Below, piece by piece: positions 1 through 55,079 of a stretch of DNA of 55,079 bases (position 1 is the first letter of the stretch; each line of letters begins with the position of its first letter). The stretch lies in the NCBI GenBank assembly GCA_937139415.1, contig CAKZPS010000037.1, positions 1 to 55,079 of the forward strand, in the 5' to 3' direction. A program made the position numbers and the translations under genes. The notes under the pieces were generated by a model. It had not been told where the DNA came from. It did no database searches and saw only the letters and a program-made list of their open reading frames with translations. The stretch comes from an uncultured bacterium. GTDB lineage: Bacteria; Atribacterota; Atribacteria; Atribacterales; Caldatribacteriaceae.

Positions 1-243
1 GAGGTAGAGCACTTTCTCTCAAGATAAAAGATCGGGGAAAACCTCCATGACCTTGGTGCTCCTTTTTACTTCCTTGAGGCACCGTTCTTGGGGGTTGGTA
101 GTGCGGATGTACTTCTTGAGCATGGTGGGATAACGAAAAGAGAGAGGAAAGGTCCCACGCAAGGGAGCCACTTTCTCCGGGTATCTCTTCTCCCCTCTTG
201 AAGGGGGCAAAGGTATGGGTGAACTCTTTGAGGTAGAGGTCAT
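1..243 (-). pseudogene. IS256-family (mutator-type) transposase, decayed C-terminal fragment
   Basis: The minus-strand frame read from about 200 down to 25 contains the IS256 C-terminal signature: RYPEKV, then YIRTTNPQERCLKEVKR, then TKVMEVFP. In intact family members this block holds the conserved RTTNP-(I/L)-ER and K-R-R-T-x-V motifs just before the C-terminus. Here a TGA interrupts after FPDLLS, and the expected continuation (ES-A-L) is visible in another frame, so at least one frameshift is present. Upstream (higher coordinates) the homology is scattered over frames, e.g. an LRKVRER-like stretch near 280-300. No intact ORF or catalytic DDE set can be reconstructed. The element also runs off the window edge, so its ends and inverted repeats are not visible. 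I call it a dead insertion sequence. Confidence 0.65.
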
Positions 244-929
244 CCTCTTTTTTCACCTCTTCAAGCACTCGGTGCTCGTCTTTCTCTCACCTTGCGCAGG
301 GTGGGGCGGGTTTTGGGTTGATCTCCTCCCTGGTACATGGCTTTCCCCCCTTCCTCTGCGGTATAGAGGGTTCTCGGGTGGGGTTCTCAAAAGAAGGGAG
401 GAAATCCCTCCTTCCTCCCTCTGGGTATTACAAGGTCTCCCCTTCCCCACCAAGGTCTTGAGATTTCTCAGAGAAGCCATGCTTTTCTCTCTCCAAGGAG
501 GCCAGGGTCTTTAAGACTTCCTCCATCCTCCTTCTTTTTGGGAGCGCCTGGAGTTCCTTTTCTCTCTCTTCGGGGAGAGAATCTCAAGGTAGTCTTTGAG
601 CTTTGAGGCTCGTGACACCTCCTCGGGGGTAATTGGGTTTTCTGGTTTTGGCCTTCCATTTTAGCTGTGAGGAGGTCTTTTTTCTTTTCAGGATGTCTAC
701 CCAAAATACAATACACTACCCTCCCCCTCGTTGTTTCCTCCCTTCTCCACTGTATCTTCTACCGATAGAGGTGTTCTTAGGTTGAAGGGAGAAGGGAGAT
801 TCCCCAGATTCTCTCGAAATACGGTGCTACTCTATCAAGCAGGGTGATCGCCTTTCTATACCTCTTTGGACTTCTTTGAGTGCGGTGAACGAAACTCAGG
901 TCTATTCACAATTTCCCTCAATATTCTCC
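244..929. other. Non-coding or decayed stretch between IS remnant and eda
   Basis: I see no convincing gene here. Minus-strand fragments such as KLKDYLEILSP and MEEVLKTLASLEREK (about 590-480) look like former coding sequence split across frames. They may belong to the decayed insertion element or to a second dead gene. No tRNA, CRISPR or strong hairpin is visible. The sequence is rich in CTT/TCC runs on the plus strand. Confidence 0.4.
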
Positions 930-958
930 TTGACAAAACGGGAAGAAAAGCATACGTT
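930..958 (+). promoter_or_regulatory. Sigma-70-type promoter for eda
   Basis: TTGACA at 930-935 is followed after exactly 17 bases by TACGTT at 953-958. A strong ribosome binding site, AAAGGAGGT (966-974), lies 7 bases before the ATG at 982. The -35 box is perfect and the -10 box is moderate. Confidence 0.6.
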
Positions 959-981
959 TTTGCGAAAAGGAGGTTGATTCT

Positions 982-1626
982 ATGCATTTCTCGAACCGAT
1001 GGGAAGTGGTAAAGTTTATCGAGGAGCAGAAAATTATCGCTATTATTCGTGCGCAAAAAACTTCTTCACTCCTCAAGGTGGTTGAGGCTTTAAAAGAAGG
1101 AGGCATTCAATGTATCGAGGTCACCATGACCACTCCCGGAGCACTCCAAACCTTGGAAGAAATACGAAATACAATGGAAGACGTGCTCTTTGGAGCTGGG
1201 ACGGTTCTCGATTCGGAAACAGCTCGACAGTGTATACTGAGTGGAGCACAGTTTCTCGTGACACCTTCACTCAATTGGGGAGTAGTGGAAATGGCTCATC
1301 GCTACGATATACCGATTATTCCCGGAGCCCTTACCCCTACCGAAATCCTCAGCGCTTGGGAGAGGGGTGCTGAGGTAGTAAAAGTATTCCCTGCTTCTTC
1401 ACTGGGACCACAATACATCAAGGAATTGAAAGGTCCTTTCCCTCAAATCCGTCTTTGCCCCACTGGGGGAATTCATCTCGATAACGTGGAAGCCTTTCTC
1501 AAAGCCGGCGCCACTTGCGTGGGCGTGGGAGGATCTCTGGTAAAGTCACAATTCATTCAAGAAGAGAAATGGGATGAACTCCGAAAAACTGCTGAAGAGT
1601 TTTCAAAGAGGGTTCACCAGCAATAA
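982..1626 (+). CDS. eda: 2-dehydro-3-deoxy-phosphogluconate (KDPG/KHG) aldolase
   Basis: 214-residue class I aldolase of the KDPG/KHG family, the usual length. It cleaves 2-keto-3-deoxy-6-phosphogluconate to pyruvate and glyceraldehyde 3-phosphate, a step of the Entner-Doudoroff and hexuronate pathways in the cytoplasm. Visible family marks are IEVTMTTPGAL with the catalytic Glu near residue 46, GAGTV near 71-75, the Schiff-base Lys134 in VVKVFPASS, and the phosphate-binding CPTGGI near 159-164. The start is fixed by the AAAGGAGGT site 7 bases upstream. It is the only confident plus-strand gene in the window and stands alone between an IS remnant and a convergent terminator. No KDG kinase or dehydratase accompanies it here, so which sugar acid feeds it cannot be told. 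Confidence 0.93.
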   Translation: MHFSNRWEVVKFIEEQKIIAIIRAQKTSSLLKVVEALKEGGIQCIEVTMTTPGALQTLEEIRNTMEDVLFGAGTVLDSETARQCILSGAQFLVTPSLNWGVVEMAHRYDIPIIPGALTPTEILSAWERGAEVVKVFPASSLGPQYIKELKGPFPQIRLCPTGGIHLDNVEAFLKAGATCVGVGGSLVKSQFIQEEKWDELRKTAEEFSKRVHQQ

Positions 1627-1631
1627 CCTCT

Positions 1632-1666
1632 CTCCCTCTCTCCTTGCTCTTTGAGGAGAGAGGGAG
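1632..1666. terminator. Hairpin terminator between convergent genes
   Basis: A perfect 12-bp stem (CTCCCTCTCTCC at 1632-1643 with GGAGAGAGGGAG at 1655-1666) encloses an 11-base loop. It is followed by CCATTTT on the plus strand. It lies 5 bases after the eda stop and just before the stop of the convergent nuclease gene, so it may serve both strands. The U-tract is short. Confidence 0.6.
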
Positions 1667-1675
1667 CCATTTTCC

Positions 1676-2146
1676 TCAGCGAGCCCAAAGACCGAGACCA
1701 TTAGCCTTTGCTTCCTTTTCTAAAGCTCGGAATTTATCGGCATACTTCACATTCGGAGGGAAAGTAGCTACTTGAGCGTACCCATGAGCAATTAACCACT
1801 CATTCACCATCACGCCGTTGACATACACATATGCCAAGATCCTCCCATAACGATCTCGTTCCTCCACATCAAGTTCTAAGGTGACTCTCTTCCCTTCTAC
1901 TAAATTCCGATTCGCCTGATAAGCTCCCTGTGCATAGTATTGAACTTCCTTTCGAGGGTGATGGAGTTCGGGCGCATCAATCCCAATGTATCGGACCTTC
2001 TCTCCCGAAGAGAGCTCAATGGTATCACCGTCTAAGACTCTGGCTACAAGGTATTCTTCTCCTCCACGTTGAGAGAGTATGGAGAAGAGAAGAAACAAAA
2101 GTAAGAGAAGAAAATAACGCCATGAAGGGGGCTTTCTTCTTCCCAC
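1676..2146 (-). CDS. Thermonuclease (SNase)-family nuclease, membrane-anchored or secreted
   Basis: 156 residues. An N-terminal basic stretch and a leucine-rich hydrophobic segment (about residues 11-24) form a signal peptide or anchor. The rest is a complete SNase fold: VLDGDTIEL, VRYIGIDAPE with the first catalytic Arg, and ERDRYGRILAYVYV with the second. The family hydrolyses DNA and RNA in a Ca2+-dependent way, usually outside the membrane. The GTG start follows directly on the TAG of the upstream dehydrogenase gene, so translation is probably coupled. It is the last gene of a lemA-dehydrogenase-nuclease run and ends at the convergent terminator. The substrate in vivo is unknown. Confidence 0.85.
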   Translation of the reverse strand: MGRRKPPSWRYFLLLLLFLLFSILSQRGGEEYLVARVLDGDTIELSSGEKVRYIGIDAPELHHPRKEVQYYAQGAYQANRNLVEGKRVTLELDVEERDRYGRILAYVYVNGVMVNEWLIAHGYAQVATFPPNVKYADKFRALEKEAKANGLGLWAR

Positions 2147-3085
2147 CTATACCACCCGATAAAGCGGCTCTCTTCCCTGTAAAACGCGCACAACGTTCAA
2201 AGCGGCAACTTCCCCCATTTTTACATTCGCTTCCTTGGTATGTGCCGAAACATGAGGCGTCACAAAAACATTAGGAAGAGAGAGGAGAGGGCTTTCAAAA
2301 GGCGGCTCAAAACTGAGTACATCCAAACCTGCACCGGCTATTTTCCCCTCCTTGAGAAAACGATATAATGCCTCTTCGTCAACGAGCTCACCCCTTGCGG
2401 TGTTCACGAGAAAGGCGCTCGGTTTCATAAGACTTAAAAGTTTTTCTCCAACTAAGTGTTTCGTTTCCGAAGAGAGAGGAAGATGCAAACTCACGAAATC
2501 GGCAATGCGAAAGAGCTCCTCTAAGTCTACTCGTTTGAAACTCTCATCGGTAACAAAAGGGTCAAAATAGACCACCTGCATACCAAAACCCAAAGCCCTC
2601 TTCGCCACACTCCTTCCAATCCTTCCCAAACCGACGATGCCAAGAATCTTTTCTCCCAATTCCGTACCGAGCACAGGCGAAGTCCACTTGTGGCGTTGAA
2701 TCTGCTCGATGAGAACCTTGAGATGTCGAGCACAAGAAAGGATGAGGAGAAAAGCCATGTCGGCTACCGATTCGGAATTAGTCCCAGGAGCATTCGTAAC
2801 CACTACCTTGTTCATTTTAGCCGCCTCTAAATCAATGTTATCTACTCCAATACCGTGCTTGGAAACAACGCGAAGACGCGGACAAGAAGAGAAAACCAGC
2901 ATTCCTACGCGATCCACTCCTACGATTACCGCTTCTGCATCATCGATTAATTCTGCCACAATATGTTCATTTTCCGGCTCAGGGTTACTCTTGGTAATCA
3001 CCTCAATTCCTGCGTCGCGTAAAATCTCTAAGGGCCTCGAAGAAGCACGAGCAAAAGAACGAGCCAGCACCACAACCTTCGGCAA
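2147..3085 (-). CDS. D-2-hydroxyacid dehydrogenase, phosphoglycerate dehydrogenase-like
   Basis: 312-residue NAD-dependent D-isomer-specific 2-hydroxyacid dehydrogenase. The Rossmann motif GLGRIG is at about 152-157, followed by the acidic NAD-selective position in YFDPF. The catalytic triad is Arg231 (NTARGELVDE), Glu260 (SFEPP) and His278 (TPHVSAHT). The length matches short SerA-like enzymes without an ACT domain, so it could make 3-phosphohydroxypyruvate for serine synthesis. Glyoxylate/hydroxypyruvate reductase or another 2-ketoacid reductase is equally possible from sequence alone. The TTG start has GGGAGGTGA about 6 bases upstream. It lies 6 bases after lemA and abuts the nuclease gene. 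Confidence 0.85.
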   Translation of the reverse strand: MPKVVVLARSFARASSRPLEILRDAGIEVITKSNPEPENEHIVAELIDDAEAVIVGVDRVGMLVFSSCPRLRVVSKHGIGVDNIDLEAAKMNKVVVTNAPGTNSESVADMAFLLILSCARHLKVLIEQIQRHKWTSPVLGTELGEKILGIVGLGRIGRSVAKRALGFGMQVVYFDPFVTDESFKRVDLEELFRIADFVSLHLPLSSETKHLVGEKLLSLMKPSAFLVNTARGELVDEEALYRFLKEGKIAGAGLDVLSFEPPFESPLLSLPNVFVTPHVSAHTKEANVKMGEVAALNVVRVLQGREPLYRVV

Positions 3086-3091
3086 AATGAC

Positions 3092-3640
3092 TCACCTCCC
3101 AAAATCGACTTTTATCGCTTCTCTCCCCTCCTCAGCTTCAAAATACTCTCGACGGGTAAACCCAAAAGTTCGAGCGAAAAGGTTTGCTGGAAAACGTTCG
3201 ATAGCCGTGTTATGCTGGTACACCGTGTCATTATAAAACTGACGAGCATAGGCAATTTTGTCTTCGGTTTCGGTGAGTTGTCCCTGCAGGTTCTGGAAAT
3301 TTTCGCTCGCTCGTAGATTCGGATACGCCTCGGCCACCGCAAAGAGTTGCCTTAGAGCTTGGGTGAGAGCTCCTTCTGCCTGTCCTTTTTCCAAAGGTCC
3401 CTGCGCCTGAATGGCCACTTGACGTGCGCGGGCAACATTCTCAAAAACCTCCTTTTCGTGGGCCGCATATCCCTTCACCGTTTCCACCAAATTCGGGATG
3501 AGATCATACCTCCGACGCAACTGAACATCTACCTGAGACCAGGCATTTTCAATTCGGTTACGAAAGGTGATGAGACGATTATACAGAGCAATGAGGTACA
3601 CAAATATTATGACCACTACTCCCAAAATAACCCAAATCAC
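3092..3640 (-). CDS. LemA family protein
   Basis: 182 residues from the chosen GTG. There is one N-terminal transmembrane helix (VIWVILGVVVIIFVYLIAL), then the LemA helical domain with RNRIENAWSQVDVQLRRR, DLIPNLVETVKGYA and the YNDTVYQHNTAIERFP block typical of the family. LemA proteins are single-pass, with a helical domain whose role is poorly understood; in some bacteria they accompany membrane proteases or two-component systems. An upstream in-frame TTG at 3697 exists. I prefer GTG at 3640 because AAGGAGGTG sits 6-8 bases before it and the resulting length is that of the family. First gene of the three-gene run. Confidence 0.85.
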   Translation of the reverse strand: MIWVILGVVVIIFVYLIALYNRLITFRNRIENAWSQVDVQLRRRYDLIPNLVETVKGYAAHEKEVFENVARARQVAIQAQGPLEKGQAEGALTQALRQLFAVAEAYPNLRASENFQNLQGQLTETEDKIAYARQFYNDTVYQHNTAIERFPANLFARTFGFTRREYFEAEEGREAIKVDFGR

Positions 3641-3768
3641 CTGCACCACCTCCTTGTCTCCATGCGAGAAAACCTCGAAGAGATTCGAAACTTGCAATGA
3701 TAATATCAGGAAAAGAGGTGAAAAGCCAGGGTTTCACCAAAAATAAGCCACTTCCCAAGCCAAGAAAT

Positions 3769-4653
3769 TCAAGCTGAGGGAGACTGACGCTGCGCCAACC
3801 ACAAACCAATGCCGATCAAAAACATTCCCAAAAACAACTGCCAGTGGAGGGGTTCACCGAAAACGAGCCACGCAGCGAAAACACCAAAAACCTGGGTGAG
3901 ATACTGATATGCGGACGTACGAGCTGCTCCGATCTCTTTGATGCCCTTCATCCAAATGAGGTAGGCTACAAGCGAAGCGAGTACGGTACCGTAAAAAAGG
4001 GTAAAAAGGACGACTCCTGAGATTTCTGTTCTGCGAATGTGAAGGAAATCCCGAAAACACACTGGAAACATGATGAGCACTCCGAAGAGCATGCTCCACG
4101 TGCCACTTTTGAGCGGTGAGTAACGCAACACTATTCGTTTCCCAAAATAGGAATAAAGCCCCCAGCACACCGCAGCCATCAAGGTGAGTACATCACCCCA
4201 GAGAATCTGGGGAGAGAGTCGATTTCCCTCTACAGGACGCACTAAAAACAAAACACCACAAAAACTTAAGGCCACCCCCATAAGATTTATCTTCCCGATC
4301 CATTCCTCCTTACGCAAAAAAGTAATCACGGTAACCACAACCGGTGATAAGGAGAGAATGAGTGCTGAATGGGAGGCTAAGGTTAACTTCAATCCATAGC
4401 TCCACAAGGGTTGATAGAGTCCAAAGCCCAACAATCCTAAAAAGAGGAAATAGGGAACATCACGAAGAGCAATCCAAGGATGTTCCTCGGTAAAGAAGAG
4501 CAGGAAAAACATTAACAATCCACTCAACAAAAATCGCAAGAGAGCAAAGGTAAGAGGACCGAGAGTAAGAACGCCTATTTTGACTACGCTAAAATTGAAT
4601 CCCCAAATGAGTGAGACCAAAGAGAGCAAAAAAGCAGTACGAGATATTTTCAT
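3769..4653 (-). CDS. EamA/DMT-superfamily permease
   Basis: About 294 residues with ten predicted hydrophobic segments arranged as two EamA repeats. The first begins LVSLIWGFNFSVVKIG. The second begins near GDVLTLMAAVCWGLYSYFGKR and ends with PLHWQLFLGMFLIGIGLWLA. This is the drug/metabolite transporter layout of inner-membrane exporters; substrates include amino acids and other metabolites and cannot be predicted here. The ATG at 4653 follows an alternative in-frame TTG (4659), and neither has a clear ribosome binding site. The gene occupies the position immediately after rplL where rpoB is usual. Confidence 0.85.
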   Translation of the reverse strand: MKISRTAFLLSLVSLIWGFNFSVVKIGVLTLGPLTFALLRFLLSGLLMFFLLFFTEEHPWIALRDVPYFLFLGLLGFGLYQPLWSYGLKLTLASHSALILSLSPVVVTVITFLRKEEWIGKINLMGVALSFCGVLFLVRPVEGNRLSPQILWGDVLTLMAAVCWGLYSYFGKRIVLRYSPLKSGTWSMLFGVLIMFPVCFRDFLHIRRTEISGVVLFTLFYGTVLASLVAYLIWMKGIKEIGAARTSAYQYLTQVFGVFAAWLVFGEPLHWQLFLGMFLIGIGLWLAQRQSPSA

Positions 4654-4725
4654 ACTCAATAATGAAATAAGGGGAGACAGAGTACCAAATTTCCCCTCTT
4701 ATCCCCCCTATTTTCCTCACAGAAA

Positions 4726-5109
4726 CTATTTTATCTCGACCTCAGCGCCAACAGCTTCAAGCTTTGCCTTGATTTCCTCCGCTTCCTTCTTACTCACCGC
4801 TTCTTTAATAGGTTTGGGAGGATTTTCAACTAAATCTTTTGCTTCTTTAAGACCCAAATTAGTAATCGCCCGCACTTCTTTAATCACCTGGAGTTTCTGG
4901 GCACCGGCACTCTTCAGGATAACGTCAAATTCGGTCTTTTCTTCAACTTCCGGTGCCGCTGCTTGTGCTTGGGCAGGAGCAGCAACTGCAGCAACCGGCA
5001 TGGCTGCAGAAACACCAAACTTCTCCTCCAAAGCCTTTACCAATTCCGCTAATTCCAAAACCGTCATGTTCTCAATCGCTTGGATAATTTCTTCTTTGGT
5101 CATGGTCAT
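4726..5109 (-). CDS. rplL: 50S ribosomal protein L7/L12
   Basis: 127 residues from the ATG at 5109. The N-terminal dimerisation domain ([20 protein letters not shown]) is followed by an Ala/Pro/Gln-rich hinge and the C-terminal factor-binding domain with KTEFDVIL and [12 protein letters not shown]. Four or more copies form the L12 stalk on L10 and recruit translation factors. The start is MTMTKEE: a second ATG two codons on (5103) is also well placed behind AAGGGAGAGG, so the exact N-terminus is uncertain by two residues. The gene lies 10 bases after rplJ, the usual pairing. Confidence 0.97.
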
Positions 5110-5119
5110 ACCTCTCCCT

Positions 5120-5635
5120 TCATTTTTTCTTCTCTTCAATGGCCTGCAAAACAATCACCAAACTGCGTAAGACCCCCTGCAACACGAACACCAAACCAGC
5201 TACAGGAGCCTTACACCTCCCCACAAGTTGCGCAAGAAGTTCGTCCCTACCCGGAAGTTCGGCTAAGCGTTTTATTCCCTCCGCCTGAATAGGCTTGTCA
5301 TCCAACCATCCTCCCTTAGCCTCAAACTGGGGAAACTTCTTACTAAACTCAACGATTGCCTTCGCCACCTGTACAGGGTCAGTATAAGAGAACACGAACG
5401 CATTCTGCCCTTTCAGGAGTTCGTCATCGTAAGCAATATGAGCGTGGGAAAGAGCTAAGCGCATTAAAGTGTTTTTCACCACTTTGAGTTCTCCCTGGGC
5501 GTTTCGCAAGCTCTTGCGAATCTGCTCCAATCCCTGCACATCCACTCCTGAATAAGTAACTACAAAGACTGCTTGGCTCTTCTCAAACTTCTTACGTGCT
5601 TCTTCAACGATTTTTAGCTTGTCCTCTCTCTCCAA
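5120..5635 (-). CDS. rplJ: 50S ribosomal protein L10
   Basis: 171 residues, the usual length. It has the L10 N-terminal rRNA-binding domain ([31 protein letters not shown]) and a C-terminal helix that binds L12 dimers ([19 protein letters not shown], then a Lys-rich end). L10 anchors the L12 stalk near L11. The TTG start lies about 10 bases after AAAGGAGG. The 152-base leader between rplA and this gene carries a hairpin and terminator and is the probable autoregulatory site bound by the L10-L12 complex. Confidence 0.97.
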
Positions 5636-5787
5636 ATATTGTCAACCTCCTTTCCTTTCTCGTCTCCAATCAAAAAAAAGACTCCTCGGGAAGGAGTCTT
5701 TTTTGTCAAAGCATGCCTCCCCAGGATATTTAAGCAATAGCCCCTGGTTCTTAGGCCTTTATTTTCCTTTGAGAAACGATTCTCTCT
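5636..5787 (-). promoter_or_regulatory. L10 (rplJL) mRNA leader
   Basis: This non-coding stretch between rplA and rplJ has features of the L10 leader autoregulatory RNA. On the minus strand, AAGAACCAGGGG, then TTGCTTAA, then ATCCTGGGGAGG form a paired element with the expected conserved bulge region. It is followed by a separate terminator-like hairpin. In other bacteria the L10(L12)4 complex binds this leader and represses rplJL. The assignment rests on position and partial motif; a covariance-model search was not possible. Confidence 0.55.
5671..5705 (-). terminator. Attenuator hairpin in the L10 leader
   Basis: GACTCC (minus strand) pairs with GGAGTC around a 7-base loop. The stem is extended by an A6/T6 match and is followed by a run of T on the minus strand. 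It lies inside the rplA-rplJ gap, so it probably attenuates rather than ends the operon. The structure is symmetric enough to act on either strand. Confidence 0.75.
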
Positions 5788-6504
5788 TTAAGCCACCCTC
5801 TTCTCCATGCGTGCTAAGGCTGCATTCACGTCAACGGGGATACCAGGACTCATGGTAGTAGAAAGTACGACTTTCTTCAGATAACGACCTTTCGCCGCTT
5901 GGGGCTTCATCCGCATAACCGTATCCAGCGCGGCATAGAAATTATCTATGAGGTGCTCCTCAGGGAAAGAAATCTTTCCCAAGAGGAGATGAACATTTCC
6001 ATACCGATCATTGCGAATCTCTATTCGCCCTGCTTTAATTTCTTGTATGGTTTGAGCAATATCAAAAGTGACTGTACCCGTCTTGGCATTAGGCATAAGA
6101 CCACGGGGACCGAGAATTTTCCCCAATTTTCCTACTACCCTCATCATGTCGGGGGTCGCTACTGCCGCGTCAAAGTCAACCCAACCCTCCTGGATTTTGG
6201 TAACCAACTCTTCTCCCCCTACATAATCCGCTCCCGCCTCTTGAGCTTCTTTCGCTTTTTCTCCTTGGGCAAAAACCAAAACTCGTACCTTTTTACCAAT
6301 TCCGTGAGGCAGAGAGACCGTGCCTCGAAGCTGTTGGTCAGACTGTTTGGGATCGATACCCAAATTAAAGGCTACTTCAACCGTTTCGTTAAAACGAACA
6401 TTACTCATCTCCTTGAGAAGCCTTATTGCTTCCTCCGGTAAATATAATTTGCCGGGCTCGATTCTCTCTTTCAATCCTAAATACCTTTTGCTCCTGTCAG
6501 GCAT
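5788..6504 (-). CDS. rplA: 50S ribosomal protein L1
   Basis: 238 residues, the usual size. Two-domain L1 fold with the 23S rRNA and mRNA binding elements: [18 protein letters not shown] near the N-terminus and the highly conserved [20 protein letters not shown] in the middle. L1 forms the mobile L1 stalk that helps release E-site tRNA and often represses its own operon. ATG start with GGGAGGAG about 5 bases upstream. It follows rplK by 16 bases. Confidence 0.97.
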
Positions 6505-6520
6505 CTTCGCTCCTCCCTTT

Positions 6521-6949
6521 TCACCCTTCTACGACTTCAACGCCCATACTCCGTGCTGTCCCCTCTATGATGCGCATTGCCACTTCTACACTATTCGCAT
6601 TTAAATCGGGCATTTTCTTTTCTGCAATCTCTCGAATTTTCGAGCGAGTGAGTTTACCCACCTTTACCCGATTCGGCTCTCCAGAACCCTTGTCAATACC
6701 AAGAGCTTGACGGATCAAAAACGAAGCCGGAGGGGTTTTACAAACAAAAGTGAAAGAACGATCAGAATAGATGGTGATCTCTACCGGAGTTAATACTCCT
6801 CGGTCTTTCTCAGTACGAGCGTTGAAAGTCTTGCAAAACTCCATAATATTGACTCCGTGCTGACCTAAAGCAGGACCCACAGGAGGAGCAGGTGTAGCCA
6901 TGCCTCCCGGAATCTGCAATTTCACCATTGCCACAACCTTTTTTGCCAT
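6521..6949 (-). CDS. rplK: 50S ribosomal protein L11
   Basis: 142 residues. It shows the L11 N-terminal domain with [20 protein letters not shown] and [15 protein letters not shown], the linker, and the C-terminal rRNA-binding domain with [14 protein letters not shown] and ARSMGVEV. It binds the GTPase-associated centre of 23S rRNA together with L10-L12. Standard position between nusG and rplA. Confidence 0.97.
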
Positions 6950-6964
6950 ATCATGTCCACCTCT

Positions 6965-7489
6965 TTACAATTTCTCGATATCTGAGAATTCGAGCTCTAC
7001 GGGCGTTTCTCTTCCGAATATAGACAAAAACACGGTAATTTTGCCTTTCTCTTGATCAACACTGTCCACAGTTCCCGTATAATTCAAAAAGGGACCAGAA
7101 ATAACTTTTACTGCTTCCCCCTTTTCGATATCAAGACGCGGCTTCCCTTTCTCAACCCCGGTTTGACGGAGAATAACTTTCACTTCTTCTTCATTCAAAG
7201 GTTCAGGTCGCATTCCCGAACCCACAAATCCGGTCACTCCTGGAGTATTGCGTACCACATACCATGAGCGATCATTCATGATCATTTCTACCATCACGTA
7301 CCCTGGAAAAACCTTTTTCTTGGTAAACCGTTTCTTCCCTCTCTTTACCTCAATCGCTTCCTCCATAGGAACAACCACGCGAAAAATTTGATCTTGCATA
7401 CCCATAGAAACGATACGACGTTCCAGATTCGCTTTCACTTTGTGTTCACTACCCGCCAAGGTGTGAACAACATACCATTGCTTATACAC
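6965..7489 (-). CDS. nusG: Transcription termination/antitermination factor NusG
   Basis: 174 residues. It has the NGN domain (QWYVVHTLAGSEHKVKANLE; KKVFPGYVMVEM; RNTPGVTGFVG) and the C-terminal KOW domain (GEAVKVISGPF). It binds RNA polymerase and couples it to Rho or to ribosomal S10. GTG start with GGAGGT about 11 bases upstream. It follows secE in the standard order and lacks the extra domain II inserted in some thermophile NusG proteins. Confidence 0.96.
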   Translation of the reverse strand: MYKQWYVVHTLAGSEHKVKANLERRIVSMGMQDQIFRVVVPMEEAIEVKRGKKRFTKKKVFPGYVMVEMIMNDRSWYVVRNTPGVTGFVGSGMRPEPLNEEEVKVILRQTGVEKGKPRLDIEKGEAVKVISGPFLNYTGTVDSVDQEKGKITVFLSIFGRETPVELEFSDIEKL

Positions 7490-7518
7490 GTATCTTCACA
7501 ACCTCCACCCTGCTCTTC

Positions 7519-7713
7519 TTACCGCAAATAAATGCCCATCAAAAAAGTCAATAATAAATCCACCACTCCTAAAAACAAACCAATCACTACAATAACGGCG
7601 ATAACCGTAAGAGTGCTATTCCACAATTCCTTCCTACTCGGCCAAGTAACCTTTCGGAGTTCATGCCATGCTTCTTTAAAGTACGATTGTAATGAACGAA
7701 TCCATTTAATCAA
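7519..7713 (-). CDS. secE: Preprotein translocase subunit SecE
   Basis: 64 residues, the short single-span form. The amphipathic N-terminal helix carries the signature KEAWHELRKVTWPSRKEL, followed by one transmembrane helix (TVIAVIVVIGLFLGVVDLLL). SecE clamps SecY in the plasma-membrane translocon. TTG start. It is the first gene of the secE-nusG-rplKAJL operon: the ribosomal protein L33 gene (rpmG) or a tRNA that often precedes it is absent. Confidence 0.93.
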   Translation of the reverse strand: MIKWIRSLQSYFKEAWHELRKVTWPSRKELWNSTLTVIAVIVVIGLFLGVVDLLLTFLMGIYLR

Positions 7714-7781
7714 AAATTTTCACCCGTCCTTTACGCTTTGATATATCTTTTCCCTTGTGTTGGAGGGCAATTCACTGAGGA

Positions 7782-7810
7782 ATTATATTTTTTTTCTTTC
7801 CCCCTGTCAA
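7782..7810 (-). promoter_or_regulatory. Perfect consensus promoter of the secE-nusG-rplKAJL operon
   Basis: On the minus strand, TTGACA (7810-7805) and TATAAT (7787-7782) are separated by exactly 17 bases that are almost all purine. Both hexamers match the sigma-70 consensus completely. The secE start is about 70 bases downstream. Confidence 0.88.
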
Positions 7811-7821
7811 TGATTTGGAAA

Positions 7822-8682
7822 CTATATTTTATCTATTCCGTGACGCCGCAACCACTCACGGAAATTCTCTTCGTCCCCCACAATCTCTTGATCGTAGTTT
7901 TCCTCCAATTTGCGAATCTGCTCGGCAAGGTCTGCACGTTCACTGACAATTCGGTCAATGTTCTTCTCAAACTCTTCACACATTCGGTCTAAATCTTGGA
8001 AAGGCAAATCAAGACCAAGCAGTGGAGCAAGGAGACGACAGACCGAACGGATTCCCTTGGGGTTAGGAGCCTGGACATACATAGGAATCTCTACTACCAG
8101 ATTGACTACCTCGATATTTCTCTTCTGAGCAGAAACTACAAGAAGGGTAGTAATGCTCGCTGGTCCCTCATAATTGCTCAAACGAACACCATACGCCGAT
8201 ATTTCTTGTTTTAAGTGCTCATGTGAGACAGAGCAAAAAACTCTCGGTTCCCGGGTGTGAGGAGTTAATCCACCGAAACTTCCTACGAAATATATACGCC
8301 GTACATTGAATTCGGAGGCTAAGCTGAGGATGTTGTCCACGTACTCGTTCCAACGAAGATTTGGTTCTTTTCCAAAGAAAAGAACGAGATCGTGGTCTTC
8401 CGCACAAAAGAAGTGATTCTGAGGATAGTGAAAATCAATCACCAATCCCTCACGAATTAAGGTGTAAGGGCGAAATTGAGCCACTTCTTCCATGCTCCCC
8501 GGAAGGTTAAAAATGTAAAAATCTTGCGGTTCTATCTCGGCAAAAAACTCTGCCTTGAGCACATCTCTCAAATACACCACCGTTCCCGTAGACACATTCC
8601 CTCCATCCATCCAACCGGTAAAGCCAAGTAGTAACTGAGGATTATGGTACCGAGGCCTTTGGTAAACAATGAGTTGTTTCAT
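7822..8682 (-). CDS. PAC2-family protein (proteasome assembly chaperone 2-like fold)
   Basis: 286 residues from the chosen ATG. The PAC2 fold is suggested by the N-terminal block (LLLGFTGWMDGGNVS), DLVLFFGKEPN, IYFVGSFGGLTPHTREP and a conserved YEGPASITTLLV stretch. A C-terminal charged helix follows, probably a coiled coil (about residues 240-285). Bacterial PAC2 proteins are widespread in anaerobes and actinobacteria and have no firmly established function. The start at 8682 is chosen over 8703 because GAAGGAG lies 8 bases before it. It follows dnaB by 17 bases. Confidence 0.8.
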   Translation of the reverse strand: MKQLIVYQRPRYHNPQLLLGFTGWMDGGNVSTGTVVYLRDVLKAEFFAEIEPQDFYIFNLPGSMEEVAQFRPYTLIREGLVIDFHYPQNHFFCAEDHDLVLFFGKEPNLRWNEYVDNILSLASEFNVRRIYFVGSFGGLTPHTREPRVFCSVSHEHLKQEISAYGVRLSNYEGPASITTLLVVSAQKRNIEVVNLVVEIPMYVQAPNPKGIRSVCRLLAPLLGLDLPFQDLDRMCEEFEKNIDRIVSERADLAEQIRKLEENYDQEIVGDEENFREWLRRHGIDKI

Positions 8683-8699
8683 AATCACTTCTCCTTCTC

Positions 8700-10040
8700 T
8701 CACGATACCGATTCAGGAAGACGACGAGAAAGATTTTCGAAGCGAGCGTAATCCTTTTGAAAAACTAATTCTATGGTACCTACCGGGCCGTTCCTCTGTT
8801 TGGCCAGGATAATTTCAGCAATATTCTTTTTAGCAGTATTGGGGTTATAGTACTCATCACGATAGATGAGCAAAACCAAATCCGCATCCTGTTCAATTGC
8901 CCCACTTTCTCGCAAATCAGAAAGCTGAGGACGTTTGGGACTTCTCTGTTCAACTGCTCTACTCAGCTGTGAGACGGCAATTACCGGCACGTTCAATTCC
9001 CGTGCCATAGCTTTCAAAGAACGAGAGATTTCGGAAATCTCTTGCTGACGGTTCTCTACTCTCCCAAAGCCTCGCATAAGCTGGAGATAGTCGATCACCA
9101 CGAGACCCAGGTTTTTCTCTGCTTTAAGACGCCTGGCTTTGGCCCGCAATTCCAATACTGAAACGCCGGGGGTATCATCGATAAAGATAGAAGCTCCTGC
9201 TAATCTCCCCGCAGCGTTGGCTAACTCTGACCAATCCTTTTCCGAAAGATAACCTCTGCGCACGCGCTCTGCGTTAATCCGAGCCTCACTACAGAGTAAG
9301 CGCTGAGCTAATTGGTCTTTGGACATCTCGAGACTAAAGATAGCCACGGGAACTTTGCGATGAATGCCTACGTATTGAGCAACATTCAGGCAAAAACTGG
9401 TCTTCCCCATCCCCGGACGGGCGGCGACCACGATGAAGTCCGAAGGCTGAAAACCGGCAGTTTTGGCATCCAAATCAACAAACCCAGACGGGATTCCGGT
9501 GACGTGGTCATCGCGATGGTAGAGTTCCGTAATTTTTTCAAAGGCTTCGTCGACAATCTTCTTGAGGGGCACAAAATCATAACGAACACGTTTCTGGGAA
9601 AGCTGGAGAACTAAGTTCTGCGCCTTATCTAAAAGTTCACTCGCCTCGGCTCCTGCTTCGTAACACTCTCGCACAATACGAGTACATAACTGCATGAGCG
9701 CCCGGATAATAGATTTTTCTTCGACAATATGGGCATAATATTCCACATTGGCAGCTGTGGGAACCACATTCACAAGTTGGACCAAATAGTCCGTTCCCCC
9801 CACGGTCTCAAGCTTCCCTTTCTGGCGAAGCTTTTCCGCCAAAGTGACAAGATCACACGCCTTATCCTCTTCAAAGAGCTCAACGATACTTTCAAAAACA
9901 ATACGATGAACATCGTAATAGAAATCTTCAGGATGCAAAATCTCCAGGGCTTTTAACAGAGCATCTCGATCGAGGAGCATCGAGCCCAAAGTAGCTTGCT
10001 CTGCTTCCAGGTTATGGGGAGGGACTCGTTCGATACTCAG
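8700..10040 (-). CDS. dnaB: Replicative DNA helicase DnaB, apparent CUG (or AUC) start
   Basis: Hexameric 5'-3' helicase of the replication fork. The C-terminal RecA-like domain has Walker A ARPGMGKTS, the B motif VVIDYLQL, an SRAVEQR block and DLRESGAIEQDADL. The N-terminal helical domain is recognisable as well. The conserved N-terminal motif ERVPPHNLEAEQATLGSML is encoded in frame from about 10031, but no ATG, GTG or TTG precedes it after an in-frame TGA. The first canonical codon is a TTG (9989) inside the motif. CTG at 10040-10038 overlaps the rplI stop (CTGA) and has GAGGTGA 7 bases upstream; ATC at 10034 is the alternative. With CTG the protein is 446 residues, the normal length. Operon rpsF-ssb-rpsR-DUF2232-rplI-dnaB. 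Confidence 0.9.
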   Translation of the reverse strand: MSIERVPPHNLEAEQATLGSMLLDRDALLKALEILHPEDFYYDVHRIVFESIVELFEEDKACDLVTLAEKLRQKGKLETVGGTDYLVQLVNVVPTAANVEYYAHIVEEKSIIRALMQLCTRIVRECYEAGAEASELLDKAQNLVLQLSQKRVRYDFVPLKKIVDEAFEKITELYHRDDHVTGIPSGFVDLDAKTAGFQPSDFIVVAARPGMGKTSFCLNVAQYVGIHRKVPVAIFSLEMSKDQLAQRLLCSEARINAERVRRGYLSEKDWSELANAAGRLAGASIFIDDTPGVSVLELRAKARRLKAEKNLGLVVIDYLQLMRGFGRVENRQQEISEISRSLKAMARELNVPVIAVSQLSRAVEQRSPKRPQLSDLRESGAIEQDADLVLLIYRDEYYNPNTAKKNIAEIILAKQRNGPVGTIELVFQKDYARFENLSRRLPESVS

Positions 10041-10516
10041 CTCCCTTTCACCTCTTCTCGCTCAGGAGCTTCTTCGGGAAGAATCTGCACCGTTACCGTG
10101 CCATATATGTCCCTACCAAAGTTTATTTTCACCTCGTGTTTTCCTATTTCCTTAATCGGCTCCGGTAGCTCGATATATTTTTTATCGAACTCGGAACCGA
10201 GATTTCGAGAAATGGCTTCGGCGATTTCCTTGGTAGTCAAAGAGCCATAGAGTTTTCCCGTTGCACCTGCTTTCTTCACAAATTCAAGAACCATGCCTTG
10301 AATTTTACTTTGTAAAAATTGAGTAGCCTCTAATTCCCTCATTTCACGCAAGGCCCGTTTCTTCCGTAAGCTCTCCACTTGAGAAAGATTCCCCGGAGTT
10401 GCCTCGATGGCTAACTTATTGGGGACGAGGTAATTGCGGGCATACCCTTCCTTGACCTCCACCACATCTCCTTCTTTTCCCAGATTCTTTACCTCTTTAA
10501 GCAAGATAATCTTCAT
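10037..10516 (-). CDS. rplI: 50S ribosomal protein L9
   Basis: 159 residues. The N-terminal rRNA-binding domain is typical (MKIILLKEVKNLGKEGDVVEVKEGYARN, given here in part as LGKEGD and GYARNYLVP). A long connecting helix leads to the C-terminal domain (KLYGSLTTKEIAEAI). It spans the base of the L1 stalk on the large subunit. The start overlaps the stop of the DUF2232 gene by 4 bases (ATGA), and its own stop overlaps the proposed dnaB start. Confidence 0.96.
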   Translation of the reverse strand: MKIILLKEVKNLGKEGDVVEVKEGYARNYLVPNKLAIEATPGNLSQVESLRKKRALREMRELEATQFLQSKIQGMVLEFVKKAGATGKLYGSLTTKEIAEAISRNLGSEFDKKYIELPEPIKEIGKHEVKINFGRDIYGTVTVQILPEEAPEREEVKGS

Positions 10517-11451
10517 GTTCGGTCATTCCCCCTTTTTGGCGTTCCATTAGAATAAAGCTTTCGGAAATCAAACCATACATCGAAAACTCCCAACCAAGCT
10601 AAAAGCGTAGAGAAAAGAGGCTGCAATGCTAAGAACAAAAGGATAACCAGTTTTACACCCTTGGATCGAATGTATCGGCTCAGAAAATAGTATACCAGAG
10701 AAAGTCCCTGGATAAAAAAGAGAACCTGGGTGACAATTTGGAGATTCAAACCAATCTTGCTCAAAAACGTCGAACCCCCTGCTAATACCAAAAACCAGCT
10801 CAGAACAAAAGCCCAAAAAACCGAGCGAGGCATTTGCCATTGGCTAAAAGGGACAAAATCGGGGAAACGAAGACCAATTTTTTGACCTACAAAACGGCCC
10901 AAAAGAAAATTGAACGTGGTATCAAAGAGAGAAGCAACAATTAAAATAGCCGGTAGAGCCAACCTCATAAAATCGATAATACTCCGAATATTCGTTTCTC
11001 CCACATTTTGAAACCATTGGGAGACACTCTGAAGAGCCTCTTCCATGATTACGATATTCTCAGTAATTGGATTCTTGTTGAGAACGAGCAGTGCAAGACC
11101 TATGAGAGAAAGCTTAGAAAGGAGGGATACCAAAGTATTCCAACCGATAACCTCCAATGACGACCATCCTTTGCGAATCGTCAAACCCATCACGATCCCG
11201 AGGAGAGTGAAACCCAAAAGACACGTGAGAGCTTGCATCACACCTGCAAACACAAAAACAATCAAACTGGCGACGAGCGCCGCCAATAAGCCAACTTTCC
11301 AATGCCAACGAATGACCAAAAACATCACTGGCAAAGGACAGAGAAAACTCAAAAGCATTCCTAATACCGGAATGTATATGGAAGAAAGGCAAAAAATGAC
11401 CGTGAGAGCCGCCAAGAAGGCGCCCTCCACGGTAGGTTGGATTTTCTTCAT
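10513..11451 (-). CDS. DUF2232 (YybS-like) integral membrane protein
   Basis: 312 residues with about eight transmembrane segments, among them FLAALTVIFCLSSIYIPVLG, PLPVMFLVIRWHWKVGLL, LGFTLLGIVMGL and a C-terminal pair. The family lies in the rpsR-rplI interval in many Gram-positive and anaerobic bacteria, as here, and has no established function. The fold resembles ECF-transporter S components and similar small-solute membrane proteins. The ATG at 11451 follows AAAAAGGG closely. No gdpP/yybT gene separates it from rplI, as it does in Bacillus. Confidence 0.82.
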   Translation of the reverse strand: MKKIQPTVEGAFLAALTVIFCLSSIYIPVLGMLLSFLCPLPVMFLVIRWHWKVGLLAALVASLIVFVFAGVMQALTCLLGFTLLGIVMGLTIRKGWSSLEVIGWNTLVSLLSKLSLIGLALLVLNKNPITENIVIMEEALQSVSQWFQNVGETNIRSIIDFMRLALPAILIVASLFDTTFNFLLGRFVGQKIGLRFPDFVPFSQWQMPRSVFWAFVLSWFLVLAGGSTFLSKIGLNLQIVTQVLFFIQGLSLVYYFLSRYIRSKGVKLVILLFLALQPLFSTLLAWLGVFDVWFDFRKLYSNGTPKRGNDRT

Positions 11452-11458
11452 CCCTTTT

Positions 11459-11710
11459 TCAATCTACGGTATAAGGCAGAAGCGCTATTTCTCTCGCCCT
11501 CTTGATGGCTTGAGCTAATTCTCTCTGGTGTTTGGCACAATTACCGGTAATGCGGCGGGGAACAATTTTGCCTCGTTCGCTCAAAAATCTCTGGAGATAA
11601 TCAGCATCCTTATAGTCGATGACCGCTTTCCCCAAGCAGAACACACAAGCCTTTCTCTTCTTGCGAAAAAACTTTTTCCGTCCGCCTAATTTATCATCTC
11701 GTTCTGACAT
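11459..11710 (-). CDS. rpsR: 30S ribosomal protein S18
   Basis: 83 residues from the ATG at 11710. It has an Arg/Lys-rich N-terminus ([17 protein letters not shown]) with a CVFC pair, then [20 protein letters not shown] and [20 protein letters not shown]. It binds S6 and 16S rRNA on the platform. A second ATG three codons upstream overlaps the AAGGAGG site itself and is rejected as the start. Standard place after ssb. Confidence 0.96.
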
Positions 11711-11725
11711 GAATTCCATCCTCCT

Positions 11726-12109
11726 TCAGGATAATTCCAAATCGTTTTTCTCTTCTATGGCTTTTGACTCTCTCTCTTCTTTCTCCGCAAAAGCCTTAAT
11801 ATCACTGGCGACGATTTCCCAAGTCTTTCGCCTTTGACCACCACTGTCTTCATACACTCGAACTTGAATTCTCCCTTCCACAAAGACTACATCACCCTTG
11901 TGCAGTTTCGCCTGACAAAAAAGGGCCAAATCCTTCCATGCCACAATATTAAAGTAATCGAAATATTCCTTACCTTCCTCGGAGAGTGTTCCCCGGTAAA
12001 CGGCCAAGGAAAAATTCGCTACCGGGGTACCACTGGGAACATACCGGAGTACCGGGCTATTAGCAAGAGAGCCAACTAAAAAAACCCTATTCAGACTGAG
12101 TTTGGACAT
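11726..12109 (-). CDS. ssb: Single-stranded DNA-binding protein
   Basis: 127 residues. OB-fold SSB with NRVFLVGSLANSPVLRYVPSG, then VANFSLAVYR, YFDYFNIVAWKDLA and KGDVVFVEGRIQVR. It coats single-stranded DNA in replication and repair. The C-terminus ends EEKNDLELS rather than the usual acidic DDDIPF tail, so the partner-binding peptide is atypical. A GTG lies one codon upstream (12112). The gene overlaps the end of rpsF by about 23 bases and has no visible ribosome binding site, so it is probably translationally coupled. Confidence 0.93.
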   Translation of the reverse strand: MSKLSLNRVFLVGSLANSPVLRYVPSGTPVANFSLAVYRGTLSEEGKEYFDYFNIVAWKDLALFCQAKLHKGDVVFVEGRIQVRVYEDSGGQRRKTWEIVASDIKAFAEKEERESKAIEEKNDLELS

Positions 12110-12467
12110 CACTCGTCACGTTATCGGAAGATGCTTCGCCAATTTCCTTGCCACCTGGATCTTGACCGATAACATGGTGTTTCTTCGTCTCTTTCACCAC
12201 AATATGTCGAAGAACCTCCTCGGTCAGCCGTGCCACCCGGCTCACTTCTTCCACGCGAAGAGGAGAAAGCAAGAAACGGATGAAAATATAATATCCTTCG
12301 GTGTATTTCTCCACCGGGTAAGTTAATCTCCTTTTCCCCCACAAATCAACTGCTTCCACGCTCCCTCCTTGCTCTCCCACCGTAGCCTTCATCCTCTCAA
12401 TAAGACCATTTACTTCTGTCTCAGAGAGATTCGGTTTTACCACTAACCCTAATTCGTACCTCTTCAT
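12087..12467 (-). CDS. rpsF: 30S ribosomal protein S6
   Basis: 126 residues from the ATG at 12467, which has AAGGGAGGAAAATGC in front. Ferredoxin-like S6 fold with KRYELGLVVKPNLSE at the N-terminus, VDLWGKRRLTYPVEKYTEGYY and FIRFLL. The C-terminus is a low-complexity tail rich in Gly, Ser, Asp and Gln. S6 pairs with S18 (rpsR, two genes on) in the platform of the small subunit. It is the first gene of the rpsF-ssb-rpsR operon, 62 bases after ahcY. Confidence 0.96.
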   Translation of the reverse strand: MKRYELGLVVKPNLSETEVNGLIERMKATVGEQGGSVEAVDLWGKRRLTYPVEKYTEGYYIFIRFLLSPLRVEEVSRVARLTEEVLRHIVVKETKKHHVIGQDPGGKEIGEASSDNVTSDVQTQSE

Positions 12468-12529
12468 GCATTTTCCTCCCTTCGGACTTATGGCCTCACC
12501 TCTTGGAGGTGAAACAGGGCAATTCTCTT

Positions 12530-13786
12530 CTATGTTCCTTCTCGCCAAGAGGAAAGGTATTCTTCTTGGCGAGGAGTCATCACCTCTATTTTGACTCCCA
12601 AAAGTGCTAATTTCAATGCAGCCACTTCACGATCAATCTCTGAAGGTACCTTAAACACCGTTTTACCCAGTTGGTGAGCATTTTCGGCTAAATACTCCAC
12701 CGACAAAGCCTGGTTGGCAAAACTCATATCCATCACCATGGGGGGATGTCCCTCAGCACAGGCAAGGTTTACTAATCTTCCCTCACCTAAAAGATAGAGT
12801 ACTTTCCCATTTTTGAGAGTGTACTCCTCCACTAAGGGTCGCACGGTTCGCTTGTTCACGCTCAGCTTTTCAAGCTCCTCCAAATCGATCTCCACATTAA
12901 AATGGCCGGCGTTGGCCAACACGGCTCCATCTTTCATGGCCATAAAATGTTCCCCTCGGATAACCGAAACATTACCAGTTGCGGTCACAAATATTTCCCC
13001 CCACAGGGCTGCTTCACTCATGGCCATGACTTCGTATCCATCCATCAGTGCTTCTAAAGCTTTTACGGCATCAACTTCAACCACGGCCACACGGGCACCT
13101 AACCCCTTTGCTCTCAAAGCAATTCCTCTTCCACACCAGCCGTATCCAACAACCACTACTCTTTTACCAGCTAAAAGAAAGTGGGTTGCCCGCAAAAGAG
13201 CTTCAATGGTGCTCTGGCCCGTTCCATAGCGATTATCAAAAAGGTGCTTGGTATCAGCATCATTCACGGCGATAACCGGATACGCTAATTTTCCCTCTTT
13301 CGCCAAGCTCCGTAAACGAACAACACCGGTAGTGGTTTCTTCTGTTCCTCCACGAATATTCTCGAGGATCTTGCCCCCCATCCGATGCGCAGAAGAAATT
13401 AAATCCGCCCCGTCATCCATGGTAATGTGAGGCATCCACTGAAGAACCGATTCAATGTGCGAGTAGTACACCTCGCGACTCTCTCCACAAATGGCAAAAA
13501 CCGGGATATCATAATCACGAACCAAGGAAGCAGCCACATCGTCTTGGGTGCTCAAAGGGTTAGAAGCACATAACCTAATTTCTGCTCCCCCCTGCCTGAG
13601 GGCGATCATTAAAACAGCGGTTTCGGCAGTAACGTGTAAACACGCTCCTACCCGTAAACCTTGCAAAGGCCGAGAATGGAGAAATTGCGAGGCTACTTCT
13701 CCCACTACCGGCATCTCTCGCTGAGCCCATTCAATCTTCTTCTTCCCTTGAGGAGCCAAGTCCAAAGAAGCAATGTGAAAATCCAT
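12530..13786 (-). CDS. ahcY: Adenosylhomocysteinase (S-adenosylhomocysteine hydrolase)
   Basis: 418 residues, the compact form without the insertion found in many proteobacterial enzymes. It hydrolyses S-adenosylhomocysteine to homocysteine and adenosine with bound NAD. Visible motifs are LHVTAETAVL, MDDGAD, GGTEETTTGVVRL, then VNDADTKHLFDNRYGTGQS, the NAD-binding GYGWCGRGIALRAKGLGARV, and FVTATGN. The C-terminus lacks the KPxYYRY end of the large enzymes, as in thermophile homologues. In some thermophiles a similar protein prefers S-inosylhomocysteine, which cannot be excluded. It lies 14 bases after metK, so synthesis of SAM and disposal of its by-product are co-expressed. Confidence 0.93.
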   Translation of the reverse strand: MDFHIASLDLAPQGKKKIEWAQREMPVVGEVASQFLHSRPLQGLRVGACLHVTAETAVLMIALRQGGAEIRLCASNPLSTQDDVAASLVRDYDIPVFAICGESREVYYSHIESVLQWMPHITMDDGADLISSAHRMGGKILENIRGGTEETTTGVVRLRSLAKEGKLAYPVIAVNDADTKHLFDNRYGTGQSTIEALLRATHFLLAGKRVVVVGYGWCGRGIALRAKGLGARVAVVEVDAVKALEALMDGYEVMAMSEAALWGEIFVTATGNVSVIRGEHFMAMKDGAVLANAGHFNVEIDLEELEKLSVNKRTVRPLVEEYTLKNGKVLYLLGEGRLVNLACAEGHPPMVMDMSFANQALSVEYLAENAHQLGKTVFKVPSEIDREVAALKLALLGVKIEVMTPRQEEYLSSWREGT

Positions 13787-13800
13787 TATGCACCTCCCGT

Positions 13801-14994
13801 TTAAAGACCGGCAAGTTCCCTGAGAACTTCAGCCCTATCGGTCTTTTCCCACGCAAAGTCGGGATCGTTCCTCCCAAAATGACCATATGCCGCGGTCTTC
13901 TTGTAAATAGGACGACGTAACCGCAACTGCTTAATGATCGCTCCGGGACGGAGGTCAAAAACTTCGGTGATGAGGCGCAAAATTTCTTCGTCAGGGATTT
14001 TCCCAGTATGGAAGGTATCGATACTCATCGAAACGGGACGAGCAACACCAATCGCGTAGGCGACTTGAAATTCACACTTTTCAGCAATACCCGAAGCAAC
14101 AATGTTCTTTGCTACATACCGCGCCGCGTAACTCGCCGAACGATCCACCTTGGTGGGATCTTTACCCGAAAAACATCCTCCACCATGTTTTCCAATACCA
14201 CCATAAGTATCGACCATAATTTTGCGACCGGTAAGTCCGGTATCTCCTTGGGGACCCCCGATGACAAACCTCCCGGTAGGATTGACAAGGATTTTCGTGC
14301 GACTGTCTAAACATGACTCAGGAATAATCGGCCTAATGACCTGTTCTTCAAGGTCACATCGTAAACTTTCTAAGGAAACATCGGGGTGATGCTGCGCTGA
14401 AACGATGATGGTGTCGACACGTACCGGTTTCCCGTCTTCGTAATCGACCGTAACTTGGGTCTTCCCATCAGGACGTAAATAAGGAAGCACACCCTTTTTC
14501 CGCACCTCTGCAAGGCGCCACGCCAAGCGATGAGCCATCATAATAGGGAAAGGCATGAGTTCCGGGGTCTCATTACAAGCATACCCGTACATCATACCTT
14601 GGTCACCAGCCCCTAAGGAGAGATCTTCGTCTTCCACTTCTTCCCCCATTTTTACCTCGAGAGAACGATTCACGCCCAAAGCAATATCGGGAGATTGCTC
14701 GTCAATCGCCGTCAAAACAGCGCAAGTTTCAAAATCGAATCCGTATTTCGCACGAGTGTAACCAATGTCACGAATGGTATTGCGAGCAATACGAGGAATG
14801 TCGACATAGGAACTGGTTGTCACTTGTCCTGCAACCAAAACAAGACCAGTAGCAACTAAAGTTTCTACGGCCACTCTTCCGTACGGATCTTCACTGAAAA
14901 TAGCATCCAAAATAGCATCAGAGATTTGATCAGCAATTTTATCCGGATGACCTTCGGTGACTGATTCAGACGTAATTTGGTACTTTTTCGACAC
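13801..14994 (-). CDS. metK: S-adenosylmethionine synthetase
   Basis: 397 residues, full length. It makes SAM from methionine and ATP. Family motifs include the N-terminal [28 protein letters not shown], the P-loop-like [21 protein letters not shown] and [16 protein letters not shown]. The GTG start is preceded by AAAGGGGGTCGTGAG. An intrinsic terminator hairpin lies 30 bases upstream of the gene. Transcription must therefore read through it, be attenuated, or start very close to the gene; no SAM riboswitch fold is visible. Confidence 0.96.
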
Positions 14995-15022
14995 CTCACG
15001 ACCCCCTTTCTCCGCAAATAAC

Positions 15023-15050
15023 CAAAAAAAAGAGCCTCCTCGAGGAGGCT
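15023..15050 (-). terminator. Intrinsic terminator between rsfS and metK
   Basis: On the minus strand, a perfect 18-base palindrome (AGCCTCC, loop TCGA, GGAGGCT) is followed by C and eight T. It lies in the 98-base gap downstream of rsfS and upstream of metK. It can end the rplU-to-rsfS transcript or attenuate metK-ahcY. Confidence 0.82.
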
Positions 15051-15092
15051 ATAAATTCAGAGAGTGAATTTACCACAATTTTATCCCCCATG

Positions 15093-15467
15093 TCAACCCA
15101 TTTCGTCTAAAAGATTCACATGCTCTTTTTCTGAATACACAAGACGTGCCTGACGCCACAATTTCTCTAATTGATAAAAAATCCGTTCTTCCTCGCGAAA
15201 AACATGAATCATTACCGTCCCGTAATCAATGAGAATCCACTCTCCACTTTCCTCTCCCTCTACGTGGAGAGGATATACTTTTTCCAGTTTGGTCTGGCGG
15301 ACAATCTCCTCAGCAATCACCTTAGTCTGAATGAGAGAAGAACCACTGCAAATGATCCAATAATCTGAAAAGGGGAATAACCCCCTCAAATCTAAGATCA
15401 CTAAGTCAAAAGCTTTCTTTTCTTCAGCTGCCTTCTTCACTTTTAAGAATATCTCTCTGGTCTCCAA
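15093..15467 (-). CDS. rsfS: Ribosomal silencing factor RsfS (Iojap family)
   Basis: 124 residues. Nucleotidyltransferase-like fold of the Iojap/YbeB family with ILDLRGLFPFSDYWIICSG, HVEGEESGEWILIDYG and MIHVFREEERIFYQLEKLW. It binds ribosomal protein L14 and blocks subunit joining during starvation. TTG start; the first 44 bases overlap the end of the LCP gene. The order nadD-yqeK-LCP-rsfS is a widespread conserved block. Confidence 0.93.
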   Translation of the reverse strand: METREIFLKVKKAAEEKKAFDLVILDLRGLFPFSDYWIICSGSSLIQTKVIAEEIVRQTKLEKVYPLHVEGEESGEWILIDYGTVMIHVFREEERIFYQLEKLWRQARLVYSEKEHVNLLDEMG

Positions 15468-16353
15468 GATCCTCTTTCTCCTTCGTTAAGAAATTCTGCA
15501 CAATGGTTCGAGCCGCGGCAAGATCCGGTTCCCAAAAGTTGACACCGTCAATGTATATCGGTTCCCCAGGCAACGTTTCTACCACCATGTGTTTCTCCTG
15601 CAAACCCTTAAACCATAAAGCCAGCTGAACCAAGTCCTCTGAAAGAATGTTCGTATGTACTGCTCCCTTTATTTCTTCCATAATCGTGAGCGCATTCGAG
15701 AAAAGGACCGGATCGTCGAACTTAGCAAGCAAAGCCTTAATAAAATTCTGCTGCCTTTTAATCCTTCCGATATCCCCTAAAGCATCGTGACGAAAGCGAA
15801 CATAGTCGAGAGCCTTCTTCCCATTTAACACTTGCTTACCTGCTTTGATATTGATGTAAAGATTTTGTGCTCTGTCGACGTAATGCAAGGGTTTCTCAAC
15901 TTCTATTTCTACCCCACCTAAGGCATCGATAACCTTTTCAAAACCATCATAGTTTACCTCTACAAAATAAGGAATAGACATCGCCAACGCTCCTTCAACG
16001 GTCTTCTTCAGTAAAATTACTCCTCCCCGAGCATAGGCGTGATTGACCTTATCATATCCGACCCCGGGAATCTCTAAACGAGAATCTCGAGGGATAGAAA
16101 AGAGGAGAATTTCTTCTGCTTTGGTATTGACACAGAGGAGCATGGTTGTATCACCCCGCACCGGTTTAATACCGTCCTGGCCAACAATCAAAACGCAAAA
16201 AGTCTCCGGGAGCGTACGAGCGACCGTGGATTCAATAACCTTCTTGACCACAAAAAGTCGCAAAGGATTCTCAACTCCAAAGAGCATAAAACCAAAAAGG
16301 ACAACGCCTCCGATGAAAAAACCTAAAAGGACATAGAAGATTTTCCATCTCAT
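15424..16353 (-). CDS. LytR-CpsA-Psr (LCP) family cell-envelope glycopolymer transferase
   Basis: 309 residues from the ATG at 16353, which has ATAGGAG 8 bases upstream and overlaps the yqeK stop (ATGA). There is one N-terminal transmembrane helix (KIFYVLLGFFIGGVVLFGFM), then the extracellular LCP domain: GDTTMLLCVN, FSIPRDSRLEIPGVG with the conserved Arg residues, KVNHAYARGG, and LDYVRFRHDALGDIGRIKRQQ. LCP enzymes attach teichoic acids, capsule or other polymers to peptidoglycan using undecaprenyl-phosphate intermediates. The acceptor polymer here is unknown. Confidence 0.9.
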   Translation of the reverse strand: MRWKIFYVLLGFFIGGVVLFGFMLFGVENPLRLFVVKKVIESTVARTLPETFCVLIVGQDGIKPVRGDTTMLLCVNTKAEEILLFSIPRDSRLEIPGVGYDKVNHAYARGGVILLKKTVEGALAMSIPYFVEVNYDGFEKVIDALGGVEIEVEKPLHYVDRAQNLYINIKAGKQVLNGKKALDYVRFRHDALGDIGRIKRQQNFIKALLAKFDDPVLFSNALTIMEEIKGAVHTNILSEDLVQLALWFKGLQEKHMVVETLPGEPIYIDGVNFWEPDLAAARTIVQNFLTKEKEDLGDQRDILKSEEGS

Positions 16354-16916
16354 GGTTTTACTCCTATGATTTGATTCCAAGCTCGAATACTTGCTGGGTA
16401 GATCAGTCTCCGTGTGGAAAGGAGATACCCCATCTTCACCTGGAGAGCCAACTCGTATCCTTTCTCTAAATCATCCCAAGCGAGCCTACGAATGTGTATC
16501 GCCTGGGAAAAGCCCCTCCCTTCCTCGGCAATATCAGCTACGAAAACTATCTTATCAAAAAGAGACATGCTCTCACAGGAGGTCGCATGCCAACATACAG
16601 CGTGCAGAACGCGATAGTCACAAACACCCAAGTCTCTTCGAAGAAGGAGATGAGCAGCCAAAGCGTGCCAAATGGCAGGGATGGCATAGGCTTCTCTCTC
16701 TACAAAGGAAGGCAAAAACGCTCTCAAGGCTTCTTGCGGGAAATCACGGGCGTAGTCATGCAGTAACCCGGCGAGATAGGCCTTCTCTTCATCCTCATGG
16801 TAACGAGCACTCAGGCGACGAGCTTCCTCAGCCACCCGTAAGGAGTGTTCAAAACGAATCATGGTAAGCTTCGTCTTCAATTTTTCTACATACCATTCAT
16901 GTCCGATACAATCCAT
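16350..16916 (-). CDS. yqeK: YqeK-family HD-domain hydrolase (probable Ap4A hydrolase)
   Basis: 188 residues. HD-superfamily metal site with RFEHSLRVAEEARRL, GLLHDYARDF, IWHALAAHLLL and a HATSC-x-MSLFDKIVFVADIAEEGR segment, which is the YqeK pattern. Characterised YqeK proteins split diadenosine tetraphosphate symmetrically with Fe or Mn. The start overlaps the last 20 bases of nadD. The pairing with nadD and rsfS is conserved across many phyla. No strong ribosome binding site is visible. Confidence 0.88.
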   Translation of the reverse strand: MDCIGHEWYVEKLKTKLTMIRFEHSLRVAEEARRLSARYHEDEEKAYLAGLLHDYARDFPQEALRAFLPSFVEREAYAIPAIWHALAAHLLLRRDLGVCDYRVLHAVCWHATSCESMSLFDKIVFVADIAEEGRGFSQAIHIRRLAWDDLEKGYELALQVKMGYLLSTRRLIYPASIRAWNQIIGVKP

Positions 16917-17484
16917 TTTTATAAATATAATTCTCCACCGCCTCCGGCAAAAGGTATTTAATCGATTCTCCCTGCCTTACCCGACGACGTATCTCTGAGG
17001 AAGAAATAGCCAAAGCAGAAACCTCAATGACCCTAACGCGTTCACGAAAGACCTCGGGGAGAGAAAGGGTGTAACCAGGTCGCGATGCAGCAACAAATGT
17101 ACAGAGCCGGAGAAGTTCTTCAGGGTTATTCCAACCGGAAATTTGCGCGAAAGCATCAGCGCCGGTAATGAAAAAGATTTCGGTATCGTCACCCCACAAA
17201 GAGCGGAAATAACGCACCGTGTCCACAGAATACGAAGGACCGGGGCGTTCAATCTCTACCCGAGAAACACGGAAATAGGGATTGGTAATGGTAGCCAAAA
17301 CTACCATGAGATAACGATGTTCTGGATCGGTCAAGGTTTGACCAATTTTGTGGGGAGGACGAGCAGAGGGAACAAATATCACTTCATCTAAATCAAAAAA
17401 ATCTCGCACTTCTTCCGCAGTCACCAAATGGCCGTAATGAATGGGATCGAACGTGCCTCCCATAATGCCCTTTTTTCTTGACAA
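16897..17484 (-). CDS. nadD: Nicotinate-nucleotide adenylyltransferase
   Basis: 195 residues. It transfers AMP from ATP to nicotinate mononucleotide, making deamido-NAD. The N-terminal nucleotide-binding motif GIMGGTFDPIHYGHL includes the HxxH-like signature; later come FVPSARPPHK and the C-terminal ISSSEIRRRV motif. The end VENYIYKNGLY is typical. TTG start with GGGAGG about 7 bases upstream. It lies 11 bases after proA. Confidence 0.95.
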   Translation of the reverse strand: MSRKKGIMGGTFDPIHYGHLVTAEEVRDFFDLDEVIFVPSARPPHKIGQTLTDPEHRYLMVVLATITNPYFRVSRVEIERPGPSYSVDTVRYFRSLWGDDTEIFFITGADAFAQISGWNNPEELLRLCTFVAASRPGYTLSLPEVFRERVRVIEVSALAISSSEIRRRVRQGESIKYLLPEAVENYIYKNGLYRT

Positions 17485-17495
17485 GTTTATCCTCC

Positions 17496-18746
17496 CTATT
17501 CTCGAATCTGACCGTTGCCGTACACCACGAACTTATAAGTGGTCAATTCTCGCAACCCCATCGGACCTCGGGCATGCAACTTCTGGGTACTAATGCCGAT
17601 TTCCGCCCCCATTCCAAATTCACCCCCGTCGGTAAACCGAGTCGAGGCATTGACATACACCGCCGCTGCATCCACTTCCTCCACAAACTTTCGAGCATGG
17701 GTATAATCCTCGGTAACAATTGACTCGGAATGCTTGGAGCCATAGGTATTAATATGAGTAATTGCTTCTTCTAAACTATTCACTACTCTCACCGCAATAA
17801 TTAAATCGAGGTATTCTGCATACCAATCTTCTTCAGTAGCCTCACGTAAACCGGGGACAATAGCGAGGGTTTGCGAACATCCTCTTACCTCTACTCCCTT
17901 ATCCTGGAGAGCTCGCACCATAGAGGGTAGAAACCGTGATGCTATCTCTCGGTGAACAAGAAGCGTCTCACAAGCATTACACACACTGGGGCGCTGAGTT
18001 TTAGCATTAATCACAATTCGTTGCGCTTTCTCCAAATCCGCTCGGTCATCCACGTAGACATGACAATTGCCAACTCCTGTCTCAATAACTGGCACCCGAG
18101 CATTTTCTACCACCGCTTGAATGAGCTCAAATCCCCCCCGAGGAATGGCCACATCGACAAATTCTCTTAAAGAAAGCAAATAAGTAACCTCTTCATGAGT
18201 CCCATAATCCAAAAGACTGATAGCCTCCTCGGGCAATTCACACTCCCGCAGAACCTGGTGTGCTTCTTGCACCAGAAAGCGGTTAGAGTGCAAAGCCGAA
18301 CTACTTCCTCGTAAGATCAGAGCGTTTCCCGATTTAATGCCCAACCCAATACTATCAATAGTCACATTGGGCCGAGCCTCATAGATAACGGCAATAATTC
18401 CAAAAGGAACTCTTACCTTAGTAATTAAAAGACCGTTGGGCCTTCTCGTTCCCTCCACCACTTCGCCTACCGGATCGGGTAATTCTGCCACTTGCCGTAA
18501 TCCTTCGGCCATACCCTTAATGCGTTTCGGGTTCAATTCCAAGCGATCGAGGAGCGAAGCCTTCATTCCCGAAGCCTTCGCCCCCTCTAAGTCCCGGCGG
18601 TTTGCTTCGATAATCGCCGTCTCTCTTTCCTCCAATCGGTCAGCCAAACGACGCAAAAAAACATTCTTTTTTTCGGTGGACAAATTCGCGAGACGAAAAG
18701 AGGCTCTCTTCGTTTTGCTCGCCATTTCACGAATCTCTTCTCTCAT
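17496..18746 (-). CDS. proA: Gamma-glutamyl phosphate reductase
   Basis: 416 residues from the ATG at 18746. It reduces glutamyl 5-phosphate to glutamate semialdehyde with NADPH, the second step of proline synthesis. Motifs are PFGIIAVIYEARPNVTID, LILRGSSSALHSNRF, VIETGVGNCHVYVD and the catalytic-cysteine block INAKTQRPSVCNACETLLVH. The start is set by GGAGGGGGGAAGT just before the ATG; an in-frame TTG five codons upstream is less likely. It overlaps proB by 20 bases. Confidence 0.95.
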   Translation of the reverse strand: MREEIREMASKTKRASFRLANLSTEKKNVFLRRLADRLEERETAIIEANRRDLEGAKASGMKASLLDRLELNPKRIKGMAEGLRQVAELPDPVGEVVEGTRRPNGLLITKVRVPFGIIAVIYEARPNVTIDSIGLGIKSGNALILRGSSSALHSNRFLVQEAHQVLRECELPEEAISLLDYGTHEEVTYLLSLREFVDVAIPRGGFELIQAVVENARVPVIETGVGNCHVYVDDRADLEKAQRIVINAKTQRPSVCNACETLLVHREIASRFLPSMVRALQDKGVEVRGCSQTLAIVPGLREATEEDWYAEYLDLIIAVRVVNSLEEAITHINTYGSKHSESIVTEDYTHARKFVEEVDAAAVYVNASTRFTDGGEFGMGAEIGISTQKLHARGPMGLRELTTYKFVVYGNGQIRE

Positions 18747-19878
18747 ACTTCCCCCCTCCAAGAAGAACTAAGTTATCAATATGAATTACTTCTTCTTCGT
18801 AATCCTTCTCTCCCAAAACCATCTCAACATTTTTGGTGTGTAAGCCGATAATTCTCTGTAATTCTTCCGAAGAATAATTGACAATCCCTTTGGCCACAAG
18901 CTCCTGTCCCTCACTCATTACTTCTACGCAATCTCCCACTTCAAAGCCACCATAAACGGCCTTAATACCTGCCGGCAGAAGGCTTTTACGCTTATAGAGC
19001 GCCTTCTTCGCGCCGTCATCAATCACCAATTTCCCCTTAGGAATCATTCCAAAGGCGATCCAACGTTTCTTGCTTCTCAAGGTGTGCTCTTCAGGATAAA
19101 AGAAGGTGCCTATTTCTTCACCAGCACAGATCCTGCGCAGTACAGAAAAATCTTTACCAGAAGCAATAATCACACCCATACCAGATAGGGTAGCTATCTT
19201 CGCGGCCATAATTTTACTGCGCATTCCTCCAGTGGAAACGAGTGAACCCTTGTCTCCTGCCATTGCTTCAATCTCCCGATCGATACTCTTTACTTCCTTA
19301 ATCAGGGAAGGAGTCGCAACAACCCGTGGGTCAGCAGTATACAAACCCTCTACATCAGAGAGAATAATGAGAATCTTTGCACCGACTAAAGAGCCAACTA
19401 ATGCCGAAAGACGATCGTTATCGCCGAATTTAATTTCTGCCACCGCTACCGTGTCATTCTCATTGACAATCGGCAAAACCCCCAAATCGAGAAGCGTCTC
19501 CAGAGTATTACGAGCATTGAGGTATTTGAGACGGTTGTGCACGTCCTCCGGGGCAAGGAGAATCTGGGCTACTTTCATGTCAAAACGTGAGAAAGCCCGC
19601 CAATAATATTGCATTAAGAGTCCCTGTCCTATCGCAGCCATAGCCTGCTTAAACGGGATGGTGTTCACCGCCTGGGAAATACCCATAGCACTCATTCCAC
19701 ACGCCATTGCACCAGAAGATACCAAGATTACCCTTTTCCCCTTTTGGTGTAAGAAAACAATGTTCTCCGCTAAACTTTCCAAACGCTCAATGCTCACCCG
19801 AAAGTCCTGTACCAAGAGCGAAGAGCCCACTTTAACGACAACAGTATGGCTTCTTTCAATCAAATCTTTTCTCTGCAT
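18727..19878 (-). CDS. proB: Glutamate 5-kinase with PUA domain
   Basis: 383 residues. The N-terminal amino-acid kinase domain has [25 protein letters not shown], the [12 protein letters not shown]-like block ([17 protein letters not shown]), [21 protein letters not shown] and [17 protein letters not shown]-terminal PUA domain (from about residue 285) completes the E. coli-type layout. It phosphorylates glutamate, the first and feedback-controlled step of proline synthesis. The start overlaps the end of obgE. Confidence 0.95.
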
Positions 19879-21151
19879 GATCCCTTTTCAAGCGCAGTTC
19901 TTTCCCATTCCAAATGAAAACGAAGCCCCCTATTTCCACAATACTTCCCGGTCTCATAGTTCGTAAATACCGTACAAAACCAGACTCGTAGAGTTTCTGG
20001 TTGAACACGTTCTCTTTCAAAAAATCTCGCGACCTGAATTCATCCAAAAGGCGCTCTAAGTATTTTGACTGAAAACGGTAAACGAGTTGACGCTCTCCTC
20101 TTAAAGAGGAAAGACCACTTTTCTCTTCTTCGTGAACAAGAAAGACCGCTTCTCTCTCGATCGCGTCAAGTTTTTGAACTACCACATCGAGAAACTCAGT
20201 AACTCCCTCGCCGGTAAGAGCTGAAAGGGCTACTCCTTCCAAACGATTTTCCGTGAGAAAATTCTGCAATTCCTGCCAACGAGCTCGTGCACCTTCAAGA
20301 TCGAGTTTCGTACCCACCACGAGAAAAGGTTTTTGAGTCAATACGGTACTATACTGATCAAATTCGCGGCGCAAAACCGAAAGAGCTTCCTGGGGAGACC
20401 ATGGAGAAAGAGGAGAGAGATCCACAAGACAAAGCAAGAGCTTGACTCGCTCCACGTGACGGAGAAAATGAAGCCCGAGTCCTACCCCTTGACTCGCCCC
20501 CTCGATAATTCCAGGGATATCGACCACGACCAATCTCTTTTCCCCATGGATTACCACACCCAACACTGGAGAAAGGGTTGAAAAAGGGTAATCGGCAATA
20601 CGAGGCTTGGCATCGCTGACCGAGGCAAGGAGGGTTGATTTCCCGGCATTGGGCAAACCAGCCAAACCAACGTCGGCAATCAACTTAAGTTCCAAAAGAA
20701 GCTCACGACTTTCTCCTTCTTCTCCCTTCTCCGCCATGCGAGGAGCCCGATTGAGGGAAGAAGCAAAGGATGCGTTCCCTCGTCCTCCTCTACCGCCACG
20801 AGCTACCAAGACCTCCATCTCTTGACAAACCAAATCAGCTAACAATTCCCCTGTTTGGGAGTCAAAAACTTGTGTTCCCACCGGTACTTCAATAACAATA
20901 TCCTCACCGTTTGATCCGGTCTGATTCTTTCCTCTCCCGTTCTCCCCACCGGGTGCTTCGTACGTTGCGCGCAGAGTGACATCGTATAAAGTCTTTTTGG
21001 TAGAGGAAGCACGGATGAAAACGCTCCCTCCGTCCCCTCCCTTTCCTCCATCTGGTCCTCCATGAGGGACAAACTTCTCCCGACGAAAATGAACCGCCCC
21101 GTCTCCCCCTTTCCCCCCTTTCACTCGAATCACGGCCCGATCAACGAACAT
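19856..21151 (-). CDS. obgE: GTPase Obg (CgtA)
   Basis: 431 residues from the ATG at 21151, four bases after the rpmA stop. Domains in order: glycine-rich Obg fold ([32 protein letters not shown]), G domain (G1 [12 protein letters not shown]3 [17 protein letters not shown]4 GTKLDL, G5 SALTG), and a C-terminal OCT domain from about 350. Obg assists 50S assembly and the stringent response. No ribosome binding site is visible before the start, so coupling to rpmA is likely. The rplU-rpmA-obgE order is classical. Confidence 0.95.
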
Positions 21152-21155
21152 AGAA

Positions 21156-21422
21156 CTATGAAGCTTGAGGAATTTCGGAATACACGGAAACCCGCTTGCG
21201 ATCTTTTTTGGTTTCAAAAACCACGTATCCGTCTTTTAAGGCGAAAAGAGTATAATCTCTCCCCGTACCCACATTGCTTCCAGGTCGAAAACGAGTGCCC
21301 CGCTGTCGTATTAAAATACTCCCTCCTTTAACGAATTGCCCACTGAAAACTTTCACTCCCAAATATTTGGGGTTACTGTCCCGACCATTACGGGCGCTTC
21401 CGCCGCTCTTTTTGTGCGCCAT
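21156..21422 (-). CDS. rpmA: 50S ribosomal protein L27
   Basis: 88 residues starting [20 protein letters not shown], the mature-type N-terminus without the cleavable extension seen in Firmicutes. The core has [22 protein letters not shown] and the [15 protein letters not shown] block. The L27 tail reaches the peptidyl transferase centre. The start has GAGGTGG 6 bases upstream; an earlier in-frame codon overlaps that site. Confidence 0.96.
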
Positions 21423-21432
21423 GGAAACCACC

Positions 21433-21750
21433 TCACTTCGCTACTTCAATTTGGTCAATTCGCACGATAGATACTCCTTTACGATGTCCTTGTTTTTTCC
21501 GGTAGTTGACTTTCGGTTTATACTTGAATACCACTACTTTCTTCCCTTTCCGCAATTGCATCACGGTGCCACGTACCCGAAGACCCTCTACATAGGGCTT
21601 TCCCACCAAAATTTTCTCTCCATCCTGAGCAAGGAGAACTCGGTCAAAAGTAACTTGTTCTCCTTCCGGAGCTATCCAAGAATCCAAGGCAAGGAAAATC
21701 CCCGTCTCGACCGGATATTGCTTTCCACTGGCTTCGATGATTGCAAACAC
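21433..21750 (-). CDS. rplU: 50S ribosomal protein L21
   Basis: 105 residues from the GTG at 21750. It starts [17 protein letters not shown], and the C-terminal block [21 protein letters not shown] is typical. It binds 23S rRNA beside L20. AGGAGGTGA lies 5 bases before the GTG; the GTG inside that motif, three codons upstream, is rejected. It is the first gene of a long operon that may run to rsfS. No cysteine protease gene (ysxB/prp) lies between rplU and rpmA, in keeping with the unextended L27. Confidence 0.96.
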
Positions 21751-21780
21751 TCCATTCACCTCCTGAGAACAACGTTAAAA

Positions 21781-21809
21781 AATTTAACATAGAACTTTTG
21801 CTTCGTCAA
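21781..21809 (-). promoter_or_regulatory. Promoter of the rplU-rpmA-obgE operon
   Basis: On the minus strand, TTGACG (21809-21804) and TAAATT (21786-21781) are spaced by 17 bases. The start of rplU is about 30 bases on. A palindrome, GTTAAAAAATTTAAC, overlaps the -10 box and the region just downstream (about 21773-21787) and could be an operator or merely A/T symmetry. Confidence 0.6.
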
Positions 21810-21816
21810 ATCCTCT

Positions 21817-23298
21817 TCACATCACTTTCTCGATTTTTTCCCGGATCTCTTCACCCCCGACTCCAGCGATTGTATACTTCCTGGGAGAAAGGGTTCCATC
21901 TATTTTCCATACTACCTTTTTGCCGTACAGTTTCCCGATGTTCCCTAAAACCCTCTCCCCCTCTTTTTCCAAATATTCTCCCAGTTCCTTACCCACCGTA
22001 AAGCCCACTACCGGCGAAGAGGTATGAGCACAAATCTCTTCTATCCTCCGCAAGAGCGTCACCGCAACAGTCTCTAAAGAAATAACTCGTCCTTCCCCAT
22101 TACAACAAGGACAGGATTCGCGCAAGAACGAATCAAGGCCCTTTCTCACCCTCTTGCGGGTCATCTCCACCAACCCCAGTTCACTCATATCGATAACCGT
22201 ACAGCGAGTTCGATCGCGAGCGAGAGACTCCTTTAAAGCTTTGACAACGTGTTTTCGATGTTCCTTTTTCCCCATATCGATGAAATCAATGAGAATAATG
22301 CCGCCGATATCTCGGAGCCTCACCTGGCGTGCAATCTCTTCGGCAGCTTCCAGATTGGTTTTAAAAATAGTCTCTTGCAAATCCTTTTTCCCTACAAATT
22401 TTCCGGTATTGACATCAATAACCGTCATTGCCTCGGTGCGATCGAAAACCAAATACCCTCCGCTCCTCAACCAAACCTTCCGGCTCAACACCTGTTCGAT
22501 TTCTCTCTCTAAACCAAAGTGCACGAAAATATTTTCTCTGCTTTCGAAATACTTCACTCGATCGACCAGATGAGGAATAATTGATCCCACAAAATCTCGC
22601 AGCTTCTCGTATCCGAAGAAAGAATTAATCCAAACACTCTCAATTTCTTCGTTCATTAAGTCTCTTACCAAGGCATAGACGAGGCTGGCCTCTTCATAGA
22701 GAAGCGCAGGAGAAGCGATAATTTCACACTTACGTAAAATGCGGCTCCACAACCGATGCAATGTTTCAATATCGTCCTTCATTTCTTCTGCACTTCGTCC
22801 CTCAGCAGCAGTACGAACAATAATCCCACTTCGTGGGGGACGAATACGCTCCACAATCCGTTTCAGACGTTCTCTTTCTTCCGTTGAAGCAATCCGATGA
22901 GATACGCCAACGGTATCCATGCCCGGCATGAAAACCACATAACGACCCGGTAAAGCAATTTTAGTGGTAACCCGCGCTCCTTTCGTTCCCATCGGTTCTT
23001 TGGCCACCTGAACGATGATTTCCTCTCCTGGTCGGAAGAGCTCCTCAACTTTCGTAACCTTACTCTTCTCATCTAAAAGGACATCACCGATGAAGAGAAA
23101 AGCATTCTTATCTAAACCAATATTGACAAAAGCCGATTGAATCCCAGGCAAAACATTTTCCACTGTTCCCTTGTACACGTTTCCTGCCAAACATGATTCG
23201 TTAAAACGTTCAAAGAAAAATTCTACCGCCTTTCCATCTTCTAAGAGAGCGGCACGGATTTCTATCTCTGACATATCAATAACGATTTCCTTTCTCAA
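21817..23298 (-). CDS. rng: Ribonuclease G (Rne/Rng family)
   Basis: 493 residues from the second TTG (23298), which stands 7 bases after GGAGGT. Domains: S1-like RNA-binding region (FNESCLAGNVYKGTVENVLPGIQSAFVN), RNase H-like region, DNase I-like catalytic core with DRTEAMTVIDVNTGKFVG and GGIILIDFIDM carrying the Mg-binding aspartates, and the zinc link CPCCNGEGRV near residue 400. It cuts 5'-monophosphate RNA in 16S rRNA maturation and mRNA decay. It lacks the long C-terminal scaffold of RNase E. It follows the DUF2344 gene by 15 bases. Confidence 0.93.
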   Translation of the reverse strand: MRKEIVIDMSEIEIRAALLEDGKAVEFFFERFNESCLAGNVYKGTVENVLPGIQSAFVNIGLDKNAFLFIGDVLLDEKSKVTKVEELFRPGEEIIVQVAKEPMGTKGARVTTKIALPGRYVVFMPGMDTVGVSHRIASTEERERLKRIVERIRPPRSGIIVRTAAEGRSAEEMKDDIETLHRLWSRILRKCEIIASPALLYEEASLVYALVRDLMNEEIESVWINSFFGYEKLRDFVGSIIPHLVDRVKYFESRENIFVHFGLEREIEQVLSRKVWLRSGGYLVFDRTEAMTVIDVNTGKFVGKKDLQETIFKTNLEAAEEIARQVRLRDIGGIILIDFIDMGKKEHRKHVVKALKESLARDRTRCTVIDMSELGLVEMTRKRVRKGLDSFLRESCPCCNGEGRVISLETVAVTLLRRIEEICAHTSSPVVGFTVGKELGEYLEKEGERVLGNIGKLYGKKVVWKIDGTLSPRKYTIAGVGGEEIREKIEKVM

Positions 23299-23313
23299 GC
23301 TCAAAACCTCCGT

Positions 23314-23898
23314 TTACCCTCCTAAATTCAGTATAACCTCTTCTTTCACAATACGAAAAGGCACACAGCAACCATGGGTTTCATGAAGGAAAGAAGCAAA
23401 TTTCAAGGGATTGAGGAGAACCTCTTTCCCCGTAAATCGGAAACAGACACACAAGATGTCCCCCTCCTCTTTTATGTACTCCACAGCGACTCCTTCGGGA
23501 AAAGGGGGATCTTCTTTCTCCCAAGGAGGATAAAAAAAAGAAAAAGAATAGAGTACACCAACGACCGATTGGGCTAATGAAGGAGCTTGGAGTGGAATAG
23601 GGACTACTTCCTCGAGACGAAGTTCGGAAGGAAGGCACGGACGTAACATCTGCGAGAGTGTATCGGGAGAAAATTCCTCTTGGAAGATCACGTCCACATA
23701 TTCAGCTCTGCTCTCTACCCCGAGAGGGGTTGCCGGAGCAAAAGAAAAAAGAGGGCGAGGATTAAACCCCTGAGAATACGCAACCGGGAGTCGAGCCCGT
23801 CGGACTATACGATCCCACATCCGGGTGAGATCGAGCTGCGACAAGAGATGAAAGGGATTCATTTTCCAGTGTTTCAATCGATAACGAAAGCGACCCAT
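23314..23898 (-). CDS. DUF2344 / TIGR03936-type protein
   Basis: 194 residues. It starts at an ATG that overlaps the TAA of the radical SAM gene (TAATG). The family block MNPFHLLSQLDLTRMWDRIVRRARLP, here noted as FHLLSQLDL and RMWDRIVRRA, is followed by AYSQGFNPRPLFSFAPATPLGVES, the strongest signature. In many bacteria this domain is fused to or next to the same radical SAM protein, as here. Function is unknown; the neighbours rng, rplU and rpmA suggest a link to RNA or ribosome maturation, which is inference only. Confidence 0.85.
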   Translation of the reverse strand: MGRFRYRLKHWKMNPFHLLSQLDLTRMWDRIVRRARLPVAYSQGFNPRPLFSFAPATPLGVESRAEYVDVIFQEEFSPDTLSQMLRPCLPSELRLEEVVPIPLQAPSLAQSVVGVLYSFSFFYPPWEKEDPPFPEGVAVEYIKEEGDILCVCFRFTGKEVLLNPLKFASFLHETHGCCVPFRIVKEEVILNLGG

Positions 23899-25658
23899 TA
23901 GGAACAAACCCCGCATTGCGAACATTCGAAGCCGTTCCAGCACGAAGGAGTAAACTCTCCTCGTCGTGCCTTCTCGTATTCTCGCCACAAAAGCTCTTTC
24001 CTTACCCCACAATCAATCCAATCCCAAGGGAAAGGCTCCTCGAAGGAACCAGGCTTATAAACGTATTCATCTAAGGAAAGACCTTCTTCCTGAAGGGCTT
24101 CCTCCCATCGTCGTCCATCAAAAAATTCGCTCCAGCCCTCCATGAAACCATCTCGACGATATACCCTTTCAATAACCTTGGCCAGTCTTGCGTCTCCACG
24201 GGCGAGTAGGGCTTCAATGGCACTCATCTCAAAACAAGACCAGTGAAAACGCACCGATTTTCCTAAGGTCCGTAATCGCGAGGTAAGGAGTTTCATCTTC
24301 TCGTTCAAGCATTCTCTTCGTTCCTGAGCAACCCACTGAAAAGGGGTATGAGGTTTGGGAATAAATGCGGCAATGCTCAAATGAATATCGACTTTCTTCC
24401 CGCGACACGCCTTTCCCACTCGAAGAATCTCGGCAACCAATCGAGCAATGTCTCCCACATCGGTATCCCGCTCCTCAGGCAGACCGATCATAAAATACAA
24501 TTTTAAGTCTTCCCAGCCCGAAGTAAAGGCTTTTTCCACAGTAGATAAAATTTCTTCGTCCTTCAAATGCTTATTAATCACCGCTCGTAATCTTTCATTT
24601 CCTGCTTCCGGGGCAAAGGTTAATCCACTCTTGCGAACCTTTTGCAATTCCTTAGCAATTTCCACTGAAAAGGCATCCATGCGCAGAGAGGGCAAAGAAA
24701 TATTGACTTTTCGTGGTCCGAAGAGGAGAGAAAGAGCTCGCAGGAGAGAATCAATGGAACTATAATCGGTACTACTCAAGGAAACGAGCGACACTTCCTC
24801 GTACCCTGTAGTATCCACCAAAGACTGTGCCAACTCGACGATTTTCTGCGGAGAACGCTCACGCCTGGGCCGATAAATGATACCTGCCTGACAGAAGCGA
24901 CACCCTCGCGTGCAACCACGAGAGATTTCAATCGGGATACGATCATGAATGATACTGACGTAAGGCACAACCATGGTAGAAGGGTAAAGAACGGCGTCGA
25001 GATTTTGAACCCAACGTTTCTTCACCGGTTTTCTGAAGGCAGGGACGTACACCCCCTCGAGATGAGAAAGGAGGCGGAGAATGTTCTCTTTCGGTTCACC
25101 CTTAACCTCTCGCAAAACGCGAACAATTTCGGGGAATCCCTCTTCTGCTTCGCCGATAAAGAAAAAGTCGAAAAACGGAGCCAGTGGTTCAGGGTTAAAG
25201 GCGCAAGGTCCACCCCCTACAATGAGAGGAAAGTTATCACCTCGTTCCTCACTATAGAAGGGAATACCTGCCAAATCGAGAAGATAGAGCACATTGGTAT
25301 AGTTCAATTCGTGCTGCAAGCTGATTCCCAAGAGGTCAAAAGAAACCACCGGTAACTTCCGCTCCAGAGAGTACAGGGGAATGCCACGCTGACGCATGAG
25401 CTTTCCCATGTCCGGCCAAGGTACGAATACTCTCTCGGCTTGCACCCCGGGGAGAGTGTTCAGGAGATGGTATAAAATTTTCAAACCCACGTGGGACATG
25501 CCTACTTCGTAAACATCGGGGAAAGCCAAGGCAATGGTAAAATCAACCAATCCCTCTTTGATGATAATGTTCGGCTCTCTCCCTACATACCTCCCCGGTT
25601 TATGCACCGAAAGAATGGCACTATTGTTGATAATCCCACCTAAATCGACATTTGGCAA
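23898..25658 (-). CDS. B12-binding-like radical SAM protein (TIGR03960 type)
   Basis: 586 residues from a TTG (25658) with GGGGAGG 7 bases upstream, overlapping the end of rodA by 38 bases. The N-terminal half resembles a B12-binding fold and has ALAFPDVYEVGMSHVGLKILYH and IVGGGPCAFNPEPLAPFFD. The radical SAM core has the CTRGCRFCQAG cluster motif (CxxxCxxC) near residue 270. LTFAPEAGNERLRAVINK and LYFMIGLPEE follow. The C-terminus is Cys-rich (CWNGFECSQCGVC), suggesting an additional metal site. Its reaction is not known to me. It forms an operon pair with the DUF2344 gene. Confidence 0.87.
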   Translation of the reverse strand: MPNVDLGGIINNSAILSVHKPGRYVGREPNIIIKEGLVDFTIALAFPDVYEVGMSHVGLKILYHLLNTLPGVQAERVFVPWPDMGKLMRQRGIPLYSLERKLPVVSFDLLGISLQHELNYTNVLYLLDLAGIPFYSEERGDNFPLIVGGGPCAFNPEPLAPFFDFFFIGEAEEGFPEIVRVLREVKGEPKENILRLLSHLEGVYVPAFRKPVKKRWVQNLDAVLYPSTMVVPYVSIIHDRIPIEISRGCTRGCRFCQAGIIYRPRRERSPQKIVELAQSLVDTTGYEEVSLVSLSSTDYSSIDSLLRALSLLFGPRKVNISLPSLRMDAFSVEIAKELQKVRKSGLTFAPEAGNERLRAVINKHLKDEEILSTVEKAFTSGWEDLKLYFMIGLPEERDTDVGDIARLVAEILRVGKACRGKKVDIHLSIAAFIPKPHTPFQWVAQERRECLNEKMKLLTSRLRTLGKSVRFHWSCFEMSAIEALLARGDARLAKVIERVYRRDGFMEGWSEFFDGRRWEEALQEEGLSLDEYVYKPGSFEEPFPWDWIDCGVRKELLWREYEKARRGEFTPSCWNGFECSQCGVCS

Positions 25659-26733
25659 CTTTTTTCCTCCCCGAATTGGCAATATTATATAATAACCCCA
25701 CGATGGCAACGTTGACCACCAAGGCGCTCCCCCCATAACTCACGAAAGGGAGGGGAATACCAGTCACCGGCATGACACCCATATTCATCCCCACGTTCAC
25801 CAAAACTTGGAAAACAAATATTACCCCAAAAAGCGACGCCAAAAGTTTTCCTTCTAAGTCCGGAGCATGGCGAGCAATGCGAATCATTATCCAGATGAAG
25901 AAACCTAAAAGAAGAATGAGAGCTACTCCTCCTAAAAAACCCATCTGCTCACACCACGAGGCGAAAATAAAATCGGTATGACGCGCAGGGAGAAAACGGA
26001 GTTGGCTCTGTTTTCCCGAAAGCCAACCCTGACCGCCCAATCCCCCTGCACCAATGGCAATCTGCGATTGCAAAACATTATATCCACTCCCCAAGGGGTC
26101 TTTCCAAGGGTCCAAAAAGGTGAACAAACGCTCCTTTTGATAATCCTTTAAAAAGCTCCAACCAACGGCACCGATCCCACCCAAACCTAACCCCACCAAA
26201 GCAAAATGGTTGCGACCAAATCCACTGATAAAAAGCATCCCAAGCCAAACTACGAGCAACACCAAAGAGGTGCCTAAGTCTGGCTCTAAAAAGATTAATC
26301 CAACCGGCAAAAAAACCCAAAAACCACTCTTGAGGAGCAGAGCGTAAGAAGGAATATTCTCCCTGTTTTTACTCAGATAGAAACTGAGAAAAAGAGGCAA
26401 AATGATTTTAGCAAATTCAGAAGGTTGCACCGATTGAGAGAATATCCACCGTCGCGCTCCAGTTTCATCGCTCTCTCCAAATACAAGAACCGCCCCCAAG
26501 GCGAGGAGGAGAAGAAAATACCACAGCCACCCTAATTTCACCAAAACACGATAATCAATGAGAGCAAAGAAAATAAAGAGTGACCAACCAAAGACATTCC
26601 AAAAAAATTGCCTCCCAAAGAAGCTCTGCATACTCCAACCTGCTTCCCGAGCAGGATCAACACTATAGATGGCCACAAGCCCCAAAAAACAGAGGACACA
26701 CGCCAAACAGAGGAGAATTTTATCGTTCCTCAT
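25621..26733 (-). CDS. rodA: Rod-shape SEDS peptidoglycan glycosyltransferase RodA
   Basis: 370 residues with about ten transmembrane segments. SEDS-family motifs include WIFSQSVQPSEFAKI, FLEPDLGTSLVL, SGYNVLQSQIAIGAGG-like sequence, LPARHTDFIFASWCEQMGF and the C-terminal TGIPLPFVSYGGSAL. It polymerises lipid II during cell elongation together with PBP2, whose gene overlaps its start. ATG start within the last codons of mrdA. Being the RodA form is inferred from the mre/PBP2 neighbours. Confidence 0.94.
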   Translation of the reverse strand: MRNDKILLCLACVLCFLGLVAIYSVDPAREAGWSMQSFFGRQFFWNVFGWSLFIFFALIDYRVLVKLGWLWYFLLLLALGAVLVFGESDETGARRWIFSQSVQPSEFAKIILPLFLSFYLSKNRENIPSYALLLKSGFWVFLPVGLIFLEPDLGTSLVLLVVWLGMLFISGFGRNHFALVGLGLGGIGAVGWSFLKDYQKERLFTFLDPWKDPLGSGYNVLQSQIAIGAGGLGGQGWLSGKQSQLRFLPARHTDFIFASWCEQMGFLGGVALILLLGFFIWIMIRIARHAPDLEGKLLASLFGVIFVFQVLVNVGMNMGVMPVTGIPLPFVSYGGSALVVNVAIVGLLYNIANSGRKKVAKCRFRWDYQQ

Positions 26734-28477
26734 CGGTCAATCCCCGATACTTCAAAAACCAATCGATCAAACGGCGGGCAGCATGAGCTGCTTCACCACT
26801 ACCGTCTCCACTATTCTCAAGCATGACCAAAAAAACTACCCTGGGTTGATCCACGGGAAAGAAACCTCCAAACCAGGAATGATCCTTTCCATGGGGATTC
26901 TGTGCCGTCCCAGTTTTTGCCGCAATGTTCACCGGTACATCACGGCAGGCGTAACCAGTACCCTGGGTCACTACAAGCTCCATCCCTTTCAAGAGAAGAT
27001 CCCAAGTTTCCCCTCTCAAGTTTACCTCTCGTTCCAAGACAGGGGTTACCTCCCGAATCAATTTCCCTTCGCGATTCAAAACCGCCTGCAAAAAATGAGG
27101 CCGATAGATCTTTCCCCGAGTGGCAACACCACAGAGGAGACGGTAAACCTCAAAGGGGGTCATCAAAAGATACCCTTGGCCAATAGCAAGATTGAGCGTA
27201 TCCCCGGGATACCACATTTCTCTCTGATTTTGCCTCTTCCACAAGGGAGTGGGTAAGAGACTGGCCTTTTCTCCGGGAATATCAAGGCCCGACGGCGTAC
27301 CTAATCCGAATTTTTGAGCGTACTGAACAATCTTCTCCGGTCCTAGTGCCAGAGCTACGTTGTAAAAGAACACGTTACAGGAGTGGGCAAGGGCTCTCTC
27401 TACGTTGACCGATCCATGACCAGCTCTATTCCAGCAATAGTACCGTTTTCCGCTGTACTCTAAAAATCCCGGGCAAGAGAAACTAGTGCGAGCAGAAATA
27501 ACTTTCTCTTCTAAACCGGCGAGAGCTACTACTAACTTAAAAATGGAACCAGGGGGATACAGCGCTTGGGTTGCTCGATTGGTAAAAGGTCTCTTCTCAC
27601 TCTGCACAAGACGTGACCATTCCTGAGTAGTAAGCCCGCCACTTAAAGTATTGGGGTCGAAACTGGGCTGACTCGCCAAGACGAGAATTTCTCCTGTCGG
27701 ACGACCGACGATGATTGTACCCCGTTTTCCCTGGAGAAGATGATAGCAATACTCTTGAAATTCGAGATCAACGGTTAAAACCAGCGAATTGCGCAAACGA
27801 GCCGGGGAATGTTCTAAAACACTCCTTACCCGTCCCAGGGCATCCACTCCCACTTTGCGATATCCCTTTTCTCCGCGCAGGAGAGATTCATAAAAGAGCT
27901 CAATCCCTCCTTTTCCCACTGTATCCCATACTTCATACCCCGAGGAAGACAAATTTTTGAGTTCCTCCGCGGTAATTCTTCCTACGTAACCGATGACGTG
28001 AGCAAGCACCTCTTCTGCCGGGTAGAAACGGTGCGAATAACTCTCTACCAAAATCCCGGGTAACTCTTCTCGCCGTTCTTCGATTTTGATTACTTTTTCC
28101 AAAGGGAGATCCTCAATCAACACTTTCTCTCCAGGTGACATATCTTTCACCTGGAACCCAATTTCTTCTCCTAAAATTTCCTTCACCTTCCTCTGTGCTT
28201 CTTTCACATCCATACTCCCCTCTAAGAGCACGAGACGGAAACGAGGCAAATCCTCCGCCAATACTTTGCCATAGCGATCATAAATACTTCCCCGTAGAGC
28301 TTGTAAAGGAATAATACGCAGCCAATTCCGTTCCGATTTTTCCTTATACCATTCCTCTTGGAAAACACTCAAATACCAGAGTCGGACCACAAGGAGGGTA
28401 AAAATGAGAAAACATATCCACCCAAAAACAGTGAGGCGGTGCTGGATCTCTTCACTAATTTTTTCGTCCCATATCAT
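26720..28477 (-). CDS. mrdA: Penicillin-binding protein 2, elongation transpeptidase
   Basis: 585 residues. A short cytoplasmic tail and one transmembrane helix (TVFGWICFLIFTLLVVRLWYL) lead to the PBP dimerisation domain (LRGSIYDRYGKVLAEDLPRF) and the transpeptidase domain. The active-site serine is in PPGSIFKLV (SxxK), the second motif is HSCNVFF (SxN) and the third is AKTGTAQNP (KTG). It cross-links peptidoglycan with RodA. The gene overlaps mreD by 23 bases and rodA by 14, consistent with one elongasome operon. Confidence 0.95.
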   Translation of the reverse strand: MIWDEKISEEIQHRLTVFGWICFLIFTLLVVRLWYLSVFQEEWYKEKSERNWLRIIPLQALRGSIYDRYGKVLAEDLPRFRLVLLEGSMDVKEAQRKVKEILGEEIGFQVKDMSPGEKVLIEDLPLEKVIKIEERREELPGILVESYSHRFYPAEEVLAHVIGYVGRITAEELKNLSSSGYEVWDTVGKGGIELFYESLLRGEKGYRKVGVDALGRVRSVLEHSPARLRNSLVLTVDLEFQEYCYHLLQGKRGTIIVGRPTGEILVLASQPSFDPNTLSGGLTTQEWSRLVQSEKRPFTNRATQALYPPGSIFKLVVALAGLEEKVISARTSFSCPGFLEYSGKRYYCWNRAGHGSVNVERALAHSCNVFFYNVALALGPEKIVQYAQKFGLGTPSGLDIPGEKASLLPTPLWKRQNQREMWYPGDTLNLAIGQGYLLMTPFEVYRLLCGVATRGKIYRPHFLQAVLNREGKLIREVTPVLEREVNLRGETWDLLLKGMELVVTQGTGYACRDVPVNIAAKTGTAQNPHGKDHSWFGGFFPVDQPRVVFLVMLENSGDGSGEAAHAARRLIDWFLKYRGLTDEER

Positions 28478-28952
28478 CCTTGGATCCTCCCCAAAACCAC
28501 AAGAAAAAGAGCGAAATGTTTACGGGAATGCTCGCGCATTTCACAGCGACAATCGTCCACAGCGGAAGACATACACCTTGACTCAAGTGAGAAAACAAAG
28601 TCTCCAAAGAAAATTCTATCCAAGGAAAAAACAGGAATAAAAAAATGGTGGCTACCATGTTCTGCGAAAAAAGAGCGCGCCACAGGTAAGAGAGGAGGAA
28701 AGCAATACTGACCAAAAGAAAAAAATGTCCCCACGGGAAGAAAGAGAAAAAATCCATGGCTATCCCTAAACCAACGAGACCTATAATGTGCCACCATACC
28801 TCTTCTTCGCTCCACACGAGGAAAACCACCAGAGAGAGAAAAATACTCAAACGACTCAAAGGAATCCATACTCTCGAGAACCACGTGAGTACCACGAGTT
28901 GGATGGCAAAAAGAGAGGCAAGATGAAAGCCGTACTGTCTCCCATACACCAA
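28455..28952 (-). CDS. mreD: Rod shape-determining protein MreD
   Basis: 165 residues with about five hydrophobic segments, for example FHLASLFAIQLVVLTWF, LSIFLSLVVFLVW and FFLLVSIAFLLSYLW. The primary sequence is poorly conserved, so the call rests mainly on position between mreC and mrdA plus topology. I choose the TTG at 28952, nine bases after AAAGGAGG at the mreC stop; a GTG one codon later is also possible. Upstream in-frame codons fall inside mreC. Confidence 0.82.
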   Translation of the reverse strand: MVYGRQYGFHLASLFAIQLVVLTWFSRVWIPLSRLSIFLSLVVFLVWSEEEVWWHIIGLVGLGIAMDFFSFFPWGHFFLLVSIAFLLSYLWRALFSQNMVATIFLFLFFPWIEFSLETLFSHLSQGVCLPLWTIVAVKCASIPVNISLFFLWFWGGSKDDMGRKN

Positions 28953-28956
28953 AGCT

Positions 28957-29754
28957 TCACCATCCTCCTTTAATGACCAAAACCTTCTCCAGCAAAGAAA
29001 AGTCACAACTTGGCTGGATCACCGCCTCTTTAAAAAGACCTCCTTCTTCCTCCTCTACGGTTATGATCCGACCGATCACAATACCTCGAGGGGTTTTTGA
29101 ACCCAAACCAGAAGTGACTACCACGTCTCCTTCTTTTATGGCTGAAGTTCGATAGATATACCTCATAGTACACAAACCACTCCCCTCTCCCGAGACCACC
29201 CCTAAATCCCTGGTTCTTTGCGCCAATACTCCAACCGCAATGGCTGGACTCAGCAACAATCGCACCACCGAATAATCACTATAAACCGTCTCAACTTTTC
29301 CCACCATTCCTTGGTAGGTGACCACTACGAGATCCTTTTCGACACCATGCTCAAACCCTTTATCAATAATTGCCTTGCCTAACCAATCATAAGGATCTCT
29401 CCCCACAACCTGGGCAGGGATCACCTCAAAACCGATTTCTTTCTCCACTTTCGAAGCCCCAAGTTCTCCCCGCAGTTTTTCCACTTCTTCCCGTAAGAGG
29501 GCGTTCTCGCTTTCTAATGCTCCCAATTGCTCCCATAACCGGTGATTTTCTTCAATAAGGGCTCTTTTCTCAGTAAAAATCTTTACCCCTTCCCGCAGGA
29601 TTCTCTGTAAGAATGCACCTCCCCGATAGAAAGGAATACCCAAATTCCTCCAACTCCTTCCCCATCCCTCTTCTTCCTGACGTGTGGCCAAGAAAAGCAA
29701 CTGAAAGGCAACGACTGTAAGCACCGCAAGAAACCAAATCTTTTTTATTTTCAC
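28957..29754 (-). CDS. mreC: Rod shape-determining protein MreC
   Basis: 265 residues. One transmembrane helix (WFLAVLTVVAFQLLFLA) is followed by a periplasmic coiled coil (about 65-100, ENHRLWEQLGALESENALL) and a beta domain with AQVVGRDPYDWLGKAIIDKG, GMVGKVETVYSDYSVV and VVTSGLGSKTPRGIVIGRI. It activates PBP2-RodA. GTG start with GAGGTGA four bases upstream. mreB, normally next to mreC, is not in the window. Confidence 0.93.
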   Translation of the reverse strand: MKIKKIWFLAVLTVVAFQLLFLATRQEEEGWGRSWRNLGIPFYRGGAFLQRILREGVKIFTEKRALIEENHRLWEQLGALESENALLREEVEKLRGELGASKVEKEIGFEVIPAQVVGRDPYDWLGKAIIDKGFEHGVEKDLVVVTYQGMVGKVETVYSDYSVVRLLLSPAIAVGVLAQRTRDLGVVSGEGSGLCTMRYIYRTSAIKEGDVVVTSGLGSKTPRGIVIGRIITVEEEEGGLFKEAVIQPSCDFSLLEKVLVIKGGW

Positions 29755-29758
29755 AATC

Positions 29759-30723
29759 TCACCTCGTCACAAAAAAGAACCCGTTGCCCTTTTTCCCCTT
29801 GGAAAAGAATTCCCAATTTCCCTGAGCATCAATGGTCAAAACCTTTATTTCCGGAAAACGTTCAAGGATCAAATATAAAGCTTCCCGTCCACCGGCTAAA
29901 ATAGCTGTGGAGAGGACATCGGCTACCAGAGCCCGTTTTGCAACTACACTCACACTCCGGAAATCCCTCCCCGGATACCCGGTAAAAGGATTCAAAATAT
30001 GGTGGTATCGGACACCTCCTTCTTCAAAAAATCGGAAATAATCTCCCGATGTCGATACTGATGTGTTTTCAATTATAATATATCCAGCCACTTTTTCATT
30101 CACCGGATCAAAAATACCAACTCTCCAGGGTTTACCGAAGCCCAATACTTGTCCTCCGGCATTGATCAAAAATTTTCGCACCCCCCTCCCAGTGAGAAAG
30201 GTAGTTAAAACATCGACGAGATACCCTTTCGCCGATCCTCCGAGATCAAGTTTTCCTTCTCCAGAAAGGGAAACCTCCCTCCCCTGAAGGGAAAGGCGAC
30301 TCTCGGCAATTTCTTCTATTGTCTCTCTCACCATTTCCTGGGCAGGAACCCGAGGTTGGGGGGAAGAAAAGCCCCATAAATCGAGGAGAGGAGCAATGAG
30401 TGGGCAGAAAAAACCGTTAGTTAATTCGAAAAGTTGGATGGTTTCTGCGATGAGTTGAGCGGTATCCTCATCGACCACCGCGTTCCGAAAATGGTTGATT
30501 TTCCATACCACACTTTGAGGGTCAAAACGGTTCCAAAGTCGGTCAAAATGTTGGATACGTTCTTCGATATCCCGGTATAAAAAGGCGTACCGATGAGGAA
30601 GAGCTACTTCGATTACCGTGTCGAAGGCAAAAAAAAACGGTGTTCCAAACTCTCCCTACGTAAGAGAGGAACAATGAGAAGAACACTCAAAAGAGGAAGG
30701 AACCACCACCATCGTGGTTTCAA
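29759..30723 (-). CDS. apbE: ApbE-family FAD:protein FMN transferase, apparent frameshift
   Basis: The long frame (30511-29759) holds most of an ApbE domain: LDLGGSAKGYLVD, FLINAGGQVLGFG, TSGDYFRFF, YHHILNPFTGYP and ADVLSTAIL. The missing N-terminus is present in the same frame further upstream as FAFDTVIEVALP...IEERIQHFDRLWNRFDPQS, but an in-frame TAG precedes it with no start codon. A signal peptide ([20 protein letters not shown]) lies in the neighbouring frame, starting at a TTG that overlaps the amrS stop (TTGA). The two frames join at nine T residues (30637-30629). So the gene is frameshifted, or expressed by slippage, or the homopolymer length is misread. ApbE enzymes attach FMN to Thr/Ser of membrane flavoproteins such as Rnf/Nqr; no target is in the window. 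Confidence 0.8.
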
Positions 30724-31715
30724 TTGGCAAAAGGAAGCTCTGCCTGGCAAAACCGACAACGATTTCCCTCCAAACCGACTACCTCTACTGCGTAACCACG
30801 TCGTATCACCACCGTTTTCCCACAGAGAGGACAGACGGTTGAACTCTTAGTTTCATCCCATACATTACCGAGGTAAACGAAGTGGAGTTTCCGTTTGGCC
30901 GCCCGAAATGCCTCTTCAAGAAAGGCGAGAGAGGTAGGTGGATTATTCATACGGTAATGAGGAAAGTAGCGAGAAAAATGCACGGGGATGAGCGGAGAAA
31001 GACCACTCACCCAGTTCACCAGAGAATCAATGAGTTCCAAGCGGTCATTGAACCCGGAAACGACAAGATGGGTAATCTCCACATGGACTCCCCAACGGAA
31101 GGCGCTTTCAATCGTGGCAAGAACTGGAGAGAGACTCCCTCCACACTGCTCGCGGTAGAAACTTTCCTCCATCGCTTTGAGATCGATATTCATAGCATCA
31201 ATGAGGGGGAGTAATTCTACCAAAGGAGCGCTTTCCACGTACCCGTTGGTCACTAAAACATTCTTGAGTTGTTTTTCGTGGGCTAAAGAAGCAGTATCAT
31301 AAACGAATTCCCAAAAAATGAAAGGTTCATTGTAGGTATAGGCAATACCTATCGATTGCTCACGCAGTGCAAGTTCCACCAACTGTTGAGGAGTGACTCC
31401 CTGCAAAGAAACATCCCGAAAACCAACCTGCGAAATCTGCCAATTCTGACAGAAGGTACACCGCAGGTTACATCCTACGCTTCCGATGGAGAGAATTTCA
31501 CGACCAGGATAAAAGTGGTAGAGAGGTTTTTTTTCTATGGGATCGAAGGCTAAAGAAACAATTTTCCCATAGGTTGGGGCATACAAAATGCCTCCCTGGT
31601 TCTCCCGTACTCGACAAATGCCGGTTTTCCCCTGAGCAATGAGACAATGGTGAGGACAAAGGGTACACCGAACATAACCGTCTTTTTCCTTCGTCCAAAA
31701 ACGCCCTTCTTTCAA
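30720..31715 (-). CDS. amrS: AmmeMemoRadiSam-system radical SAM enzyme (AmrS)
   Basis: 331 residues. The N-terminus has a CTLCPHHC-type metal motif. [17 protein letters not shown] carries the radical SAM CxxxCxxC cluster. [12 protein letters not shown] and [17 protein letters not shown] are characteristic of AmrS relatives of pyruvate-formate-lyase activase. The C-terminus has two CxxC pairs (VCPLCGK, CRFCQAE), probably a zinc ribbon. The reaction is unknown. The TTG start overlaps the amrA stop (ATTGA), so the two are coupled. The third member, Memo/AmrB, is not next to them. Confidence 0.9.
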
Positions 31716-32272
31716 TTCTCCTCATCCTCTCCTTCACGAAATCTTTCCACTTCAAAACGGTAAATCGTTAAGGGTTCATGAGGGAGAATGCCGGCTTTCC
31801 CTCGGGCAATCCGTAATTGATCTGCTACGGTATCTATTCCCTCAAGGTCAGGCAGCAAAAGCCCTCTCTTCCAACCACTCTCTACTAAAATCCCATATCG
31901 CTTGGGATCAAGAAGGTTCCAGTCAGAAACCTTTTCTAAGGGAGAGAGGAGGTCTACCGAAATGGTGATTTCTTTCATTTCCGAAGGATCAACCGGTGGG
32001 AAACGAGGATCCTGGAAGGCAGCACTGACCGCGTTAGAGATGATTTCCTGTGCTACATTGGCTCTTTGAGGTAAAAAGGTCCCGATGCACCCTCGCAACG
32101 ACTTCCCTTTCTTGAGGGAAACAAAAACCCCCCGTCGTTCCCGCAGAAGAAAAGGATGGCACCCATCGGGAATAGGAAGGTATCGACCTACAGCAAGATA
32201 GTATTCTATCGCCTTACGAGCAAGGGTCACAATCGCTTTCCCTAAAACTTTCCGCTCTTCTAAATCCTCCAT
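31712..32272 (-). CDS. amrA: AMMECR1-domain protein (AmrA)
   Basis: 186 residues from the ATG at 32272. The AMMECR1 fold is shown by [19 protein letters not shown] with the hallmark [31 protein letters not shown] and [19 protein letters not shown]. Function is unknown in bacteria and humans. It always tends to occur with AmrS and Memo; here it is immediately upstream of amrS and overlaps it. A further in-frame ATG eight codons upstream falls inside the YqgF gene and is rejected; the chosen start has AAAGGATAGG in front. Confidence 0.9.
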
Positions 32273-32273
32273 C

Positions 32274-32675
32274 CTATCCTTCCTTTCGAACCTCAAGGTA
32301 ACGCCTTCCGATCACTACGGCTTGCCAATCATCATAAGGACCTCGAGGATAGAGGAATGAAAGTGGTATCAGTTTCTTCCACCACGGCAATTTTCCTTCC
32401 CGAAAATAGAGTTTCCGAGCTTCTTCCGAGCTATACCGTTCATCAACGAGAGAAACCTTGAAACCCATCTGGTACAAAATGGTGGTAACTTTTTCTTTTC
32501 CGGTACTATCTCCTACCACCGATTCCTCAAAGGCAAATCGAGTGTATAGGGTCTCAATAACTCCTTCAAGTTCTACAACGGGAACGATACCCCTCCACAT
32601 TACTTCCCCCTTGAAAGAAAGTACCGCCACTCCGACTTTCTCTCTCCCGGGATCGAGAGCCAAAAAATATTTCAC
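32274..32675 (-). CDS. YqgF/RuvX-like RNase H-fold protein
   Basis: 133 residues. The first strand [17 protein letters not shown] contains the catalytic-type Asp of the RuvC/YqgF superfamily. [11 protein letters not shown] and [16 protein letters not shown] match the second and third conserved blocks, and [16 protein letters not shown] supplies the last Asp. In typical YqgF, which trims the 5' end of 16S rRNA precursor, these blocks are similar, but the spacing and C-terminus here differ. I therefore call the fold and not the function. GTG start with AGAGAAGG upstream. It lies between the hydrogenase genes and amrA. Confidence 0.7.
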
Positions 32676-32688
32676 GCCTTCTCTCTTT

Positions 32689-32718
32689 GAAGAAGGCTCC
32701 TCACGGGGAGCCTTCTTC
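32689..32718 (-). terminator. Hairpin at the end of the hydrogenase operon
   Basis: A perfect 12-bp stem, GAAGAAGGCTCC (32689-32700) with GGAGCCTTCTTC (32707-32718), encloses 6 bases. It starts immediately after the hydA stop. No clear T-run follows on the minus strand, so it may stabilise or partly terminate the hydrogenase message rather than end it fully. Confidence 0.55.
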
Positions 32719-34485
32719 TTACAATCGTTCTCGCTTCACATAATGGGTGTGCAAGAGATGGTGCACCTTTTCACCATTTGGTTCACCCAAAAATTCTTCG
32801 TACAACTGCTTTATCGCCGGGTTTTCATGAGATTTACGGAGAGGAAGATTTTTGTCTACCGCATAGATGGCTTCGATTCGTTTCATCCGAATCGCAAGAT
32901 CGGTAGGAATGGGCTGCCCCCCACCACCGATACATCCACCAGGACAGGCCATGATTTCGATAAAGTGGTAGTTTCGCTCGCCCGTTTTCACCTGGTCGAG
33001 CAATCGTCGAGCGTTGCCCAAACCATGGGCTACTGCCACCTTCACCATCATCCCGTTCACATCGACCGAGGCCTCTTTGACCCCATCCATACCTCGTACC
33101 TCATAGAAATCGAGTCTCTCAAGAGTCTTACCAGTTAATATTTCGTACACCGAACGTAACGCCGCCTCCATCACGCCTCCGGTGGCACCGAAAACGGCTG
33201 CCGCTCCGGTAGAAATGCCCATGGGGGCATCGAAATCTTCTTCGGGCATTTCTTCTAAACGAACCCCTTTTTCTTTTAACATCCTCGCCGCCTCACGAGT
33301 AGTTAAGGAAAAATCCACGTCTTGGTAACCGCTCGCACACATCTCGTCCCGCTGACATTCGAATTTCTTTGCCGTGCAGGGCATAATGGAGACTACCACG
33401 ATGTTCTGCGGGTCGATACCCAACTTTTGGGCGTAATACGTTTTGGCCAATGCTCCGAACATCTGCTGTGGTGATTTACACGTGGAGACGTTTTCCATGA
33501 GTTCAGGATAGAAATGTTCCATAAATTTAATCCATCCCGGACTACAAGAAGTAATGAGAGGTAATCGTCCTCCTCTCTGCACTCGAGCAATGAATTCGTG
33601 ACCTTCTTCAATGATGGTCAAATCGGCAGTGAAGTTCGTATCAAAAACGCGGTCAAACCCCAAACGACGGAGAGCAGCGACCATTTTTCCGGTGGTAATG
33701 GTCCCTGCCGGAAGACCGAATGGCTCACCAATACTCACCCGGACGGCCGGTGCGGTTTGCAGAATGACGAATTTTTCGGGATCCTCAATAGCCTCCCACA
33801 CCATCTCTACATGACTCACTTCCGAGAGTGCTCCGGTAGGACAGGCCAAAATACACTGCCCACAGTTAATACACACACTTTCTCCAAGCGGAAGTCCCAA
33901 AGAAGGGCTTACAATGGTCTCAAAACCGCGATTGGCAAAATCAATAGCACAAACACTTTGCACTTCACGACAAGTGCGAATGCAACGACCACACAGGATA
34001 CAACGGTTCGGATCTCGTTTCACCGATGGACTGCTGTGGTCAACAGGGTAGGTCTTACGCTCACCTTGAAAGCGAATATCGCGAATTCCAAACTCATAAG
34101 CGAGTTCCTGTAGCTCACAGGAACCATTGCGGTCACATAATTGACAATCCAAGGGGTGATTGGAAAGGAGAAGCTCCAAGTTGGCTTTTCGAGCCTCCCG
34201 AACGGCTTTTGAAGAAACCCGAATTTTCATTCCCTCTCGCACCGGAGTCACACAGGAAGCAACCAAATTCGGTTGTCCTTCTACTTCGACTACACAAATT
34301 CGACATCCACCCCAAGCACTGAGTCCTTCCATATAGCACAGAGTAGGAACGTGAAAGCCTTCCATCTTACAAGCTTCCAAGATGGTGATCCCCTCAGGAA
34401 CTCTCACTTCTCGACCATCAAGATAAATGGTAACCAAACGGACTGCTTCCGCCTTCTTTTCCATTTCATCAACTATTTTCGCCAT
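32719..34485 (-). CDS. hydA: [FeFe] hydrogenase catalytic subunit HydA (multimeric type)
   Basis: 588 residues from the ATG at 34485 (a GTG four codons upstream is possible; positions below count from that GTG). N-terminal [2Fe-2S] ferredoxin domain with Cys54, 65, 68 and 82. His-Cys3 [4Fe-4S] site with His114, Cys118, 121 and 127. Two [4Fe-4S] clusters with Cys166/169/172/176 and 209/212/215/219. The H-cluster domain follows: L1 reads TSCSPGW (316-322), L2 MPCTAKKFE, L3 EIMACPGGCIGGGGQP. It ends with the small-subunit-like domain. This is the domain set of NAD-linked, electron-bifurcating hydrogenases. The Ser in L1 replaces the second Cys of TSCCP. Last gene of the hydrogenase operon; the maturases HydEFG are not in the window. 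Confidence 0.93.
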   Translation of the reverse strand: MAKIVDEMEKKAEAVRLVTIYLDGREVRVPEGITILEACKMEGFHVPTLCYMEGLSAWGGCRICVVEVEGQPNLVASCVTPVREGMKIRVSSKAVREARKANLELLLSNHPLDCQLCDRNGSCELQELAYEFGIRDIRFQGERKTYPVDHSSPSVKRDPNRCILCGRCIRTCREVQSVCAIDFANRGFETIVSPSLGLPLGESVCINCGQCILACPTGALSEVSHVEMVWEAIEDPEKFVILQTAPAVRVSIGEPFGLPAGTITTGKMVAALRRLGFDRVFDTNFTADLTIIEEGHEFIARVQRGGRLPLITSCSPGWIKFMEHFYPELMENVSTCKSPQQMFGALAKTYYAQKLGIDPQNIVVVSIMPCTAKKFECQRDEMCASGYQDVDFSLTTREAARMLKEKGVRLEEMPEEDFDAPMGISTGAAAVFGATGGVMEAALRSVYEILTGKTLERLDFYEVRGMDGVKEASVDVNGMMVKVAVAHGLGNARRLLDQVKTGERNYHFIEIMACPGGCIGGGGQPIPTDLAIRMKRIEAIYAVDKNLPLRKSHENPAIKQLYEEFLGEPNGEKVHHLLHTHYVKRERL

Positions 34486-34526
34486 GGTATCTCTCACTCC
34501 CCCGTGTCATTTTCCCCTGAAAAACC

Positions 34527-36161
34527 TCAAGCTCTTACCTTCTTGGGTGACTTTAAAGAACACACTCCCGCCAGACACATTTTCTCTTTCACATGAGCCT
34601 CAAATTCCTCCCGGAAAAAGGCGAGACAGCGTAAAAGCGGGTTAGGAGCAGCCTGCCCCAAACCACAAAAGGCAGTCATTTTCATGTGTTTTCCCAAAAA
34701 GGCTAATTCATCGAGATGTTCACTCTTTCCTTTCCCTTCGGTAATTGCTTCTAAAATCTCCACAATCCGCTTGTTTCCAATGCGACATGGAGTACACTTT
34801 CCACAGGATTCGTGAAGGAAAAATTCTCCAAAGCTTTTCACCACATCAACAACACAGTGAGTATCATCGATCACCGTGAGAGCCCCCGAACCCAAGGAAG
34901 AATTATACTTGGTGAGTACATCAAAGGTCATGGGTACATCTAAGAGATCCGGAGTCATGGTACCTCCAGAAGGACCTCCGGTTTGGACCAATTTCAAAGC
35001 GTGTCCGCCGCGTACACCACCGCCTATTTCGAAAACCAACTCCCGTAAGGTGATACCCATGGGTACTTCGATAAGACCTAAATTATTCACGTTCCCCGTA
35101 AGGGTAAAAACTTTGGTTCCTGGACAAGTCGGTGTACCGATACTGCGGAACCAATCAGGGCCGTGGAGGAGAATGGGAGGAATGTTCGCCAATGTTTCTA
35201 CATTGTTGATCACGGTGGGCTTGCCCCACAAGCCCCGTTGTGGAGGATAGGGCGGTTTGACCCGGGGATCACCTCGTTTTCCTTCAATCGACTCAAGGAG
35301 GGCAGTCTCTTCACCACAAACGTACGCCCCCGCACCTTTCCTCACTTTCACTCGAAAAGCAAAACCGGTTCCTAAAATATTGTCTCCCAAAAAACCGTAC
35401 TCCTCCGCCTGTTGAATGGCTACTTCTAAATGACGGATGCTCTGTGGATACTCTGCACGAACATACACGTACCCCTCATGGGCACCTACTGCGTATCCGG
35501 CAATGGCCATGGCCTCAAGAATAGAATGGGGATCACCTTCCAGAATCAATCGATCCTTAAAAGTCCCCGGTTCTCCCTCGTCGGCATTACACACGATATA
35601 TTTCTCCTCGTCTTTGGCTTGAGCGGTAAATTCCCATTTCAATCCGGTAGGGAAACCGGCGCCTCCTCGCCCCAAGAGACCAGAACGCTTCACCCGATCA
35701 ATGACCTCTTCGGGTTTCATTTCCGTGAGGGCCGTAGCTAAGGCCATATATCCATCCCGGGCAATGTAATCCTCGATGTTGAGGGGGTCGATGAAACCGC
35801 TATTCCGGAGCACTACCCTCTTTTCCTTGGCCAGAGGGAAAGGAAAGAAAAATTCAGAGACAGCTCTCTCCGTTTCTCCCCTAAAGACTAAATCTTGTAC
35901 CACCCGACCCTTTAAGAGATGCTCTTCCACCACTCTACGCACATCGCGTATGGCCAGGGGAGCATAAACAACGTTATCGGGATACACCACCGCAAACGGA
36001 GACGGCAATGCAGCACCAAAACTCCCCGTTTCTAAAACCTTAATCTCGTTCTGCAAGCCAACCCTTTCGATTTCCCTCTCTAAGGCTTCTTTGAGCTGGG
36101 CCGACCCAAAAGCCAGCGAAGCACTGGTCATTTCCACGAGAACATGCGTACGGTAAAACAT
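34527..36161 (-). CDS. hydB: HydB/NuoF-like hydrogenase subunit with degenerate [2Fe-2S] domain
   Basis: 544 residues from the ATG at 36161, behind GAGGGGGG. The NuoF core is complete: LLGRGGAGFPTGLKWEF (FMN), NADEGEPGTFKDR, GAGAYVCGEETALLESIEG and the [4Fe-4S] site SCGKCTPCRIG plus FCGLGQ. The N-terminal thioredoxin-like domain has lost its cluster ligands: the four Cys positions, judged by alignment to the paralogue three genes over, read Glu10, Ser15, Ser47 and Ala51. The C-terminal 2x[4Fe-4S] ferredoxin domain usual in HydB is absent; the protein stops soon after CLAGVC. So this subunit probably binds FMN and one [4Fe-4S] cluster only. It lies between hydC and hydA. Confidence 0.92.
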   Translation of the reverse strand: MFYRTHVLVEMTSASLAFGSAQLKEALEREIERVGLQNEIKVLETGSFGAALPSPFAVVYPDNVVYAPLAIRDVRRVVEEHLLKGRVVQDLVFRGETERAVSEFFFPFPLAKEKRVVLRNSGFIDPLNIEDYIARDGYMALATALTEMKPEEVIDRVKRSGLLGRGGAGFPTGLKWEFTAQAKDEEKYIVCNADEGEPGTFKDRLILEGDPHSILEAMAIAGYAVGAHEGYVYVRAEYPQSIRHLEVAIQQAEEYGFLGDNILGTGFAFRVKVRKGAGAYVCGEETALLESIEGKRGDPRVKPPYPPQRGLWGKPTVINNVETLANIPPILLHGPDWFRSIGTPTCPGTKVFTLTGNVNNLGLIEVPMGITLRELVFEIGGGVRGGHALKLVQTGGPSGGTMTPDLLDVPMTFDVLTKYNSSLGSGALTVIDDTHCVVDVVKSFGEFFLHESCGKCTPCRIGNKRIVEILEAITEGKGKSEHLDELAFLGKHMKMTAFCGLGQAAPNPLLRCLAFFREEFEAHVKEKMCLAGVCSLKSPKKVRA

Positions 36162-36172
36162 ACCAACCCCCC

Positions 36173-36643
36173 TCATCGTCGGTAGAGAGCCAAAATTTCC
36201 CGCACTCTCTCTTCGGTTAAATTTCCATAGGTGACCTCGTTAATCATCATGGCCGGAGCAACTCCACAAACGCCTAAACAACTCGTGACCTCTAAGGTAA
36301 ACTTTCCGTCTTTGGTTGTCTCACCCTCACGGAGGTTCAACTCCCTTTTGAGAACCTCTAAGACATTTAATCCTCCTCTCACATGACAGGGGGTGCTTTT
36401 GCACACTCTAATCACGTATTCCCCCACTGGCTTGGTTTCCAAAAAGGAATAAAACGTCGCCACCCCATAAACTGTGCTTGAAGGAATGTCGAGTCGTTTG
36501 GCAATATACCCCAGAACGTTGCGAGGAAGATAGCGAAATTTCTCCTGCACCTCCTCGAGGATGGCGAGTAAAGGAGTTTTTTCTTGCTCATACTTTTCCA
36601 CAATTTCTTCTACTTCTTGATACAACGAGTCAAGAATTTCCAT
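36173..36643 (-). CDS. hydC: HydC/NuoE-like [2Fe-2S] subunit
   Basis: 156 residues. NuoE fold: an N-terminal helical bundle (LLAILEEVQEKFRYLPRNVLGYIAKRL-type segment, here EEVQEKFRYLP and VYGVATFYSFLETKP) and a thioredoxin-like [2Fe-2S] domain with intact CKSTPC and CLGVC ligands. It passes electrons between the NuoF flavin site and the hydrogenase. The ATG start overlaps the stop of the fusion gene by one base. It is the second NuoE of the operon; the other is at 40678-41169. Confidence 0.93.
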   Translation of the reverse strand: MEILDSLYQEVEEIVEKYEQEKTPLLAILEEVQEKFRYLPRNVLGYIAKRLDIPSSTVYGVATFYSFLETKPVGEYVIRVCKSTPCHVRGGLNVLEVLKRELNLREGETTKDGKFTLEVTSCLGVCGVAPAMMINEVTYGNLTEERVREILALYRR

Positions 36644-39600
36644 TATTCGCTTCCCTCCTCTACAGCTACTCGTTCTTGATACTTCTTCAAAATCTTCTCT
36701 AAATCACAGCGCAAACATCGTTCTGCTTCACGATGAGCCTCTTCCTCACTCAAACAGAGCTTTACTTCAGAAAAGTTACAAATTCGTTCCCGAATTGGTA
36801 CTTCTCGCGGTTCTACCCGAGGAATTTCCCGCAGCACTGGAGGCTCTTCAAGAACTCGAGGTTTTTCAGGCTGGACGATGACTTCAGCTTCTTCGGGATT
36901 CTGAGCACGCAAATATTGGTGAATACTGAAAGCCGCCTTCTTCCCTAAGGCCATCGCGTGCACCACCGTCGCTTCTTGACCGATGACATCACCACCAGCA
37001 AAAACCTTGGGAAGGGAAGTAGTTAAATCATATCGATTCACAAGAATATTTCCCTGATAGTCTACTTGTAACCCTGTAGCAAAGCCACTCAAATCCGGTT
37101 TTTGACCAATGGCCACGATGACCGCATCACATTCTAAGGTCATCTCTCCCCCTTCTACCGGGACTGGCCTACGCCGTCCACTGCGATCGAAGTCTCCAAG
37201 GTGCATACGTCGGAGACGGATACCTTTCACCTTTCCATTTTCTCCGATAACCTCCAAAGGAACTACTAAGAAATGGAAGATAATCCCTTCCTTCTCAGCG
37301 TCCTCAATCTCTTCGGGAATCGCCGGCATTTCGTTTCTGGTTCGACGATACACGACATGCACCTCTTGAGCACCCATACGTAACACGGTTCGGGCGGCAT
37401 CCATCGCCGCATTCCCTCCCCCTACTACTACGACGCGGCGAGGAACAGGGACCGCCTCGCCTAAATTAACCTGCCGTAAGAAGTCGAGGGCCATGACTAC
37501 CCCTTGCAGGTTTTCTCCGGGAATGGCAAGAGGTAAACTCTTCCAAGCACCAATCGCCAAGAACACCGCATCGAAGGTATCCGTTAACTCCTGCAAGGTA
37601 AAGTCTTTCCCTAAGGTCTTGTCACATTCAATGTGCACACCCATGGATTGAATCTGAGCCAAATCGTATTCTAAAGCCTCCCGCGGCAAACGATAAGCAG
37701 GAATGCCCAACGACAACATACCTCCGGCTACGGGCATGGCCTCACAAACGGTTACCGAGTATCCCAAACGGGCGAGAAAGTAAGCACAGGTCAATCCCGC
37801 AGGACCAGAACCAACGATGGCTACTTTTTCATTCCGTTTTTTCTCCATAACCACAGGGAGAACCAAACGCTTCCGACGAGCATAATCGGCAACGAATCGC
37901 TTGATATCGTCGATCGCCACCGGTTGGTCTAATTGGCCTCGACGGCACTTACTCTCGCAGGGTCGATGGCATACCCTCCCACACACCGAGGGTAAAGGAT
38001 TATCTTCCCGAATCACCCGCAATGCTCCGATATAATCTCCTTCCTTCACCAAGGAAACATAGGCAGGAATATCAATGCCTAAAGGACAGGCATGCTGACA
38101 CGGAGCTTGGAAGAGAGGTCGACACACCACCGCCGGACACCGCTTCTCCCGAATGTGTGCCTCATACTCGTCCCGAAAGTACCGCAGGGTACTCAAAACC
38201 GGATTGGGAGCAGTTTGCCCTAATCCACACAAAGCACTGGCCTTAATTTGCCGGGCTAAATCTTCGAGGAGCTCGATATCTCCTTCTCGCCCTTCACCGG
38301 CAACGATCCGATTCAAAATCTCAAGCATCCGCTTCGTTCCGATGCGGCAGGGAGTACATTTTCCACACGATTCATCTTGCACAAATTCTAAAAAGAACCG
38401 AGCCAAGTCCACCATACAAGTGTCCTCATCCATAACAATGAGTCCACCTGAACCCATAATGGCTCCTAACTCTTTCAAAGAATCGTAATCAATCTTTACG
38501 TTGAGGTGTTCTACCGGGATACACCCACCGGAAGGTCCTCCGATTTGCACTGCCTTGAGTTTCTTCCCCCCTCGAATGCCTCCGCCCAAATCGTACACAA
38601 TCTCTCCTAAACTAATACCCATAGGAACTTCAACGAGACCGGTGTTATTCACGTCACCGGCTAAGGCAAAGACCTTCGTCCCTTTACTTCCCTCGGTACC
38701 GATGCTACTGAACCATTCGGCACCGTTCAGAATAATGGGAGGAATGTTGGCGTAAGTCTCGACGTTATTGATGAGGGTGGGTTTATCCCACAGACCACTT
38801 TGGGCGGGGAAAGGAGGCTTAGGACGGGGCATACCCCGCTTTCCTTCAATGGAGGCGATGAGCGCAGTTTCTTCACCACATACGAACGCACCGGCACCAA
38901 TACGGATTTCTACATCGAAATCGAAACCAAGTCCGAAAATACTTCCCCCCAAAAGGCCGTACTCTCGCGCTTGGTCGATCGCATGCTGCAATCGCTCTAT
39001 AGCTAACGGATACTCTGCTCGGACGTAAATGTATCCTCGGCGCGCTCCAATAGCATATCCGGCAATGGCCATCGCTTCAAGAACCGAGTGAGGATCACCT
39101 TCCAAAATACTTCGATCCATGAAAGCCCCTGGATCTCCTTCATCAGCATTGCAGATCACAAACTTTTCCGTCCCTTTGGAACGGCGAGCAAACTCCCATT
39201 TCAATCCGGTAGGGAAACCGGCGCCTCCTCGCCCTCGCAATCCCGATTTTTTCATCACTTCGATGACTTCTTCTGGTGTCATCTCGGTTAAAACTTTTGC
39301 CAGGGCCATATATCCGTCCCGAGCGATGTAATCTTCGATGCTGAGAGGATCGATAAAACCGCTATCCCGGAGAGCAATCTTCACCTGTTTCTGAAAAAAG
39401 GTGATTTCCTTTAAAAACTTTTTCCGCTCCTCCGGTGAGGGTTGGTAGAGGAGTTTTTCCACTACCCTCCCTTTCAACAAATGTTCCGTAACCAAAACCT
39501 GAGCATCCTCAAGAGTCAGCTTTTGATAAAAGATCCCCTCCGGATATATTATGGCCAAAGGACCCAAGTTACACGGGCCAACACAACCGGTTTCGATCAA

Positions 39601-39729
39601 GCGCACCTCGGTTTCAAGACCCTCTTTTTGCAGCGCTCGTAAAAGAGCTTCCTTTACTTTTAAAGCACCAGACGAAATACATGCTGCACCAGCACACAGT
39701 AGAATCTGATTTCTTTCCCTTTCAGCCAT
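36643..39729 (-). CDS. NuoF-GltD fusion flavoprotein of the hydrogenase operon
   Basis: 1028 residues. Domains in order: [2Fe-2S] thioredoxin-like (Cys12, 17, 49, 53 intact); NuoF FMN/NAD(H) core about 120-440 (GRGGAGFPTGLKWEF, NADEGDPGAF, CGEETALIASIEG); [4Fe-4S] site Cys455/458/461 and 501; then from about 530 a GltD/NfnB-type half. That half has the N-terminal cysteines 544/548/583/587/591/595 for two [4Fe-4S] clusters, an FAD motif VAIVGSGPAGLTCAY (640-645 core) and a second dinucleotide motif VVVGGGNAAMDAARTVLRMG. The C-terminus ends with a further Cys pair, CLRCDL. One chain could therefore bind FMN, FAD and several clusters, a layout suited to flavin-based bifurcation or NAD(H)/NADP(H) coupling. 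ATG start behind AGGAGGT. Confidence 0.92.
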   Translation of the reverse strand: MAERERNQILLCAGAACISSGALKVKEALLRALQKEGLETEVRLIETGCVGPCNLGPLAIIYPEGIFYQKLTLEDAQVLVTEHLLKGRVVEKLLYQPSPEERKKFLKEITFFQKQVKIALRDSGFIDPLSIEDYIARDGYMALAKVLTEMTPEEVIEVMKKSGLRGRGGAGFPTGLKWEFARRSKGTEKFVICNADEGDPGAFMDRSILEGDPHSVLEAMAIAGYAIGARRGYIYVRAEYPLAIERLQHAIDQAREYGLLGGSIFGLGFDFDVEIRIGAGAFVCGEETALIASIEGKRGMPRPKPPFPAQSGLWDKPTLINNVETYANIPPIILNGAEWFSSIGTEGSKGTKVFALAGDVNNTGLVEVPMGISLGEIVYDLGGGIRGGKKLKAVQIGGPSGGCIPVEHLNVKIDYDSLKELGAIMGSGGLIVMDEDTCMVDLARFFLEFVQDESCGKCTPCRIGTKRMLEILNRIVAGEGREGDIELLEDLARQIKASALCGLGQTAPNPVLSTLRYFRDEYEAHIREKRCPAVVCRPLFQAPCQHACPLGIDIPAYVSLVKEGDYIGALRVIREDNPLPSVCGRVCHRPCESKCRRGQLDQPVAIDDIKRFVADYARRKRLVLPVVMEKKRNEKVAIVGSGPAGLTCAYFLARLGYSVTVCEAMPVAGGMLSLGIPAYRLPREALEYDLAQIQSMGVHIECDKTLGKDFTLQELTDTFDAVFLAIGAWKSLPLAIPGENLQGVVMALDFLRQVNLGEAVPVPRRVVVVGGGNAAMDAARTVLRMGAQEVHVVYRRTRNEMPAIPEEIEDAEKEGIIFHFLVVPLEVIGENGKVKGIRLRRMHLGDFDRSGRRRPVPVEGGEMTLECDAVIVAIGQKPDLSGFATGLQVDYQGNILVNRYDLTTSLPKVFAGGDVIGQEATVVHAMALGKKAAFSIHQYLRAQNPEEAEVIVQPEKPRVLEEPPVLREIPRVEPREVPIRERICNFSEVKLCLSEEEAHREAERCLRCDLEKILKKYQERVAVEEGSE

Positions 39730-39750
39730 AAGAGTACCTCCTATGATAAA

Positions 39751-40122
39751 CTACCGCCGTTCCGCATGAACAACCCAATCCCCGACAATTTGCCCATTGA
39801 CTAAGTGCGCAGCCACAATTTGGCGAATTTTTTCCGCGGTGAGATCCCCATACAAAATCTTTTCTTCCCCTTTTTCTACTCCTACCAAGGGTTCCCGATC
39901 ACAAAGTCCAATACATCCTGCCTGGGTGACCAAAACGTTATTCAAGCCCCTCTTAGAAATCTCGTCCAATAAGGCACTCATGACCTGCCGAGCTCCGGCA
40001 GCAATGCCACAAGTTCCCATGTACACGGTAACTTTGTACTCCGCCTGCCCTTCCCGCAATAAAGCTCTCTTTTTAGCCTCTTCCCTCACTTTCTTCAAAT
40101 CTTCGATATTCTCGATTTTCAT
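39751..40122 (-). CDS. Thioredoxin-like (2Fe-2S) ferredoxin domain protein
   Basis: 123 residues from the ATG at 40122, preceded by GGGGGAGGG. A helical N-terminus (IENIEDLKKVREEAKKR) leads to a thioredoxin-like ferredoxin domain with MGTCGIAAGARQVM and TQAGCIGLCDREPLVGV. Only three of the usual four cysteines are visible (one in the first block, two in the second), which I recall as usual for the small stand-alone proteins of hydrogenase operons. The probable role is an electron carrier or assembly partner of the hydrogenase. Its first 50 bases overlap the end of the HATPase gene. Confidence 0.85.
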   Translation of the reverse strand: MKIENIEDLKKVREEAKKRALLREGQAEYKVTVYMGTCGIAAGARQVMSALLDEISKRGLNNVLVTQAGCIGLCDREPLVGVEKGEEKILYGDLTAEKIRQIVAAHLVNGQIVGDWVVHAERR

Positions 40123-40663
40123 GATGGTTTCCCTCCCCCAAATTGTTTTCCCGATTCTGGAACCATTCTCGTAAAGGTGTGTATAAAGAATACACATTTT
40201 TCGTTTCCCACTGAGCAAAAAACTCGTCACTCTTAAAAAACCACCCTTGCCCATCTTTGAGGTGAGCAAATTCCCAGCGAATCTCAGGATGGGTAATCAC
40301 AAGGAGGGTCAAGGTTTCAGGAATGTTTCCCAAAGGAGGACAATCGATGTGACTCCTCTGCATGGTTGCCCGCAGTCGAGTGCCCCGACCTTTTTGTGAG
40401 CTGATAGTTACTTTCCCTTGACATTGCTCTACCACTTGAGCGAAGAGTGGTATACCCATTCCTACCTTTTTGTTCTGCCCGGAAAAAAAGGGATCCCATA
40501 CCCTTTCTAACTGCCACTCGTCCATTCCTTCTCCATCATCCTCAACGACAATTTCTAAAAGATCTTGCGTGGTATTCTCGGCAATAGAGAGAATAATGTG
40601 AGTTGCCTTGGCACGGATAGAGTTTTCGACTAAATCTAAAAGGTGCAGAGAGAGTTCCTTCAT
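40073..40663 (-). CDS. GHKL-type ATPase-domain protein of the hydrogenase operon
   Basis: 196 residues. GHKL/HATPase_c fold with the N box LDLVENSIRAKA, the G1 box DDGEGMDEW and the G2 box KVGMGIPL, then QGKVTISSQKGRGT. There is no phosphoacceptor His domain or sensor domain, so it is not a full histidine kinase; it resembles RsbW/anti-sigma-like ATPases. Similar proteins sit between NuoE and the small ferredoxin in hydrogenase operons of other anaerobes, where their role is unproven. The C-terminal 16 residues are encoded over the start of the ferredoxin gene. Confidence 0.83.
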   Translation of the reverse strand: MKELSLHLLDLVENSIRAKATHIILSIAENTTQDLLEIVVEDDGEGMDEWQLERVWDPFFSGQNKKVGMGIPLFAQVVEQCQGKVTISSQKGRGTRLRATMQRSHIDCPPLGNIPETLTLLVITHPEIRWEFAHLKDGQGWFFKSDEFFAQWETKNVYSLYTPLREWFQNRENNLGEGNHHENREYRRFEESEGRG

Positions 40664-40677
40664 TCAAGCTTTTGATT

Positions 40678-41169
40678 CTACCGATAACTCTTCACGATAT
40701 CCACAATCTGGGCAGGATTAACTCGCTTATGAACGTCATTATCGATGCGCACAACCGGTGCTAACCCACAAGCTCCGGCGCATCGCATAACCTCGAGGGA
40801 ATATAAACCGTCTTCACTCACCTCTCCGATATCTATGCTGAAGTTTTTTCGCAAGGTGTCCAGAATCTCCTGCCCCCCGCGAACGTAACACGCGGTTCCC
40901 AAACATACTTGAATAACGTGTTTTCCCCGCGGTTTGAGAGAAAAAAAGTGGTAAAAGGTAACTACTCCATACACCTCACTCAAGGGGATATCCAACGCCT
41001 GTCCCACCCGTTTCAGAGCTTCCCGAGGTAAGTAACCTAAGACATTCTGTACGGCGTGCAGAACTTGGATGAGTGCCCCCTTCTTCCCCTTATAATGAGC
41101 AAGAATTCTTTCTAAGGCTTCTTCTTGTTCAGGAGCAATCGGTAGTTCTCCAACCACTACTTGAGACAT
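40678..41169 (-). CDS. NuoE-like [2Fe-2S] subunit, first gene of hydrogenase operon
   Basis: 163 residues. NuoE family: GALIQVLHAVQNVLGYLPREAL, VYGVVTFYHFF and the [2Fe-2S] ligands CLGTAC and CAGAC. It is a paralogue of the hydC product three genes on, and probably partners the NuoF half of the NuoF-GltD fusion. ATG start with GGGGAGATAGGGA in front. It is the promoter-proximal gene of the seven-gene operon ending with hydA. Confidence 0.93.
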   Translation of the reverse strand: MSQVVVGELPIAPEQEEALERILAHYKGKKGALIQVLHAVQNVLGYLPREALKRVGQALDIPLSEVYGVVTFYHFFSLKPRGKHVIQVCLGTACYVRGGQEILDTLRKNFSIDIGEVSEDGLYSLEVMRCAGACGLAPVVRIDNDVHKRVNPAQIVDIVKSYR

Positions 41170-41200
41170 TCCCTATCTCCCCCCAAATCCATTTTTGAGT

Positions 41201-41229
41201 ATTATAAACTATCTCCGAGCATGACTCAA
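41201..41229 (-). promoter_or_regulatory. Promoter of the hydrogenase operon
   Basis: On the minus strand, TTGAGT (41229-41224) is followed after 17 bases by a perfect TATAAT (41206-41201). The first gene starts about 30 bases on. It lies in the 113-base gap after clpC, which also contains a weak A/T hairpin (AAACAATT/AATTGTTT, about 41253-41275) that may end the heat-shock operon. Confidence 0.78.
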
Positions 41230-41282
41230 CGAAAGAAAAGAACAATAACTTAAACAATTTTATTAATTGTTTTTTCCCATCT

Positions 41283-43712
41283 TCAGATATTCACCTCCTC
41301 GCGAAGGAGGCGGCGAAACTTGATCATCTCCCCGTCGAGGTATACTTCGATAACGTCATGCGGTTGAAAAGTTCCACGAATGAGTTCACCCGAAAGGGGG
41401 CTTTCAATTTCACGCTGAATTAACCTCTTCAAAGGACGAGCACCAAAATCAGGGTCATAACCTCTTTCGGCTAAATACTCACGTACTTCTTCGCTGAGCA
41501 CGAGATCCATGTTTTGTTCTCGCAAACGATCTCTTAAGCGAAGGACGAGGAGATCAACAATCTTTTTCATCTCTTCCCTCTTGAGGGGGAGGAAAACGAT
41601 GATTTCATCGATCCGGTTAATGAATTCAGGTTTCAGCCGAGTGTGCACTTCGACGAGTACTTTCTGTTTCACCCTCTCTAATTCACTTTTCTCTTCTCCC
41701 GTAACGCCTCGGAAAAGATGACTCCCCAAATTTGAAGTCATGATAATCACCGTGTTCCTAAAATCAACGGTTCTCCCTTGGCCATCGGTGAGACGACCGT
41801 CATCCAAAACTTGCAAGAGGAGATTGAAGACATCGGGGTGCGCTTTCTCGATTTCATCGAAGAGAATAACCTGATACGGCCTTCTCCTCACTACTTCGGT
41901 CAATTGCCCACCCTCTTCATACCCCACGTATCCCGGTGGAGCACCGATCAAACGAGCGACAGAATGCTTCTCCATATACTCTGACATATCGATACGGAGG
42001 AGAGCGTCTTCCTCACCAAAGAGAAACTCGGCTAAGGCTTTGGCCAATTCAGTCTTACCAACCCCGGTCGGGCCAAGGAAGAGGAAAGAACCGATGGGTT
42101 TTTTCCGTTCACTGATCCCGGCTCGGGAACGACGAATCGCTTCGGCTATGGCTCGTACCGCTTCTTCTTGATCCACGATACGCCGATGGAGCTCTTCTTC
42201 CATACGGAGCAATTTTTCTCGCTCTTCTCCCAGCAATTTGGTCACCGGTATACCTGTCCAATGGGAGACCACTTCCGCAATGTCCTCCTCAGTAACCACC
42301 TCGCTGAGCTGTCTCTGGCGCATCCACCTTTCTTTCTCTTCTTGATACTTCTTTTGCAATATTTCCGCTTCATCACGGAGCTGAGCCGCTTTTTCGTACT
42401 GTTGTGCTTGCACCGCTGCCATTCCTTCTTTGGCTAACTCTTGCAACCTCTTCTCCATTTCTCGGATCTCACTGGGAATACTCTCCATTTCGATCCTCTT
42501 CTTACTGGCAGCTTCATCCATGAGATCAATCGCCTTGTCCGGCAAAAACCGCTCGGTAATGTATTTATTAGCCAATTCACACGCAGCACAAATGGCCTGA
42601 TCACTGATTTTTACCCGATGGTGTGCTTCGTACTTGTCGCGCAAACCCCGCAAGATTTCTTGGGTTTCCTCTACGGTCGGTTCATTCACAAACACAGATT
42701 GGAATCGTCGTTCCAAGGCAGGATCTTTCTCAATGTACTTCCGATACTCATCGAGGGTAGTCGCCCCAATGCACCGCAAATCTCCTCGTGCCAAAGCCGG
42801 CTTGAGAAGATTGGCCGCGTCAATCGCTCCCTCCGCTGCCCCTGCACCAACTACGGTATGGAGTTCATCGATGAAGAGAATCGCTTTTCCTTCCGATTTC
42901 TGTACTTCTTCGAGCACTGCCTTCAAGCGTTCTTCAAACTCTCCCCGAAACTTCGCGCCGGCCAGGATTGCTCCCATGTCAAGGGCGATAACCCGCTTAT
43001 TCTTCAAATTCTCCGGAACATCGCCCCGGATAATTTTTTGCGCCAATCCCTCCACAATAGCGGTCTTTCCCACTCCCGGGTCTCCGATGAGTACCGGGTT
43101 ATTCTTGGTCCGACGGCTGAGAATCTGCACCACCCGCTTAATTTCCATTTCCCTCCCGATCACCGGATCGAGCTTTCCTTCCCGCGCGAGCTGGGTGAGG
43201 TCCCGCCCGTATTTCTCTAAGGCCATATACTTCCCTTCGGCATAAGGATCGTCTACCCTGCGTTTCCCCCGAATTTCCTGTAAAGCCCGATAAACTTTCT
43301 CTACATCGATACCGTGAGAGCGTAAAATACGATGACTCACTCCTCCCTCTTCACGTACAATGGCTATCAAGAGATGCTCCACGCCCACATAGGCATCTTT
43401 GAGCCTCTTCGCCTCTTCCTCGGCGCCGTCGAGCACCGATTTAGCCCGGGGAGTGAGGTAAATCTGGATCTCTTGTCCTCCTTGGTAATACACCTGAGGA
43501 AAACGACTTAAAGCCCCTTCAAGTTCTTTTTGAAGCGCAAGAGGCTGAACATCGCACCGCTCAATGATTTGTCCCGCTAATCCCTCTTTTTGGCGTAAAA
43601 GCGCCAATAATAAATGCTCAACGTCTAACTGATTGTGATGATACTCTAATAATAAATCTTGTGCTAAGCTAATAGCTTCCTTCGCCTTTTCGGTAAATTG
43701 TTCAAATTTCAT
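41283..43712 (-). CDS. clpC: Clp ATPase ClpC (HSP100)
   Basis: 809 residues. Domains in order: double Clp-N repeat ([21 protein letters not shown]), AAA1 with Walker [10 protein letters not shown], a middle region with a UVR motif ([17 protein letters not shown]) and AAA2 with GPTGVGKTE. The short middle region and UVR motif mark ClpC rather than ClpB. ClpC unfolds proteins for ClpP and, in some bacteria, disaggregates with adaptor help. The ATG overlaps the hspR stop (ATGA). It closes the hsp20-dnaJ-hspR-clpC operon. A ClpP gene is not in the window. Confidence 0.94.
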
Positions 43713-44047
43713 TCTTTGTTCACCTCTCTTTCGGCACGAGCGTGACCAATTAAAGTTTGCAACTGATCACTCAAACACCATTCGGTTTTCTCCTTCTCGG
43801 CAATGAGTGCTTCAATCTGCTCGGTTAATTTAAAAATAACCTCTACACCGGCTAAATTGACTCCCATATCCTGCGTCAACATTCGAATCTTAGTAATTTT
43901 TCGCACTTCCTCTTCACCATAAAAACGAACCCCACCCCTCCCTCGCGCTGGTTTGAGCAAACCGGCACGTTCATAGTAACGGAGAGTCTGAGGATGGACA
44001 CCGGTTATCTCTGCCACCTGGGTAATCGTCAATTTTTTCTGTTTCAT
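43709..44047 (-). CDS. hspR: MerR-family heat-shock repressor HspR
   Basis: 112 residues from the ATG at 44047, preceded by GGGAGGATAACGCC. Winged helix-turn-helix: [26 protein letters not shown], then a conserved [11 protein letters not shown] wing and a short coiled coil ([21 protein letters not shown]). HspR represses chaperone operons, often with DnaK as co-repressor, and binds HAIR inverted repeats. It lies inside the operon it presumably controls, between dnaJ and clpC. Confidence 0.88.
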
Positions 44048-44061
44048 GGCGTTATCCTCCC

Positions 44062-45123
44062 TCACGCGCTCAAAAGATGTTGACGAGGGTTCTCTTTGCG
44101 AAGAGAAGAAAGTTCTTCCAGTAACTTCCTCTCCCTTTCCGTTAATCCCTTGGGAATCACCACTTGAACACGAACCAATTGATCACCTTTTCCCTCTCCT
44201 CCTATTTTGGGAAAGCCAAGCCCTCGCAAACGAAAAACGGTGCCACTCTGCGTTTCAGGTGGGATACGCATTTTCGCTCTTCCTGTGAGAACCGGTACCT
44301 CTATTTCGGTTCCTAAGGCTGCTTCGGTAATGGTCACGGGAAGCTCTAAAAGCACGTTGTCTCCCTCGCGTTTAAAGAATGGGTGTGGTTTGACGCGCAC
44401 CAAGAGATAAAAATCTTTTCCTCCCATCATTCCCGGAATACGGAGCTTCGTTTTATCGGCTACGCCAGGGGGAATATTCACATTGACCACCTTTGAATGT
44501 CTCTCCACCCCTTTCCCCCGACACGTCTTGCATACTTCTTTATTTCCGCTATGACCAGTCCCACCACAGCGAGAACATATTTCCTCATACTCTAAGCGAA
44601 CGTTGCGACTGGTCCCGCGAAAACTCTCTTCGAAAGAAATCTCTATCTCTGCGTTTACCTCGGGAGCAGTCTCTCGATGCATGGTTCTTTCCCGACCGCG
44701 ATTATAAAACCCAAAGTCAGTAGTAGCATGGCGAGTTGTTCGCTGAGCCCCGCGCAAGAGATCCCCAAAAAAAGTTTTGAAGAAATCGCTAAAATCACCA
44801 AACTCAAATTCGGTATCAAAAGTGGTGGTGTAAGGAGAAGAACTTCCATACTTGCGATAAAAGTCTTGCCAAAATTCTTCGGTATTCTGCCGGCCGTAAC
44901 TACTCCATGCCGTTCCCAACTCATCATAGCGCTTTCTCTTCTCCGGATCACTCAAAACCTCGTAGGCTTCGTTAATTTCTTTAAATTTTCGTTCTGCTTC
45001 TTTATCCTGGGGATTCAAATCCGGATGATACTTTCGAGCTAAGCGACGATACGCTTTTTTAATTTCTCTTTCATCAGCATTTCGTTCTACTCCAAGAATT
45101 TTGTAATAATCTTTAAATTCCAT
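44062..45123 (-). CDS. dnaJ: DnaJ-family co-chaperone with half zinc-finger
   Basis: 353 residues. J domain with HPD at 33-35, then a Gly-poor, aromatic-rich linker (about 75-145). The cysteine-rich segment has only two CxxCxGxG repeats (Cys183/186 and 198/201) in place of four, so a single zinc site remains. Two C-terminal substrate-binding domains follow ([36 protein letters not shown]). This is not a typical full-length DnaJ and is shorter than the usual 370-390. It would still stimulate DnaK. It lies between hsp20 and hspR, and no dnaK or grpE gene is beside it. Confidence 0.9.
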
Positions 45124-45144
45124 AGAACCACCACCTCATAAGAG

Positions 45145-45170
45145 AAGGGGTAGGATCTCTCCTACCCCTT
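45145..45170 (-). other. Intercistronic hairpin between hsp20 and dnaJ
   Basis: AAGGGGTAGG (45145-45154) pairs with CCTACCCCTT (45161-45170) around a 6-base loop, a perfect 10-bp stem. No T-run follows on the minus strand, so it more likely sets differential stability of the hsp20 and dnaJ parts of the message than ends transcription. Confidence 0.55.
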
Positions 45171-45174
45171 CCTT

Positions 45175-45609
45175 TCATCCTTCCTGAACGAGAACTTTTT
45201 TGGTTTTCACTTCCTCAAACTTAGGAAGATGAACTTCTAACACCCCATTCTTATATGTTGCCACCACTCTTTCAACGTCAATGGGAATCCTCACCACAAA
45301 AGAACGTTTGAAGGGACCAAAAATTCTCTCTTTCCGCAAAAAACTCCCCTGCGCATCGCTACTCTTCCTCTCCCCACTGATCACCAAGCGATCCTCGGAA
45401 ACGGTGATGTCGATTTCTTTTTGGTCCATTCCCGGTAAGTCAAAATAGAAGACCACTTCCTTCTCTTTTTCTACCACATCAACTCGAGGAGTCCATTCTC
45501 CCTCTTCTCTCTTTCCCTCCGTAAAAGGGAGATTTTCCTCCAGAGTACGAATGATACCTTCCTGCAATTCCGCTAAATCCCGCCAGGGGTTCCAACGTTG
45601 ATAAGCCAT
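45175..45609 (-). CDS. hsp20: Small heat-shock protein (Hsp20/alpha-crystallin)
   Basis: 144 residues. It starts MAYQRWNPWRDLAELQEGI, the family N-terminus. The alpha-crystallin domain spans about 45-135 with PRVDVVEKEKEVVFYFDLPGM and the conserved ATYKNGVLEVHLPK end. Holdase that binds unfolding proteins. ATG start with AAGGAGG about 6 bases upstream. It is the first gene of the heat-shock operon, behind a consensus promoter with a palindromic spacer. Confidence 0.95.
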   Translation of the reverse strand: MAYQRWNPWRDLAELQEGIIRTLEENLPFTEGKREEGEWTPRVDVVEKEKEVVFYFDLPGMDQKEIDITVSEDRLVISGERKSSDAQGSFLRKERIFGPFKRSFVVRIPIDVERVVATYKNGVLEVHLPKFEEVKTKKVLVQEG

Positions 45610-45650
45610 CGAATGAACCTCCTTTTTACCTTCTTTGACATTTCAATGAC

Positions 45651-45694
45651 ATTATAAAGAGGTATCCTCTTTTTGTCAATAATTGTCAAAGAGG
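45651..45694 (-). promoter_or_regulatory. Consensus promoter with palindromic operator for the heat-shock operon
   Basis: On the minus strand, TTGACA (45679-45674) and TATAAT (45656-45651) are separated by 17 bases. That spacer contains AAAGAGG-ATA-CCTCTTT (45672-45656), so a symmetric protein could block the promoter. A third half-site lies at 45694-45688, and a second TTGACA (45689-45684) is just upstream. The sequence is not the textbook HAIR box (CTTGAGT-N7-ACTCAAG) but is placed where HspR or another repressor would bind. Confidence 0.8.
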
Positions 45695-45710
45695 CCAAGG
45701 AAGAGAAATT

Positions 45711-46262
45711 TTACAATTCTAACTGGGGAGCAATGTGTTGCATCGCCTGCAGCGCGATGGTCAGAAACTCCTCTACCGATAACCTCAAAAGAGAGCACTT
45801 TTTGATTTGCTCACGAGATGCTCCACGGGCAAAACCCTTCTCTTTGAAGCGTGAGAGGAGAAAAGGTACTTGAAGGGCCTGCAAGGAACGATCTCTATGC
45901 ACCAAAACACAAGCGATGATGAAACCACTCGTCGGATCAACGGCAAAAAGAGCTACCGCCATTTTTCCATTGGGTGCAAATCCGGTCAGTTCATTATGGG
46001 AACGTACCGCATCAACAAGACACGGTGAAAACCCCACTTCTTCAAGATATTGAGCACTGAGAATTCCATGCAAGGTAGGAGCATCCTTGGTTTCCTCGTA
46101 ATCCAAATCATGGAGAAGACCAGCTAAAGCCCATTCTTCCTCATCTTCACCAAAAAAGCGGGCTAAAGCCCGCATAACGGCTTCACACGCTAAACTATGT
46201 TTCAACAAATTTGGCGTTTTCAAGTGCTTCCCAAGGAAAGCCAGAGCCTCGTCCCGGGTCAT
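45711..46262 (-). CDS. HD-domain (HDIG-type) hydrolase
   Basis: 183 residues. HD domain with LLKHSLACEAVMRALA, GLLHDLDYEETKD, TLHGILSAQYL and RSHNELTG providing the metal-binding His/Asp set. Resembles small HDIG proteins of thermophiles with unknown nucleotide or phosphate substrates. Located between the LysM endopeptidase gene and the heat-shock promoter, with 8 bases or so after the former. A GTG one codon upstream is an alternative start. Confidence 0.82.
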   Translation of the reverse strand: MTRDEALAFLGKHLKTPNLLKHSLACEAVMRALARFFGEDEEEWALAGLLHDLDYEETKDAPTLHGILSAQYLEEVGFSPCLVDAVRSHNELTGFAPNGKMAVALFAVDPTSGFIIACVLVHRDRSLQALQVPFLLSRFKEKGFARGASREQIKKCSLLRLSVEEFLTIALQAMQHIAPQLEL

Positions 46263-46270
46263 CACGTCAA

Positions 46271-47671
46271 TTACTTCCGCAAGAATTGAATCGGATTAAG
46301 ACACTGCCCGCTACAACGTATTTCAAAGTGGAGATGAGAAGTTGTAGCGTTACCGGTACGACCAACCTTAGCAATGGGATCACCTTGATTCACCCGTTGT
46401 CCCTTAGAAACCAAGTTTACCGAGTTATGGGCGTAGACTGTTTGCCACCCTCCAGAGTGGTCAATAATCACCACCTTCCCATACCCACGCATCGTACCAC
46501 TAAACGATACTACCCCACTCTGGGCAGCACGAATCATCGTTCCATTGGGGGCAATAATGTCAATACCATTATGGAAACTCCTGCCTCGCGGACCGAAAGA
46601 AGAGGAGATCCTCCCGGATACCGGCCAAAAAAAGCTTCCCTGCGAGCCAATATTCACATATTGACGGGGAACGGTAGAGGGAATACGGATGACTTGTCCG
46701 ACTCGAAGGATGCTTTTTTCGGTGAGACCATTGAGCTGAGCTAATTCTTTCATCGAAATGCGAAAACGACGCGAGAGAGTCCATAGACTGTCACCGGGTT
46801 GAATACGGTAAGTATCGTAATTCTCTCGAGAGGGAGTCGAGGTTTTACTCGCCGTAGCTACCTCGGTAGAGGGAATACGGATGACTTGTCCGACTCGAAG
46901 GATGCTTTTTTCGGTGAGACCATTGAGCTGAGCTAATTCTTTCATCGAAATGCGAAAACGACGCGAGAGAGTCCATAGACTGTCACCGGGTTGAATACGG
47001 TAAGTATCGTAATTCTCTCGAGAGGGAGTCGAGGTTTTACTCGCCGTGGTGGTCCGGGTCACTGCAATTCCTGGTATGGCTAATTTCATTCCCACTTGAA
47101 GGATACTATTCTCATCGAGGTGGTTTGTCTCCATAATCGACTTAATACTGACCCCATAGAAACGAGAAATCAGCCATAGTGACTCTCCTTTTTGAACTAC
47201 GTGCGTGATGGTGGTAGAGGTATCGGAAACGGTCGCCCCTTGAGTATTTGGAGGAGCCGAAGAATTTTCCCCAGAGGGCAACAGAATTTTTTGACCGATC
47301 TGTAATACAGAATCCTCTCGTAAGCCATTGACTTCAAGCAGTACGCGTATCGAGGTATTCATTTTTCGGGCGATACTCCATAGAGTGTCGCCTTGTTGTA
47401 CTTCATAATATTGACACCCTGAGCTCTGTCCCGGAGAAGTTTTTTGATCGACAATGAGTTTCATTCCCGGTTGGAGAATACTCTGCTCAGATAAACCATT
47501 GACCCGAAGCAAATCTTGTAAGGCAATCTGGTAACGACGAGCGATAAGCCACAAATTCTCTCCCGGTTGTACCACGTGGTACGTGACTCCCCAGGCAGAG
47601 GCGATTCCCGTCACGAGAAAGCCGAAAATCAGTACAATCTGTAAACTTACGCGTCGGATATACCCAGTCAT
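46271..47671 (-). CDS. Multi-LysM M23 peptidoglycan endopeptidase
   Basis: 466 residues. Signal peptide (about 1-28), then five LysM domains: about 31-74, 89-132, 156-200, 223-268 and 287-332. The last two are identical because of a 184-bp DNA duplication. A Ser/Thr-rich linker (GIAVTRTTTASKTSTPS) precedes them. The C-terminal M23 domain (about 345-466) has zinc ligands His367 and Asp371 (HNGID) and His446/448 (HLHFE). It probably cuts peptide cross-links or activates amidases (NlpD/EnvC-like) in the periplasm or wall. ATG start behind GGAGGAGGGT, overlapping the ileS stop (ATGA). Confidence 0.93.
   Translation of the reverse strand: MTGYIRRVSLQIVLIFGFLVTGIASAWGVTYHVVQPGENLWLIARRYQIALQDLLRVNGLSEQSILQPGMKLIVDQKTSPGQSSGCQYYEVQQGDTLWSIARKMNTSIRVLLEVNGLREDSVLQIGQKILLPSGENSSAPPNTQGATVSDTSTTITHVVQKGESLWLISRFYGVSIKSIMETNHLDENSILQVGMKLAIPGIAVTRTTTASKTSTPSRENYDTYRIQPGDSLWTLSRRFRISMKELAQLNGLTEKSILRVGQVIRIPSTEVATASKTSTPSRENYDTYRIQPGDSLWTLSRRFRISMKELAQLNGLTEKSILRVGQVIRIPSTVPRQYVNIGSQGSFFWPVSGRISSSFGPRGRSFHNGIDIIAPNGTMIRAAQSGVVSFSGTMRGYGKVVIIDHSGGWQTVYAHNSVNLVSKGQRVNQGDPIAKVGRTGNATTSHLHFEIRCSGQCLNPIQFLRK
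46672..46855. repeat. 184-bp direct repeat, copy 1 (within LysM gene)
   Basis: Base-for-base identical to 46864-47047 (offset 192, i.e. 64 codons), with 8 bases between the copies. The repeat encodes one LysM domain and its linker and keeps the frame. Confidence 0.95.
46864..47047. repeat. 184-bp direct repeat, copy 2 (within LysM gene)
   Basis: Second copy of the duplication at 46672-46855. No mismatch was found by eye, which indicates a recent event or active homogenisation. Confidence 0.95.
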
Positions 47672-50600
47672 ACCCTCCTCCTTAAAGCCAGTATCAATTT
47701 CTTCCCATCACACTGATGCTCTCTCGCCAAGACATCGTTCGGTTTTTCTCTTCCAAAGAGCACCTCTTCAGCCAGAACTTCGCTCTGGATAAAATCCCTA
47801 TGTTTTTGCAAAACTTCTTGTAACTGAGCATCGGTCCCCGAAAGAAAGTATAAATCGATGCGATCTTCTACGTCAAATCCGGCTTCTTTCCTCATCATTT
47901 GTACCATATGAACGATGTCTCTCACTAATCCTTCCTCTTCTAATTCCCGATCCAATGCAGTATCCAGAATGACCGCATATCCTTCTTCGCTCTCCACGGA
48001 AAATCCTTCCTGAGGCTTCAGAACAATATTTACGTCCTCCTTACCGAGTTCAATTTCTTCTCCTTCCAAAGAAATTCTCAATTTCCCCGTCTCCAAAAAC
48101 TCGCGTCTCTTACTTTGCTTACAAGAGGCGAGGAAACGAGCAATGTCTTTCATACGCTTGCCATATCTGGGTCCCAAAAGGGCAAATTGTGGCTTGAGTT
48201 CGATATCGATATTCTCCGGCAGATGAGTTACCCATTCAACCTCCTTTACGTTCACCTCTTCCCGCAGGAGACCTAAGAAAGGCAGAACCAAGTTACACTC
48301 TCCTTCTTTGGGAATCACTACGATGGCTTTTCGTAAAGGCTGCCGTAACTTGATGTTGACCTTATTCCGTACCGCTTTCCCCAGAGTTGCCAATCGACGG
48401 GCGAGTTCCATAGCCTGCAACAATTCCTCGTCAATTTCCTCTCTCTTGGGTTGAGGATAATCTTCAAGGTGCACACTTTCTCTCCCTCGACCAAGAGACT
48501 TCACCAAAATATCATACAAAACTTCGGCAACAAAGGGAATAAAAGGAGCACAGATTTTGGTCAAACCAACCAAAACCTGATACAAGGTTTCATAGGCACT
48601 GCGCTTCTCTTCATCCCACGTTGATTTCCAAAAGCGTCGACGAGAACGGCGAATGTACCAATTGCTCAGGTCTTCAACCACAAAGTATTCGATAGCTTTA
48701 GCGGCCTTGGAAATTTCAAATCCATCGAGATAAGAACGAACATCCACAACCAAACGATGAAAAGCCGATACCATCCAACGATCAAAAAGGTTTCTCTCGC
48801 CAAAAGGAATATTCCCCTCGGGAACGAAGCGATCGATGTTGGCGTAGAGAATGAAGAAACGGCAAACATTCCAAAGGGTGTCGAAGAACTTACTGAACAC
48901 TTCACTCAGAGATACTTGACCGAATCGCTTCGGGACCCAAGGAGGCGACACGGAAAAAACATACCATCGTAACACATCGGCACCATATTGGGTAATGAGA
49001 TCCCAAGGACTGACCACATTACCAATGTGTTTACTCATCTTCTGTCCTTTCTCATCTAACCCCAACTCGGTGACCAAGCAATTCTTATAGGCAGGACTAC
49101 CGAATAGCATGGTGGCTAACACATGGAGACTGTAAAACCACCCTCGGGTTTGGTCGATCGCCTCACAAATGAAATCGGCGGGGAAATTTCCTGCAAAAAT
49201 TTCGGTATTCTCAAAAGGGTAATGGAGCTGAGCAGCAAACATCGCCCCAGAATCGAACCAACAGTCGATTACCTCGGGAGCTCTCTTCATCACTCCTCCA
49301 CAATGAGGACAACCTAAGGTGATGCGATCCACGTAAGGACGATGGAGTTCAATATACTCGAATTTTGCCTGTGAACGACGGCACAATTCTTCGATCGAGC
49401 CGATGGCTTCACGATGTCCACATTGAACACATTCCCAAATATTGAGGGGAGTTCCCCAATACCTCTCCCGCGAAAGAGCCCAATCGACCACGTTCTCCAG
49501 GAAATCGCCGAAACGCCCATCACGAATATGTTCAGGATACCATCGAATTTTCCGATTATTCTCGAGAAGTTCTTCCCGAAAGGCAGTGGTGCGAATGAAC
49601 CAACTCTCTTTGGCATAGTAGAGCAAGGGGGTATCACAGCGCCAACAGAAAGGATAAGTATGACGATAGGTTTCCTGTCGAAACAATTTTCCTTCTCTCT
49701 TCAAATGCTCGATGATGAGAGGATCGGCATCTTTGACCCACATTCCTGCCCACGGAGTCACCCGTTCATCGTAGGTTCCATCTCGTCTCACCGGATGGAG
49801 AACCGAAAAACCTTCTCTCCGTGCCACATTCATATCGTCTTCTCCAAAAGCCGGTGCAATATGGACGATACCCGTTCCTTCTTCGGTAGTCACAAAATCA
49901 CCTGCTACCACCCGATATCCGTTTTCGGCAACGAGAAAGGGCAAAAGAGGTTCATATTGAATCCCTAATAGCTCCTCACCACGACATCGGGCAACCAGGC
50001 AATATCCTTTCTCAAGGAGCTCTCTTCCCTTATTCTCGCTGAGGATGAGTCTTTCCTGCGATTGCTCACCCTCCACCTCGAGGTAACAGATATCTCTCCC
50101 TACTGCTAAAGCCACATTGGCCACCAGTGTCCAAGGAGTAGTAGTCCACACCAGGAAAAAGCGCTCTTCTCCGCCCTTGAGACGGAACTTCACATAAATA
50201 GCCGGATCCTCGGTTTCTTGATACCCCAGGGCAACCTCGTGACTGGAAAGGGAAGTACCACAACGTGCACAATAAGGAAGCACCTTATATCCCTGGTAGA
50301 GCAAGTCCTTTTCCCACAACACCTTGAGCATCCACCAAATCGTTTCAATGTAGTCGTTGGTAAAAGTAATATAGGGGTGCTCTAAATCCATCCAGATACC
50401 CAACCGCTCGGTAAGCCTTTCCCACTCCCCAATGTATTTGAGTGCACTCTCTTTACACTTGGCGTTGAAATTCTCTACTCCGTAGCGCTCGATGTCACGC
50501 TTGCCCGAAATGCCCAGCATCTTCTCTACTTCTAACTCTACGGGAAGCCCGTGGGTATCCCAGCCGGCCCGACGAGGTACGTAGTACCCACACATGGTCT

Positions 50601-50823
50601 TATACCGAGGAACCAGATCTTTAATGCTCCGCCCAATCACATGCCCTGCATGGGGGTATCCATTGGTGGTCGGCGGACCCTCGTAAAAGATGAAGGCAGG
50701 AGCCCCTTCTCTCTCTTGCAACGTTTTAGCAAAAATGGCGTTTTCTTTCCAAAATTGAAGAATCTCTTCTTCTTTCTTCGGTAATTCCTTGAGCTGCCCC
50801 AATGGGGGGAACATTTTCTTCAC
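47668..50823 (-). CDS. ileS: Isoleucyl-tRNA synthetase, class-2 (IleS2) type
   Basis: 1051 residues. Class I synthetase with the HIGH-type motif in EGPPTTNGYPHAGHVIGR near residue 60 and KMSKHIGN near 600. The editing domain and anticodon-binding C-terminal region are complete (a long run to VLAREHQCDGKKLILALRRRV). The FYEGPP-x-TNG-x-PHAGH N-terminus resembles the eukaryotic and mupirocin-resistant IleS2 group rather than the typical HDGPPYANG bacterial form. It charges tRNA-Ile. ATG start. No T-box leader fits the 31-base gap to the gene upstream. Confidence 0.95.
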   Translation of the reverse strand: MKKMFPPLGQLKELPKKEEEILQFWKENAIFAKTLQEREGAPAFIFYEGPPTTNGYPHAGHVIGRSIKDLVPRYKTMCGYYVPRRAGWDTHGLPVELEVEKMLGISGKRDIERYGVENFNAKCKESALKYIGEWERLTERLGIWMDLEHPYITFTNDYIETIWWMLKVLWEKDLLYQGYKVLPYCARCGTSLSSHEVALGYQETEDPAIYVKFRLKGGEERFFLVWTTTPWTLVANVALAVGRDICYLEVEGEQSQERLILSENKGRELLEKGYCLVARCRGEELLGIQYEPLLPFLVAENGYRVVAGDFVTTEEGTGIVHIAPAFGEDDMNVARREGFSVLHPVRRDGTYDERVTPWAGMWVKDADPLIIEHLKREGKLFRQETYRHTYPFCWRCDTPLLYYAKESWFIRTTAFREELLENNRKIRWYPEHIRDGRFGDFLENVVDWALSRERYWGTPLNIWECVQCGHREAIGSIEELCRRSQAKFEYIELHRPYVDRITLGCPHCGGVMKRAPEVIDCWFDSGAMFAAQLHYPFENTEIFAGNFPADFICEAIDQTRGWFYSLHVLATMLFGSPAYKNCLVTELGLDEKGQKMSKHIGNVVSPWDLITQYGADVLRWYVFSVSPPWVPKRFGQVSLSEVFSKFFDTLWNVCRFFILYANIDRFVPEGNIPFGERNLFDRWMVSAFHRLVVDVRSYLDGFEISKAAKAIEYFVVEDLSNWYIRRSRRRFWKSTWDEEKRSAYETLYQVLVGLTKICAPFIPFVAEVLYDILVKSLGRGRESVHLEDYPQPKREEIDEELLQAMELARRLATLGKAVRNKVNIKLRQPLRKAIVVIPKEGECNLVLPFLGLLREEVNVKEVEWVTHLPENIDIELKPQFALLGPRYGKRMKDIARFLASCKQSKRREFLETGKLRISLEGEEIELGKEDVNIVLKPQEGFSVESEEGYAVILDTALDRELEEEGLVRDIVHMVQMMRKEAGFDVEDRIDLYFLSGTDAQLQEVLQKHRDFIQSEVLAEEVLFGREKPNDVLAREHQCDGKKLILALRRRV

Positions 50824-50854
50824 CTACCTCATTCATGGCAACTTTCTTTCGTCT

Positions 50855-52162
50855 CTACGCTTCAATCTGTAACGGCTCTACCAAAACATAGGGGAGAAGC
50901 ATCCGCCCATGTACCCAACGGGTGTCTCGAGAAATTTCTTTGATGTCACGCAAGGCTTGATATGCATTTCCGCTGAGCATTACATCCTTCACTCGTCCTT
51001 GAATTTCTCCATCTTTCACATAGAATCCTAACTGTACACTACAGGAGAAAATCCCCGAAGCGACATTGCTCTGTCCCAATCCCAAAACACTGTCTACGAC
51101 AAGACCTTCTTCGAGTTCCTCTAACAGAGTCTCTCGGTCTCGCAAACCACTTCTCATCTTCAACGTTGCGAAAGTAGGTTCAGGGAGATGGCGATACGAT
51201 GGTCGGAAACCATTCCCTCGGGAAGAGCGTTTCGCCTGCGAACCACTCCACAAGTCAAAAAACCCCTCTTCTAACCTTCCATTCTCAACGAGAAATTTTT
51301 CCGCCTGAGTCATAATCCCCTCGTCATCAAAAGGACACGTTCCCAAAGTCCACGGTTCATGAGAGGTTTCAAGCAGAGAGAAAAGGGAAGAAAAAAGCAC
51401 TTTCCCCCATTTGTCCTGCAAAAACGATTTTCCCAAAACGACGTTCTTCCCGTTCAATCCGTATAAAAGGGGATACAAAAGTACCAAACTCCCCCCGGGT
51501 GTGAAAATGACCGGATACCGTCCCCCTCTCATCTTCACCAGACTCTTGGAAAAATCTAATTTTCGCTTGATTTCCTGCAAAAGGTCTTCTAAATTGATAT
51601 CCTTATTCCCCCAACTCCGCTCGGCATAAATTTCCAGGATATCCTCGGAAGTGGTCCTATTCACGGTCACCCCGATGCGAAAAAAGGTGCGAGCAAAATG
51701 CATCCTCTCTTCATGATGGTTAACCAGTGTTTTCCCCTCCCAACCGGCTCGGAGCTCGAGATCCACGCAAACCTCCGGATATTCTCCCTGAATTTGGGAA
51801 ACCAAGTATTCCCCAATTTCCACCATCTCGTGAATATCCATTGCCTCTATCTTGGAATCCACAAAATCCTTCCACTCCAAGAACGCAGGATAAGAAGGAA
51901 TATCAAAGAACACTGGATCGCCAAACTCGCTTACCTCTAAAGCTCCATTGAGAAACACTTGGGGTTCCATGGTACGGTTGGAAGCGTAAAAACCCACCCT
52001 TCCATCCGGACGAATCACTCTCAAACCGTAACCGGTTTCTTCCTGAACACTATACTCTTTCAACCTTCCCGCTTCATAAATCACGCTCTTTTCCCGTAGC
52101 TCAGTTACAAAAAGGTCCCCTCGCAACCCACTCTTCTTCACAAGTCCCATGACCTCAAACAC
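50855..52162 (-). CDS. pmbA: TldE/PmbA-family metalloprotease partner
   Basis: 435 residues. TldD/TldE (U62) family with GYGLRVIRPDGRVGFYASN, VIFTPGGSLVLLYPL and the C-terminal LGQSNVASGIFSC and VKDVMLSGNAYQALRDI. The HExxxH zinc motif of TldD is absent, as in TldE/PmbA proteins. It forms the heterodimer with TldD, encoded just upstream and overlapping by 8 bases. The pair degrades or trims unfolded peptides and matures microcin-type peptides. GTG start with AGGAGGG upstream. Confidence 0.9.
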   Translation of the reverse strand: MFEVMGLVKKSGLRGDLFVTELREKSVIYEAGRLKEYSVQEETGYGLRVIRPDGRVGFYASNRTMEPQVFLNGALEVSEFGDPVFFDIPSYPAFLEWKDFVDSKIEAMDIHEMVEIGEYLVSQIQGEYPEVCVDLELRAGWEGKTLVNHHEERMHFARTFFRIGVTVNRTTSEDILEIYAERSWGNKDINLEDLLQEIKRKLDFSKSLVKMRGGRYPVIFTPGGSLVLLYPLLYGLNGKNVVLGKSFLQDKWGKVLFSSLFSLLETSHEPWTLGTCPFDDEGIMTQAEKFLVENGRLEEGFFDLWSGSQAKRSSRGNGFRPSYRHLPEPTFATLKMRSGLRDRETLLEELEEGLVVDSVLGLGQSNVASGIFSCSVQLGFYVKDGEIQGRVKDVMLSGNAYQALRDIKEISRDTRWVHGRMLLPYVLVEPLQIEA

Positions 52163-53531
52163 TTTTATGCCCTCCTACTAAAACTCCACGGAGTCGGATA
52201 TGAGGACTTCCTGTCGGTGTCGGAAGGCCCATTTGCTCTCCTTTTCCACACCCTCCGATCTGAGTCCATCGAAAATCGGAGGCAACAGCATCAATCTGCA
52301 TGAGAGTTCGAAAGAGATTCCCACTCAAAACTATATCTTTCACCATCTCTCCAATTTTTCCGTTTTCAATGCGATATCCATAAGCTGCGGAAAAGGTAAA
52401 AAGTTCTAAAGCGGTATTCCCCCCAATATATTCTACTGCATACAAACCTCGATCGATGTCCCGGAAAAGCTCTTCCCTATCTATAACCCCCTCCTCAATG
52501 GCAGTATTACTCATCCGCACTACAGGCGGAAAATGATAAGATACAGTTCGTGCATTCCCAGTAGGGAATTCTTGCATCAGGTACGCAGTTTCCCGAGAAT
52601 GCAACCGTCCGGTGAGGTAACCATTTCGAATGAGATACGTCCGTCGCGTAGGAATGCCCTCGTCATCATAGGGCGACGAACCACGTAATCCCTCGAGACT
52701 TCCATCATCGAAAACGTTGAGGAGAGGAGAGGCGATTGGTTTCCCCAAAAGCATCATTTTCTGCAACTTTTCGTTACGAGTGATAAAATCCGCTTCACTC
52801 AAATGGCCGAAAGCCTCGTGAATGAAGACTCCTGCCAACACGGGATCCAAAACTACGTCACACATTCCTCCTTCGAAAGAGGGCGCTTCAAGAAGCGCAC
52901 CGGCTTTTCGTCCCACCTCTTGAGCTAAGGATTCCTGTCCTCGCACTACTTCAAATCCACCCCGCTCAGCGACTCCGTTTCGATACACTTCGAGACGGTC
53001 GTTCTTCCTCGCTACCGCAACGAAAGTAAGGGAAACGTCAGGTTTTCCCATCTCTAAAAAAGAGCCGTCGGAATTGGCAATATATATTTCGCGCCATTCG
53101 TCACGATATTCTACCGAACAATGAGAGAGAAATGGAGCGCTTTCCCTCATAATCTGGGCGTACTCTTGCATGAGCTTTACCTTGGTGTCGAGAGGAAGAT
53201 AACGAAAATCCTCTTTTACCTCGCACTTCCACGCTGCTTCTACCGGCTCAGCTCTCGTCACCCCTCTCCCACCTGCCGGAAGAAGAGAAACAGAGTGGAG
53301 GGCTACCTCCACTCGTTCTCTCACTCCATTCCAACCGCTAAAGGTGTTGAACCACCAACTCGTTTTGGGATGTAAAACTCGGACGTATCCGCCCTCCTCG
53401 ACTCCAGACTGAACTTTCTCCACCAAACCATTCTGTAAACGGATAAGGGCAGAGGTAATCCGCTCTAAACGAATTTCTAAATATTCTCCATGCTGGGGAA
53501 TTTTCACCAACTCAAGGAGTTGACTCTTCAT
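52155..53531 (-). CDS. tldD: TldD-family zinc metalloprotease
   Basis: 458 residues from the ATG at 53531. The zinc motif HEAFGH is present (about residue 245) after VLDPVLAGVFI. Other family blocks are SSPYDDEGIPTRRTYLIRNG, NARTVSYHFPPVVRMSNT, YIGGNTALELFTFSA and QIGGCGKGEQMGLPTPTGSPH. It is the active subunit of the TldD-TldE protease. The gene overlaps the end of the SurA-like gene by about 20 bases. No obvious peptide-precursor gene is next to the pair. Confidence 0.92.
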   Translation of the reverse strand: MKSQLLELVKIPQHGEYLEIRLERITSALIRLQNGLVEKVQSGVEEGGYVRVLHPKTSWWFNTFSGWNGVRERVEVALHSVSLLPAGGRGVTRAEPVEAAWKCEVKEDFRYLPLDTKVKLMQEYAQIMRESAPFLSHCSVEYRDEWREIYIANSDGSFLEMGKPDVSLTFVAVARKNDRLEVYRNGVAERGGFEVVRGQESLAQEVGRKAGALLEAPSFEGGMCDVVLDPVLAGVFIHEAFGHLSEADFITRNEKLQKMMLLGKPIASPLLNVFDDGSLEGLRGSSPYDDEGIPTRRTYLIRNGYLTGRLHSRETAYLMQEFPTGNARTVSYHFPPVVRMSNTAIEEGVIDREELFRDIDRGLYAVEYIGGNTALELFTFSAAYGYRIENGKIGEMVKDIVLSGNLFRTLMQIDAVASDFRWTQIGGCGKGEQMGLPTPTGSPHIRLRGVLVGGHKSV

Positions 53532-54414
53532 TCTTCGTTTCTCCACCACTCTCGTTGCCTTCTTGGGTTTCTTTCGGCAAGTTTTCCTCTATTATGGCAA
53601 TTTCCGCTTTATTTTTCAACGTTTCAATCAGCTTATCGAATTCCTCTTGCTGCTTCTGAGGCGTCAGGCGAGCTACAATCTCTTCCTTCACTTCACTCAA
53701 TTCTTTAAGTCTGGGTTGGAGATGCTCGCTCACCAAAAATATGTGGAATCCATAACTGGTTTCAATAATGTCACTAAAATTGCCCGGTGCTAATTCGAAA
53801 ATAACTTTCTCGATTTCCGGATCTACTTCTCCCCTCTTCACATACCCCATTTCTCCGCCACTCACCGAATCCGGAGACTCAGACTTATTTTTCGCTACCT
53901 CTTCAAATGGTTTTCCACTCTTGAGTTCCTCTAAAACTTCCTCGGCTTTTTCCCTGGTACTCACCATAATATGGCTCACTCGAACCTGTTCGGGATCGGT
54001 GTAACGGGTGGGATTCGAAGTGTACTCTTTTTCGACCTCCTCATCGCTCACTTGAACTTTTTCCAAAATTTCTCGTTTAATAAACTCGCTCACCAAAACT
54101 TGTTTTTTAAGGCTCTCGAGTCTCTTCAGTACGGTCGGATCGTTTTCCAAATTATTTTTCTTTGCCTCTTGAACTAATAGAGCCTGGCGAATGAGCTGCT
54201 CCAGCAAATCCTTCATACCACCGGGAAACTGCACACGATAGGACTCAGGAAGACTATTCCAAATCTCTTCAAGCTCGGCAAGAAAGATAGGCTCACCATT
54301 CACCTGAGCAACAACCACTTGCTCGCTGGGAAAAGATGCTTCTTGGGCAAAGACGCAACTCGTCACCCCCATAACCACCATGGCCATCAAAACCAAAATT
54401 CGTTTCCCATTCAT
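53512..54414 (-). CDS. SurA/PrsA-like peptidyl-prolyl isomerase
   Basis: 300 residues from the ATG at 54414 (behind GAAGGAG). Signal peptide (ILVLMAMVVMGVTSCVFA; the Cys could be a lipidation site but the box is poor). The N-terminal chaperone helices (about 35-120) are followed by a PpiC parvulin domain about 140-240 with VRVSHIMVST, GGEMGYVKRGEVDPE and SYGFHIFLV. A charged C-terminal tail ends the protein. It assists folding of exported proteins. Positioned before the tldD-pmbA pair and after a small membrane protein gene. Confidence 0.88.
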   Translation of the reverse strand: MNGKRILVLMAMVVMGVTSCVFAQEASFPSEQVVVAQVNGEPIFLAELEEIWNSLPESYRVQFPGGMKDLLEQLIRQALLVQEAKKNNLENDPTVLKRLESLKKQVLVSEFIKREILEKVQVSDEEVEKEYTSNPTRYTDPEQVRVSHIMVSTREKAEEVLEELKSGKPFEEVAKNKSESPDSVSGGEMGYVKRGEVDPEIEKVIFELAPGNFSDIIETSYGFHIFLVSEHLQPRLKELSEVKEEIVARLTPQKQQEEFDKLIETLKNKAEIAIIEENLPKETQEGNESGGETKNEESTP

Positions 54415-54416
54415 AA

Positions 54417-54680
54417 TCATTCTCCTTCCTCTTCTTGGTTCTCTTTTTGTAAAAGGTGGAAAGAAAAACTATCCTCAATGGACTCCTTTTCTCGATTTTC
54501 CCCCCCTTCTCGTTTAAAATCAAGCAACAATTTCTTTTCCAGTTTTTCCACTCTCTCTTTTACTCCCTCGGTCAATCGATACAGATCTCGAAGCTTTTCA
54601 TTGAGCACCCAAAAAAGGAGAAGACCATATAAGGTGAGAATGATGAGTAACACACCTAACAGCAAATGATAACCCCCCAA
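54417..54680 (-). CDS. Small single-span membrane protein with coiled coil
   Basis: Up to 87 residues. One N-terminal transmembrane segment (LLGVLLIILTLYGLLLFWVL) followed by a charged heptad-like helix (about 28-60, LTEGVKERVEKLEKKLL) and an acidic tail. I do not recognise a family. TTG at 54680 or a TTG five codons on (54665, behind GGGGGG) could start it. It is adjacent to the SurA-like gene and may act at the membrane with it. Confidence 0.6.
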   Translation of the reverse strand: MGGYHLLLGVLLIILTLYGLLLFWVLNEKLRDLYRLTEGVKERVEKLEKKLLLDFKREGGENREKESIEDSFSFHLLQKENQEEEGE

Positions 54681-54697
54681 CTCTTCATTTTTTTCTT

Positions 54698-55079
54698 TCA
54701 GACCATCACTGAACCACTACGTATTTCTTTGGTTCCTTCGAAGCGTTCTTCAGTCACACCGATTCCGATGAGACAGTTGCGATGAATAACACAAGAAGCA
54801 GGAATACGACTCCCCTTCCCAACCAGATTTACTCCCCAATTCAAAAGTTCAGGACGAGCTAAGTTAGGAGTCAAATCTTCACCGTAACCTAAAACCGCAT
54901 TCTCTCCCACCACAACATTTTTATCCAGGATACTCTGATACACCAGGGCCCCTTTCTTGACCACCGAATCACCGAAAATGATGGAATCGACGACTTTTGC
55001 GCCTTCCTCAACAATCACTCCCGGAAATAAAACCGAATGGAAAACCCCCCCACGAATCAGAGCCCCCTCTCCGATGATA
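54698..55079 (-). CDS. GlgC-like nucleotidyltransferase, C-terminal fragment (cut by window end)
   Basis: Partial: only the C-terminal part is in the window, and the frame stays open to 55079. The visible region is a left-handed beta-helix made of hexapeptide repeats (VIVEEGAKVVDSIIFGDSV, VKKGALVYQSILDKNVV, GENAVLG). The preceding frame reads GEGALIRG and HSVLFPG, the pattern of ADP-glucose pyrophosphorylase C-terminal domains. The N-terminal nucleotidyltransferase domain would be off the edge. GlgC or GlgD is the best guess; glycogen synthesis would follow from that. Confidence 0.75.
   Translation of the reverse strand, partial: IIGEGALIRGGVFHSVLFPGVIVEEGAKVVDSIIFGDSVVKKGALVYQSILDKNVVVGENAVLGYGEDLTPNLARPELLNWGVNLVGKGSRIPASCVIHRNCLIGIGVTEERFEGTKEIRSGSVMV

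Follow-up and report, generated by a model that had tools for sequence, protein, structure and literature searches.

The window, by which is meant the whole 55,079-nucleotide stretch of DNA that was analyzed, comes from an uncultured bacterium of the family Caldatribacteriaceae (Atribacterota). It carries a heat-shock operon on its minus strand, with the genes in the order given by an earlier note on this DNA, hsp20-dnaJ-hspR-clp. The minus strand before hsp20 reads CCTCTTTGACAATTATTGACAAAAAGAGGATACCTCTTTATAATGTCATTGAAATGTCAAAGAAGGTAAAAAGGAGGTTCATTCG, followed by the ATG of hsp20. The perfect TTGACA-17-TATAAT promoter described in that note is there, a sigma-70-type promoter with a 12/12 match on the minus strand (TTGACA at 45679-45674, 17 nucleotides, TATAAT at 45656-45651). 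Between the hexamers, at 45656-45672, lies a perfect palindrome, AAAGAGG-N3-CCTCTTT. It was said to fill the spacer exactly, which is off by one: of its own 17 bases, 16 lie within the 17-nucleotide spacer and the last doubles as the opening T of the -10 hexamer. AAAGAGG/CCTCTTT recurs at 45688-45694, and a further TTGACA is found at 45689-45684. These had been listed as a third half-site and a second TTGACA; both are present, the half-site overlapping a conserved TTTGACA-ATT-ATTGACA and the TTGACA forming part of it. The features are as follows.

41283 to 43712, minus strand: Clp ATPase of the clpC/clpB type (Clp_N, AAA_2 and ClpB_D2-small; 1170.6 bits with the ClpB model, cut-off 1232.1)
43709 to 44047, minus strand: hspR, MerR family (PF13411, 68.8 bits; best NCBIfam model HspR NF047375, 94 bits, cut-off 105)
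44062 to 45123, minus strand: dnaJ (PF00226 and PF01556)
45175 to 45609, minus strand: hsp20 (PF00011, 70.7 bits)
45618 to 45623, minus strand: Shine-Dalgarno AGGAGG of hsp20, read directly from the sequence
45624 to 45640, minus strand: candidate downstream CtsR-type box TGTCAAA-GAA-GGTAAAA (13/15, with P about 0.005 from 200 shuffles; also picked up independently by the genome scan)
45651 to 45656, minus strand: -10 hexamer TATAAT (12/12 promoter match; identical in 10 other family promoters)
45656 to 45672, no strand assigned: palindrome AAAGAGG-N3-CCTCTTT, probably not functional (absent in 19 other orthologous promoters; one exact genome copy)
45674 to 45679, minus strand: -35 hexamer TTGACA (12/12 promoter match; identical in 10 other family promoters)
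45674 to 45690, plus strand: candidate upstream CtsR-type box TGTCAAT-AAT-TGTCAAA (minus-strand reading TTTGACA-ATT-ATTGACA; matches the published consensus at 12/15; overlaps the -35 hexamer)

A conspicuous palindrome seen in a single genome can draw attention away from the conserved sites that flank it. The region upstream of hsp20 was compared in 20 genomes of the order, including that of the window: 11 from the window's family (f1), 1 from f2, and 8 from f3. Loci L164, L165, and L166, which gave no hsp20, were left out, as was L044 (Anaerolineae). The relatives compared belong to other genera, and the 60 relatives returned include none of the same genus. The other 19 orthologous promoters, 10 of them in the same family, lack the palindrome, and over 223 loci it occurs solely in two, both of which cover the window's own site. 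The genome (2.3 Mb, 76 contigs) holds no second exact copy, and none is seen before its ctsR, grpE-dnaK, or second hsp20, dnaK being one of the places where the earlier note had suggested looking. Three copies with one mismatch exist, two inside open reading frames (ORFs) of 365 and 510 amino acids and one in no ORF of at least 100 amino acids.

The shape of the palindrome can also be compared with chance. Its sequence occurs once in the window, and shuffles, with one mismatch allowed, predict 0.06 matches. Counting every perfect palindrome that has 7-bp arms and a loop of 0-8, the window contains 60, compared to 37 on average over 10 shuffles. When this promoter is simulated with the alignment-column frequencies seen in 10 members of the family, arms of at least 7 with loops of 0-6 arise in 0.5%. 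Arms of 7 bp are thus unusual for one named promoter; they are less unusual if the promoter was selected by eye from a 55-kb window. Across the 11 family promoters, the -35 and -10 hexamers and the two A's after the -35 are invariant, and the palindrome core is the least conserved stretch. The palindrome is probably a local accident, private to the window's genome, in a spacer that varies freely between the boxes.

What is conserved lies on either side: TTTGAC-N5-TTGACA over the -35 hexamer, and TGTCAAA-GAA-GGTAAAA between the putative start site and the Shine-Dalgarno sequence. The available text of PMC12634643 gives the CtsR box consensus as A/GGTCAAA-NAN-A/GGTCAAA, and the conserved flanks look like an inverted pair of such boxes. 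Those of the window are imperfect (13/15 downstream, 12/15 upstream). The downstream box, GTCAAA-GAA-GGTAAAA or a variant in the orthologues, scores 12-15/15 in all 20 promoters, with shuffles reaching about 10; it is weakest in L043 (P 0.035) and L045 (P 0.05) and perfect, at 15/15, in L118 and L163. The upstream reverse box scores 11-13/15 throughout f1 and f2 (12 promoters) and stays at background, 9-10/15, in all 8 of f3. The earlier note's suggestion of a second regulator at this promoter finds support, through the predicted CtsR-type boxes rather than the palindrome.

In 8 of the 11 family promoters, TTTGAC and TTGACA (the -35 hexamer) are 10 bp apart, and in the others (L036, L041, and L042) a third heptad lies between them. 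In these three and in L037, the best reverse box is found upstream of the -35 hexamer rather than over it. The three, which belong to genus g3, have three TGAC heptads at 10-bp steps (TTTGAC, CTGAC, TTGAC) upstream of hsp20; the extra heptad suggests an additional CtsR half-box.

A gene for the repressor is at hand. PF05848 (CtsR) matches in the window's genome with 111.6 bits, and PF17727 matches as well. The model scores over its cut-off in 24 of the 25 genomes of the order, the exception (G016) being 78% complete, and in none of 25 other genomes of the phylum or 11 further genomes. The search may miss true cases, since among 14 control genomes it matched Lactococcus lactis alone and gave no match in Bacillus subtilis, which has CtsR. 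The single solved structure matched by the protein is itself a CtsR (PDB 3h0d); the alignment keeps PSQINYV, with a glycine loop of RGGSGY compared to RGGGGY. No NCBIfam model matched the protein. The cluster in the window's genome comprises ctsR, a UVR-motif protein (McsA-like), an ATP:guanido phosphotransferase (McsB-like), and clpC, followed by a gene we take to be radA. The McsB-like protein reaches at most 104.5 bits in NCBIfam, far under the cut-offs. HrcA was detected in none of the 25 genomes of the order.

The same boxes can be looked for elsewhere in the genome. The consensus with up to two mismatches (at least 13/15) gives 27 matches, compared to 24 for the reversed control, which is no enrichment, so the case for a regulon rests on where the matches fall and on their conservation. 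Twenty of the 27 are inside ORFs of at least 120 amino acids. Of the 7 non-coding ones, 5 precede heat-shock operons: ctsR, grpE-dnaK (two), the second hsp20, and the window's operon. Promoters of ctsR (scored at 10 loci; 24 genomes have CtsR) have a forward box of 12-14/15, and at these loci no reverse box stands out (best 8-10/15); in L125, the best match is at another place than in its neighbors.

At grpE, a reverse box of 13/15 lies over the -35 hexamer in all 22 genomes in which the gene was found (25 of the order were searched), and a forward box of the AGTC(G/T)AA type follows the -10 hexamer in the same arrangement in most of them, L185, L186, and L188 being exceptions. TTGAC-N5-TTGAC occurs before grpE in 22/22 genomes of the order versus 0/16 phylum members without detected CtsR, in which grpE may not head its operon; the best box in those 16 scores 12/15, compared to 13/15 in the order. 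For these negatives, 17 genomes were searched and 16 used: full flanks were confirmed by length in 13 and assumed for the cut loci L240, L244, and L245, and L236 is also short, at more than 3 kb. For L186 and L196, the search covered a longer stretch. G016 has the grpE box, and CtsR was not detected in this 78% complete genome. The groES promoters of 21 genomes (L200-L220) share a recurrent inverted repeat of their own, e.g., TGTCAAAATGACA or TTGCCAAATTGGCA, plus a CtsR-like TTGACC-TTG-ATTGAT upstream. In one f1 genome, G000, groES (PF00166) was not detected, compared to its presence in 21 of the 25 genomes of the order, and groEL is on contig C46 without groES just upstream; the missing gene may be an assembly gap.

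The other repressor to consider is HspR, encoded in the operon itself. The protein was detected in 17 of the 25 genomes of the order and in 11 of the 12 of the window's family. That of the window scores below the HspR model's cut-off (94 bits, cut-off 105), and the genes around it fit an HspR. Its known operator, HAIR, is CTTGAGT-N7-ACTCAAG in the available text of PMC7464140. The palindrome is not a HAIR site, as the earlier note had recognized, for both half-sites and spacing differ. In six f3 promoters, the -35 hexamer and spacer form CTTGACA-N7-TATCAAG, which fits all 10 positions of CTTGA-N11-TCAAG; in one of these (L167), no hspR was found in the genome, and the contig ends near dnaJ. 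The f2 promoter fits 9/10, and the f3 genomes G018 and G021, without detected HspR, fit 6/10. At 55 hspR loci, mostly from Chloroflexota, there are 10 exact sites compared to 0.4 expected, one of them at L045 (Atribacteria), and because of this excess the CTTGACA-N7-TATCAAG type of site, a relative of HAIR, is a likely HspR operator there.

In the window's family, this site is gone. The best fit to CTTGA-N11-TCAAG in the 11 f1 promoters is a chance-like 6-7/10 (6/10 in the window). The stricter CTTGAYA-N7-TRTCAAG occurs once each in 7 of the 25 genomes, six times at this operon and once (G021) inside a 314-amino-acid ORF, and f1 lacks it altogether (12 genomes, G000-G011). The aligned HspR rows of f1, f2, f3, and Chloroflexota share an identical recognition region, HPQTLRYYE; three rows labeled Act were excluded for their poor HspR scores. 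Since HspR is detected, its recognition region is unchanged, and the site is found in 0/12 genomes, the family appears to have kept HspR without a HAIR-type operator, and we infer that the site was lost here rather than gained elsewhere. The window's genome has five exact CTTGA-N11-TCAAG sites, the fifth at C62:140222. Of the four examined, two are in ORFs of 582 and 526 amino acids and two only in weak ORFs of 100 and 158 amino acids. The latter two may be intergenic; that of L160 sits 12 bases from a 265-amino-acid ORF.

One could consider the palindrome as a newly evolved operator, bound by an HspR of changed specificity or by another repressor, that replaced the lost HAIR site between the boxes. 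It sits where sister families have the HAIR-type site, its perfect arms are a rare outcome for this promoter in simulation (about 0.5%), and the family's HspR is left without CTTGAYA-N7-TRTCAAG in any of the 12 genomes. However, the palindrome is missing from all 10 other family promoters, its exact sequence occurs only once in the genome, two of its three near copies are inside the ORFs noted above, and its half-sites are 3 bp apart, compared to 7 in HAIR. HspR itself keeps HPQTLRYYE, and no residue obviously singles out the protein of the window, so a new operator of this kind is unlikely. A more elaborate version, in which HspR was retargeted in the Caldatribacterium family after losing its HAIR site, with the palindrome as its new site in the window's genus, nested between two CtsR boxes where HspR and CtsR compete or cooperate, seems to us a rather poor prospect. 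The lineage-specific HspR operator proposed in the earlier note finds no support: the palindrome is absent at the 19 other orthologous operons examined and is not seen before ctsR, grpE-dnaK, and the second hsp20, and relatives that do have the HAIR-type site carry an HspR with almost the same helix-turn-helix.

Two further explanations do without a repressor at one or the other element. The downstream conserved element adjoins the Shine-Dalgarno sequence and is rich in A and G, and could instead belong to the 5' leader with a role in translation or in the mRNA. Such a role would not account for the same 10-bp-period repeat reversed over the -35 hexamer in the window, for perfect consensus matches in L118 and L163, for similar boxes before ctsR and grpE, or for a repeat at grpE that tracks the presence of CtsR, and this explanation is very improbable. 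The palindrome could also be the transcription terminator of the upstream HD-domain gene (stop at 45711), as it lies between that gene and hsp20 and forms a plus-strand hairpin followed by T's. The assigned genes around it are all on the minus strand, though, where the hairpin has no T run, and a terminator scan of both strands gave no match overlapping 45651-45694; a terminator is hardly credible here.

The best reading, which we hold to be likely, is CtsR control in Atribacterota combined with a lineage-specific loss of the HspR site. The hsp20-dnaJ-hspR-clp operon would have a strong promoter of the housekeeping type, kept closed at normal temperature by the repressor CtsR. CtsR would block RNA polymerase by occupying the inverted pair of boxes, of which the first covers the -35 hexamer and the second follows closely on the start site. 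On heating, CtsR would be released with the help of the McsA/McsB/Clp machinery, whose genes neighbor ctsR, and the operon would turn on; the heat release is taken from known CtsR behavior as described in the available text of PMC12634643. In sister families, a HAIR-type operator within this promoter is probably bound by HspR, which the operon encodes, and the window's family no longer has that site. The boxes with their conservation, the CtsR cluster, and the distribution of HAIR-type sites are seen in the sequences themselves; the start site, the binding, the repression, and the heat release are inferred.

Such a circuit resembles the CtsR regulon of Gram-positive bacteria, with the same ctsR-mcsA-mcsB-clpC cluster and repressor family and, going by the available text of PMC12634643, heptad repeats that match the consensus and lie, in clp and hsp genes, at the -35 hexamer and close to the start site. 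It differs in its occurrence in Atribacterota, in boxes that also precede grpE-dnaK and hsp20, in the inverted pair around the core promoter, and in that HrcA was not detected. With the HspR/HAIR systems of Streptomyces, Campylobacter, and Helicobacter, it shares a MerR-family HspR in a dnaJ-clp operon, and the CTTGACA-N7-TATCAAG of the sister families is close to the HAIR sequence in the available text of PMC7464140; the window's promoter, however, has no HAIR-type site (6/10, background). As in dual-repressor heat-shock control (HrcA with CtsR; HspR with HrcA), two stress repressors appear to share one promoter in the sister families, but the pair here would be CtsR and HspR. A literature search combining Atribacter with CtsR found no paper, and control by CtsR plus HspR in Atribacterota is probably undescribed so far.

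If true, this reading predicts a heat-shock circuit for an order of a largely uncultured phylum, in which CtsR and McsA/McsB, with no HrcA, would control both dnaK and the clp genes. In six f3 genomes, the sole exact CTTGAYA-N7-TRTCAAG site is that of HspR's own operon, and with this site gone in 12/12 genomes of the Caldatribacterium family, the question is what the HspR of that family targets. The operon's Clp ATPase (41283-43712) also seems to be without the loop GIGFG carried by the ClpC of the ctsR cluster, which we take to be a ClpP-docking loop of the IGF/VGF type, and it is possible that the operon's enzyme is a protease-independent disaggregase.
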